From contig NC_068567.1 in assembly GCF_025698545.1 (NCBI RefSeq), positions 60,772,705-60,836,704 of the forward strand: DNA of 64,000 nt, written 5' to 3'. Of the stretch, positions 1 through 64,000 are shown one piece after another; position 1 is the stretch's first letter, and each line of letters starts with the position of its first letter. Position numbers and translations under genes: made by a program. Under the pieces are notes generated by a model. The model was not told the DNA's origin, ran no database searches, and saw nothing but the letters and a program-made list of their open reading frames with translations. This DNA comes from Gossypium raimondii (taxonomy: Eukaryota; Streptophyta; Magnoliopsida; Malvales; Malvaceae).

Positions 1-1900
1 CCAAACTTAACACGCATGACCTATATGAATGGAGTATGAAATATGATGATTAGATTGTTTAAATATTAGTTTTATATTGATGTAAAAGGATCTCGCTCTA
101 TTTTTCTACTATAAAGTAAATTTTAAATTGATCTAATTTAGATAAATATTTTAAAACTATATTTTCTTTAATTACTAATTCTTAAATCGAGAAGTTGATC
201 ATTTTACTTAATTTTTGAGGTTTTATTAAAATAAAAAGTCAGTCCAATGGTTGATAAAATATATGAAATTGAACTATTGATAATTCATTGAACTGTTAAT
301 TTTTTATTAATTTCACGCATATAAATTACTAAATCGCAAATTTCTTAAGTAGCAAATTACGGTAAAGGTTTAGCAAGGTTAATAAATTAGATTAATTTAT
401 TAATTGCCAATGATGTTTCGATTTGTTGTAATATTAAGGTCTTAGAACTTTGATGGTCGAAGTTCGAGTCTCGCTATGTACTAATATTATGTGTGAATTT
501 TATACAAATTTATTTATTTTATTTTAGATTTGAATACATCCCGATTTTCAATAAATTATGTTTTTTATTAAATTTATTCTACTTCTAATGGATAAAATTT
601 ATATAGTTGTACTTGTAGATTCCTTGAAAAAATATAGTGTTTATTTTTATTTTATAAAATAAAAGAATAAATTTCATAATTAAACTCAATAAAGTGAAAT
701 ATTGAAAAAAAAATAGTGATATAATAAATTAAAATATCTTACCCAACATTATCATTATTTTCCCAGCTTTCACCATGACGCGCGTGGCTGCCGCCCACTT
801 TAAAGCAAACTAAAATTTAATGCAATAAAATATGGGTACCTTATTCAAGGCCCTGAGTCTAACCAGATTTATTTTTAAGTTTATAATATTTTATGTTATG
901 TTTATTTAAAACACATTAAAATATATATATATTAAATATAATACGACTCTTATGTAAATATTTAAATAATATTAAGATGACTATATAAAAAAATTTAATA
1001 AAATAAAATTAAAAATTAAAAAAATATAGACGAGCCTAAAATAGACTTGGATTAATCTTTTATAAATATAAATAATTTTAAACAAAATTTTAAGTCCATA
1101 TTTTGAGCCAACTTGAACAAACATGAGGTATGTTAATCTCATGCTTAGACTCAATCCGAACACAGCCATGAGCACCTCTACTCCCGTACAAACCCTTTTC
1201 CATATTTTTTATTTTTATAATTTCTTAATTTTTCTTAATTAACATCAAGTCTAGGTTGGGGAGAGAAAAATACGTCACGCCTTGCCCTGTTTTTATTTTA
1301 ACTCTAAACACAACCAAATTTTATTTTTGATATAAAATTCCATATTCAATAATCATATTGAACTCCGATTAAATCCGAAATTTAAATTTGTACCCTTGAA
1401 CCAAAACAAAGCTCTCTTGACCCTATTTACCTTGTACACAAAACTCGAACCCAAAACCCAACCTCTAACAGCGCGTGACACCACCTTTCTTTTATCTCCT
1501 CCTCCCTAAAAAATAAAATCCAAGAATCCCACTGCATGAAAACGACTCCATTTTTAATGGCACTTTCTACTTTAATTGAACCCCCCAATAGATCCTCCGT
1601 TGATCTTTTGATGATGATGATGATCATACTAACATTTTTCTACCCCACCTTTAGAATAAATTTCCTCCCTTTATCACCGCTCAGCTCTTTATTACTCTCT
1701 TTCACCATTTTTCATGGCTTTTTTTCCTCAAACATTTCTGAAGATTTTAACTTTGTTTGGTTGTTTGTCGGTGGAGAGTAGCATCCAATGTTATTAAAAA
1801 TAAAAATAAAAACCTGCCCTTTCAATTAAAACCCAACAAAAATCCAACTATTATCATCCTTCTGGTTTCTGGGTTTATGTGGTTTGTAATTTAAGCCACA
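1..1900. other. AT-rich intergenic sequence upstream of the FPP gene
   Basis: I see no convincing gene. Short reading frames here lack family resemblance. A repeat end of the hAT-like type (CAGCCATGAGCACCTCTA at about 1157-1175) matches the right end of the 50.3-50.9 kb element, so roughly 980-1175 is probably a degenerate, 5'-truncated copy. The stretch at about 1780-2017 is pyrimidine-rich and probably holds the FPP promoter and leader start. Confidence 0.5.
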
Positions 1901-2017
1901 ATCATTTCAGCTTCCATCACTTCAAATGCCAGTTTCTTCTTAACAATTCTCTCTGTAATGTTGGTTCAAAGCTTTAGCTGTTGTTGAAAAAACTTGATTC
2001 TCTGCATAAAAACAAAG

Positions 2018-2501
2018 GTGAGAGAGAGCCATTGAACTGTTCTTCTACCTATTGTTCGTGATTACCATGATAGTGATGTTGATTTTGACTGTATCTTGAA
2101 AATAAACCATTGTCACTTTCATATATAAGTGAGACTGTGTGTGTGCATGGAAAAAGCTAGCATCACCATTGTTTAATTACTTAACTTTCCTTCTTTAGAT
2201 GCATTAGTTAGCAAGTTGATTTGTTCAAAAATGGTAACTATGTATGGCATGTAGTATTTGGAAGGTATACTTTAATGTTTTAATCCCTAAATACATGCAT
2301 TTGTTAGAGATGCTTACAATGCCCTTTTAATGCTGTTTATAGTGATTGATTTTGCTTTTACATCTACTCGTGTTTGTGAAAAGTACTGTGTGAAGTGTAT
2401 ACATGGGAAATGCTTAGTGTTTGTTTTGGCCATTGTTTTATAGATTGGTTAAGATGCCAACTTATTTGATGGCCCTATAATTAAGCTGTTCTTTTGTTCA
2501 G
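2018..2501 (+). other. Probable 5' leader intron of the FPP gene
   Basis: A donor-like site (AAAG/GTGAGAG) at 2017/2018 and an acceptor (TTTTGTTCAG/AAACTG) at 2501/2502 sit upstream of the start codon at 2519. A leader intron just before the ATG is common in this family. This is inferred from splice consensus only, without transcript support. Confidence 0.5.
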
Positions 2502-2518
2502 AAACTGAAACTAGAATC

Positions 2519-5500
2519 ATGGACCACAAATCATGGCTTTGGAAGAAAAAAACTTCGGAAAAGACTATTGTTGCTACGGATAAGGTCGATGTTTCTGTGA
2601 AACGAATTAATGAAGAGGTAAACCAAAAAGCTTTAACTATCTTGTTTCTTGATTCTTGTTTTGAGATTTTTATTTTTATGATCTATGAAAATGACCCGAG
2701 GATTGACGTTTTTGCTTGCTAGGAACGAATGGAGGGGGGACGAGATAGAATAGTAAAGAATCTAAATGAGAACCTTGCTTCGGTTCTCCTTGATAATCAT
2801 GCTAAGGACGATTTGATGACAAAAAATGTGAAAATGGCACCGGTACTGAATGCAGGTATCATTTGAAGATCAGCTTATTTTGTTTGAAACGTGCACTTTC
2901 CTTTGGCTTTGTAGAATCTAATAAGTAGAAGTTTTTGTTTAGGTCAGGACATGGCTGAAGCAGATGCATTCGCTCTGAAGAAAGAGCTACATGAAGCTTT
3001 GAGGCAAGGGAAATTGGCAAATGAAAAGTTGACTCAGTCGGAGGTTGCGTTGAAGGAATGTATGCAACAGCTAAATTTTGTTCGAGACGAGCAGGAGCAA
3101 AGGATCCGTGATGCTGTTGCAAAGACATCAACTGAGTTCGAGAAAGAACAGAAAGCATTACAAGACAAGTTGACAGACACAAACAGAAGGCTTGAAGAGT
3201 TGACTATCGAGAATTCTCGGCTAGCTAAAGCCTTGCTAGTCAAAGAAAAAATGATCGAAGATCAGGAGAAGCAGAAATCTCAATCAGAAGCAGAATTCAG
3301 TGCACTAATGGCTAAATTAGATCTCACTGAGAAAGAGAATGCATTTCTCAAATACGAGTTTCATGTTCTCGAGAAGGAGCTTGAGATCAGAAACGAAGAG
3401 ATGGAATATACCCGTCGATCAGAAGATTTAGCACATAAACAACATTTGCAGGATGTAAAGAACATTGCTAAGTTGGAAGCCGAATGCCAAAAGTTACGTT
3501 TACTTCTACAAAAGAGGCTGCCAGGTCTGGCTGCCGTGGTGAAAATGAAGAATGAAGTCGAAATGCTGGGAAAGGACAAGTCAGAGACAAGAAGAAGAAA
3601 GCTGAACCCAACTAGAGATTTGATCGTCAGAGGCTCCACTGCTGACATATCTCCTGAAAATCCAATCAAGAGTATCAATCTCTTGTTGGAGCAATTACAC
3701 AATGTGGAAGAAGAAAACAAGAATCTCAAAGAAATAATGACCAAGAAGAATGCTCAAATCCAATCATTGGGTTTAATATGTTCTCAAACATCATCCAGGC
3801 CAACAACAGAAATTGGGATTCAGCCTAAAGAGTTGTTTAAAGGACAAAAGTCCATGGAGCTGGTAAGGAGTAGTACGATATCAAGTGAACTATCCATAAC
3901 ATCAGGTTTTGATATTGGCAGCTTTGATGGAACTAGCTCTTCTTGTTCATGGGCTAATGCATTGTTTCCAGAATCTGCACGCTTGGACAAAAGACTTAAG
4001 AATCCAATGGATCACAAGGTCTTTACAGTTCCAGAAATGAGATTAATGGACGATTTTGTAGAGATGGAAAAATTAGCCTTATCGGATGGTAAGGAATTGG
4101 TGCCATTTGAGCAAGGTCATGGTACCTTCAGCAATACAAAGCAGATGCAGTCAAAAGATGTAGCAGGTGAAAGATCATTTGATTGGCTTCAGGTTGTTTT
4201 GCAAGCTATCTCCAAGCACAAATGTATTTCCAACCGAAGTTCAATTGAAATTCTTGAGGACATCAAAATTGCTTTGGGTTGTAGCAGTCTTTTAAATGCT
4301 CCTGATGTTGATAAAACTGCATGTTCAATGCATCCCATAGAAGCTGATGGTCCCCATATCAGCGGCTACATAGCCTGGAAATCCCCGAACGCTTCTCCTA
4401 GTACAGGTTCACTAAGCGGAGCTTCTAGTGTTGAGACCTCAGCCGAAAAAACAAAAAAGCCACTGTTTCAGCCTGATCTGAACAAGTCAATCGGTAAAAT
4501 CATTGAACTGATTGAAGGAATTGGACTAACATCTTCCGATTCTTCTGACAGTTGTCTAGAGAAAAATCAAACCCCCAAACAATCACCAGCTCATGCAGAC
4601 TACTTTGTTCGTGTTTTTCAATGGAAAAGTTCAGAATTAAGCACCGTTCTACAACATTTTATTCGTGCATGTAACAATATGTTGAATAAAAGGGCTGATC
4701 TTGAAACTTTTGCTGAAGAACTCTCATTTACTTTGGACTGGATTGTGAACTATTGCGTTACTCCTAAGGAAGCTTCGAGTGCGAGGGATAAGATCAAAAG
4801 ACATTTTGGTTGGAATGATTCACAAAGTGAAAAAGAAGTTGCTTATGCAAGCCATGGTGTGGAATCAGATGTGACCCACATTTCTAAAGAACAAACATCA
4901 CTTGTAGACTCCTTTGCTTCTTTGCCTGATCAGAGTCACAGTGTTATCCCCCCACTGGAGGAAGAAAACAAGAGATTAAAAGATGATCTGAAGGATATGA
5001 AAACGAGGCTGGAGTCAGAAACAGACAAGAGTGAGGCCCTGATGTTACAACTTCAAGAATTAAAGGAAAGCATCGGAAGCTTACAAGCAGAACTTAATAT
5101 GTTGAAAGAATCAAAGGAAATGATAGAGGAACAGGTTGAAAATCAGAAATCAATTAATGAAGATCTCGATACACAGCTCACTGTTGCCAAAGCTAAACTA
5201 AACGAGATCTTCCACAAGTTATCATCTTTGGAAGTTGAGTTGGAGTACAAAAATAGCTGTTGTGAAGAGCTAGAAGCTACTTGTCTTGAGCTTCAACTCC
5301 AGTTAGAGAAGCAGATGCATTCGCTCTGAAGAAAGAGCTACATGAAGCTTTGAGGCAAGGGAAATTGGCAAATGAAAAGTTGACTCAGTCGGAGGTTGCG
5401 TTGAAGGAATGTATGCAACAGCTAAATTTTGTTCGAGACGAGCAGGAGCAAAGGATCCGTGATGCTGTTGCAAAGACATCAACTGAGTTCGAGAAAGAAC

Positions 5501-8460
5501 AGAAAGCATTACAAGACAAGTTGACAGACACAAACAGAAGGCTTGAAGAGTTGACTATCGAGAATTCTCGGCTAGCTAAAGCCTTGCTAGTCAAAGAAAA
5601 AATGATCGAAGATCAGGAGAAGCAGAAATCTCAATCAGAAGCAGAATTCAGTGCACTAATGGCTAAATTAGATCTCACTGAGAAAGAGAATGCATTTCTC
5701 AAATACGAGTTTCATGTTCTCGAGAAGGAGCTTGAGATCAGAAACGAAGAGATGGAATATACCCGTCGATCAGAAGATTTAGCACATAAACAACATTTGC
5801 AGGATGTAAAGAACATTGCTAAGTTGGAAGCGAATGCCAAAAGTTACGTTTACTTCTACAAAGAGGCTGCCAGGTCTGGCTGCCGTGGTGAAAATGAAGA
5901 ATGAAGTCGAAATGCTGGGAAAGGACAAGTCAGAGACAAGAAGAAGAAAGCTGAACCCAACTAGAGATTTGATCGTCAGAGGCTCCACTGCTGACATATC
6001 TCCTGAAAATCCAATCAAGAGTATCAATCTCTTGTTGGAGCAATTACACAATGTGGAAGAAGAAAACAAGAATCTCAAAGAAATAATGACCAAGAAGAAT
6101 GCTCAAATCCAATCATTGGGTTTAATATGTTCTCAAACATCATCCAGGCCAACAACAGAAATTGGGATTCAGCCTAAAGAGTTGTTTAAAGGACAAAAGT
6201 CCATGGAGCTGGTAAGGAGTAGTACGATATCAAGTGAACTATCCATAACATCAGGTTTTGATATTGGCAGCTTTGATGGAACTAGCTCTTCTTGTTCATG
6301 GGCTAATGCATTGTTTCCAGAATCTGCACGCTTGGACAAAAGACTTAAGAATCCAATGGATCACAAGGTCTTTACAGTTCCAGAAATGAGATTAATGGAC
6401 GATTTTGTAGAGATGGAAAAATTAGCCTTATCGGATGGTAAGGAATTGGTGCCATTTGAGCAAGGTCATGGTACCTTCAGCAATACAAAGCAGATGCAGT
6501 CAAAAGATGTAGCAGGTGAAAGATCATTTGATTGGCTTCAGGTTGTTTTGCAAGCTATCTCCAAGCACAAATGTATTTCCAACCGAAGTTCAATTGAAAT
6601 TCTTGAGGACATCAAAATTGCTTTGGGTTGTAGCAGTCTTTTAAATGCTCCTGATGTTGATAAAACTGCATGTTCAATGCATCCCATAGAAGCTGATGGT
6701 CCCCATATCAGCGGCTACATAGCCTGGAAATCCCCGAACGCTTCTCCTAGTACAGGTTCACTAAGCGGAGCTTCTAGTGTTGAGACCTCAGCCGAAAAAA
6801 CAAAAAAGCCACTGTTTCAGCCTGATCTGAACAAGTCAATCGGTAAAATCATTGAACTGATTGAAGGAATTGGACTAACATCTTCCGATTCTTCTGACAG
6901 TTGTCTAGAGAAAAATCAAACCCCAAACAATCACCAGCTCATGCAGACTACTTTGTTCGTGTTTTCAATGGAAAAGTTCAGAATTAAGCACCGTTCTACA
7001 ACATTTTATTCGTGCATGTAACAATATGTTGAATAAAAGGGCTGATCTTGAAACTTTTGCTGAAGAACTCTCATTTACTTTGGACTGGATTGTGAACTAT
7101 TGCGTTACTCCTAAGGAAGCTTGAGTGCGAGGATAAGATCAAAAGACATTTTGGTTGGAATGATTCACAAAGTGAAAAGAAGTTGCTTATGCAAGCCATG
7201 GTGTGGAATCAGATGTGACCCACATTTCTAAAGAACAAACATCACTTGTAGACTCCTTTGCTTCTTTGCCTGATCAGAGTCACAGTGTTATCCCCCCACT
7301 GGAGGAAGAAAACAAGAGATTAAAAGATGATCTGAAGGATATGAAAACGAGGCTGGAGTCAGAAACAGACAAGAGTGAGGCCCTGATGTTACAACTTCAA
7401 GAATTAAAGGAAAGCATCGGAAGCTTACAAGCAGAACTTAATATGTTGAAAGAATCAAAGGAAATGATAGAGGAACAGGTTGAAAATCAGAAATCAATTA
7501 ATGAAGATCTCGATACACAGCTCACTGTTGCCAAAGCTAAACTAAACGAGATCTTCCACAAGTTATCATCTTTGGAAGTTGAGTTGGAGTACAAAAATAG
7601 CTGTTGTGAAGAGCTAGAAGCTACTTGTCTTGAGCTTCAACTCCAGTTAGAGAGGTAAAGTGTTGCTTCCTAGTTTTAATTCCTGTGATTTCTAAAGGAA
7701 CTTGTCAATATAGTTTCTGATTTATGAAACATAAACTCACAGTGTGGCAAAGAAAGAAACACCGAAGTATGTCATGGATCAAGAGGGGAAGCAATCTCAA
7801 AATGTAAGTCGTTAACTATTTATCCTATCATTCGCCTGCCTTGCTAAAACTTTATCTGGTCTTTGGTATTTTTCTGATATGTAACTTTTACAGTTGATAT
7901 AGGTAATAGGCCATACCAATATTATATGGTGCATTGGCAGTAATATGAATGGCAAATGGCAAACTTTCTATATTAAACACTGATATTATATGTCTGCATT
8001 TTCGAACATACAGGGTTGGGAAATTACAGCAGCTTCAGTCAAGTTAGCAGAGTGTCAAGAAACAATTCTGAACCTAGGTAAGCAATTAAAAGTGTTGGCC
8101 TCACCGCAAGAAGCAGTACTATTCGACAAAGTTTTCTCCAATAGTAAAGCCGCTACCACGGCTATAAACAACAGAAGGGTGAACAAACGTCTCTCCTTGC
8201 GCGATCGAATGCTAGCCGACAATGGTAGTAAAGTAGAAGATGCAGAAAATTCAACCCTTCTCCACTCCGATAATCGCAAGACTTCAGGTTTGTTGTTACA
8301 TGCCTCGGGATCATGTCTTGGTTCCAAGAATGAAAGTGCCAATGCCGGAGTTATGGCTTTGGCTATCGTACCAAGCAAGAAGCAAGGAGTAGGTTTGCTA
8401 AGGAAGTTGCTGTTTCGAAGGAAGAAAGGTTACACTAAGAAATTTCGTTACCAACACTGA
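2519..8460 (+). CDS. Filament-like plant protein (FPP, DUF869 coiled-coil), main exon duplicated
   Basis: Long coiled-coil protein of the plant FPP family, thought to act as a filament- or membrane-associated scaffold. Exons I infer: 2519-2617 (starts MDHKSWLWKKK, the family's typical N-terminus), 2723-2855, a large exon from 2943, then 7743-7803 and 8014-8460. The C-terminal part carries the conserved KLAECQETILNLGKQLK block and ends in a basic tail. In the sequence as given, the large exon is followed by a second tandem copy (junction at 5309/5310) that is out of frame, so translation from 2519 would stop at 5329 after about 872 residues. Counting the large exon once (2943-5310) and joining it to the last two exons gives 3108 nt, an uninterrupted 1035-residue reading frame, which is within the size range of the longer FPPs. 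The gene is therefore either truly interrupted or, more likely, misassembled. Splice phases (0, 1, 2, 0) are all consistent. Family assignment is confident; the exact FPP number is not. Confidence 0.85.
2957..7654 (+). repeat. Direct tandem duplication of the FPP main exon (2 x about 2.35 kb)
   Basis: Unit 1 is about 2957-5309 and unit 2 about 5308-7654. The offset is 2351 bp at the start and 2344 bp at the end because unit 2 has lost seven single bases, at about 5831, 5861, 6921, 6965, 7123, 7131 and 7179. Most losses are in short homopolymers, and I found no substitution by eye. Junction microhomology is about 2 bp (GA). The duplication begins 14 bp inside the exon and ends at its donor, so it includes neither splice site of the left copy's 3' end nor the right copy's 5' end. 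Confidence 0.9.
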
Positions 8461-8811
8461 GTAGCGACCGGTAATACAGAGTGATGATATGGCAACTCAA
8501 GGTAATCCTCCGTGTGTTCATAGTGTGGCAATTGGTTTTTTGTTTGCTGTTTTCTTGTCCGAGTTAATATCGTATGGTGAGAGCTTGTAGTCCTTTTGCA
8601 GAAACTCATATAGAGGTGTATAGTAATCTGATATGGCTATGTATATTTCTGGATTGAAGGGCTTTCCAAAAAAAACCCAGATAACTACAGTTTGAGTCGG
8701 TAGCTTTAACAAGAGAAATATCATTTGGGAGATTTGATCATAAGTTTATTTTCTTTGAGATGATATCACTGCAAACTTAAGATCTTGCCTTTATATTAGA
8801 AGTCAAATTGT

Positions 8812-9094
8812 ATGTTACTTTACTCCAAAAATTGATAAATTAGTTTTTTTACATTAAAATCAAAGAGCAAATTAGTCATTTCTTTTAAAAATTCTATTTA
8901 TTTGTACGGTTAAAATATTAGCGTGGCTGATGTACAGTGATAAGTTTTTAACAGTATAAATGAATAAAATTTTTAATAAAAAGATCGTTTTGCTTTTTGA
9001 TCTATTGTATAAAGATTATTTTATTTATTTTTTGAGTAGAGAGAACAAAATGCAATTCGATTATTAATATGAAAATCTGTATGATACTTTTACC
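8812..9094. repeat. MITE-like repeat, GTAAAAGTA-terminus family, copy 1
   Basis: Shares its right two-thirds with the copy at 9596-9932: a block around AATGAATAAAATTTTTAATA, then a TTTGATCTA-type stretch, ending in ATGATACTTTTACC. The central part can fold back on itself (TTTAAAAATTCTATTTATTTGTACGG against the later AATGAATAAAATTTTTAATA stretch). The left end is too diverged to place exactly. It lies just downstream of the WSD gene's stop codon. Confidence 0.5.
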
Positions 9095-9194
9095 GTTTAC
9101 AAAACAAAAGAAACAGAGGAGGGTAAAAAAAATTTCATGTGGTATATTGTAATGTTCATAAATTTTCACTTGTACACCTATCAACTTTTTTTGC

Positions 9195-11862
9195 CTATGC
9201 TTTGTCCGCCTCCTTTGCTGCCACTTTCATTTCAAGTAATGCATCTTCAAAGCATTTAGCTAGAAACTCTGGGTCAGGGATGATATCTTTAGCTACAAGA
9301 ATTTGCATTTCGGCTTTACCGGCATAACTCACCATGTGCATCGTTAGAGCCTGCTTTTAAACGTAATTTATCATACTTCTAAGAAAAATGAAGAGTCCAA
9401 GCAACAGTTGGTGTTGTACCTGTGGTAGGCTAGAAGTAGAGACCTTGATGCTAGAGATAGGGTTGCCTGAAAGTGTAATGTCCTCTAAAGGGCCAATCAA
9501 GTTTGAGATAGTGAAGGTTGTATTACAAAGGAGCTTGTAATTAATCAAAGAAGCATACTGCAACACCAAAACACATAATTAGTAGGCAAAAACGGGTAAA
9601 AGTAATATGGAGGTCCTTGTATATTAGTCTCTATTTAAAAATTGGAGAAATTAGTTTCTGTATATTAGTTTAAAGAGTAAATTGGTCCTTTCTATTAAAT
9701 ATTTCATTCATTTGTACTATTACAAACTAGCAGGACTAATGGAATAACTAGACATTGATATTGACTTGCCACGTGTATCTTAGTTTGTAACCGTAGAAAT
9801 GAATGAAGTTTTTAATAGAAGGTTCAGCTTGCTCCTTAATCTAATGTATAAGGACTAATTTACTCCTTTTTTTTAGTGAAAAGAGAAAATACAATCCGAT
9901 TCTTAGTATAATAACCTCCATGATACTTTTACGGAAAAAAAACATCTCCAGATCAACTATCTTATAGATGTTTCAATATCGTTTTTGTTCTGTTTTTTTT
10001 TTTTTACTACACCTTTGTTCCTAACAGGGTCATTGTAAGATCCCCAATCCTGTAAGAAAAGTAAGCTTCCAGGGACTGTTTCTTCCTATCGACCATCACC
10101 TTTGCTCTCTTCAAATATTCCAAAGGATCATTACCACTTTTATGATAAAAGACAGGTAACAAAATTACCCCAAATCTGTTTCCCCATCTTGTTTCTGAAT
10201 TATCCTTCATTAATTTAGATATTTCCTGACAAAGAGAAAAACCAGACATGACAAAGAGAAAAACCAGACATGATGGGCAAAATCTGAAACCGTCGTCTGT
10301 CAAACACAGTGTGTGAAACCTAAAACTAACCTGCAACCCTGGTTTTGCTCTTAAATTAACCATAGCTACACCTGTCATACGAAGGCCTTCATGCAAGGCT
10401 ATAACAAGAACAATCAATGAACTCCAAATCAGTTTCTAGATTGGCACCAAGTGTTTGGTTATAGTTTTATGAACAAATTTATTTACCATTTGGTGTGCTG
10501 TGATCCAAGTATCTTGATAGTCCACATGACACTATCCCAAACAGGACATCATTAATCGTCTGCAAAAACAACGAAAGAGTTAACACTTTTCACTATTATG
10601 GGTTAATTAAGCTCAAAAACAAAAACCCATTATGCTAAATCTCATTAAAAATTGTTCTTTTAGTCCCATAATTTAGGGTCAAGTCAACCTCATGTTAGGG
10701 CCTTTGAACCAGAATTATATGGGACAGTTACATTTATTGGTAAATTCTGCTATTATTCGTTTCTGTATTTTATGAAATTATCAATGCTAAACCTTATATT
10801 TTTTTAATTTTGAAATTAGTACTTATATAAACTGATAAATCTATTTGGTTAAATTCAATTACTATATGTACACTTGACGAATCATTTTAATTCCTTATAT
10901 ATTTTGATTTTTGAACTTTAAATCTTTTCATAAATGATAGTTATTAATCTATTAATTGAATATTTAGTGAGTAATATGAGAAAATAACAAATAGAAGAAC
11001 TCAATTTTAAAAATTTAAAAAGTATAAGGACTGATAGAAATTAAAATTCAGTAGTAATTGAGAATTTAACCTTTTCAGGTTACCTACTGTATCGGATACG
11101 GCAAGAGTTACTTACTGCATCGGGAATGGCCTTTTTGACCTCTTTCATGTCATGAAGCAAGAACTTAGCGGTGGCTAGTTTCCTTGGCCAGAGTTCCACG
11201 CCATCGCCACCAGAAACCGCCGTTTTCCGGTCAGAAACAAAGAGACTCCTCAGTAAAAACTCCAACACGAATACCAAAGTGAGCCAAGCCATCTTTAAAA
11301 ACCCCCACATGGAACCCAACAACCATGGCGAATCCCGTCTTTTCTCGGTCGTCTTCTCGGGAACCATCATGGGAAGCGCGTCTGGATCACTCACCTTCCT
11401 ACAACTAGCCATTAACATGGACATTAAAGAGATCCCATCACCTAAAGAATGGTGGATCCTAAACACAACGTGCTTATGCGCCGTTAAAAGATGAACTTCC
11501 CATAAAGGCTTGTCCGTACTCAATGGACTACTCACTGATAAATCAGCTACATACCGATTCACTGCTACTTCATCATCTTCTTCATCTTCATTAACCCGGT
11601 TTTTAACAACGATAACATGTCGGTCAACGTCGAGCCGGGTTTTTCTCCAGTGTTCGAATCCATTCTCGTCACGAACCAGTAAGCTACAAAATCTAGGGTG
11701 CTGCCCCATCGGCGAAGACATAATAGTCGCTTTTGCACCGTCTACGTCGATGGGGTTTTTGGTACGAGCAATACAGTGGATAACCACGTCCGTTTTCCGT
11801 TGAAGAAAAAGCCGACCGGCTGGACTCAACGGTTCGTCGGAAAAAGTTCCCGGACAAGCCAT
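9195..11862 (-). CDS. WSD-type wax ester synthase / diacylglycerol O-acyltransferase (copy 1)
   Basis: Bifunctional acyltransferase family that esterifies fatty alcohols or diacylglycerol with acyl-CoA, normally at the ER, in cuticular wax synthesis. Six exons in transcript order: 11862-11116, 10559-10487, 10398-10331, 10225-10013, 9557-9420, 9350-9195. They total 1395 nt and 464 residues with consistent phases and GT/AG borders. The condensing motif HHSLGDG is at about residues 137-143, and a hydrophobic segment lies at about 184-208 (WGFLKMAWLTLVFVLEFLL). The second exon has the family's TINDV block, the fifth CNTTFTISN. The start MACPGTFSDEPLSP aligns with its paralogue at 22166. Introns 1 and 4 carry MITE-like insertions. 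It looks intact. A second, near-identical donor sequence lies 28 bp into intron 1. The exact substrate cannot be read from sequence. Confidence 0.88.
9596..9932. repeat. MITE-like element with TIRs in WSD copy 1 intron 4
   Basis: The left end GTAAAAGTAATATGGAGGT pairs with the right end CCTCCATGATACTTTTAC as about 18-bp terminal inverted repeats with few mismatches. It is about 337 bp long and non-coding. Internally, ATTAAATATTTCATTCATTTGTA pairs with AATGAATGAAGTTTTTAAT. Related copies: 8812-9094, 33722-33915 and 40777-40955. Confidence 0.65.
10229..10272. repeat. 22-bp perfect tandem duplication next to WSD copy 1 exon 4 acceptor
   Basis: The unit starting ACAAAGAGAAAAACCAGACA occurs twice back to back (10229-10250 and 10251-10272). 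It lies within the intron just upstream (in transcript sense) of the exon 4 acceptor, so it lengthens the pyrimidine-rich tract. Confidence 0.9.
10740..11077. repeat. TIR repeat of the TTTAGTCCTTATA type in WSD copy 1 intron 1
   Basis: AT-rich, non-coding. The left end (AAATTCTGCTATTATTCGTT) is roughly the inverse of the right end (CTGATAGAAATT...GTAGTAATTGAGAATTT). Internal blocks such as AATTTAAAAAGTATAAGGACT match repeats at 36460-36770 and 58475-58815. It is probably an old non-autonomous DNA transposon. Confidence 0.45.
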
Positions 11863-12666
11863 GAAGGTTAAAAAAAGAAAAGGGTAGCCGCCTAATCGGA
11901 TTCTTCAAAACTGTACCGTATTTTGGTGAGAAAAAGTGCCGAGTTTCCTCTGATTTGTTACTTTCACTGTAACACCATTTTCAAGGTTTGTTGCACAAGT
12001 TTTGAGACGAACACTTTCATGTATTATCGTCGTGTGTAATTACTGACAATTTTTCCACTTTCAGAAACTGTCAATGAAAGCAACATTTTCAGACTAGTAC
12101 AGATACAAGGAGGAGAATACAGTTGAATATCTTTAATATAATGCTTTTGCCATGCGGAAGCGTTACGAACGCGGGTTCTCCGTCCATCCGTTTTAATCCC
12201 TTTTTTTTTTTTTTTATCTCACTATATCTACAACTATAAAGAACTTACATTATATTCAAATCGACCTAACAATTAATATTGAAAATCAGAGAAAAAAATT
12301 ATTTAAATTTTGATTCGTAGATTCGTGACATTTAAAGTTGTTTCATGAAAAAAAATTAAATTGTAGAAGAAAAAAGGAAAGAGAACTTTCGATTGATACA
12401 GAAAGTGCAAACAAAAAAAAGTCATTTATAACATCGATTTTAACAATCCATTGAGTGAAATGAAAACTTTTGAATAGCCCGATGACCAAATTGTAATTTT
12501 TTTAGTTAAGTGACTAAAACGAAAAATCATTTATAGTTTAGTGACAACTGATATAGTTTACCTAATAAAAAAAAGGTGTAATTTAAACTAAAATTTATAA
12601 ATATATATAATTTGGTTTAATAATCGATTCAATCGGTTAGTTTATTTTGAATCAAGTGGTTTTTCT

Positions 12667-12831
12667 CTTTTTTTTTTTAACAATCTTATTATAGACTTTG
12701 ATCATATATGATTTTTTTGACACTGCTTAAAACTACTCAATGTCCCTTCTCAACCCATAAATAGGAGGATAATGCGCTTCAGCGCACTCGAACCCACGTC
12801 CTCCTATATTGACAATAATGTCCATGCCAAT
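12667..12831 (-). mobile_element. tRNA-derived SINE, copy A
   Basis: Read on the minus strand it shows a B-box-like GGGTTCGAGTGCGC, then the family block GAAGCGCATTATCCTCCTAT, the 3' block CTATAATAAGATTGTT and an A-rich tail (T-run at 12668-12678 on +). The A-box end is diverged or truncated. About 165 bp. Confidence 0.75.
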
Positions 12832-14984
12832 TATTAATAATAATACTTTATATTTTGTTATATAGAAAAAAGTTAATTTTAATATTATGTATTATATAAT
12901 ATTTTTAACAATAAAATATTTTAAATTAAAAATTATTAAGTATTATTAAATTAAATAGTTTTATTATGGCTTAATTAGATAATTGTTTTAAAAGAAAAGA
13001 TAAATTTTATTTATAAAATAAAATAAATTTTCTCTTCAAATCTAGTGAATTCATTGCATGTGCAACACGTGTCACATTTTATATTTTTAAAATACATCAT
13101 ATTCTTTTTTTTTTGAACCTCAAAAAATACATCATATTCTAATTCCACTTGACAGGGACGATTTTTTTTAATAAGCGGATTTTGAGAAAAGTCGAGCTTA
13201 GCATGAAAACGTCTACTCGGAATATTTACAAAATTGAGCTTTTATATATTTAATATTAATTAAGTTAAAACATCTTTGAAGATTATTACTACCAACATCA
13301 TTTTGTCCCATTCTATGTTTAATATATTTTTGGTTTAAAGGTAAAAAAAAACAAACTCCTTAATAAAAAACTAATTAAGTCATTACGAAAAAATAACACT
13401 CAATCGAGTCTTTGGTGACTTAAAAAAAAGTCAATCGGCCCATTCCGTTAATACAAACTATCAATTAATTGGTTTGACTGTTAATCTCGCTAACATGGTG
13501 GATGAGAACCACCAGACATTGCCATGTGGCAATATGCTGATGTGGCATGCCATAATGATTGTATGGTGGCTTTCTTTCGTCACGTCAGCGAAGTTAACGA
13601 GCAAATTGGTTAACTGACAATTTTCGCTAATAAAAGTATCCAATTAATTTTTTTTTTACAATGGTTCAATTATTTTTTTTATTGATGGTTTTTTTTTTTA
13701 CCATTAAGCTTACATTTTTGTGCTTAGTTATCCCAAGAATGGTATTTGTTGTAAATCATAGCAGCTCCAAAAACAAAGAAGACAACAAATTCAATGAGAA
13801 GTGGTGTAAAAATTTTAATTTAATTAATCGTAATTTTAAGAAAATAGAAAAATTGAACTTAAATCAATATCCAAAACACAATTTATTTTTAATTTCAAGT
13901 AAATTTATCTATTTAAAATTAAAATCGAGTCAAATTGGGAGGCAGACAAAAATGGGCAACATGTACCCCACTAATCCTGTTAGATGACGAGATTGGAATG
14001 ATTAAAGAAAATCCACTTTTACTTAAAAAATGAAACATGTCTTATAAATAAAAGAAGCAAAAACATGAAAGGAGAATTTACATTTAGAGCCTTCATTATA
14101 CTTAAAATTTAATATTTCTAAATTAATATAATTTTATCTCTTTTTATAATGTCGGAAAAAAATTAACACAATTAAATGATGGCTTTAATTATTTTCATCG
14201 AAATATTAGCATTATAAAATTGAATGATAAAATTATAATAAATTAAATTATAAAAATTTGAACACACTGAACAGACAAAATAAAAAATCTAAACTTAATT
14301 AGCAGACACCATCGGACCGTACGCAACTTAATTCTAAATTCACACGCAATGAAATTTGACCTTCAGAATTCAAAATAAAAAGGTTTTATTCCTAATTTTG
14401 CTCCTAAAATATACTTTAATTTTCATATTGGTTCTTGAATTTTCTGGAAATTTTTGATACTTACTAATTTTATTCCTATTTAACCAAAAACAATACCAAC
14501 CGATAAGAAAGTGACATGCGGCATGAAAAACTAATAATTTAAGTATTACTTCCAAAAAGAAAAACTTCAAGGACTGATCTGAAAATTAAAGTATAGTGTA
14601 AGGGTGAGTTTGCAATAAAGCCAAATCAAAATGGCTGATTGAATTGTCGTGTTGGGGTTTTATCAGCTTTCAATTAAAAGCATTGATGACAGGCACAGTT
14701 ATCTACCACGTGAACCGTCTTTGAGGAAATTAAAGGCGGCCCGAAAATAAATATTTAAAATAAAGAGTGACTTACAACACTTAGTTTGAATTGAAAATCA
14801 ACTTTGTAGGTCTTTGATGAAGCACCCAAAGAAATTTTAGAATTTTTACAAAAAAATATAAAGTTAATGTTACTTTTATGCAATTGATGTAATTCATCTT
14901 TTCTTTTCACCAAAAAAACAAAATAAATGAATATTGGAATTAATAAATATTTGAGGAATTGGAGTTTTCTCGAAAGATGGTCTT

Positions 14985-15285
14985 CTAATCTAGCGGGGTT
15001 ATGATAATATGTTAATTCAATTTGATTGTTTTGAAGTGGTTATAGCTATTTAAGAGAGGTCTTCTGAAGGGTCTAACTCTGCTTTGATTAGAATGGTTCA
15101 TCAGATGCTATTGCGGTTCAAACAGTAGAGTATTAGCCACATTTCTAGAGAAGAAAATCAGGGAGCGAATTATTTGATCAAATTAGTCCAACATAGAACT
15201 AATGGTTTACACTTGTTTGAGATCTCCCGTTGGAGGGGTTGATCTAGTTTATGTAATTAGTTTATTTATTCTACTTTTTCACCCC
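14985..15285 (+). mobile_element. LINE 3' fragment: RNase H C-terminal region
   Basis: Translating across interruptions gives segments such as NSALIRMVHQML, ISHISREENQGANYL and HLFEISRW. These resemble the C-terminal RNase H (RVT_3-like) domain of plant LINEs, where the pattern is SNSALVRRIHQ, HIPREQN.AD.LAK and LRVFEVPP. At least two stop codons interrupt it and there is no upstream RT or endonuclease, so it is a dead 5'-truncated copy. Confidence 0.65.
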
Positions 15286-15340
15286 AAAAAAATACAGATT
15301 TAGGTTTAAAAATATATAATAAATAAAAAATTGAAACTAA

Positions 15341-15675
15341 TAATAATATATACGTAATGAGCGTCAGACGATATCAAATGATATTATAATAACATATAAT
15401 AAGTAATGAAATGTATTGTTTGAAATTGAACCCGTGTACTTGTCAGATGGTTAGAGTGTTCATTGCCCCATGTGTGACATGGGTTTGAGTCGCGTTGCTG
15501 TTAATAATATATAATAATATATACGTAATGAGCGTCAGACGATATCAAATGATATTATAATAACATATAATAAGTAATGAAATGTATTGTTTGAAATTGA
15601 ACCCGTGTATTTGTCAGATGGTTAGAGTGTTCATTGCCCCATGTGTGACATGGGTTTGAGTCGCGTTGCTGTTAA
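15341..15675. repeat. 171-bp tandem duplication with a tRNA-like B-box motif
   Basis: Units 15341-15511 and 15512-15675 differ at one position that I can see (GTGTACTTG against GTGTATTTG). Each contains GATGGTTAGAGTGTTCATTG and GGGTTTGAGTCGCG, which resemble the A and B boxes of a tRNA promoter. There is no cloverleaf that I can close, so it is at most tRNA-derived. Confidence 0.85.
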
Positions 15676-15793
15676 GGCTTTATCCTCATCTTGTAATTCA
15701 CAAAAAAATGTATTATTTGAAACTAATTAATAATAACACATTAAATATGTACGTTACTTTGTGGCACAATCTCAATCAATGACATTATTAATA

Positions 15794-16092
15794 CTAGATT
15801 TTATCACACCCACAATGTGGGTGCACAAAAATATTTTGTATTAAAAATATATTTATAAAGATATATTAACAAATGATTATTAGTAGAGACAAATGAGTTT
15901 TTATATGAATTTCTTGGTTTTGTATTCAATTCTTAATAATATTTTAATTGTTTTATTTGAATGTTGTATAAAAGTATGAAAACATGAAAATACTCTTAAA
16001 ATAACATTAATTACCCTTCAAAGTAAGGGTATTTTGATAATTTCTCGTGACACCGACTCAATCAAACACTTTATATATATAATAAGTATAGA
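15794..16092 (-). mobile_element. Non-autonomous Helitron with both termini
   Basis: On the minus strand the element begins TCTATACTTATTATATATA (5' TC) and ends with the hairpin CACCCACATTGTGGGTG, followed about 9 nt later by CTAG. The base before TC is A and the base after CTAG is T, as expected for insertion between A and T. Length about 299 bp, non-coding. The 5' subterminal sequence contains GATTGAGTCGGTGTCACGAG, which recurs in related fragments at about 16205-16290 and 40370-40640. Confidence 0.75.
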
Positions 16093-16204
16093 TGTATGTA
16101 ATTGATGGAAGTAATAAAGTGTACATGATAATATTGAAATGTATAAAAATATAAAATGTCCAAAGTACTCTAAAATAATATAACTTATTTTAAATACGAA
16201 GACA

Positions 16205-16290
16205 TTTTATAATTTCCTTAAACGAGCTAGTATCGATTAACTCGTGACACCAGTTCAATTAAAATTTTGAATATTAGTATATATATATTA
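16205..16290 (-). mobile_element. Helitron 5'-end fragment
   Basis: On the minus strand this reads ...AATTGAACTGGTGTCACGAGTTAATCGATA, matching the subterminal region of the complete Helitron next to it. No 3' hairpin or CTRR end belongs to it nearby, so it is a truncated relative. Confidence 0.5.
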
Positions 16291-18438
16291 AATCATTCAA
16301 ACCACACATAAAACACTATAGATTATTGCACAGATATTATTGTTTATATAAAAAAATCAAGGAGAAACAATCATGACCTTGCGGTCGTCAAACTAACCCA
16401 ACAATAATTTTCGATTAACTAATAAACTATTGTTAATAGCTCAATCGACATGTCGTATTACTTATGTACAAAAAGTTAAGCTTTATATGCAAATTATTCT
16501 ACTATTCGTTTCAGAGTCTAATCTTACAAAAACCATCATAATCAATAGTGGATATTGACATTAAGATTAGGGTCACAATAAAAAAATCAAAATAACTTGG
16601 AGGGTTTAATGAGAATGTTCAAAAATTATTAAAGATTAAAAAAATTAAAAAAAATCTCAATTCAATTACCAGTTCAGCCGATTCGTATCGATTCTCAATC
16701 TAACCATTTAATCAGATTCAAATGTCACTTTTCAAATTTACCAACCCAAAATAATCAGATCTGTACCATTTCTTATTTTAGGTCATGATTAAACTATATC
16801 AAACAAGTATGAGCCAAAAAATAGCAAATATAGTACATCAATCTAAAAATTTTAATGAAATGTACATCTTTTATAAGTACTTTCTATATTAACATTTATA
16901 TTTAAATTCAAATTTATGTTATCTATACTACTATAAGTAGAAGACAAGTGTTCTTTTTTTTCTTTGCATTATTAATAATAATGGTTAAATTTTAATTTTA
17001 ATTATTCTATTTTCGTGTAAAATGATAAATTTTCAATTCAGTTTCTATATTATACTCAATTTTGAGAATTAATTTTTATATTTTTATTTCATCATAACTT
17101 GATACCTCAACATTTATAATGTCATTAATTAATTTAAATATTTTATTTTAATTAAAACGCTAACATGAATTTTAAGAATTGTTAGCATTATTAGAATTCT
17201 TTGTTAAATTCAAATCTATTACAATATCAATTTTTCATCACCGATTGACGAGTGAGTACTTTTAAATCCTAGAATGTCATACCAAGAATTTAATAGTAGA
17301 ATTTTAAAATTGTCAACAACTGAACTTGAATTTTAAATTGAAAAACAAATAAGCTAATTAAAAAATTAAAACCAAAAAATTAATTAATCCAAAAAATTAA
17401 CCCAGCGCGAACTGTGAGTCGAAAATCATACTAATATAGCTCAATTTTTTATTAATTTATTATACAAACTTTGTAAATAAAGTGTTCATCATATATTCAA
17501 GTAAGATTACTTTTTTTCTATTTATTGCCCGACCCCCGATGAATTCGATAAAAATAAATGTTATAATTCCTAAATTAAATTAAATTAAATTATTATATGA
17601 TGTTAATAGTGAGGTGTATGACATGGTGATTAAATATAATGTGATTAAAACAAAAAAATGTTATATAATGTAATTAAATTAAGTCATTAACGGGTCTCAT
17701 AATTATATACTAATAATTAAGAAAATATTTTGGAACTCGAAAACTATCCCAAAACTTAATGTTTTCGTATATGCTCTCATACCTTCTTTTATATGGTATA
17801 TACGATATATATGATTGTTGCATGCAATTATATTATTTTGTAATTTGTGTTGAGATTTTAGTTTTAAAATTTAATTATAATTTAATACATGATGTTTAAA
17901 CAACAAAAATATTATTATTATTAATGACAAAAATTAATATTAAAAACTAAATTTAAAAAGCGAGACCCGCTTTAAATATAACTAAAACAAAGAAGTATTT
18001 TGGAACTTAGAAAATTATCAAAACCTCAAAAATTTCATGTATATGATATACATGGTATGAGCACGTTCATATTCATTTAAAGTAAAATTTGACATTTTGT
18101 GTATTTACTTCGTAATGATTTTAATTTATTATATCATGATTTAAGCTTTAATTTTTGTCAATATTGCAAATGTTGGTTCAAGATTTTCAGAATCAGATCG
18201 GTGATTGTTGTTCGATTCAACTGAATAAATTAAAAAATTTATTTTTTTAACCCAATTTAACTATCATTTCAATCGATTCGCACCGGTTCATGAGTAAAGT
18301 GATTGAAACCCTTATTCCAACCCCTTTAGAATTCTAACAAATAACCCGAAGTTTAGTTGGTATTCCTAATGGACTCATACTACGCTGGTTTAATTAAAAG
18401 CCCAAAATGATCCAAAACGCACCGTTTAACGCTTTCAA

Positions 18439-18513
18439 AAACCCTAATGTCCTAACGCAGCCTTTTTATATATAATCCTCTTAACGCCGCGCATTTTTGC
18501 AGTGCTAGGGTTT
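18439..18513 (+). promoter_or_regulatory. RPS16 core promoter: telo-box, TATA box and second telo-like motif
   Basis: A perfect telo-box AAACCCTAA lies at 18439-18447, a TATA-like TATATATAA at 18467-18475, and CTAGGGTTT (inverse telo-like) at 18505-18513, close to the expected transcription start. Telo-boxes are typical of plant ribosomal protein promoters and link them to growth-related co-expression. The spacing (TATA about 93 bp upstream of the ATG) is plausible. Confidence 0.75.
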
Positions 18514-18567
18514 TTGCTTTAAGGTAAGAGTCGATTGATTCTTCGAAAACCATAAACGAAACCAAAT

Positions 18568-19005
18568 ATGGCGGAGAAAGCAATCGAGTCGGTTCAATGC
18601 TTTGGCCGGAAGAAGACGGCGGTAGCCGTAACACACTGCAAGAGAGGCCGTGGTTTGATCAAGATCAATGGTTGTCCCATTGAGCTTGTCGAGCCCGAGA
18701 TCCTCCGTTTCAAGGCCGTCGAGCCAATCCTTCTCCTCGGCCGTCAGCGTTTTGCCGGCGTTGACATGAGGATCCGAGTCAAAGGTGGAGGTCACACTTC
18801 TCAGATCTACGCTATCCGTCAAAGCATCGCTAAAGCCCTTGTCGCTTTTTACCAGAAGTACGTTGATGAGCAGAGCAAGAAGGAGATTAAGGATATTTTG
18901 GTCGGGTACGATAGGACTTTGCTGGTCGCTGATCCCAGGAGGTGCGAGCCTAAGAAGTTTGGTGGAAGAGGTGCCAGGGCAAGGTTCCAGAAGAGTTACC
19001 GTTGA
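18568..19005 (+). CDS. RPS16: 40S ribosomal protein S16 (uS9)
   Basis: Cytosolic small-subunit ribosomal protein that contacts 18S rRNA near the decoding site and reaches toward P-site tRNA with its C-terminus. A single uninterrupted exon of 145 codons matches the usual plant length. Conserved features: [11 protein letters not shown] near the N-terminus, [19 protein letters not shown] in the middle and the basic RARFQKSYR end. The start [16 protein letters not shown] fits plant homologues. GC content is clearly higher than in the surroundings, as expected for a highly expressed gene. It sits between the two WSD paralogues on the opposite strand and is unrelated to them in function. Intact. 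Confidence 0.97.
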
Positions 19006-19009
19006 AGAA

Positions 19010-19870
19010 CTGTCATGGTTCGTTTTGATGTTGTTCTTAGTGAAATGATATGGTTATGCTTGTTTTGAATTAAGGTTTTATTATATGGATTTAAATTAGC
19101 TGTGACTGAGTTTCTGAATTTTTGGATGTTTGTTTTGGTTGCTTAAATTTATAGATAAATGCTTAAGACTGTTATTGCCTTTTTATATTTAATCGTGTTT
19201 TTTCAAGTTTTATTATCTGGCTGCCATTCAATGATTTTTTGGGGCTCAATGCTAATAGCTTTGAGATGTATTGTAGACCCTATGTTAGCTTATATATACA
19301 ATTTGGTATGTAAATGTTTGTCTTTGCTTCTGAGTCTTGGTAGACAAATAGATTTCTTCATCTTGCTATATACCTATAGTTTTATTTTGATGATTAGTTC
19401 AAATTTAAGGTTTAGATATTCCTTTAGTTTTGTGATATGTCTTCTGCTATGACCATAATATGATAAGAAACTTTAAAGACCTCCCTGAGTATAGAAAAGG
19501 TACTTTGTTGAAGGAGATGGCCTTAAATAGATGTGTATGAATGGGGTTGAGTCATGCGCTATAAACCTGAAGCTTTAGCTTTAGAGCAAGTTGCATTTTA
19601 GGGGCTGAAGTTGATAATTTCATCATCAAATTACTTTTAGAATAATCCTCCTAAAGCCACCAAATAAATTAACATTTGATGAAGTCAATGGGTCCCGATA
19701 CTGATGTAGTAGTCGGAACTCAAAAGTCCTAGGACTTGGAGTCAGACTAAAAAATATGGATGGTCTTAAGAGCTTAAAGAACAATAAAAACAGAAGGTAA
19801 AAGGGATTCCACAGATTCATGTGATAAATCGTAAATGTGATTGTTTTTCTCGTGCTGTTTGATTTGAGGT
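19010..19870. other. RPS16 3' flank and spacer to WSD copy 2
   Basis: T-rich and AT-rich sequence containing the RPS16 3' UTR. I find no additional gene; the reading frames here have no recognisable domains. Confidence 0.5.
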
Positions 19871-19874
19871 TTTT

Positions 19875-22166
19875 CTATGCTTTATTGGTTGCAATTGCTG
19901 CCGTTTTCATTTCAAGTAAGGCATCTTGAAAGCACTTAGCTAGAAACTCTGGGTCAGGGATGATATCTTTAGCTACTAGAAGTTGCATTTCAACTCTACC
20001 AGCATAACTCAACATGTGCATTGAGATTGCCTGTATTAAACAACATTAAAACTTGTGAGTGTCGTGCATATAAAGTGTCATGTGCTTGTGTAGATATACG
20101 TATTGAACATGAGTATTAGATATACCTACCTGTGGTAGGCTAGATGTATTGAACTTAATGTTAGAAACCGGGTGGCCTGCAAGTGTGATATGCTCTAGAG
20201 GGCCAACGAAGTTTGAGATAGTGAAGGTTGTATTGCAAAGGAGTTTGTAATAAAGCAAACAAACATACTGCAAAAACCAAAGATAACAATGCAGTCATTA
20301 GGGTATCTAGTATCTCCAAATCAACTGTTGTATGATATTTTCATTATCTGCTTGTTTCTTTTGCTGAACCTTTGGTCCTAGCAGGGTCATTACAAGATCC
20401 CTGATTTTGTATGTGAAATAGGCCTCCATGGAGTGTTTCTTCTTATCATTCATCACCTTTGCTCTCTTCAAATACTGTAAAGGGTTATTGCCACCTTTGT
20501 GATGGAAAACTGGTATCAAAATTGCACCAAATTTGTTTCCCCATCTTGCTTTTGAATTCTTTTCCATTACTTCTGATAGTTCCTGACAAAGTGAAAATCA
20601 GTAGTTCACCTTCCGCAACCCATTTTAAGGTCTCAAAGCGCCAATTGCTAACATCAATAGTGTTTTATCTATTATTTGAGCCGGGCTGAACTTGAGTTTG
20701 ATTCAAACATCAAATTTTAAGCTCAAGCTATCGAGTTACTCAAGCTAGATTAAAGTTTGTGTATTGATTTATGCTCGAACTTGAGCTTGATTTAAGTTTT
20801 GTTCATTGGACCTTTTCATAGTTAACTTCTAAAAATGTTTATTGCATAATAAAAAATGTATTAAAATTTCATTCAAGTATTACTGAGTATAAGTTCGATT
20901 AATAGCTTGAGCTTGGTCCTATCGTTGAAATCTGGAAAGCTGAAACTAACCTGCAACCTTGGATTTGCTCTTACATTAACCATGGCCACCCCAGTCAAAC
21001 GAAGGCCCTCATGCAAGGCTAACAACAAAAATTGGAATCAAATCAGTTCTGGTTTTTTTTTTTTTGGGTTGAAAATTAGTTCTAAATTAGTGCCTGGTTT
21101 GATAAATGTTTATGAAGTAAGATTACCGTTTGGTGTTCGGTGTTCTAAGTATCTTGATAGCCCAGATGACACCATTGCAAGCATAACATCATTAATGGTC
21201 TGCAAATTTGCGTTAGGTCAGTAAAAAGTTCGAATTAAAATTTTTAAAAATATATAATCTGTGTAATCAAAACCGGATGACTAGGGAACTCGTGGCGTTA
21301 CCTGTACCGATAGCTATGGAACAGATATTCATATTCTAGTTACTTACTGTATTTGGGATAGCCCTTTTAACCTCCTTCATGTCTTCAAGCAAGAATTTAG
21401 CGGTGGCCAATTTCCTCGGCCAGAGTTCGACGCCGTTGCCGCCTGATATCACTGTTTTCATGTCGCACACAAACAAGCTCCTCACCACAAACTCCAACAC
21501 AAACACCAAAGTGTAACGGACCATCTTAAAAACCCCCCAGAGAAGACTTAACAACCAGAACCAATCCCTTCTTTTCCCGCTCTTAATTCCCTCAGTCTTA
21601 ATGGGAGGAACCGCCGCGGGAACCACCGCGGGAACATCTACCTTCCCGCTTCCGGCCATCAACATGGACATCAACGAAAACCCATCCCCTAAAGCATGAT
21701 GAATCCTGAAAACGACACACTTGTGCGCCTTTAAGAGGTGTAGTTCCCACAAAGGCTTGTCCATACTCAACGGACTGCTCACCGATAGATCCGCTACGTA
21801 CTGATTCACCGCCACTTCACCATCACCATCACCATCACCCTCATCATCGTCAAAACCTTGGGTTTCGTGTTCTCCGACGAACTTACCCGGTTTATTGAGC
21901 CGGTTGTTGATGACGATGAAATGCCGGTCGATGTCGAGCTCGGTTCTTCGCCAATGCTCGAACCCGTTTTCGTCACGAACCAACAGGCTACAAAATCTAG
22001 GGTGTTGGACCAGCACCGATGACTTTAGAGCCGTCTTTGCTACGTCTAAGTCGATGGGGTTTTTGCTAATGGCTATGCAATGGATGACCACGTCAGTTTT
22101 TGGATCAATAAAAAGTCGACCGGCAGGGCTCAACGGTTCGTCGGAAAAAGTTCCCCGAGAAGTCAT
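19875..22166 (-). CDS. WSD-type wax ester synthase / diacylglycerol O-acyltransferase (copy 2)
   Basis: Paralogue of the gene at 9195-11862 with the same six-exon structure: 22166-21348, 21199-21127, 21018-20951, 20582-20370, 20267-20130, 20030-19875. Total 1467 nt, 488 residues. Exons 2 to 6 have exactly the same lengths as in copy 1 (73, 68, 213, 138, 156 nt); only exon 1 differs (819 against 747 nt). It carries the active-site HHALGDG motif, a hydrophobic segment FKMVRYTLVFVLEFVVRSLF, and an acidic insert rich in D, G and E before AVNQYVADLSV that copy 1 has in shorter form. I chose the start MTSRGTFSDEPLSP by alignment to copy 1; the frame stays open upstream to 22379. Intron 3 holds a degenerate repeat (about 20690-20930). 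It appears intact. Confidence 0.88.
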
Positions 22167-22169
22167 TAC

Positions 22170-23900
22170 AGTATAAAAAAAAGGGGTATTTGAATTATTC
22201 AAAATGACACTGACCGGAAACTGTACTTTCTCGCCGTTTGCTTTGTATCGGTTATTTGTACTACAAACAAAGCTCTCTTTCAACATTGATGTTGCATTTT
22301 TAACGTGAACGGAATGATAACCGGCCCCTAATTGATGCATGATGACAAGTTTTTCCTGCCGGGAAACTTGAAAGCTCATTCAACCGTTAATATATTTACG
22401 TTTTAGTCGTTAACTTTAAAATATTACAAAATATATCCACTAAACTATCTAAAATTTTTTGTTTAAGTTAGTTAAAATCGTAAATGTATAGCATTCTTTG
22501 TTCTCACATCTGACACCAATTAAAAGGGTAAGTTTCCCTTCCTCTTCTATAATTTAGTTTTTTTTTTATAAAATAATTTTGAACGTTACGAATTTATGAA
22601 CCAAAATTTAAAGAACTTTCTTCTTTGATCTTCCATATCGATTATTAGATCAGCTTGGCTATGAGATATATTTACTCGCTGATTGGTATTATTTCATAAT
22701 ACTGATTAACAAATTATTGTTCGAAGCTTGTTGGACTTTAAAAAAAGATTTCATGGTCCAATGACTTAAATGAAAATATTCAAATAATTCACTGATTAAT
22801 TTGTAGATTTTTAAAGTAGAATGATTAAAATGTAAATTTATAAATAATTTAATAACCTTAAGTATAATTTATCCATTTATATGGTATTTGTGTAACGATG
22901 GGAATTGATGGTGTTGTTTTGTCATTCATTTGGTGCTTTTGATTGTGGCATACTAACATTTATGAAATTTTGTTTGATTTTAAGTGTTGGGAAATTCTTA
23001 AAACTCGATTGAGTGTTTATATCTTACTACCATAAGATACCACTCATTATAGTGTAAATATGCTTGTTTTATTCTTTTGTTTTTGGTACATGAATGGAAT
23101 AAATTAAATCTGTTCATGAGTTGAGTCGGGTCGGATTTTAATAAAATTTTAGGTTCGTTTTATGGTTTCGATTTGACCTGAAAAATGGGTTAAAATTTTT
23201 GCTCAAGTCTGATTTGAATTGTAGATGCTAAACCTAGACTCGACTCGTATTTAAAATTTATTTTATTTTATTTTTTTATATATAAATAATACATCAAAAC
23301 ACTAAAAATATTAAAATAAATGTTTCCCAACAAATTAAAAATAAGTTAAAAGAAATGTTTATACTTAAATAACACTAAGATAGGTGTAACTTAACAAACA
23401 AATATCTCTAAAATAGTAGCAAAATTAATAATAAAACAAGGATTATACAAAATCCAAACAATAACAATAAAATAGTAGCAACATAATAGTAAGATGACAG
23501 TAAACAGTGAGAAAACGATAGCAAAATAACAAATTTTTTTTCTTTTTTGCAAATTTTAGGCTGGTGGACAAAAAGACCTTACTGAAGACTGAACTTATTT
23601 TTTAAATGGGTATTATTTTTTATCAAAATTTATTTTTTAAATTTATATTTTTATCTAAATTTTCTCACTTTTCAGATTTAGTATAAATACATTAAATAAA
23701 TACATATATATCTTAAAATTTCCATTGAATTGATTATAATTTGGAATGTTCAAAAATACCAAATTAACATATAAAAATATGGCATCCTCCAATCAGCCAA
23801 TACATAGGGTGGTGGTGGGTGGCCAGGTGGGATCACATTGAATATTATCAATACAGTATGCAGAAAAGACACTAACGTCGTGATCAAACTTCGTTGGAGA
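22170..23900. other. Intergenic, AT-rich, with a hAT-like repeat copy
   Basis: There is no supported gene. The region 23103-23560 is a minus-strand relative of the repeat at 50348-50934: both share ACTATTTTAGA and GTTTATTAAGTTGCACTTATC-like blocks read in opposite orientation. The rest is AT-rich spacer. Confidence 0.5.
23103..23560 (-). mobile_element. hAT-like non-autonomous element, degenerate copy
   Basis: The left end GTTCATGAGTTGAGTCGGGTCGG resembles the GTC/TTCATGGGTCGGG termini of this superfamily in the window. Its interior is the reverse complement of 50520-50760 (for example AATAGTAGCAAAATTAATAATAAAAC). The right terminus is not clear. Confidence 0.5.
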
Positions 23901-23910
23901 CAGCGGCGGT

Positions 23911-25386
<1,476 letters not shown>

Positions 25387-26162
25387 TGCTATGAATCTTT
25401 CAAAAAAATTGCTTATTGCCTTTGAATGGTGGTAAGCTTTGTGTGTGGAAATCTTTCAAAAAAATTTTGCATTATAAAATGGGATTTGGGATTGGGACCC
25501 TATTCATAGCACACCATTAGGGCTGGCTGCATGGGTCAAAAATAGTAGGACAATGACTCAATAATGAATATTCTTAAATATAAGTTTTATAATCTTACAG
25601 GGTTAGCTAGAAATTTTTGAGGTCAAAATTATATTATATATTTTTATAATAGTAAAAATATAAATTTATTATTTAATAGTTTATATATTTATAATTTTTA
25701 AGGACAAGTCCTACCAATCCTTTTGAATTACATGAATGAATTAAGCCTAATTGACAATAAAATCAATTATACTTTTTCTTATAACATATTTCTCAATTTA
25801 AAAAATATCTTCACTCATTTAATTAATTATCCCGGAAAACAAATTTTCAAAAAAAAAAGAAAAAGAAAAGACTTATTGGGTTAAAGAGATTTTAGCATGA
25901 TTTATTTTGGTTAATTTTTTAGGTGTAAATTATTAAACTATTGTTCTTTAGGTCAATAATTTAACAAAAATATTTAGATGTATTATCTAATTAAATTGAT
26001 TTCTTAATTTTCAAAAACATGAAGACTTTTAATAAATTAAATTAGATAAACTGATTCCTCAAATTTTAAATTGTGAATATGTTTTAAAAAGTCTAAAATA
26101 TCATTCAAAAGGTTTAATTGTTGGTTTTAGTGTTAAATGCTAATTTAGATATGGTATGCAAG

Positions 26163-26412
26163 GGCGTAATTGGAGGGTTGGTAGGGTTCTCGGCCTCTCC
26201 TAGAATGAAAAAAAAATTTCCATTTAGATATTTTAAAATTTTAAATTAGTACAAATAAAATTGCATTTTACCCCTAAAAATAATAAAATTTTGATTTAAT
26301 CCTTTAAAAATTATAAAGATATAGGCCTTAAAATGGTGAAATTGCATATTTATTATTGTAAATTACAATTTAATTTCGACCCCTTATAAAAAATTCCTAA
26401 CTTTGCCCCTAA
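26163..26412 (+). mobile_element. MITE-like interspersed repeat, GGGCGTAAT...TTGCCCCT family
   Basis: About 250 bp with the conserved block AAAATTTTGATTTAATCCTT, then ATTATAAAGATATAGGCC and CAATTTAATTTCGACCCC, ending near TTGCCCCT. Same-sense copy: 61094-61312. Reverse copies: 29283-29512 and 60398-60650. Partial copies: 33498-33720 and 38265-38345. The outer few bases (GGGCG... / ...GCCCCT) are short inverted repeats. Confidence 0.6.
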
Positions 26413-26792
26413 TGACATGATTCCTTTCTTAAACACGTATGAATCGATACATATATTTAAACTGTTAAATTCAAATTAACATTTTACGTCAAAACAAACA
26501 AAAAGAAATTTAATTAAAACGATATGTAAATTTAAATATTCAATTACAACATTTAATTTAAAATTTAACTCATAATTAATCAATTGTGGTAAATTTTGAT
26601 TTTCAATAACTTTGAGCTATAATTTTAAGCTTTTAGTTCACATTTAAGCATGATAGCAAACATGGTTGTCAAAATTACAATAAGATAACATGCCTTTCCA
26701 CACTATTTACAACATAAACAAAAATAAAAATTTAATTCTACATTTTACATAAAATTTTTAATTATACATAAATAAAAAAATATAACCGTTTA

Positions 26793-26912
26793 AGTATTAA
26801 CTCGATTGGCATGAACATTGTTGTCAATGCAAGAGGACGTGGGTTCGAATGCGCTGAAGTGCATTATCCTCCTATTTATGGATTATGATTAAAACCTATA
26901 ATGAGATTATTG
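26793..26912 (+). mobile_element. tRNA-derived SINE, copy B (internally deleted)
   Basis: A-box-like TTAACTCGATTGGCATG, B-box-like GTGGGTTCGAATGCGC, GCATTATCCTCCTATTTATGG, then directly AACCTATAATGAGATTATT. The middle segment present in full-length copies is missing. Confidence 0.75.
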
Positions 26913-27667
26913 CCTTCCAACCCAAACCCAAAATTGATTTCCCCCAATTTCATTTTTCATTACCCATCAAGTAATTGCATTGGCAACTCTATATTTTTTT
27001 AGAATTTTTTGGATAGGTCGGATCAGGTTCGAGGTAAGATTACAGATGATATTAGTATACTTTATATTTGTACAAATCTGATTTGATTTGAAATATGAGT
27101 CTCTATAATTAACTAATTTAAACCATGTTCATATTAATTTTTATTTTTTAAATAAAAATATTTTAATTTAATATTTAATTATTCTATATGTTTTTATTTA
27201 TTAAAATATTAAACGCAACCAACTTAAAGATTTTTTAATATTTACAAATCATTATAAATTTTATTTTTATATGATATGATTTACATAATTTATAGAAATA
27301 AAATTTATATTAAAAAATCAGAAAATGAATTGAGCTAAGTTGTTGGAGCCCAAACCTGGTCTCTGTTTAAAACAACCCTAATTTTCTTTATCTAAATTCA
27401 TTTTTTAAATTTAATTCTTTTTCCAAACCCTGTTTTTAAAATTGGATTATACTGGCTAGTTGGATCAGGAACCAATCAAGACACCGATTTAAAATAAGGG
27501 ATCAGAACGACTAATTCGTGAATCGACTGAACTGGATTTTTTATTTTTAATATATATTAATAATTTATTTAATCAAATCAAAAATTGATAATCTGACTGA
27601 TCAACCACCAACTTAATTCTGAAAACCTTGGTCCAAATCCTTTCAAATATCAACAGAAGCTTGCCGA

Positions 27668-27783
27668 TTGAGTCTTAGCTTGATTGGCATGGATATTGTT
27701 GCCAATACAAGAGGATGTGGGTTCGAGTGCGTTAAAGCGCAATATCCTCATGTTTACGAGTTGGGAAGGGACTATGGGCATGG
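27668..27783 (+). mobile_element. tRNA-derived SINE, copy C (3'-truncated)
   Basis: Shows CTTAGCTTGATTGGCATGG, GTGGGTTCGAGTGCG, CGCAATATCCTCATG and GAGTTGGGAAGGGACTATGGG, then diverges. It faces copy D, which lies in opposite orientation about 180 bp away. Confidence 0.7.
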
Positions 27784-27962
27784 GTTCAAATCATGTTACC
27801 TCCATTCCCAAGCCTAATATTGTATTGAAAAAAGAATTATACGGAAAAATTGATATATTTATTTATACAGAGAAAGTGTTGACAGGATACAAGTTTAGCG
27901 ACCAACTAGGTACAAATAGACAAATTCAGGGACAAAGTTATATATATTTAATAGAATGCTTA

Positions 27963-28078
27963 GAATTAGCCATAGCCCCTCCCCAACCCTTAAATAGGAG
28001 GATAATGCACTTCAACGCATTTGAACCCACGTTCTCCTGCACTAGCAACAATACCAGTACGTCAATCGAGCTAACACT
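27963..28078 (-). mobile_element. tRNA-derived SINE, copy D
   Basis: On the minus strand it reads TTAGCTCGATTGACGTACTGG (A-box end), GTGGGTTCAAATGCGTTGAA and CATTATCCTCCTATTTAAGG, ending near GGGGAGGGGCTATGGCTA. The 3' half is missing. Confidence 0.7.
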
Positions 28079-28379
28079 CAATCCACACAAAGTTATATAT
28101 TATCCCTAAAAAAAACAAGGCTAAAAAAGTTTGAAAAATATGAACTGTTTTACCATTAAATCCAAGTTGGTGATAATAATCTGTATGTGTATATATATAC
28201 GTTTTGTTTTGATTCATATATAGTAACGGCATTGCCTTATGATTGTATTTTGGACTCATCAAAACAGTGTATTCGTCCTTTGTTTGCCACCTTTTAAACG
28301 CCTCCTCTCTTTACCTTCATCATCATCATCACGTCTTCCCTTAATTCCCCTCTCTCTTTCAACCTACTTAGCTATCATC

Positions 28380-28920
28380 ATGTCTGAAGAAGGCCGCCAT
28401 GAAAGCTTCTTGTTGTGGGAAAAAAAACCACCAGTCACGGCCTTAATCCATTTCAGACAACAACAATAATTCACCTGGTCTTGGCGAAAGGGAGTGAATC
28501 AGATGATGAACATGACATGCATATATGGACAGAAAGAGAACGAAGGAAGAAGATGAGGAACATGTTCTCTAATCTTCATGCTTTGCTCCCAAGGTATTTT
28601 ATTTATATTTATATTTATATAACTGTGAATGATATTTTAGATTTAGAGGGTTCAATTATTTACAGACCTAAACTAATTCTGAAATTTAAAAATTTTGGGG
28701 GTCTCAACAAGTATGAGTGAGGATATTAATATATTAATCATGACAAACGATTAGTGTTTTTCATTCTACCCATCGTTGAATCGAATATTTATCGAGCTTT
28801 TAGCACAAATAAGCGTGTGTTCACCCAAAAAACCAGGCCTTTTGGCCACTATTTGCTATATCTTGGAGAAGCATAAAATGGAGGTGGTGTCTGTTCATGT
28901 TTATGATTCAAGGCCGTGTA
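28380..28920 (+). pseudogene. bHLH95/ZHOUPI-like transcription factor remnant
   Basis: ZHOUPI (RGE1/bHLH95) is an endosperm bHLH factor in Arabidopsis. The start [14 protein letters not shown] at 28380 is followed by an A8 run at 28420-28427 that puts the continuation out of frame. In the shifted frame, [20 protein letters not shown] leads into [12 protein letters not shown], the basic region and first helix with the DNA-contacting E-R-x-R-R pattern. The exon ends at a donor near 28592. The second helix (LPPKADKST-type sequence) is not found in the short space before the next match. At 28796-28918 a C-terminal ACT-like piece, QISVCSPKKPGLLATICYIL then EKHKMEVVSVHVYDSRP, ends at a perfect GTAAGT donor, and no final exon follows. 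The middle and 3' parts are thus missing. The neighbouring PUB gene supports its identity through conserved gene order. Confidence 0.8.
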
Positions 28921-29098
28921 AGTTTTCCATGTTTTTACTTGATAATTTTCTTAGCTTCTTATTCATATCATTTAAAGATTTCAAAATTAGGATTAATTGC
29001 CCTAATGCCTTCAAAATAACATTAGTATTACACCGATTAGCATGGCCATCAATTTAAGAGTTATATATAGTTGGAATATAACATGAAGCATATTTAAA

Positions 29099-29271
29099 AT
29101 ACGTGGATGAAATTGTAAACCGCATAGACAACTTGGATCTGAAATGTTAAAAAAAAGAAAGATAATGTCAACAAAATTTTAGAGGATTATTTATCTTCTA
29201 TGTTTTAATAAGTCGAGATCCAAGTTGTCCATAAAATAGGTACACACGTGTTTATAATTTCATCCACGTAT
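29099..29271. repeat. 173-bp foldback element (hairpin)
   Basis: The left arm begins ATACGTGGATGAAATTGTAAAC and continues to AGACAACTTGGATCT. The right arm has AGATCCAAGTTGTCC and ends TAATTTCATCCACGTAT. The arms pair almost perfectly apart from a bulge of about 15 nt. It is non-coding, a MITE-like foldback or a hairpin-RNA candidate. Confidence 0.8.
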
Positions 29272-29282
29272 ATGTAGGGATG

Positions 29283-29512
29283 AAGCTAAAAAAAAATTGG
29301 GGGGAGAGATTAAATTATATATTTTTATGTGAGCTAAAATGCAATTTCACCATTGTATTGACACATATATATCTTTATAGTTTTTAGGACTAAATCAAAA
29401 TTTATCATCTGGGGACAAACTATAATTTTACTATTTATTTACTTAAATTTTTATAAATTTTCAGAGAATAAAAGCATAATTTTCCATTTAAGGGGCAAGC
29501 CTTTCCCCTGCG
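29283..29512 (-). mobile_element. MITE-like interspersed repeat, reverse copy
   Basis: Same family as 26163-26412 in opposite orientation: AAATGCAATTTCACCATTGTA, TCTTTATAGTTTTTAGGACT, AAATCAAAATTTATCATCT, ending ATTTAAGGGGCAAGCCTTTCC. Confidence 0.6.
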
Positions 29513-29514
29513 TA

Positions 29515-31870
29515 CGTTTTTTGAATATGATCCGCATCATATTTGATTCGACATTTAACAAACAAGCTAATGACTAAGAGGATGGACTAATTTGATTGCT
29601 ACAATACCAATGATTTAATGACTCAATCAAAATATTTCAAAACTTGAGATCAAATTAAAAATCTATATCGTAATTTGATGACATTAGTGCAATTAACCCC
29701 TTTTTTTATGGTATTGCTGGCTTATAAATAGGGTTGGATTTTGATACTAACAGTTGTATATGTTGGGTGAAATAAACAGGCACGAAGACATGTTTAAACA
29801 AGCTTCTATAGTGGTCCTTCTAATAATGTCGTCTTTAGGGTTCAAACTCAAGTTTTCTCGTTAAGAGTGCAATATATTTTAACATTATATCAAATTTAAA
29901 CTTATTTATAACATTATAAAAATAGAAAGATTAAATTCTATATTAAAATAGAAATTATATCTATAACCTGTATGAGACCGATGGCTAAACCAACCCGATT
30001 TACATCAATTTCGAGTTTGAGTCATTCAGGGTCTGTATTATTTTTAGTTTGGATCATTCAAGTTTTGCGTCACAATGTTTTAGATAAAATTATTGTGTTT
30101 TAAGATCATTTCAGAGTTCCGATCATTTCAGTTTGAAATTTTTTTTTAAAGTTTACTTTTTCTTTAAAATTCAAAAGTGAATTTCAAATTTAAATTTCAC
30201 AAATGAAATGAAATTTTCGAGTTTGAATTACAAGGAGACGTCAACCTCTACAATAGCTACTCAAAAAACATGAGCCAATCCATGTGATACCATCGTGTTT
30301 TTATATAAACTCCCACCAACATGTGACCCATCCATCATCTCCTCCGCACATGTTTGAATCACTATTGCAGGGTTTAAATTTGGTAACTATTTTCGTATTA
30401 CGGTCTAGATTTTTTTTTGTCAAAATTAGTCCTTGAACTTGATAATCGTTCCCATATTAGATCCTGAATTAAGTAATTATTTCCAAATTGAGGCTTAAAC
30501 TTTTTTATCTAAATTTAATAATTTTTACCATATTGGAGCCTAAACCTGACAATTGTACCTAAGCTTCGGAGCTTTTCAAGAAAATATAAGTGACTAACTT
30601 ATATCAAAAAGATTTTAAACCTCATTATAAAAACAATTGTCGAATTTAGACCCTAAAAAGTGATTTAATCCAAATTTAAAACCCCACACACCCCTATCCC
30701 TAGTACCACATTTCCCCCCCCCCCCCATGATTCACTGCACGTGATTCTTATGTGGACCTAAAAGCATGCACGCGAGAAACCATTGAAAATGCTATAACCT
30801 TAGCCATCTTTTAGCCACTGTCAAAAAAACAAAAACCCAGTCTCAAAGCTTTAACCCCACCAAAACAAAGCAACAAATAGTAATAAAAAAGGAAACCTAA
30901 TTTTTCACTGTCAGATTTCAGACTAAAAATTAGGGCCTGAGGGGCAATGAAAAAGAAAGATGAAGAGGAGGCTGGTCTGGTCTGGATTCCAGGGGACAAA
31001 ATTTCAGTGTTTTAATGTGATATTTTTAAAAAAAAAATTAAGCATCAGCTTTCTATAACCAGAAACTGGATTCTGTACTGTGTTTCCAATTTGTGGTGTT
31101 TCTTTATACAAGCCAAAATAATTATAACAACTCAACCTTAAAACAAAAAACATATGCAGATTTTGTTCACAAGTTCTTGATATTATTGTTAAAAACCTAG
31201 TTCGATTCTCGTTCCGAATATGAAGCAATTTTAAAATTCGTGGTTAATATTTATCCGTTTTATCTTTATGGATACATAAAATACAAAAGATTAATTATTA
31301 GATTCGCTTCATTATATTTTGGTTTTGGTGCAATTGATTTGGTTATGTTTAATCATTATTAAATTTATATTTTAGTTATTTAATTTTTAAAAATTATAAA
31401 ATATTTAAAAGTTTTCTTAAAATCATTATCTTATAATCTTTCTTAATTATTCTCTAAATTCCAAGAAAGGACTGCTTAACAGCTATGAAACATGTGTTCA
31501 CTCACATCCATCATAATAACATTGGAAGTCAAATCAAATTAATTTTTTAAAATAAAAAGATTACATTAAATTTTATAAAATTTTAAAATATTTTTATATT
31601 TTAATTAATTAATTGAAATTGGAGCGATAATGGTTGATAGGAAGAAGAAGAGAGGTAAGTTGTTCATATTGATTTGCTTTTAACAAAAATTCTTAGGTAC
31701 AAAAAATTAGATACATGAAAATTACAGTCTTCCTCTATGTACTTTGATCTAAACACTAAAAAAACCCAGAAATTATGGTTTTAAATTTGTAGGTTTTTGA
31801 TTTAAGCAAAAATAATAAAAATTTAAAAATATTGGTCGTCTTTTTAATGGAGAATCTGGGTGAAGCACTT
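29515..31870. other. Spacer between bHLH remnant and the PUB gene
   Basis: There is no supported gene. Degenerate repeats of the TTAGTCC type occur near 30370-30670. A 13-base C homopolymer lies at 30714-30726. The part next to 31870 is the 3' flank of the PUB gene. Confidence 0.5.
30714..30726. repeat. C13 homopolymer
   Basis: Thirteen consecutive C bases in an AT-rich context. Its length is liable to sequencing error. Confidence 0.9.
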
Positions 31871-31877
31871 ATCGTTT

Positions 31878-33128
31878 TCAAAAGGGTACGATTTCACTGC
31901 AAGCGAAATCATCCGAATTTCCGATGGAATCTTCAGGCCACGAATCCCGAAGCAATTTAAGCAGCATTTGAGCTTTCCTCTTAGCCCTGTCCGTACAATC
32001 GCTTTGAACCAGCAGCAGCAGCTGAGTCAGAACGCCCGCGCTCACCGCGTCCTTTTGACTCTGTTCCGATTCCGAACAGAGTGCCATCAGCGCGCCAGCG
32101 GCGTATTCCGTGGCCCTGTCGGAGATCCTCAGTATCGTCTTTACCAAAAGCGGGACAGTGAGCGCGTGTGAGGCGAAGGCGGAGCAACCCGAGGGGATCC
32201 GGCATAAGAGTTCTATCGTTGCTAGGGCTCGTTCGGCATCACACTTGTCTAGATCAGTTAACCGGTCAATCAACGTTTCGGCCGCTCCGGCTTGTACGGC
32301 TTTGTGCCTAGTTTGTTTCAGTAAGCACAAGGCGAAAAGAGCTCGAACGCCGATCCTCAACGCGCGTGGATACGAACTTAGGTTTTTCAATATATCGGTA
32401 ACGCCGGCGAAGATTTCATCCACATTGCAAATCTCAGCTCGGAGATCTGATGATCTCATTCCGGCGAGAACGGTTTCGATGAGTGAAGCTGAGTTAACTC
32501 GTACTTCGATCGAGGAATGGAACAAGAGTTCCGACAAATACACCACTCTGTTCGAATCTGAACCGATCCCCGTGCACTCAGACTCAGTGAGTTGAAACAT
32601 CACCAAAACCGCAAGCGCCTCCTGGCTCAACTCCGACGAACCGGAACTCACATCGGAAAACAAAATCCTCATCAGTATCTCCCTAGCCTCATGAGAACAA
32701 ATCACGTTCCGATTCTTCTCCGACTCCCGAGCCAACCCCTTGAGTCGAACCAAAGCAGAATGACGAACCGAAAACGGATTCGAAACCGTTGAAGCCTGGT
32801 TCAACAACGACCTAACCATACCCGGTTCAGCCGGTTGTTTAGGCGTGGGAATTCGTTCAATACCAAAAGCCCGGTTCGCAACGCACCAATCTTGTATAAG
32901 CCGGCGAAGTGTATGGTTAGGGATGAGAGTGAAATCCGAGAGCGGTGCTCGTGTGACCGGACAAGTGGTGTTGCCGGTAGCAGCCCATGACTCGATACTG
33001 GTTCGGTCATAGGTCTGGCCGGTGCTAACAGTTACCGGGTCACGCATTAATTCGAGTGAGATTGGGCACCTGAAATAGTACGGAACTTGAACATTACACA
33101 AATCTAAAGGTTCTATACTTCCAGGCAT
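31878..33128 (-). CDS. U-box E3 ubiquitin ligase, PUB25/PUB26 type
   Basis: Plant U-box ligase that accepts E2-bound ubiquitin through its U-box and binds targets through C-terminal ARM repeats. In Arabidopsis PUB25 and PUB26 act in cold signalling (MYB15 turnover) and immunity (BIK1). Single exon, 416 residues, close to the family's size. The U-box is at about residues 14-88 (YFRCPISLELMRDPV, TGQTYDR.SIESW, TCPVTRAPLSDFTLIPN), followed by ERIPTPKQPAEP and ARM-like helices. The C-terminus LLKLLRDSWPED...DDF.CS..VPF is characteristic of PUB25/26. I chose the start MPGSIEPLDL because it matches the family; the frame is open to 33176 in a low-complexity poly-K stretch. It looks intact and GC-richer than its surroundings. 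It stands near the bHLH95-like remnant, as in Arabidopsis. Confidence 0.95.
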   Translation of the reverse strand: MPGSIEPLDLCNVQVPYYFRCPISLELMRDPVTVSTGQTYDRTSIESWAATGNTTCPVTRAPLSDFTLIPNHTLRRLIQDWCVANRAFGIERIPTPKQPAEPGMVRSLLNQASTVSNPFSVRHSALVRLKGLARESEKNRNVICSHEAREILMRILFSDVSSGSSELSQEALAVLVMFQLTESECTGIGSDSNRVVYLSELLFHSSIEVRVNSASLIETVLAGMRSSDLRAEICNVDEIFAGVTDILKNLSSYPRALRIGVRALFALCLLKQTRHKAVQAGAAETLIDRLTDLDKCDAERALATIELLCRIPSGCSAFASHALTVPLLVKTILRISDRATEYAAGALMALCSESEQSQKDAVSAGVLTQLLLLVQSDCTDRAKRKAQMLLKLLRDSWPEDSIGNSDDFACSEIVPF

Positions 33129-33274
33129 CTCCAAAGCAAGAACAGATAATTTTTTTTTCTTTAAAAAAAAGGACACTGGAAATTCTCTGTGAGTGATGCG
33201 TGGTTTTTGGTTCTGAAAGCTTTATATGAAAAAAAAGAAGAAAAAAGAACAGGTTGGAACAGAGAGACAAGGTC

Positions 33275-33284
33275 CACACGTGTG
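33275..33284. promoter_or_regulatory. Palindromic G-box/ABRE-like site upstream of the PUB gene
   Basis: CACACGTGTG, a perfect 10-bp palindrome with the CACGTG core, lies about 147 bp upstream of the PUB start codon. Such sites bind bZIP (ABF) or bHLH factors. A regulatory role here is inferred from position only. Confidence 0.5.
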
Positions 33285-33497
33285 ACAGTTACAAGTCCGG
33301 TCTCTGGAACCTAACTGGCTAACCAAGCAAAAGGTTTGGTCAAAGGAAATGTGCTCACTTTGTTTGGTTCCTACTTTTTCTGTTTTCTTTTCTTTTTTTC
33401 ACCCTAAAATCTAACTTCTGATTACACCCACTATTGGTTTGCGGTAATTGTACCATCCAGTTCTTTGTCTTTATATATTAGATAATAAATGGTGGAA

Positions 33498-33720
33498 CGT
33501 AGCTCCCCCAAGATTTAAATTTTTTTAAATTTCATGCTATGTCCTAAAAATATAAGTAGATTTTTGTAATTTTTCAAAAATATTGTTTCTTTTGGATCGA
33601 TTATTTTTATGTTTAGATCGATTGTCATATTAGAATGCTGTTTCTTTTGAATCGATTGTTACGTAGCATGTCTAATTTTAGCTTGGTCCCCCCAAGATTA
33701 ACATCCTGGCTCTGCCACTA
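33498..33720 (+). mobile_element. Partial copy of the GGGCGTAAT...TTGCCCCT repeat family
   Basis: Contains GCTCCCCCAAGATTTAAATT at the left and TTTAGCTTGGTCCCCCCAAGA then CCTGGCTCTGCCACTA at the right, with a diverged interior (TTTCTTTTGGATCGATT repeated twice). Confidence 0.4.
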
Positions 33721-33721
33721 A

Positions 33722-33915
33722 TACGCGTGGCACACCACGTGTAATTGTTTTTGTTATTCTGTTAGCCACGTTAACCGTAGAAATGGATTAAATTTTTAAT
33801 AGAATGATCGGTTTGCTCATTAATTTGATGTACAATGACTATTTTACTCTTTTTTTTTGAATAAAAGAGATAAAATGTAATCTAACTTAAAATCGATCTG
33901 AATTATCTTGATATT
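33722..33915 (+). repeat. MITE-like GTAAAAGTA family, partial copy 3
   Basis: Shares GTTAACCGTAGAAATGGATT, AAATTTTTAATAGAATGAT, TTTGCTCATTAATTTGATGT and AAAATGTAATCTAACTTA with 9596-9932. The left TIR is absent. Confidence 0.5.
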
Positions 33916-35317
33916 TTAAACTAATTTAATTTACAATTTATAATTTTATCTATTTTCTATTTAATGTATGGTTAATTATATCTTTATGAGGTGAAACGAG
34001 GCTTTATATTTAAAACAATAAATTTAAATTCAAAATATTATATAAAAGTACTTTTAAGAAATACGATCTTTTATTTATTTGGTTTTTTGAAATATTTATG
34101 ATTTATTTATTAAAAAATTGGTAATTAGACTTACTAATAAAATAGTAGAGGGACTAAAATCATAGTTAGACTTTCATCATTGACGTAAGTGCCTTTTGCA
34201 ATTAAATCCTTATAGTTTGGTGTTTTCATACATACTGCACCATCTTTCTTTCTTTTTTCAAAACACCAAATATACTATGATTGAAGTTCATTCAATTTTA
34301 TTTTTCATAAAAAAAAAAAAAACATTGAATTTCTTCTTCTTCCTTTTTTGTGTGTGTGGTGCATGCTGTCATGGTTTGTATGTCCCATGGGATTAAAGAG
34401 GACAAAAATTAAGGGCAACGCTTTTACAGTCTGGTGCCTGGTGGGGTGTCAAATCTTTGCTTTATTATGTGACTGAATTGAATTTTTTTAAAATTATAAA
34501 ATAAAAATCAAGCCAATGGCACCTTTCGAGCTTTTGTGGCTTAAAAAAAAGGTGGCAATGACTAAAAGATTCCACAAATATTTCTTTCTTTCTTTTGGCT
34601 ATAATTAGCTTCATAATGGAATTCTTAGGTTGCTTTTAAAAGCCATTAAGAGTAAAAGTAATAAAATATCAAACAGAGAAAATTTTTGGATTGCTTTAAT
34701 TGGGTTTTTTTTTTAAAAAAAATTGTTATTCAATTCTCGATTTTCGTATTAAATGAGTTTTCTTTTATGAATTTTGAATATGAATATCTGTTTTACCGTT
34801 AATGTTTAGGTAGTTTTTATTTAACATTGCTGTCAATGTAACAGAATGTGAATTACAGAAAAGTTATAGATTGTTCTAAGCATTACATCGAAAAGAGCAT
34901 ATATTATACATTGAACCCACGTCTTCTTGCACCCGATAAAAAAAATAAAATGTTGATAAGGAAAATGGGAATCTAATCTCAATCAAATAGTGGAAGGAAG
35001 AAAGTGATTGGGATATTTAATTATTATGTTTGAATTGTCTGATGTTAATACAGTGGTAGTGGCAGTCAAAGGTCAAAGACTAAGATATATGTTTATTTTT
35101 ATAAACAGAGGAATACGTGGGGTCCACCCTCCAGATTGTCTCCCCACTTTTTTTTGACCAATCAAAAAAAATCATAAAATAAATAAGATAAAAATGGTGA
35201 ATAATAACATCAAATAGAAGTGGGTGGGTCCAAAGTGAATGGACGATGTTGAATACATTGGGCCCCTTACAATATTCTTTTCCGCTCTATATATACTATT
35301 TACGTCACCACATATAG

Positions 35318-35994
35318 AGAGTTGTTCATAGGTCGGATTCGATCGGATTAATTTAGTTTGCTTTGAGTCGGATTTAAATATAATGGAATGAGTTGTTTAC
35401 GGGAGACGGGTTAAGCTGAGTTTAGTAGTGTTGAGCATGAAAAATAAAAAATCGATTTGAATTGAGGTGTTTGAATTATTTATGAAATTTTGAAAAAGAT
35501 ATTTAATTTATAATTGATTTTAATTTTTATGATATAAAAATATATAATTTTATATTTAAAATAGTGAAAGTATTTTTTTTTGAAAATTTAGTGTAATTTA
35601 GAAAGAATTATGAAAAATACTTTGACATTTTGTTAAATCATATTCGAATGTCATAAAACAAAGGCTATTACATCAATTGTTGCGACAAAGATGAGAGGTT
35701 CATGTCCGACATATTTTGAGGGTTTAAAATGGGGTTGCGGATCATACGGCTAAATGTGCTGATACAATGGGACTCTTTGCTCCGTTTATTTATGAATTGG
35801 TTATCGTAATTGCCTAGTGTTGTCTCTTTTCTACCAAAAAGAAAATCTAAAAATAAAAAAAATTGAACTGAATTATGATGAACGGTTAACAAAATTTGAA
35901 AAGAATCGACCGAATCGATATCAACCTTAAAGCTCGGGCTTGAAAATTATTTTGGAATTTGGTGAAGGTCTGACCTTACCCATGATCACCTCTA
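35318..35994. mobile_element. hAT-like element remnant hosting a LINE fragment
   Basis: The left end AGAGTTGTTCATAGGTCGG and the right end CCCATGATCACCTCT resemble the termini of the hAT-like copies at 50348-50934 and 52534-52883. A LINE RNase H piece lies inside (about 35650-35850), so the LINE inserted later or the ends belong to two different copies. No clear 8-bp target duplication. Confidence 0.4.
35650..35850 (+). mobile_element. LINE RNase H fragment
   Basis: Frames give VRHILRV.NGVADHTAKCADTMGLFA followed by a stop, matching the VRHIPR..N.VAD.LAK..L pattern of plant LINE RNase H domains. Short, 5'-truncated and interrupted. Confidence 0.55.
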
Positions 35995-36234
35995 TAGCAA
36001 ACATGAAGTGTTTAGATTTTGCATTTCATCATTACGTGAAATCTTTGCACATATTTATTTTAATTTAAGAATTTTGAGATTTCGGGTTAGAATTTTATTT
36101 TATGTAAATTTGTAGATTTTATCTTAAATTTATTCGGATTAGTTAATTGGTTGTAGATTTAATTAATCATATTAATGGAGGGCTTAAAATAGTAAATTTG
36201 GAAGGGGATGCCTAAAAGAGAGCAAAAGGAAAGA

Positions 36235-36430
36235 GAGGTGGAAAAAGTCGGTGTCGTCTAGCGGCGGAGGCGCACACGCGTGATGGGGAACAGTGCGCCC
36301 CACGATCCACGCGCCCACCCTCCTTGCTGTATCCCGTCAACCCGGCAATGACTTGCCGCTACAGCCTACTCAATATTTGCCTGCCCCGATGCACGTGCCA
36401 AACCAGCACGTGTTTCCACCTCCTTTGAGT
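36235..36430. other. Isolated GC-rich island with two G-boxes
   Basis: About 200 bp is markedly GC-rich compared with its AT-rich surroundings. Two CACGTG cores occur at 36392-36397 and 36407-36412, 15 bp apart. Reading frames through it have no domain I recognise. It could be a detached promoter, a captured gene fragment or the remnant of a lost gene. Confidence 0.5.
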
Positions 36431-36459
36431 GTAACAGAGTTCATTCATTTATGGTTAAA

Positions 36460-36770
36460 TGTTGCTATCAATCCCTTATACTATACGAATATTATGAATT
36501 TAGTCTTTACACTCTATTTTGGTTAATTTCAATTCTTGTATTTTTCCGAAATATCTAATGGTAGTAATTAAATCTGTTAAGTAAAATTTTGGCACGAGCC
36601 GTGTATTAAGTTCTTCTTAAACATTTTTAATTCTTATACTTTTTCGAATTCAATTCTCATTCAAACAATAACCGTTAAATCTATTAATTAAAATAACCAA
36701 ATTAGAATATATAAACTAAATTTGTAGCTTATGCATCATACAAGGACTAATAGAGAAAATTTACCTTTAT
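36460..36770. repeat. TIR repeat of the TTTAGTCCTTATA type
   Basis: Left end ATCCCTTATACTATACGAA with TTTAGTCTTTACA; right end CATACAAGGACTAATAG. Contains GTTAAATCTATTAATTAAAA. Related to 10740-11077 and 58475-58815. Confidence 0.45.
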
Positions 36771-37001
36771 TTATTTGTTTATGTATTAAACAAGATAAGC
36801 AACAAATTATTTTTCACTTAGAATTTTGGCATTCAAAGAAAAACATTATCCAATGACTCAACATTGAAGTTTGTGCCCTTTCAATTCGGTACAATGCATG
36901 AAACTTTTAGATTTTATAGTTTTTAAATTTAGGGTAAAATAAATTTGGATTCCCTTTTTTACTTATGTTCCGTCAAGAATTCCGTCAAGGAACTATTTGT
37001 A

Positions 37002-37188
37002 GATTGAGCCTTAGTTCGATTATCATAAAGATTATTACCAATGTAGGAGGATGTAGGTTCGATTTTCAAGTGTATTGAAGCACATTGTCCTTCTATTTAT
37101 GGGTTGAGGAGGAGTTATTGGTAGCTCTAAACATTATATCAAAAAGAGCAGATATCATCATAACCTATAACGAAATTGTTGTGGAAAA
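37002..37188 (+). mobile_element. tRNA-derived SINE, copy E (near full length)
   Basis: GAGCCTTAGTTCGATTATCAT, GGAGGATGTAGGTTCGATT, CACATTGTCCTTCTATTTATGG, AAACATTATATCAAAAAGAG, CATAACCTATAACGAAATTG, then an A-rich tail. The B-box GGTTCGATTTTC is diverged. Confidence 0.75.
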
Positions 37189-38264
37189 AAATTAAAGCGT
37201 TAAAAGTCTCTCATTATATATTTATTTTACATTTTTATTATCATAAAAATTTAGTTTAATTCTTTAAAATTTGTAAACACATAAATTACATTTTACTTAT
37301 CATAAAAATATATAATTTAATTCCGAATCAAATTTTTTTTATTCCCCTGTTTTAGCATGTGAACTTGAGAGGTACAACGGTAGCATATTTTCAAACACCC
37401 CACAAAATAACTTTCTAGTGGAGCACTTCACCAATTCCATTTATCATCCAATAAAATTAAAGAAAAATACTTTTTTTCTTTTTTAAATATCATTCATTGT
37501 ACTAACCTCTAATCTCAAATCTTATCATAAATTTAATAGAAGATTTCCAAGAATATGCCATTTTTTTTAAAAGTTATATGTAAAAGCATCATTATAAATA
37601 TAAATATAAATAATATATACACAAATATATATTATAAAATTTAAATAATATATATATATAATTTACGTAAAATAAGACTCGAACTCGAACTCGAACCCGA
37701 ACCCGACCAGGACGCTAACCCATCAAAAGCATCATTGGCAGGAATATGCCATAAAAGATGACAAAACTCACCCACAGATTCCCCCTATTTCCCTACAATA
37801 TTTGTCAAAGTCTAAGATTGGGTGCTTTCTACTATCGTATTTTGAGGGATTTATTCCCAATTAACCCCCCTCCTTTTTTGCATATTAAATTTGGGTGCTT
37901 TTGATTTAATTTAATTTGTTTAAATCAGACTTACAAATATACCACCAATTAAATAATTGGACCGAATCTCACATTTAATAAAAAGGTACAAATTTCAGTA
38001 AAAGATATTTAAACCGACATAGTACAATGTACAAGGACCAATTGTAAATAAACAAACTAATTGTTTAGATTTGAGTGTTCACAATTAATCACAGTATTCA
38101 AAAGTACACAGCTGGGTTTTAAGTTTTGGTGCATGTTAATTGTGGCTGAATTGTAGTTTGGGTCCTTTTATTATGTTTAAATTTAAGATTTAGTCTATGT
38201 ACTTCTATTAAGTAGACTTGATCTTAATACTTTTGTGACGTAATTAGTTAGCGGTCAAGGGCGT

Positions 38265-38938
38265 AGATAAGGAGCAAGAACTTTGGCCCCCTTAAAATGG
38301 TAAAATTTTCATTTAGGCCATTCAGGTTTGGTGGAATTGCAAGATTTATTTGTTTGTTTTTTTCTTTAATGTACATTTTATGGTAAATATTCACGTGGAG
38401 TGTACCTCGCATTTTGGATGAAATAAAGTTGACGTCGTGACATGGAAGAGCCGACGTCTCGCCAAACCGATAAACGACGTCACGACATGGCGACGTGTTC
38501 CTTACTAAATCGGGTTTCTTCTCCCAATTAAATTTTGCTATCTTTTCTCAGTCGAACTCTAATAACTCTAGATATTTTAATCAGATTAGCCCACGAATTT
38601 CAGCCTATAAATAGGGCTTTTAACAACCTTAGAGAGAGTGATTCAACAACACAATTAAGAGAGTTTTGTGGGAATTTCGGGAGAACTTTATATTTTTGGG
38701 TTTGGGTTTCTTTTTGTTTCTCCTCTTGTACTCCTCTTCAATTATTTGCTGCTTTAGTGAAGTTTCTTTTACCCATAGTTTTTTTATCCTTTTTTGAGGA
38801 GTTTTTTCAAGTAAATATTTATGTCTAATTTTTTCTATTCGTTCTTGTTCGTTGCTTAATTCAACTTTATCCCCAACAATTCAAGATTTGAGCTTGCTTT
38901 TTCTAACAACATTGCCCCCAAAATTCGAACTTGCAGTC
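38265..38938 (+). mobile_element. LTR-like fossil block (possible solo LTR) next to a MITE fragment
   Basis: After a partial MITE (38265-38345), the segment from about 38380 to 38938 looks like an isolated promoter: paired GACGT-rich motifs (38430-38505), a TATA box CCTATAAATAGG near 38604, then T-rich sequence and no gene. This resembles a degraded retrotransposon LTR. No internal domains or clear matching LTR are seen. Old and broken; low certainty. Confidence 0.35.
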
Positions 38939-39635
38939 TCTTTTGAAGAATGTGTCTTATGCAAATTAATATAATAATAAAATTACATTTTAACTCTGTC
39001 AAAAATTATAATTCATTTCTAACGCATTAAAACAATTTTCTCGCCACGACTCTATTAATAGTCTCGGTTTCTTTTTTTTTTTATTCCAACATATCATGTT
39101 GACATGAGTTTTTGTATTAGTGGGGTTTTTCTTTTCTTTTTAAAAAATATAATTATTTTAATTAAAATAAGTAATGGTGAAACTAATGACATCGTAAAAA
39201 TAGAGAGGTTAAATTATGTCATATTACAGTAAAGGGGTTAAATACCAAAATATGAACATAAGAGAGGGATGAAAACCGAAATTCGACCCTGAATTTTAGA
39301 GGATAATAATGAAGCCATTGAAGGACTTAAAATAATGGGAATTAAGGTTTCTTGAGCTGTGCACGAATAATAGAAGGATTACTTATTTTAATGATGAAGT
39401 GACCATTGATTAATGCAGGATTAACTCTTTAAGTGATGGACCATTAAGGAAGGAGGACCCCAAGCCTAAGTATTGTTGACTTCACCCCCAATTCGGTACT
39501 AAGCTAAAATATTAAACGAATCTTAAACTTGCCATATATATATATATATATTTATATTTATAAATCATTTTTTGAAAACTTAGGAAATTAAATCATTTTG
39601 AAAGAGAATGTGTGAAAACATATCCAGCTGCATAA

Positions 39636-39761
39636 TTGGCAAGAAAGCTCGTCCAACTGAGCAAGTTTTTTACACAGTTGGCAGAAAAGCTCATCCAATT
39701 AGACGAATTTTCTACACAGTTGACAGGAAAGCTCTTCCAACTGAGTGAGCTTTCACACCCT
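39636..39761. repeat. Three-unit 42-bp tandem array
   Basis: Units start at 39636, 39678 and 39720 (TTGGCAAGAAAGCTCGTCCA, TTGGCAGAAAAGCTCATCCA, TTGACAGGAAAGCTCTTCCA). The period of 42 is exactly 14 codons. On + it encodes LARKLVQLSKFFTQ, LAEKLIQLDEFSTQ and LTGKLFQLSELSHP, a leucine-spaced pattern, but the frame is short and has no gene context. Confidence 0.85.
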
Positions 39762-39934
39762 CTAAAAAAAAGGGAATATTTTCTTAAAATTTCAAAAATA
39801 ATCGACCTATTTGACCAATTAACAAAATTTTTTGGCATATATGACCTATTTAACCCTTAAAACTTTATTATGTGAATTTTTTTAATACTTTTATTATATC
39901 TAGATAAATTTCGAATGTTTAACTTTTACTAGAA

Positions 39935-40650
39935 AAAGAAATTCTATCGCATGCATATAGGCATGTGAAATCACATATTTAGAATATAGATTTGTGTTTC
40001 AGAGTAACATATAATAACTAATGAAATGTATAGTTTGAAAATAATTAATAATAACACATTAAATATGTACAATATTAAAATAAAGAAATAAACTAAATGG
40101 TAAGTAAAACAAAATTTAAACATATGAATTTATTAGATTAAGAATACTAAATGAATATAATTATTTATCATGATGTCGTCATTAATCATAAGTTTGCGTC
40201 CAGTTAATTTGAAATACCATCTCAATCAACAACATTATTAATAGTAAAAATCTTATCACATGCGTCACATGCGTATGCGTGTGAAAACCACAAATTTAAA
40301 GCACAAATATGTACGAATTATTAATAACACATTAAATATGTACGAATGGTGCTATCAATCTTAGGTTGGTGTCGAGTTAACTTTATGACACCGACTCAAT
40401 CAAATACATTATTAATAAATATACAATTGAAGGAGGTAATAAAATGTGCATGGTAAAATTAAAATGTATACAAGTGTCAAAACAAAATTTTAATTGAGTG
40501 ATAAATTAAAAGTTTTACTGACGCAATCAATGCGGGTTCAAAGAATATGACTTATTTTAATTATGAAAAGACATTCCCGTAATTTCCCTAATTGAGTTTG
40601 TGATTGACTCGTTACACCAACTCAATCAAGAGCCTAAACAATCATATAGA
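39935..40650 (-). mobile_element. Cluster of Helitron-like fragments
   Basis: Shares several blocks with 15700-16290: ATTAATAATAACACATTAAATATGTAC, ATCTCAATCAAC.ACATTATTAATA, the hairpin-like CACATGCG...CGCATGTG sequence at 40257-40285, GACACCGACTCAATCAAA, and GACTCGTTACACCAACTCAATCAAG. The order matches one or two nested, decayed copies. Confidence 0.5.
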
Positions 40651-40776
40651 TATTCATAAATTATTAATCTTTTAATTTCCGTATTCACATGTTTTTTATA
40701 TAAGATGATTTTGTTCGTCTCCATCTATTTTTATAGTTAAAAAACTCTCTGCATATCAACATGAGGTATAAGTGAC

Positions 40777-40955
40777 ACATATGTCACTATTTGATTATTA
40801 CGCCAACCACGCCAATTTTTAATATTTATAAATAGATGAATTTTCTAATGATATACTCTTTGATTTAATGTACAATGACTAGTTTATGCATTTTTTAGTA
40901 AAGGGATAAAATGTAATCTAACTCCTAGTACAATGACCTCCATGATACTTTTTAC
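40777..40955 (+). repeat. MITE-like GTAAAAGTA family, partial copy 4
   Basis: Right-end sequence TTTGATTTAATGTACAATGACTAG, AAAATGTAATCTAACTCCTAG and CCTCCATGATACTTTTTAC. The left half is missing. Confidence 0.5.
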
Positions 40956-41449
40956 TCCATATTAACTTTTTAATGTTTAATTTGATGAAAATCATAATTA
41001 AATAATAATATTAACAATTAACTTCCGTCAAATCAACCCTAAAGTTCAAAAAAATTTCAACCATCAAACTACATTTTACAAATTAAACATAAAATAAAAA
41101 AATTCACAATTAATATTAAATTTATTCTATTAACAAAATCATGAAATTCAAACCTGAAAATATTAGCAATTAACGCTGGCCAAATCAATCTTTAGAATCC
41201 GAATTAAACTCTAAAAAGTAATATCATTATCTTTGCACACCAAAATGTATAACTTTTCAAATTATAGATATCACATTGGACAAAAAAGGAAATACAAGTA
41301 TCATATTACAAAAAGAGTGTCAATCTCGAGGACCAAATAATGTATTAACCCTAATCTTCAATAATAATTGTAACGACCTAAAAATAATTGTTTTGGAGCT
41401 ATGATAATGGAACACAATCATTTTTATGAGTGCAAATAAGACACTGGTT

Positions 41450-41668
41450 CCCAAACTACTTATGTTCGACTCAAGAAAAACTTGAACTCGGCTCAATAAC
41501 TATCGAGCCAAGCTCAAACTATTGGTCAAGCTGAATTTGAGACTTCGTAATGCTCAGCTTCCCAAACTACTTATGTTCGAAGAAAAACTTGAACTTGACT
41601 CAATAATTATCAAGCCAAGCTTGAACTATTGGTCAAGCTGAATTTGAGCTTAATTATACTCAGCTCAA
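41450..41668. repeat. 111-bp tandem duplication in an AACTTGAGCTC-type repeat
   Basis: Units 41450-41560 and 41561-about 41668 share CCCAAACTACTTATGTTCGA and ATTGGTCAAGCTGAATTTGAG, with several differences including a small gap. They lie inside a longer repeat rich in CTTGAGCTCG motifs extending to about 41910. Confidence 0.8.
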
Positions 41669-42171
41669 ACAACTTACAAGCCTTACCGAGCTTTCATTTT
41701 TAATATATTTATATTATTAAACTACATTATTGCCCTTAATATATATCCATTATTAACCCTAAGTTTGATTTTTGAATTTGAACTTGAATACAAAAATTTA
41801 TATCTTGGGCCAAGCCCGAGCATAAAAATAGATGTTCGTCAAAGCTCGAGCAGAGTATCGAGCACTGAATTTCGAGTCAAGCTTGAGCTCGGCTCAGCTC
41901 GATTACACCCCTAATCATTCTCACTGATTAATGCTTCCTATCTTCAACAAAAAACTTTTCTAGCTTGATAGAACAGTACACAAAGTAATCCAAAAGAGAA
42001 TCTGGGTACACTGGGAAGATTGCATCGGTAACATCAGTTTTATAGTTTTACGGACTCCAGTTTCACTACCATGATATAAAGGATGAACAACTTGTGCACC
42101 GATTAACATTATATACACCAGAGAGGGCAAAAAGCTTTACCGTAGATCCTGGTTACGCACCGTTTCATCGT

Positions 42172-43617
42172 TCATGATTTCAGAATCCTTTCTATGGCAG
42201 CTATATAGTACTCCTTTGGCATGGTACCAACAACAGACTCTTTCCTCTCTCCGTTTTTGAACAGTAACACCACCGGTACGGCCATAATGTTATAAACCTC
42301 TGCAACTGGAAAGTCGGTGTCAGTATTGAGAATAAAGCAGCTCACTCTATCAGCATATTCACTTGCAATCTCATCGATAATGCGGTGGACCATCATACAA
42401 GGACCACACCAGCTCGCATAAAATTCGACAAGAACGGGGGCATCACTATTCATTACTGATTTCTCCCATGTGTCTTTAGTAACCACAGCAGCTACACGAC
42501 ATTAATGAAAAAGACTATCATTGAATATAGACACACATGCTCTATGAAAATTGCTCTTAATACATGAGAAAAACAATTGATCAATTTTCTAGTGCACAAC
42601 AACAAACAAGTTTTTTCAGCTGATAGATCATATTCGTTTTACGAATTAAGCACCTTTGAGAACATCAAATTCACATGCAAGTTCATAGTGATTGTTACAG
42701 TATGTGAAATTTTTGCCGGAATCTAATCTACCAGGATCGACATGAACAACATTTTAACAGAATTGTTCTGCATTACACTTTCCTAAAATTGAATGAAATC
42801 AGTTGAATCGCTCTTCTATTGCTTTGGTCCGTAAACCCTAAAAGACCAAACATGTTAGAGCATCCAATTTCCAACCAAAAAGACCAAAACATTGGCAAAA
42901 AGTGATCTTTGATTCTCATAGTTCTAACAAAAATCCTTTCTGAAAAAGGTTAAGTTTTTAACCTTCTAATGCTAATTCAAAAGCACTAATCCTTCGAAGT
43001 TCAAACTATTTCTTAGACTTGGTAGTAGCTGCTACAATTATCACTAACTGAGCGTCTTAACACATAATTACACACCCCTTTTTGATTGCTTTAAGCTAAT
43101 AGATTTTGCAAATTCCCGGAAAAAATTTGCCTGTTTTCTTTTCTCATGTTTCTGCGCAACCAAACAATTAGAAGCTAGTTGCTCCGATTACGACCTATTT
43201 GATCAATTATAACACACATGCAAACCCCTTCTGATTTCTTTAAGCTAAAACTGCCAAATTCCCGGGAATTTTTTGCCTGTTTTCTTTATTAAGTTTCTGG
43301 GCAACCAAACAATCAAACACTAGATAAGCCATAAATCCCCCCCCCCCAAAAAAAAATCAAAATCAAAACCCAGAAATTCAAACAGTATTATATAATGGAA
43401 CAAAGCGAAAGAGATTACCTTTGGGGTCATGGGCAAAAAGGGTTTTGAGAGTGATAGAAGGCGCATTGCGACGAAGCTTAAAGGACCCATTTTTCAAAGG
43501 AAAGGAGATGTTCAAAGAGTTGGGATTAGAGGAAAAATGAGAAGAAATGGCGCGTGGGGGAGCGAGTTTGGCAGCCAAGTGAGATGATGGAGTAACCGAA
43601 GTAGAATAAGAAGCCAT
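42172..43617 (-). CDS. Plastid thioredoxin m3-type
   Basis: Two exons: 43617-43419 and 42491-42172 (stop at 42172), 172 residues. The first about 65 residues are Ser-, Pro- and Arg-rich without acidic residues ([20 protein letters not shown]), typical of a chloroplast transit peptide. The thioredoxin fold has the redox-active WCGPC at about residues 94-98. Residues after it ([39 protein letters not shown]) match Arabidopsis TRX m3 (GAT1), which affects redox state and callose at plasmodesmata in meristems, better than other m-type members. The conserved cis-Pro is in AVPVV. I chose the start where the transit peptide begins; an open frame upstream to 43773 lacks similarity. The intron (927 bp) contains a diverged duplication. 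Confidence 0.9.
43059..43324. repeat. Diverged tandem duplication inside the thioredoxin intron
   Basis: Units of about 120 bp (43059-43183 and 43210-43324) share CTTTAAGCTAA, CAAATTCCCGG, TTTGCCTGTTTTCTT and GCAACCAAACAAT. The downstream intron part also has C9-11/A9-10 runs near 43339-43357. Confidence 0.7.
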
Positions 43618-44639
43618 CGGAGAACAGAAAAATGACGAAAAGAGAGGTCTTTTAACTGAGAAATTGTACAAAATAGAAGTGTACCTTAAATGCCGAGCCC
43701 CATTGGATATGGTGTTAGTGGGTATGGTAGGGATGGGCCTAATGGGCCCACTGTAAATCATTAGCAAATACATGACATGCTTAAACTCGAGGAATTTGAT
43801 GTTTTAGGTTCAACTCCCGTTTTTATTAAATTATGTGTTAGTAAATATTAAAGGTTAAATTTGTTATTGTCCTAACTTTAGAATTATTCCGTCATCTTTC
43901 CATCATCCAAATATCAGAACTAAATAAAATAAGACAAATGCAATCGATTGTATGACCATTTCATAACTTTTTTTCAAGAATATAATTGCAATAAAAGGTA
44001 TTCGGTAAAGAACATTATGGAAAATAAAATTGAAAACCCGTTATTAAAAAGAAATTTAGTTTCTCTAATTTTTAGATTTTAAAATTCAGGTCCAATTTTT
44101 TTTTATTAAATTCGGGTTAATTACAATATCTTTTTTAATTATATGGCTATCAACCGAGTAGCTTATTATTATTATTATTATTATTATTTTAAAATATCAC
44201 AACAACTAATTAAACCAAAAAAAACATGGCAATCAAGTGAATACTTTTTTTCTTTTTAAATGCTATGGTAACTAATTTAAAAAAAATATTAAAATTGAAC
44301 CTAAATTTTAAAATTCTAAAAATATAAGGACTAAATTCATAAAAACAACCTTATTAGCTATGCTTTTTCTATTCCCAGGAATCTGAATAGCCTAATAGAT
44401 CAAAGGAAACCAGAAAAAGCTGCAGATTCTCCATTCTTACAACCTTTTTATCATCCCCCTTTCAACAAGGCGACAAACATGTATTTTAAAGATTTCTTCA
44501 ATTCATAAAAATTGAAGTTGTTCATAAGTAGGGTCGGATTAGGTTTTAACAAAATTTTAAGCTTGATTGAGAAGTTCAAGCTCAATCCAATAAAATTTTA
44601 GAGTTATTTGAGCTGATAATACTAAGATCTCAAATCAAT

Positions 44640-45220
44640 TTTCGAAAATATAGTCGCATCTTTAAACTGATCGAACATGCCATCAATCCGAGTAAGGATA
44701 CTTGTTTTTGATCGTCAACTTATTCAGTTGTTGATAATCAATGCATAGCATGAAAGTATCATCTTTTTATTTCACAAATAACACCGGCGCTCCCCAATGT
44801 GATATTCTCGGCAAATAAACCCTCAACCAAAAGCTCTTACAACTACACTTTCATCTCCTTGAGATCCTTCGGTGTCATGCGATAGGCGACAATGGATACT
44901 GGTGGAGCACCAAGAAACACCTCAATACCAAATTCAACTTTTCGATCTGGCGGCAAATTAGATAAGTCTTTCAGAAACACCTTAGGAAAATCCCTCACGA
45001 TACGAATATTTTGAACTCTCAACTCCTTACTTCCAAAATTCAGTACATAGGCTAAGTAAGTAAACTTCGCAACTTTTACTCAAAAACTTCTTAGCCTTAG
45101 TCGCTGAAACCACATTAGAGAGAAATTATGTTCTCTCTCCAACGACCACAATCTTTGATCCATCCTCAGCTCTCAAGCTGATTCGCTTCGAATCAAAGTC
45201 TACTTTCAACTTGAGTTTGG
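44640..45220 (-). mobile_element. Ty3/gypsy retrotransposon fragment (reverse transcriptase region)
   Basis: On the minus strand, recognisable pieces of a Ty3/gypsy polyprotein occur in the expected order: the protease-RT linker (DLSNLPPDRKVEFGIE type) and the RT start (WGAPV.FVK type, CIDY.QLNK, KNKYP). No LTRs, gag or integrase are present nearby. It is an old, broken internal fragment with several interruptions. A repeat end GTTGTTCATAAG lies just left at about 44518, so the fragment may sit within another repeat. Confidence 0.75.
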
Positions 45221-45265
45221 GCTAGATGAAAATATAAATCTAACCTTATTTTTCGAGTCTATATT

Positions 45266-45349
45266 TTTACTCAAATTCTTTCACTTTTTATAAAAGTTTC
45301 GGCCTAATTTACTCAAATTCTTTCACTTTTTATAAAAGTTTCGGCCTAA
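45266..45349. repeat. 42-bp tandem duplication
   Basis: TTTACTCAAATTCTTTCACT...GTTTCGGCCTAA occurs twice in succession (45266-45307 and 45308-45349), apparently identical, so it is a young duplication. Confidence 0.9.
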
Positions 45350-45940
45350 CCCTTGGACAAATCTTCAGAAAAACATGTGGATTTTCTGGGTTTCACTTTC
45401 ACTAGCCAAACATCATGTTCTTGCTCTTGCAAATTTTATTCTTTGGTACTAATCGAATTAAAAAGTAGAAAAGTAAGGAACATCCACGTCAGTAGGATAA
45501 AGGGCTTTTTGAAAGATGAGGCTTTGATTTTGCCACCTGTTTCAGTTCAGTACAAGATTAGAACATGTCTATCACCAAGACAAAAAGTACAAAAGCTAAA
45601 CGTGCACGTCTTTTGTTCTTTCTTTTAAGGTTGTTCTTCTACACATCTCAAACCTAATGTTTTAATCGATCTTTAAGTCACCGGTTTTCCAGTTACTTGT
45701 ACCCTTTTAAATTAAATAAATTATTAAACACTATAAAATTCAATTCAACCGTCGATTTTTTAACTCGAGTCAATCAAATTTTTTGTCTTGTTTTGGATCA
45801 ATGTACAAGTTGGTTTTAAATTCAACCGATTCATCCGACTAATCTAATTTGATTTCAATAGAAATGATTTTAACAGCCGGGTTGATGGTTAAATGCTTTA
45901 AAAATTTAAAAAAATAAATAAAAAGGTTTATAAAACCAGT

Positions 45941-46565
45941 TAGGGGTGAGCGTTTGATCAAACGGAGTGTAAAAGTTTCAAGTTAATTGAGCTGACGAGT
46001 TATATTTTATCATCCTAACTCGATTTGAATTCTTTTCGAATTGAGTCGAATGGAATGAAATTCGAATCGAATCAAGTGAAATTGTTCGAGTTAAATTAAA
46101 AACTTAAACATGTGAAATTAAAATATTATTACAATATAACTAATTTCACGTTAAAGTACATAAATTCAAAGTAAACTAATAAGAAAAGGATATTTTAGTA
46201 TTATAAATTTGAATTGTTAATAAACTTATTTAGTTCCAACATTTATTATTTTAGAATATTTTTAAAATTTTAACTTTCTTTATATATATATATATATATT
46301 TTAGAATTTTAAAAATATATATAAATTTTGAAATTTTTATAAATATTTTGAATTTTAAAATTTATTTTGATTTCTTTTTTATAATTTTTTTGTTGAGAGA
46401 GGTAATTTTGCTCATTTTCAAAATTAACAAGGACTACTAATTTATTATTCGAATTGTAAAATTTAACTCGATTGAACTCAAAACTCGAATAACTCGATTT
46501 GATTAACTCGAAATTCGAATTTTGTCACGACTTTTTCGAATCGAATTGAGTCTTGCCCACCCTTA
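45941..46565. mobile_element. Non-autonomous hAT element with 8-bp target duplication
   Basis: The left terminus TAGGGGTGAGC pairs with the right terminus (rc TAAGGGTGGGC), the classic hAT-type TIR beginning TAGGGGTG. Flanks AAACCAGT (45933-45940) and AAACCAAT (46566-46573) match at 7 of 8 positions, the expected target size for hAT. Length 625 bp, no transposase coding, subterminal TCGAATTGAGTCG-type motifs on both sides, and a (TA)n run inside (about 46282-46303). Confidence 0.8.
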
Positions 46566-47412
46566 AAACCAATTCAACTGCTAAAATTTTTTACTTAGTT
46601 TTCGATTTTTTTTGCTGGTTCTTTGGGAGTCTTGTTCGATTCTCAATCCAACAGATTGATGTAGTCTAATTGGAATAACATAAATTTCATCCAAACAAAA
46701 CAAAAAATGGCGAAATCATGGCTTCAATCCCTCTACTTTGCTCAATTTAATACTCATTCTTTAATTGACATAATTTAGTATTCTACTTTGATACTATTAT
46801 TAATTGGTCCAAATACTTAACGTTAATTTATAATATTGACTAGATTTCTCTTAAAAGTACCCTTCTCAACACGCACAACAACAACAACAAAAAATCCATA
46901 TTAACACGATGAGTTAAAACAAGTGTTAAACCGGAATGGTTAATGGTGTTAACTATTTAGGCTAGCTAATGACGTTATAAAGAGTAGAAGGATCAAATTA
47001 TAAAGTATAGGGACTAAAGAGACCAAATGAGACATATGCAAGGAATATATAAAGCTCATGAACTTAAGCTTATTTGATACAATGATGGAGAATGTGTTAT
47101 AAATTCGAAGAGTGAGATTTAATGGAGGTTAAAAACTAACCATGGTTACTTAAAACAGCCAAGGTTTTTTTTCCTACATCCCTTTGTTTGTGTCAAGGTT
47201 TATACCATCTGATAGGCAAAACTGAAGATCAAAGCCAATAAAGAAAAATCTAATATACAAAACTAATAGTATGAGGTTCATAATATTCATCTCAAAAACC
47301 CTTTTTGATTCTATACATAGAGATGCCTACCCCTTTAGCAGCATCGATACGGATGATCGATGATCGATGCACGCTGCAATCCCCTGGTGTTCGTACCGCC
47401 AGCCGAGATTTT

Positions 47413-49025
47413 CTACCAAGGGCATGTTATTGTTCTTCTCAAGCATCGTCTTTTACGTCCCCATGGTCGATTCACTTTCTCTAGCATCTGTTCGAATTAG
47501 GCAACGGAAAACCGAAACATATCGGCATTATAATGAGGTTAGCAATAGAAAGAGACAAAACATGTATGTTATGCGGGATTTGCGTTTTAGTACTATCGCT
47601 ATGTGAAAATACGGTGCATCGAAAGGAACATCCTAAAACACGACAGCATTTCAATGAATATCCGTATGTCATTATACTATAGTTTCCGAAAGTTTCTATT
47701 TCTTTAGGCTTTTCAAGTTGCAACAAATCTAAAATCAAGGAGCATTACCTGGTTTTTCTGCATTTCCATCACTTCCTCCTGCACCAACCAAAGTATGGTT
47801 AAGGAGGGCCGTCTACCGGACGTTTTTTCAATAAAACACGAAGAATCTTAGTTAGCAGATAATAGGAACCTGTTTCTTCAACAATTCTTGGTTCATTTCT
47901 TTAAGCTTTGCGACCTCTGCTTCGAGTTCCAATGTATAGGCCTACAAGAAACTCACAACAGTTGATTCAATATATCCACATAAACGAGCTTTATTCATAC
48001 ACGAAACAAAATGGAGGCTAAATGACCCAACTCACCTGCTTGCGAGCTCGTGATCTTGCAGCTGACTCTCTGTTCTTAATCATTCTCTTTTGCCTTCTCT
48101 CAACTACTTTCTCCAAATTTGCACCGCATTTTCTTCCTCGGCCGAATATGTAAGGAACTGGTGATGGCGAAGTGGTATCGATGCTGTTCTTCGAAACCAC
48201 ATCAGAAGATATCTGGCTTGCGGGTGAGCCTAAACCAACTATCCCCATCCCACCACCCTGCAGCCCTGTGTTCTGAACCAGATTATTATTCATAGAAGGG
48301 TCACCAATTCCAACCACTGAACCCTTAGCACCCGGACTAGCGAGCTGTGTCGCATTCATAAGGTGCATAGGAGGAGCAAAAGCAACTACTTGTTGCTTGG
48401 GAAACAGTGGCTGTGGCTGCTGTTGCAGCTGTGACGATGATTTGACTCCACTTGCAAACCCATTGTTTGTATTTGCCTGTTGAAACCCGAGAGCTAAAGG
48501 CGAGTTGTCAGCGAAGAATCCACCATTGTTCACCATCCCAATCTGTTGCATATCTTCCCTTACAACACCTGCCCTTGCCAAGAACTCCTCAAGCGTCATC
48601 GTTCCTAGCGTCTGTTGCCTCTGCGGCAAATTCGCTTCTCCACCGGTACTTCCATCATTACTGCCACCATCACTTTCTTTCATCAAGTACTTCCATACTT
48701 CATCGACCGTTTTTTGACTCAAAGTCCTCGGCAACGACAGCGACCCTTGTTTCTGCAAATTCCCACCAGAAACATCTCCTCCTTCTCCCGCACTAACCGA
48801 AGCCGTCATAGCTGATTGAGTCTCTTCCGCCGTCGATATATTCCTCAACAATTCATCCATATTCATTGACCCAAAATCCTTCCCAAGTCCACCAAAAGTG
48901 CTCTGCAACTCATCAAAGGTCAATGAATATATAGATGACTGCCTAACCAACGGCGAATTCACAACCGGCTTCGACCCGTTGTTCCCATCACCACCAAAGT
49001 TCTTGAAATTTAAATGAGATCCCAT
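47413..49025 (-). CDS. ABF/AREB-type bZIP transcription factor
   Basis: Group A bZIP activator of ABA-responsive genes through ABRE (ACGTGG/T) sites. Four exons: 49025-48036, 47941-47870, 47778-47749, 47487-47413; 1167 nt, 388 residues. Conserved blocks: C1 with RQSSIYSLTFDEL (about residues 28-40) and KDFGSMNMDELLRNI; C2 LPRTLSQKTVDEVWKYL (about 98-114); C3 QQTLGTMTLEEFLARAG; basic region RRQKRMIKNRESAARSRARK (about 310-329) followed by a leucine zipper; C4 at the C-terminus, RRCLRRTITCPW. R-x-x-S/T sites in these blocks are SnRK2 targets in the family. The C4 tail usually reads RRT(L/S)(T/S)GPW, so TITCPW is unusual. The start MGSHLNFKN fits the family. ABF2, ABF3 and ABF4 types are hard to separate; proximity to the PPR gene suggests ABF3-like. 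Intact. Confidence 0.92.
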
Positions 49026-50100
49026 TTTCCACAACAGCAAAATATTATGGCCACAATCAAATTGCCCTATAAATTCCATCAACTAAAGTAGATGAGATGA
49101 TTATGACATTCACTTTCCTTTTCTTTAACTTAAGATCTAATACATGTTCACCAAACAAAGCAAAGTGCAAGCTAATCATATATATCATTCTCACCATAGT
49201 TCCAATTACAGCCATTTTAATCCCAAATTCCATTAAACCAAAATTAAATCTAATCATAGCATTCATGAGCAAAACAATAAAGATTAAAACTTTCATGTTA
49301 AAATCTTGAAATTTTCAACATTCTCTTCAGCAAATAGTAGAAAATATACAATTATACACATAAACAAACAAATTTTCTTGCAAATCCTTCCAAATTATGC
49401 AGACAATAAGGATAAAGCAGAAAGTGTATATATAAATTTCCCAGATCCACAAACAATATATTAATCCTAGAGGTAGAAGCTAATTAACAAGTAACAAGTG
49501 TCCAGCTGCTATTTCACAGAAAAATAAAATAAAAATCAAAGCTTTAACAAAATCTAAAACCAACCCAAATTTTAACCATTAAACCCATCAACAACATGTT
49601 AAAATATTGAAAAAAAACCCCAGTAACAAAAAGAAAATCAAATGAAGGAAAATATATATTTTTAATTTTTTTAAAAAGCAGCTAAATTAGCTCAGGTAAC
49701 AAGATCCCTTCATTAAAACATTCAAAATAGTTTCTTTAATCAAGCAAAACTAAAATTACATAAAAGGCAAACAAATATAACAAAAAAATTATAAAACAGT
49801 AAAGAACAAAGGAAGAAAAAGGGAGAGAAAGGGTAAAGTATAATAGTGATAGAAGAAACGAAAGAGACTGCTTCCTTTGTGTTCTTTTTTTTTTCTTCAC
49901 CTTTAAATTTTTATTTTTTCGGGTTTAAAATTAAAACCCAAAAAATAAAATAAAAAAATTTTGTTGAAAATCGAGAGTGTGTGGTGGTGATGGACTAGAG
50001 CGAGCTGAAAATTGTGTCGTTTTTCTTTGAAGAAAGGGGGGAAAAAAACACAGAGGGGAGGCTTTAGCTTTGTGGAGACGACAAGTGTCTATTGTCGCCT
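49026..50100 (-). promoter_or_regulatory. ABF leader and promoter region
   Basis: About 1 kb of non-coding sequence upstream of the ABF start. The purine/pyrimidine-rich zone at about 49800-50060 (GGGAGAGAAAGGGTAAAG and TTTCTTTGAAGAAAGG) is the likely 5' leader start, and the AT-rich part between may be a leader intron, as in other AREB genes. Splice sites could not be fixed. Confidence 0.4.
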
Positions 50101-50347
50101 CGACGCTTAGTCGAAATTTAAGGAGCTTTTTCCCCAGATTTTTGAGGATTTAATTGTAATTTCTATCTTTTGCAAGGTTAAATTATTGTTTTAGTCCCTA
50201 TATTATGTTCAAATTTGATATTAGTTTATATATTTTATTTTAAATAATCTAAATCCTACTTCTAAATCATCTCGAGTAAGTAATACAGTTAATTGTTTTT
50301 GGTTAAAATGTTGATGTGGATTTATAAATTTTTTTACTGAGTTAATT

Positions 50348-50934
50348 TAGAGTTGTCTATGGGTCGGGTCGCTCGAAAAATGAGATAGTTTGGACAAAAA
50401 TATAGTAAAAAAATAGGGTTAGTTTAGAAAATGGGTCGGACCTCGAATAAGCTTTTCCTAAGGTCGGCCCGAATTTTCAATTTAAAAAAACCCTACTGTT
50501 TTCGTTGTTGTTTTTTCATATTTTGTTGTTATTTTATCACTTTTTGCCACTATTTTGCTACAATTTTACTATTATATTGTTAATATTTGGATATTATATA
50601 ATACTCGTTTTATTGTTAATTTTGCTACTATTTTAGAAGTATTTGTTTATTAAGTTGCACTTATCTTAGTTTTATTTAAGTATAAAGACTTTTCTAAACT
50701 GATTTCCAATTTGTTGAGAAACATCTATTTTAATATTTTTAGTGTATTTGATGTATTATATATTTTAAAAAATTTATATAAAAAATAAAATTTTAAAAAA
50801 ATACGAGTCCGAATTTTAGCATCTTTATTTAAGCTGGGTTTGAGCAAAAATTTAGATCCATTTTTTGGGACGAGTTAAGCCCGGACTTGACAATTGGATT
50901 TTATTAGGACCCAATTCAGCCATGAGCAACTCTC
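50348..50934 (+). mobile_element. hAT-like non-autonomous element
   Basis: Left end AGAGTTGTCTATGGGTCGGG and right end CCATGAGCAACTCT form a terminal inverted repeat. The interior is shared with 23103-23560 (reverse). About 587 bp, no coding capacity. An 8-bp target duplication is not clear. Confidence 0.6.
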
Positions 50935-51807
50935 AATTAATTGGATACCAATTGAATCAAAAAAATGACTTGAAAACGTACTATTAATAAAGTAATAAAC
51001 CAGATATTTAGGGATTGAACACCCAAATTTGATGAAGATTTTACATAAAAATTTTACCACAAACCTATGATTTAATTGATAAACAAAATATTTATAAATA
51101 TATATTTATATAAAATTATTTATCATCCAAATCATACGTGAGACATGATTTAAATTATACTTCTAAATCATCTTCGAGTATAAATGTTATAATGTTCAAA
51201 ATTAAAATATAATACTAAATCTCAAATTTAAGAATGGTAGAGGGACTAATATCAGAATTTGACCTCTTTTGTTATAATATTCGAGTGGGATGAGATTGCT
51301 TTAGTGGATGAGATCATGCAACGTGGGCCACTAAATTTTTGGTTTGAATTTTGACTTTACACTGCCAATTTACTTAGAGAGACGTGGAGTTTTGCGGCCG
51401 TTGGATCTGCTTTCCGACAAGATTGATCGGATGGTTTGTTCATATGATAAAAAATTGTGTAATATTGACGATGAGATCACAATTTTCATAATTTATTAGT
51501 ATTTATTTTAAATTTTTATTTGTAAAATTTTTATTTAATATATTAAAAAATTAGTATTCATTATGAATAATACTTGATTGATCTTAAAAATATATGAAGT
51601 AAAAAATAAATTGAATTATATATTTAAGTTTTCAGTTAACGTTAGTTATATCGAGAATAATTTCTGCTTTACTTCTTCCCGGCAAAGAAAATGTATATCG
51701 TAAAATAAACATATTTTAGTCAAATGTAGATGTGATATAATTAAAGGGTTTGTTAATATAATATGATACTCAGTAAAACAACTAAAAATGGTATAATTGG
51801 TTCTACT

Positions 51808-51995
51808 CGATAAAGGTATTAAAATGGGCGTTATTCATACAGATAATCTGGAAGTAGTCGGGATTTTACACAACAATGAGACGGCGGACTCAAGAATCAC
51901 TGTGGTTAGGAGGATTAAGCTTATTATGAGAATTGAAGGGCAATAGAGGATAAGATTTATTCCTGGATAATGCAACTTAGTTGTCGATTATATAA
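51808..51995 (+). mobile_element. LINE RNase H fragment
   Basis: Frame reads VIHTDNLEVVGILHNNETAD, then TVVRRIKLIMRIEGQ, stop, RIRFIPG and NLVVDYI. This fits the plant LINE RNase H pattern QTDNLEVV, VLRRI..I...W.I.HIPRE.N.VAD. 5'-truncated and interrupted. Confidence 0.65.
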
Positions 51996-52533
51996 TTTGA
52001 AATGCATTTGAAATGTTAAATACAATAATATTAGTAAATGTTTAAAAATTATTTGTTAGTCCGATTTCAATTTATACGATAATGCTTTTTTAATTAAAAC
52101 TCAATCGATATTTATATGATGGTATTAAATGAAATATATAAAATCAATAATTTTTGAAATATCTTTTTAAAAGAATGAAGTGGATTTCACATGTCATGGG
52201 GTCACACCATATCATCATCACATGTGTTGCACCAAATGCACATGATTATGATGCAAACTCTGCATGTTTTTTTGCATAAATATGAACTACACAATGCACA
52301 TAGAAACAAAATAACAATTTTTTTTTTGAAATTTAATGTTTTAATTTTTAATTTTGAAAATTTATTCATTTTTCTTATTTAATTTAAAATTTAAATTTAA
52401 ATTTAATTCATAATACTATGATTTGGTTTATGTAATTTAAATTTAAAGGAGATCTATTAACAAGTATGGGAATTAAAATGTTAAAAATTAGAAAAAAATA
52501 ATAATAATTAAACTAAAAAAACAAGTATTGAAG

Positions 52534-52883
52534 TAGAGGTGCTCATGGGCCGGGCCTAGAAAAAACTTTGGCCAGCATCCTAGGCCCGGCCGGCCCAAAA
52601 TATTGGACTAAAATTTTGTCCATGTCCGGCCCGGAAAATTCCTAAGCCCCAGCCCAGCCCATTTTTAATAAACACCAAAAATTTATTTAAAAAAAGTATT
52701 TTAAAAATATTTTAAAATTTAAAAAATAAAAATATATATTTATAATGTATTCAGGCCGGGCCCAGGCCAAAAAAGTGGTGCCTAATGCCCGACCCGTTTT
52801 CTAATCGGGCCTCGTTTTTTTTGCCCAAACCCATATTTCGGGCGGGCCGTCTGGCCGAGCCGCCCGGCCCATGAGCACTTCCA
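52534..52883. mobile_element. 350-bp non-autonomous hAT element with 8-bp target duplication
   Basis: The left terminus TAGAGGTGCTCATGGGCCGGG pairs with the right terminus CCCGGCCCATGAGCACTTCCA, with only two mismatches in the outer 13 bp. Flanks TATTGAAG (52526-52533) and GATTGAAG (52884-52891) match at 7 of 8. The interior is GC-rich near both ends with several GGCCCGG motifs and AT-rich in the middle. No coding. Confidence 0.8.
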
Positions 52884-53042
52884 GATTGAAGTCATGATTA
52901 AAACTTAAAATAATTATATTATTTGTACATTTTAGGTTTAGTCTTTCTATTTTTATTTAAAGGAACGTAGTTTTTATACACTTCAAATTTAAAAATCTAA
53001 GTACAAATGCTAATATAGTTAAAATTATTCTATTAAAGCCGA

Positions 53043-53222
53043 TTTAACCTTAGCTCGATTGGCATGGGCATTGTTACCAATGCAGGAGGACGTGGGTTCA
53101 AATGCGCTGAAGCACATTAACCTCCTATTTATGAGTTGAGGATGGGCTATGGGTAATTTTAGGCATTCTGTAAAAAAAAAAACAGATATGATCAGAACCT
53201 ATAATAAGATTGTTAAAAAAAA
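53043..53222 (+). mobile_element. tRNA-derived SINE, copy F (full length)
   Basis: The best-preserved copy: A-box region TTAGCTCGATTGGCATGGGC, B-box GTGGGTTCAAATGCGC, ACCTCCTATTTATGAGTTGAG, GGCTATGGGTAATTTTAGGC, an internal A-run, CAGAACCTATAATAAGATTG and a terminal A-run at 53215-53222. About 180 bp. Confidence 0.85.
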
Positions 53223-54282
53223 TCTTCTATTAAAAATTGGTCCACATAGAACAATTGAATTTAAATTTTGAAATCCAATAAAGAAAGAGATTAAATTTTA
53301 AATATATTTGATTGTTTGTTTAACTTAAAGAAATTTATAAAATCCCAAAAACTCGTTACTTTTAAATAAAATCTAACAAATAATTTATAAATAAAATCTA
53401 AAAGCTTCCTATTGCATTCTTGTCAACTTGAAGAAGTCCTCTAATTTGTTTGCAATTTATTTAGATAAAATGTAATTTTGTTGGGTTTTCAATTTTTTAA
53501 CTTGAATTTTAGAATTTTTGGTATTATTTTTAAAATTTTTAGATACATTTTTTATAATTTATAGTTTATTTTATATTTTAAATATTTTATAAGTACCGAG
53601 TTGAGAGAATGTGTCAAGTTCCGGGGCTAAATGAATATTTGAGCCTTATAATTATAATTAAATATAAAACATATAATATTATTTATATAAATAATAATTT
53701 ATTTTGTAACTTTTAGCAATATATAATAATCATTTAATTATATGTGTTTGAGGATCACATTCTTTAAATGTGTAAGTATTGAGGATTAAATGTGTTAATA
53801 TGCCAATTAGAAAAATTCCACGTCACTTTTGCGTATAGCTTTAACGGGTGACTTAAATTTTAAATTGAGGAAAGTTAATGACTCTAATCCCTAATTTCTA
53901 AAACCCTAATTGGCCTACCCCTTCTCTCTGCAACTCAGCATATCGTCATTCGAATTTGTACACTCATTTTTGCAACATCGTCTTTACCATAACATTTATA
54001 TGTATGTTCAGGTATGATTATCTGAGCTTTCTTCTTGCTTTCTTCTTTTTCCCCTTTTGTTTACATTCAATTTAGAACACTGGGTAGTTAAATGATTTTA
54101 TTAATGCTTTTGCATTTAGTTTAATGATGGGGTCATTCTCAGAATACAATTTTATTGGATTGAGAAAAAAAGTGAAGATTATGTTTCCATTTCACCACTT
54201 AATATATTCACAATTATCTGTAACTTGAATTTTCTAATTAGATATCATAGGGGAACCATAGAATCTATATTGGATTACTGTT

Positions 54283-54665
54283 CTTCTGTAAAAGGAGTCG
54301 GAAATCTCTCAACAAATATATATCTAATTAAACCGCATAGGAGAAGTTTTCGAAGTGTTAGTTTGCTCAGAGCCAGTGGACCCTTCACCATGTCTGGTAA
54401 TGTCCTTGGTCTGGGTTTTGTCTCCAGACTCCATCGAGAACCGTGCGGGATTTGCGGAGTGGGGGTGCCTTGTCTGATTGTGCTGATAACCTGATCAAGT
54501 GAATCCCGTGCTGCTCTCGATGGAATCAGGAGACAAAACCTCGAGCTGGGACAATACTAGACGTGTTGAGGGGTTTGCTGGCTTTGGGTGAGCGACACTT
54601 CAGAGACTTCTGTAAAAGGAATCGGAAATCTCTCAACAAATATATATCTAATTAAACTGCATAGG
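54283..54665. repeat. 59-bp direct repeats flanking a 265-bp insert
   Basis: CTTCTGTAAAAGGAGTCGGA...CGCATAGG at 54283-54341 recurs at 54607-54665 with two transitions. The sequence between them (54342-54606) is the palindromic element. Either the insertion was accompanied by a long duplication, or a tandem duplication later received the insert. Confidence 0.9.
54342..54611. mobile_element. 270-bp imperfect palindrome (foldback / MITE-like or hairpin locus)
   Basis: The outer ends AGAAGTTTTCGAAGTG and CACTTCAGAGACTTCT pair at 13 of 16. Further in, GGTTTTGTCTCC pairs with GGAGACAAAACC, CCATCGAGA with TCTCGATGG, and CGGGATT with AATCCCG. Arms are about 110 bp with roughly 75% pairing, and most mismatches are transitions, as expected from decay of methylated cytosines. 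The loop is about 45 nt. It has no meaningful coding capacity. Confidence 0.75.
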
Positions 54666-54773
54666 TAACAGGTTGAACAATTTTTTTTTGTTGATAGCTA
54701 CTGGTGTTTGTGTCTTGTAATTGCTAGACTTAGGCTATATTTTTTGTTTCTAAATCTTTTCCCAATTTGCAGT

Positions 54774-57245
54774 ATGCCTTATGCATTATCTATTTTACTC
54801 AGATTGGTGTCCACCTACAGAAGTAGGCATATTTCCGAAAGTTTGCCGTTGTTTCAAGCTCGTCGCACCTTGTTTTCAACATCCGTGAATGCTCTTCAAC
54901 GCACATCAGATGAAGACGGTGACAAGAGGATTGATTTCGACCATCTATTCAAATCCTGCAACCGGTTGCACCTTGCCAAGCTCCTCCATGCCCTTGTTGT
55001 TGTTGCGGGGAAAGCTCGAAGCATCTTTTTTTCTGCCAAGCTTGTTAATGTTTATGCCTACCTTGGCGATGTCTCGTTCTCGCGCCGCACATTTGATCAA
55101 ATACCCAACAAAGATGTTTATACCTGGAATTCAATGGTTTCTGCTTATGTACGCACGGGTCATTTTCGGGAAGCTGTAGATTGTTTCTATCAGTTTTTCT
55201 TGACCTCTGGTCTTCGACCTGATTTCTACACTTTTGCTCCCGTGCTAAAAGCTTGTAAAAATCCACTCGATGGGATGAGGATACATTGCTTGGTACTAAA
55301 ACTGGGCTTTGAATGGGATGTCTTTGTCACCGCTTCCTTGGTTCACATGTATACCCGATTCAGAGCTTTAGGCAATGCTCGTAAATTATTTGATGATATG
55401 CCAGTACGAGATATGGGTTCTTGGAATGCAATGATTTCTGGATACTGTCAAAACAGCAATGCTGCGGAGGCATTAGATGTTTTGAATGAGATGAGATCAG
55501 AAGGGGTACTGATGGATCCGGTTACTATAGTTAGCATTCTTCCTATTTGTGCACAGTTAGACGATATTTTGAATGGAATGTCGATTCATGTATATTCTAT
55601 AAAACGTGGGTTGGAGTATGATTTGTTCGTATCTAATGCTTTGATTAACATGTACGCGAAATTTGGTGAGTTGGCAAATGCGCAGAAGGTTCTCGATAAC
55701 ATGGTAGTAAGGGATGTGGTCTCTTGGAACTCGATAATTGCTGCTTACGAGCAGAATGATGATCCGAACAGGGCGCTAGCTTTATTCTACGACATGCAAC
55801 TAACTGGAATTAGTCCTGATTACCTGACGCTGGTGAGTGTAACATCTATCGTTGCTCAATTAGGTGATTCTTGGAATGGTAAGTCCGTCCATGGATTTGT
55901 CATGAGGAGAGGTTGGATTCTGAAAGATGTCATTTCCGGAAATTCAGTGGTGGACATGTACAGTAAACTTGGTGATATGAGTTCTGCACGTGCAGTTTTT
56001 GAATCCCTTCCGGTTAAAGACGTGGTATCTTGGAACACTTTAATCACCGGTTACACTCAAAATGGTTTGGCAAGCGAGGCAATCGAAGTATTCGACATGA
56101 TGCAAAAGGAAATAGTACCAAATCAAGCGACTTGGGTCAGCATTTTACCCGCTTATTCCAATATAGGCGCCTTGCGACAAGGGATGCGGGTTCACGGACT
56201 GTTGGTTAAGTCATCGCTCTATTTGGATATCTTTGTCGGAACCTGCCTAATCGACATGTATGGGAAATGTGGGAAATTAGATGATGCTATGTCCTTGTTC
56301 TATGAAGTACCGAAAATGACATCTGTCCCCTGGAATGCCATAATATCTTGTCACGGAATTCATGGGCATGCTGAGAAAGCTCTAAAACTATTTAGAGAAA
56401 TGCGAGAAGAGAGAGTGAAGCCGGACCATGTAACTTTTGTATCACTGCTCTCAGCTTGTAGCCATTCGGGTTTAGTTGAAGAGGGTCAGTGGTGCTTTAA
56501 TGTGATGCGGGAAGAATACGGAATTGAGCCTATTTTGAAGCATTATGGTTGCATGGTAGATATGTTCGGTCGAGCTGGGCATCTAGAGAAGGCATATAAT
56601 TTTATAAAAGACATGCCAGTAAAACCCGATGCATCTGTTTGGGGTGCCCTTCTTGGTGCTTGTAGAATACATGGAAACATTGATTTGGGCGCTTTTGCAT
56701 CCGAACGTTTGTTTGAAGTGGATTCTGAGAATGTCGGGTACTATGTTCTGATGTCTAACATTTATGCGAATATTGGGAAATGGGAAGGAGTAGATAAAGT
56801 AAGAACACTAGCCAGAGATATGGGATTGAGGAAAACTCCTGGATGGAGCTCGATTGAGGCGAATAACAAGGTCGATGTCTTTTATACCGGAAATCAAAGC
56901 CATCCGAAATGCGAGGAGATATACAAGGAGTTGAGGAATTTGAATGCTAAAATGAAAAGTCTAGGCCATGTTCCAGACTACAGTTTCGTTTTGCAGGATG
57001 TCGAAGAAGACGAGAAGGAGCATATCCTTATGAGTCATAGCGAGAGATTGGCGATTGCATTCGGGATTATTAGCACCCCTCCTAAAACTCCTATTAGAAT
57101 ATTCAAGAACCTGAGAGTTTGCGGTGATTGTCACAATGCAACCAAGTACATATCCAAAATCACCGAGAGAGAGATCATCGTACGGGATTCCAACCGTTTT
57201 CATCATTTCAAAGACGGGGTTTGCTCTTGCCGTGACTATTGGTAA
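54774..57245 (+). CDS. PLS-class DYW pentatricopeptide repeat protein (EMB2758/At4g33990-like)
   Basis: RNA-binding protein of the PLS-DYW type, normally imported into plastids or mitochondria where such proteins specify C-to-U editing sites. Single exon, 823 residues, the same length I recall for Arabidopsis At4g33990 (EMB2758), and its blocks match closely in order: DVYTWNSMVSAYVRTGH, GNARKLFDDMPVRDMGSWNA, DLFVSNALINMYAKFGELAN, TWVSILPAYSNIGALRQGM, SLLSACSHSGLVEEGQWCF. The E/DYW region has the deaminase signature HSERLAIAF and CGDCHNATKYISKITER, ending CSCRDYW. The N-terminal stretch (MPYALSILLRLVSTYRSRH) is basic and targeting-like. I chose the ATG at 54774, right after an acceptor site. 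The region downstream carries a decayed duplicate of the gene's 3' end. Intact. Confidence 0.95.
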   Translation: MPYALSILLRLVSTYRSRHISESLPLFQARRTLFSTSVNALQRTSDEDGDKRIDFDHLFKSCNRLHLAKLLHALVVVAGKARSIFFSAKLVNVYAYLGDVSFSRRTFDQIPNKDVYTWNSMVSAYVRTGHFREAVDCFYQFFLTSGLRPDFYTFAPVLKACKNPLDGMRIHCLVLKLGFEWDVFVTASLVHMYTRFRALGNARKLFDDMPVRDMGSWNAMISGYCQNSNAAEALDVLNEMRSEGVLMDPVTIVSILPICAQLDDILNGMSIHVYSIKRGLEYDLFVSNALINMYAKFGELANAQKVLDNMVVRDVVSWNSIIAAYEQNDDPNRALALFYDMQLTGISPDYLTLVSVTSIVAQLGDSWNGKSVHGFVMRRGWILKDVISGNSVVDMYSKLGDMSSARAVFESLPVKDVVSWNTLITGYTQNGLASEAIEVFDMMQKEIVPNQATWVSILPAYSNIGALRQGMRVHGLLVKSSLYLDIFVGTCLIDMYGKCGKLDDAMSLFYEVPKMTSVPWNAIISCHGIHGHAEKALKLFREMREERVKPDHVTFVSLLSACSHSGLVEEGQWCFNVMREEYGIEPILKHYGCMVDMFGRAGHLEKAYNFIKDMPVKPDASVWGALLGACRIHGNIDLGAFASERLFEVDSENVGYYVLMSNIYANIGKWEGVDKVRTLARDMGLRKTPGWSSIEANNKVDVFYTGNQSHPKCEEIYKELRNLNAKMKSLGHVPDYSFVLQDVEEDEKEHILMSHSERLAIAFGIISTPPKTPIRIFKNLRVCGDCHNATKYISKITEREIIVRDSNRFHHFKDGVCSCRDYW

Positions 57246-57542
57246 ACATGAATTCAAGAAACAACAAGAACGGAGTACACTCTATAAAGCTTAAGCAGTT
57301 GAGCCGGAACTTGGATTGATTATCATTAAACCATACTTCCGGCACGAGTTGCACTGTATCAGACAACAGGATGTACTCATTCAAATCTGCTTTACCGAGA
57401 GAGACCATCAAGCCTGATTCGAACCATTTTTCGTCATCATGAAAATGGGGTTGGCTCTTTATATGCTCTGGCAGTTGAACTGGAGCTTGGATTGATTACC
57501 GGTGAACCATACTTTCAGCATGATGTACCCATTCAAATCTGC
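57162..57542 (+). repeat. Tandem duplication of the PPR 3' end (DYW tail plus 3' UTR)
   Basis: Unit 1 (57162-57393) starts with ACCGAGAGAGAGATCATCG, which encodes TEREII near the C-terminus, and continues into the 3' UTR. Unit 2 (57394-57542) starts with ACCGAGAGAGACCATCAAG and keeps diverged versions of TTCGAACCATTTTT, ATGGGGTTGGCTCTT, GCAGTTGA.C.GGA.CTTGGA, AACCATACTT and CCATTCAAATCTGC in the same order. Several differences and gaps show it is old. Confidence 0.75.
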
Positions 57543-58474
57543 AAACTGATATGACTTAATAGAAAAGCTCATCATTTTTGCCATTCTCTAAAAGTCTAAT
57601 TACTCTCTGCTTTCTTTCAACATGTCTGATTAATGTATTTTATATTTATATAAATTTTGATACGGAAATAATTTGTATTAGGTTAAAATTCTGGTCGGGT
57701 TGGTTGGAATGGGAACTGGCCGGAGTATTGGTCCAGAGGACATTGAACCGATTAATCCAATAATCGGTATGGATCAGTTGAACCCAACAAAAAGCTCATT
57801 GAACTGAGCCTTTGAATTGGATTTTTAATAAAATTTATGAAATTTTTAATGATTAATTAATTGAACCGGTCGAATTAGTAGGACTAATAAACTTGTGGCC
57901 TGACCGGTGGTTGAATCAGTCTAATGCTAAAAACATTTGTTAAAATATGTCATAAGTCCTTGTAGTTTTTGTAAATTTAGAAGTTAGTTCTATTTTTCAG
58001 ATTTCAAAATTCAAGTCCAACTGTTAATATTGTTAAAATTATTTTGTTAAATTAATTCAGGTATATTGTATCGTCATTTTTTAGTTACATGGCAACAAGT
58101 GAGTATATATATTTTTATCGTACCAACCGATTTTAAAAATATATATAACAATGTTAATAATTGGATTTAAACTTTGAAATTTGAAAAGTAGAGATTAAAT
58201 TCTTAGAAATAAAAGTACAGATATTATATTTTAAATTTATGAAAATTACAAAGACTTATGACATATTTTAACTTTTGTATTATATAAATTTTGAGATATT
58301 CTTGTACTATAGTTTTTTTTTTGGTGATTTTAGTCTTTCTGCGGTAAATTGATCATTTTAATTGATTAAAATTTTAATTAATCAACATATATGTATAATT
58401 TGTAAATTTAGTCCTTATATTTTTTTTTAATTTGAAATCTTAATCTTGTTCCAAATAGTATGTCTGCTATGTCA

Positions 58475-58815
58475 AACTTTGCTATTAGTCTCATATTATT
58501 CGTAAGTTGCAAATTTATTACATATTCTTCAATTTGATCATTTTAATTTTGATACATTTTAATTTTAAAATTTCAATATTGATTCAAACTTTTATTTGTT
58601 AAATTCGTTAATTAAAATTACGTGATTTTTATAATTATATGTAGAAATAATATAATATATTTATCGCATAAGATTTTGGAAATAACACAATTTAACTTAA
58701 CAGAATATAACGATTACCAAATTTTGAAAAGTAAAAAAAAGACTAAAATAATCAAAATTAAGCACAAAGATTAAATCCGTAACTTACGCAGTGCATAGAC
58801 TAATAACAGAATTCG
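58475..58815. mobile_element. TIR repeat of the TTTAGTCCTTATA type (MITE-like)
   Basis: Left end TTTGCTATTAGTCTCATAT with GTAAGTTGCAAATTTA; right end TAAATCCGTAACTTACGCAG then AGACTAATAACAGAATTC. The ends are inverse to each other. About 340 bp, non-coding. Confidence 0.55.
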
Positions 58816-60397
58816 TTTTACTTTTTTGAAAAGTGTATTTTTTAATCTTGTTGTCAACTCTTTTCAATTTTTCTTTTTACAATTCTTCAAAGTTAAAAAT
58901 GACAAAGTGGAATAAGATAATAACAGAGGGACTAAATCTGCAAAAAACACATAAGAGAGATACTTTTTATAGAATTTGACTTTAATATTGTGAGGTGTAG
59001 AGGTGGAAGGGAAATGACAAGGGGTCCATGTGCTTATCTGGACTATGCTTCATGCCAACATGGAAACAGGGAGAAAAAAGATCATTCACAGTTTGACTTC
59101 ATTAGTCCTCACAAATCTTCATAATTGCCAGCTCAGCCCTTTTGACAATAAACAGCCAAAATCCCCTTTTCTTCATGATTTTTTTAATTTCATATGAATA
59201 TTTTTATGAGGGTTAAACAACTTATTAATCATCAGATCAGACCCTTGTGGTAAGGTAAGGCTGGTCTCAAGTCAACTATTAATAAGTTTGTATTTGGAAT
59301 TGGTTTAACTACGAAATTGGCCTCCAAATTATATATATTTTTCGTTTAGGTACTTAAAGTTTTCATTCTACTTTAAAATTGGATGACAGTCTAATAAAAA
59401 CGTGACATGTGTCATGTTATTATTCTTCGATATCGTATCATGAGATGAAATGAAACAAAATTAACAATTTAAATATCACTTTTGACAATAAAAAAAAACT
59501 TAAGTGAAAAATGCGCTATAATTTCAAGTCAATTTTTTATTTAGACCATTGATAATTAACAACATCTAGAACCATTAAAATAGGAAAAAATAATTTTAAT
59601 AATAACATAATTAATTATGAATTTCGTGCGAATTAAATTTTGGCATTGTTGATTAAAGGTAGATTCTTTGGATCCTTAAGCATTCAAGTTTAAATCTTAC
59701 TATGTGTAATTACGATACTTGGATTTCTAATCCCAATATGTGTCTATGCCTTGAATGAATTTATCCAATTTTTTTCGGTTCTTAATATGTTGTGCTTTAT
59801 ATTGGCTTAGTTTTCTACACTCGTATTTATTTGTAAAATAGAAACTTTCAAAACAAAATTATGGATTCCATTTTTAAAATATTGGGAAGTTGTCTCTACT
59901 TGGGTATAAAGTTGGGTCGGGTTAGGCCATTGTATGGTATTAAAACAATCTTGCTTAAGTTTTATCGAGTCCATCCATATTTGTAAAGGATAAACGCAAA
60001 CCAATTTAGAATTGGCTACAATTTAAAAATTAATTTAAATTATTTTTAATCTACTATTTAATAATTTTATATGAATTTTACTTTCATTACTTTTAAATAT
60101 AATATATTTTTTAATGTTTACATTATAGTATTATATATTATAACTTTAATTTTTATGTGTTATTGTAATAAAATAAAACACTACATTCCAATATTCAACG
60201 GATTGATTTGGGCTGGAGCCTTGAACGTTATAGTCCAAGTTTGGCACATATTTTACACAACCTAATTTTATTGCCTATACTCTTCCAAATATTGAACAAT
60301 ACTTCTCATTTGGGCAGATATCCCAATCCTTAAAACAAGCGTACTAGGTTTTTATATTTTATGAAAATTGAAATTTTAGCTCGATTAGTAGGGGAGG

Positions 60398-60650
60398 AAA
60401 CATAATTTTTTTGTGAGGGGCCAAAAACTAAGTTATATTTTTTTATAAGAACTAAAATGCAATTTCACCAATATATTAGTTTACATCTTCATGGTTTTTA
60501 GAATGAATAAATCAAAATTTTCTCATTTTTGAGAGGTCAAATTGTAAATTTACCATATACTATTCATAATTTAATAAAATTGAAAAAGATCTAAAGGAGA
60601 ATTTTCCATTTGAGGGAGCCAAGCCCTATTTGCCCCGTTGCCGCCCTACT
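60398..60650 (-). mobile_element. MITE-like interspersed repeat, reverse copy
   Basis: AAATGCAATTTCACCAATATA, ACATCTTCATGGTTTTTAG, AAATCAAAATTTTCTCATTT and ATTTGAGGGAGCCAAGCCC match the reverse of 26163-26412. Confidence 0.6.
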
Positions 60651-61093
60651 AATTAGGTAACATTATTAAACATTATTATTAAATCATGAACACAAAAATC
60701 AATCGTTCAACAATTTATAAACAAAAAACGAACAAAAAAATCAACAGTTTAATAATTTATATATAACAAATTAACCAAAAAAACAATAATTTAAGGTCTT
60801 GTGTTTACATTACAAACATGTAAATTAACTTTCCAATTCTTGTAAAATAAAATAAAAATCTAATTAAATATTAAAAATCTACAAATATTATCCTATCAGT
60901 AAATATTCCAAAATCATGAAAACTAAAATAATAAAAAACTAAAATGTACACAAATATTGAAATGAGTATTTTTTTTGTCATTTAAGTAAAAAAATATAAT
61001 TTTATCCTTAAATTATTCGAATATTTTTATTTAAGTAAGTGAATTAAAATATTAATTTTATTTAACCACGGAAGTTAGATGAGATGACAAGGG

Positions 61094-61312
61094 TCCAAGG
61101 ACGTAGTTATGGGGCTGGTAGGGCCTAACTCCCTTAAATTAGTAAAGGTAAAATTACACTTTAGCCCTACTAAAAATGATAAAAATTTGATTTAATCATT
61201 TAAAAATTATAAAGATATAGGCTAATAAAATAGTGAAATTGTATTTTTATTATCGTAAAATTTACAATTTAATTTCGACCTCCCTAAAAATTTTTTTGCC
61301 TTCTCCCCTGCA
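61094..61312 (+). mobile_element. MITE-like interspersed repeat
   Basis: GGACGTAGTTATGGGGCTGG at the left, AAAATTTGATTTAATCATT, ATTATAAAGATATAGGCTAA and CAATTTAATTTCGACCTCC, ending TTGCCTTCTCCCCTG. Same sense as 26163-26412. Confidence 0.6.
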
Positions 61313-62163
61313 AGGGTCTCTCTTACTTTAACTAGTAGTAGATTGTTCGATCCTCGTCCTGAGTATAAAGTAACTTTAATACTCATGGTCAGCATCTACC
61401 CCTTAATGGGTCTACAAAATGCGAGGGATACATTAAAAAATAAAAAAAATATTAAATTTTATTTTCAAATATTGGAATTCACGTTATGTAATTAAGATAG
61501 GTATTTAAACTTGAAAAATAAGCTGACCCGAATTATTTAAACCCAATGAAACTTTAAACCGTCCCACACGAAACAAGAATTTAATAAATTTATAAATAAT
61601 TCACAAACTAACTATTAATTGACAGCTTTACCCATGTGCCCATTAATGATTAATGAAACTTCTATAATTTTGTGTGGACCCACTTTTGACCCACCGTACC
61701 TCCCATTTTTTTATTTTACAGATTTAGTCCTTCTACAGTTTTTTTTATTCAATTGTATAAAAAATATTGTGAAGTATATATGATATCATCACATGTTACA
61801 AGAAATAAGTCGTGTTAAATTATTTGATAAAATTAACGAAAAAAAAGGATGGCATTAGCATGATTGTTGGAACCAAATGGTTCGGTTGGTTGAACCGAGA
61901 ATCAGTAGCCTAAATTTGAATTGGTTTTAAATTAGTTTAAATATTTTAAAATTTATGAAATAAATGTTTATCCTTCTATTATCATTAATTTGCATTTATT
62001 ATTTTCCTTATTTACATATTTTTCAAAATAAAAAAATAAGGGATAGGAAATGATACAATTATAGTAGAAAGATTAAATTCGTTAAAAATATATAATACAG
62101 GGACCTTTTAGAAATTTGACCAAAATTATTAAACAAACCAAACCATATCTGTGTATGACCGTG

Positions 62164-62225
62164 TATATATAGAGATGCAGATACTCACACTTTGGAGAAA
62201 CGTACTAAACACTTTGGAGAAACGT
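62164..62225 (+). promoter_or_regulatory. TATA box and 22-bp leader repeat of the DUF1685 gene
   Basis: TATATATA at 62164-62171 is about 150 bp upstream of the ATG. In the likely leader, ACACTTTGGAGAAACGT occurs twice at 62187-62203 and 62209-62225 (period 22). Confidence 0.6.
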
Positions 62226-62316
62226 CCCAAATTTTCCTTCTTCATTCCCCCCAACCGACCTCCAAAAAACCATAGCCGCCGTTGAAACAGCGGCTTGTGA
62301 CGGCGCTGCTGAACTC

Positions 62317-62911
62317 ATGCCGAAACGTTACCGTCCTCCGCCTCCACCACCTCCTCAACTACAACCACGGCCTTTATACAAGCAGCGTTCGTGGTCTCCC
62401 GACGTGGAACGAGACGAGGCGTGGCTGAGACGGAAGGAAAGCCACGGCCACAGCCACGGCCACAGCCACGGCCTCCGCCGATCTCAGAGCTTCTCAAACG
62501 ATGATTTGGAAGAGCTCAAAGGCTGCATCGAGTTAGGTTTCGGTTTCGAACCCGACTCGCCTGAATTGGATCCGAAGTTATCCGATACTTTACCCGCTCT
62601 GCCGTTCTACTGTGCCGTCAACCGTCAGTACAGCTGTAGATTGTCGAGGACTTCGTCGGCATCTTCGATAGGATCTTTCAGTGACGCTGGCAGCACAAAC
62701 ACCATAATTGATCAAGGTCAGTTTTAAGTTTAAAATAATTTTAAAATTTTCTTACTAAATTGAAATTAACCGTATTAAAATCAGGTCCTTGATTGTTTTA
62801 TTTGAATTTCTTGATATAGGCGATGATCCTCAAACGGTAAAGACTAGGTTGCGACAATGGGCGCAGGTGGTGGCTTGCTCGGTGCAGCAAATTTCAGGGA
62901 ATCCAAATTGA
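62317..62911 (+). CDS. DUF1685 family protein
   Basis: Plant-specific protein of unknown biochemical role. Two exons: 62317-62716 and 62820-62911 (492 nt, 163 residues), joined in phase 1 with GT/AG borders. Features: N-terminal MPKRYRPPPPPPPQ poly-proline run; SHGHSHGHSHGL, a His-rich tandem tripeptide; the conserved SFSNDDLEELKGCIELGFGF motif, which defines the family; a Ser-rich stretch; and a C-terminal LRQWAQVVACSVQQ block in exon 2. From memory a DUF1685 gene lies next to the EMB2758 PPR gene in Arabidopsis, as here. The start is the first ATG after the leader. Intact. Confidence 0.88.
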
Positions 62912-62919
62912 TTTGCCGT

Positions 62920-63780
62920 TGGAGGTTTTCTTGTATAAAAAGGATAATGGAATTTGATGTAATTAATTACATTTTCATTTAGGTTTATATAATTTATGAA
63001 TTTCAATTTTTTTTTTGTAATATATGATTTTCATTCCATTGTAATATAAATTTTGATCATTGCTTTTTGTGGTTTTGGACAACATTTGCCTTATCATTTC
63101 ATTGTAATCTAATTTTACTTATATATTAATATTAATCATTTTAATGATTATATATTTTAAAATAAAAATAATAAAAATTATTTACATGAAAATTTTGTAT
63201 CAAACTACATGGTTGATATAAAACTTTGGTTTTGAACTTATTTTAAAAAAAATCATTTTAAATTTAATCACGTAAAATTTGACGTGGCATTTAATTTAAT
63301 ATTTTTAATAACAAAATGATTTAAATGATATAATTTTGATAATTTAGGACGTAATTAAAATATTTTAAATTTTAAGAATTAATTTAAAATAAAAATGATG
63401 CTGGTGCAATTAACTATATTTGATTTTTTTTTTTGAATTACGTTTTATGTGAAGTTTTATAACGTCGAAATTTGAAGGTATTAATGTAGGGACCAAAATA
63501 TTTACGATATGATAAAGAGATTTTTGGTTAAATATATTCATGAACTTAGTAACGTCAATTTGGATTCTAAAATAGGAATATTTTTTGAGGGTCTAAAATG
63601 GTAATATTGAAACATGGAAAAAGAAAAACTTGTCAAATACTATAAGTGACGCATTTTGAAAATAAAAAGGAAAAAATTTTCTTTATTAAGGAATTAGAAA
63701 ATATAACTAATTAAAATATTCCTTGCCTAAGTTCGATTCCTTATCCTCACCTGTCAAGTAATTGAGTTTGTTTAAACACT
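62920..63780. other. AT-rich 3' flank of the DUF1685 gene
   Basis: I see nothing beyond AT-rich sequence and weak fragments of TTAGTCC-type repeats. Confidence 0.5.
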
Positions 63781-63784
63781 GATG

Positions 63785-64000
63785 GGTCAGTTAGAGATGG
63801 AAAAGGTTTTGCAGTTGCGGAAGGAATTGCTTGTGATCAAAATGGAAAATGGATGCTTGGCTATAACAGATACTTGAGGAATTGATCTGTGTTGGATGCA
63901 GAATTATGGGGTATATTGGATGGTATGGCTATCTTGATCGATCGGGGTTATGTTAATATCTTAATTCAATCTAATAATCTTGAGGTAACTAAAATCATTC
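63785..64000 (+). mobile_element. LINE RNase H domain fragment, cut by the window edge
   Basis: The frame reads GKGFAVAEGIACDQNGKWML, GYNRYL, stop, SVLDAELWGILDGMAILIDR then GYVNILIQSNNLEVTKII, the N-terminal half of a plant LINE RNase H domain. It retains the Glu of AELWG (catalytic in RNase H); the S.N in QSNNLE replaces the usual D of TDNLE. At least one stop. It continues beyond the window. Confidence 0.7.

Follow-up and report, generated by a model that had tools for sequence, protein, structure and literature searches.

The assembly of Gossypium raimondii shows the largest exon of a gene for a filament-like plant protein (FPP, PF05911) twice in tandem, and the question is whether the plant itself carries the second copy or whether the copy was made during assembly. 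The window analysed here is the whole stretch of 64,000 nucleotides that contains the gene (C3:60772705-60836704), and positions are those of the window unless another contig or stretch is named. An artefact would mean that the annotated gene is cut short or divided in error, and that an exon duplication is counted where none exists. Deletions confined to one copy and unaccompanied by substitutions, as described below, would then be a cheap flag, obtainable from sequence alone, for assembly errors of this kind. A real second copy would be a very young exon duplication that disables the C-terminal portion of the gene.

Structure of the FPP gene and the repeated unit

The FPP gene comprises five coding exons, and all its introns have GT/AG borders (Table 1). 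Exon 3, the largest, measures 2368 bp when the repeat is counted once. The two copies of the repeated unit form a direct tandem repeat, head to tail. Their alignment, 2353 columns long, pairs a left copy of 2353 bp with a right copy of 2346 bp and contains no mismatch and seven one-base gaps, all of them in the right copy. The original prediction had described just this: two 2.35-kb copies, seven deletions confined to the right copy and no substitution. A chance origin of an exact tandem repeat of 2.35 kb is far out of reach. The copies overlap at their junction by the two bases GA, which can be assigned to either side; the boundary predicted at 5309/5310 is consistent with this overlap, as are 5307/5308 and 5308/5309, whereas the repeat ends at 7653 in the alignment and not at 7654 as predicted. 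The 29-base string spanning the junction (5294-5322) occurs once in the whole genome (281 contigs, 750,779,957 bases). Not a single N is present in the 64-kb window or in the ~30 kb fetched on each of its flanks.

Table 1 Features of the FPP gene and of the repeated unit in the window.
Feature	Position	Strand	Basis
Exon 1, coding part from ATG	2519..2617	+	reading frame, GT/AG borders
Exon 2	2723..2855	+	reading frame, GT/AG borders
Exon 3 as assembled, both copies	2943..7654	+	acceptor 2942/2943, donor 7654/7655
Left copy of the repeated unit, frame intact	2957..5309	+	alignment; ORF with 665 bits against PF05911
Right copy with seven one-base deletions and a broken frame	5308..7653	+	alignment; ORFs of at least 100 aa; Pfam pieces
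Junction, 2-base overlap GA	5308..5309	+	copy ends; 29-base string unique in genome
TGA just past the junction, ends the protein at 872 residues	5327..5329	+	translation
Exon 4	7743..7803	+	reading frame, GT/AG borders
Exon 5 including the stop codon; matches the last part of the FPP profile (835-870 of 871)	8014..8460	+	frame, profile match

Translation of the spliced exons with the left copy alone in exon 3 yields an exact frame of 1035 residues with one terminal stop, the length predicted for an exon counted once. In the assembled arrangement, with both copies in line, the protein ends at 872 residues, which agrees with its predicted truncation. The right copy alone places the first stop at position 281. 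Against PF05911, with its curated cut-off of 40 bits, the ORF of the left copy reaches 665 bits and thus belongs to the FPP family. The right copy is broken into forward ORFs (at least 100 aa) of 204, 403 and 160 residues, each of which matches the FPP profile separately. Other genes of the family share the domain content, and in the paralogues too a large exon is followed by a separate C-terminal exon. However, among the 34 rows of the genome search with PF05911 the large exon is found twice at this locus only; the paralogues carry it singly. Beyond the 3' end of one paralogous FPP gene (stretch L009, 162-3642) lie predicted ORFs whose translations we take to resemble a copia-type retrotransposon polyprotein.

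Differences between the two copies

The seven deletions map to left-copy positions 3480, 3510, 4572, 4614, 4776, 4785 and 4830, a site being given as its leftmost base where a run leaves the place ambiguous. The sequences hit are, in the same order, CC, AAAA, CCCCC, TTTTT, a single C, GGG and AAAAA, with lengths of 2, 4, 5, 5, 1, 3 and 5. Six of the seven deletions hence fall in runs of at least two bases and four in runs of at least four, as expected from the prediction that they are mostly in homopolymers. The summed run length was reached in a fraction of 0.00024 of 200,000 random draws of single-base deletions, and four or more of seven deletions in runs of at least four have a probability of 0.0008 under random deletion. 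Two of the deletions strike a C before a G (CCG and TCG), one of them being the single C outside any run.

Natural divergence in plants, including that of unconstrained DNA, consists chiefly of substitutions. The differences between the copies look like uncorrected base-calling errors rather than divergence, judging by their type and placement, and the right copy is one that was never corrected, as these error-like differences indicate. Allelic copies were considered and rejected, the deletion-only differences being unlike allelic ones. The 7:0 one-sidedness of the deletions (two-sided binomial 0.016, calculated by hand) favours a copy that comes from a single poor source.

The direction of change can be read from the paralogue on C13, in which the large exon is present as a single copy within a 637-residue open frame. 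This paralogue has the length of the left copy at five of the seven deletion sites, which are all those where it can be aligned; it has no aligned sequence at 3510 and 4830. The right copy is therefore the derived one, and the left copy is the intact form of exon 3. A derived right copy could in principle have arisen in the plant, by a real duplication followed by true decay through seven deletions. Such a copy would be free of constraint, with translation already ending at the TGA just past the junction, but unconstrained plant DNA is expected to gain mostly substitutions. Were one tenth of mutations one-base deletions, an assumed fraction, seven out of seven would have a probability of ~1e-7 (calculated by hand), and we consider true decay very improbable.

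Fit of the breakpoints to exon 3

The repeat is exon-sized, as had been predicted: of the 2368 bp of exon 3, 2351 belong to the unit, which is free of intron sequence. The unit starts 14-16 bp into the exon and stops 1-3 bp short of the exon end. In a crude model that places both breakpoints uniformly over a 4.5-kb stretch round the single-copy gene, a fraction of 0.00037 of simulated draws put both of them no more than 16 bp from the ends of the same exon; the fit itself was noticed post hoc. A random misjoin does not predict exon-fitting ends, and a real duplication with random breakpoints does not do so either. In particular, the same fraction counts against an artefact produced by a random join.

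Ends that fit the exon would be predicted if a spliced RNA intermediate had been involved, or if transcripts had served in assembly or correction. The second copy might thus stem from a transcript with which the assembly was corrected or filled, or from an exon that was reverse-transcribed, perhaps out of a circular RNA, and rejoined its own gene. The near-complete exon devoid of intron bases, a fit rare under random breakpoints, agrees with such an origin. However, inspection of the breakpoints for splice signals revealed none, the two copies do not meet at a splice junction, and exon bases are absent at both ends of the unit, which led to rejection of a back-spliced circular-RNA junction. 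Reverse transcription also introduces substitutions among its errors, and substitutions should then be seen between the copies. An origin shaped by RNA is accordingly given even less credence than true decay of the right copy. The least probable version we considered is that the tandem copy is real DNA, made via a spliced RNA intermediate such as a reverse-transcribed exon, and that sequencing errors later entered one copy.

False exon gain or recent duplication

The duplication is probably a false exon gain that arose while the genome was being assembled. Exon 3 would be present once in the plant, and a second, uncorrected version of the exon 3 stretch would have been joined directly after the corrected one. 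This version may have come from a poorly corrected read, a contig end or a gap-filling piece; the joined copy would still carry the deletions of the raw base calls, and the join would shift the frame into a stop. The absence of the join from the plant, and the assembly step that made it, are what we infer. The original prediction read the deletions as a sequencing-error signature and the duplication as possibly false. The first part stands, with error-type differences on one side and an intact left copy on the other, whereas the falsity of the duplication itself does not follow, because error-like differences could also be left in one of two truly duplicated exons if the event was very recent, and do not alone decide the matter. 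The lack of an N gap between the copies further weakens the reading as a false duplication.

The closest known counterparts are homotype false duplications and false exon gains, as far as the portions of PMC9516828 drawn on here describe them. According to these portions, false duplications are mostly separated by gaps and only sometimes connected via incorrect gap filling; a false exon gain is called when at least one coding exon is completely overlapped by a false duplication, and a homotype false duplication when read depth is below the haploid level or heterozygous k-mers are lacking (PMC9516828). The FPP locus is alike in having extra exon sequence in one gene, with a wrong gene model as the outcome, and in showing sequencing errors, to which the deletion-only pattern lends indirect support, rather than allelic differences. 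It differs in that no gap is present and the outermost 17 bp of the exon are missed, so that the overlap of 2351 of 2368 bp is short of the complete one in the rule for false exon gain.

The alternative that retains the copy in the plant is that exon 3 was really duplicated in tandem, and very recently, with copies that are truly identical, and that the deletions of the right copy are assembly errors. Polishing would have missed the right copy, short reads preferring the other one, and the gene product would be cut to 872 of its 1035 residues. When an exon is duplicated in tandem by non-homologous joining, the event leaves a direct tandem repeat with a short junction overlap, and 2-base overlaps are common at end-joining junctions. 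The clean join without N, the direct repeat and the 2-base overlap at exon 3 match this description, whereas the deletion-only differences in one copy and the broken frame do not. The absence of substitutions in 2346 bp could be accommodated if the event is less than ~0.2 million years old, an age that we estimated from the cotton substitution rate of 3.5e-9 per site per year. On the other hand, raw errors should then have persisted in both copies or been cleared from both, yet all seven are in one (0.016), and the explanation requires a rare recent event plus a local failure of polishing at one and the same place. By judgement rather than calculation, we regard a real recent duplication as clearly less likely than the artefact, although more likely than true decay or an origin shaped by RNA.

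Search for similar cases in the genome

The genome was searched with profiles of four other gene families with large exons, and the rows were read by eye for same-strand pairs in which the same part of the profile is repeated, with matching scores, within about one exon length. The rows, whose counts are lower bounds for each family, numbered at least 94 for GRAS (97 of 97 candidates scored), at least 86 for UDPGT (86 of 188), at least 111 for DYW (120 of 120) and at least 102 for DUF247 (103 of 107). These rows contained no comparable exon-sized repeat beyond one suspicious GRAS locus on C9. There (C9:48883376-48885037, corresponding to 1877-3538 of stretch L017), two matches (98-214 and 115-216) fall on largely the same part of the profile, and the second contains a stop. 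However, this locus holds no direct repeat above 90% identity of at least 60 bp, and the second partial match may be an old copy that has degraded. On C13, two neighbouring UDPGT matches (77 and 83 bits, both open) separated by 2.2 kb look like plain tandem genes, as do the clusters of DUF247. Such an artefact is therefore not frequent in what was examined, a point that counts against the reading as an assembly error; a rare one may be present elsewhere in the genome, the row counts being lower bounds.

Ten stretches totalling 87,003 bases (L009-L018), which were chosen rather than drawn at random and include two FPP paralogues, the window flanks and two GRAS loci, have no direct repeat pair of at least 60 bp above 90% identity except one of 64 bp in L011. 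Outside plants, a 19-base string near the exon end had no match among viral contigs, and a collection of bacterial and archaeal contigs gave 10 pattern stretches and no confirmed relative; neither collection is meant for plants.

Sequence quality around the locus

Other long ORFs in the window, whose domains are complete or almost so, run unbroken from stop to stop, namely those of a PPR-DYW protein (858 aa), a U-box/ARM protein (447 aa) and a ribosomal S9/S16 protein (149 aa). The DYW domain is covered from 1 to 93 of 93 positions and the ribosomal S9/S16 domain from 1 to 121 of 121. Since these ORFs are unbroken, the errors look local, and the surroundings of the FPP locus look well corrected as far as these three genes show. 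In the tandem repeat of 171 bp at 15340-15675, the 165 paired bases show a single substitution and are free of indels, a pattern that looks like ordinary divergence. On the minus strand, 9190-11904 and 19870-22379 hold two similar tandem genes with repeated blocks that are 78-83% alike and reach 91% over 127 bp; the gene at 19870-22379 matches the wax ester synthase/DGAT domain.
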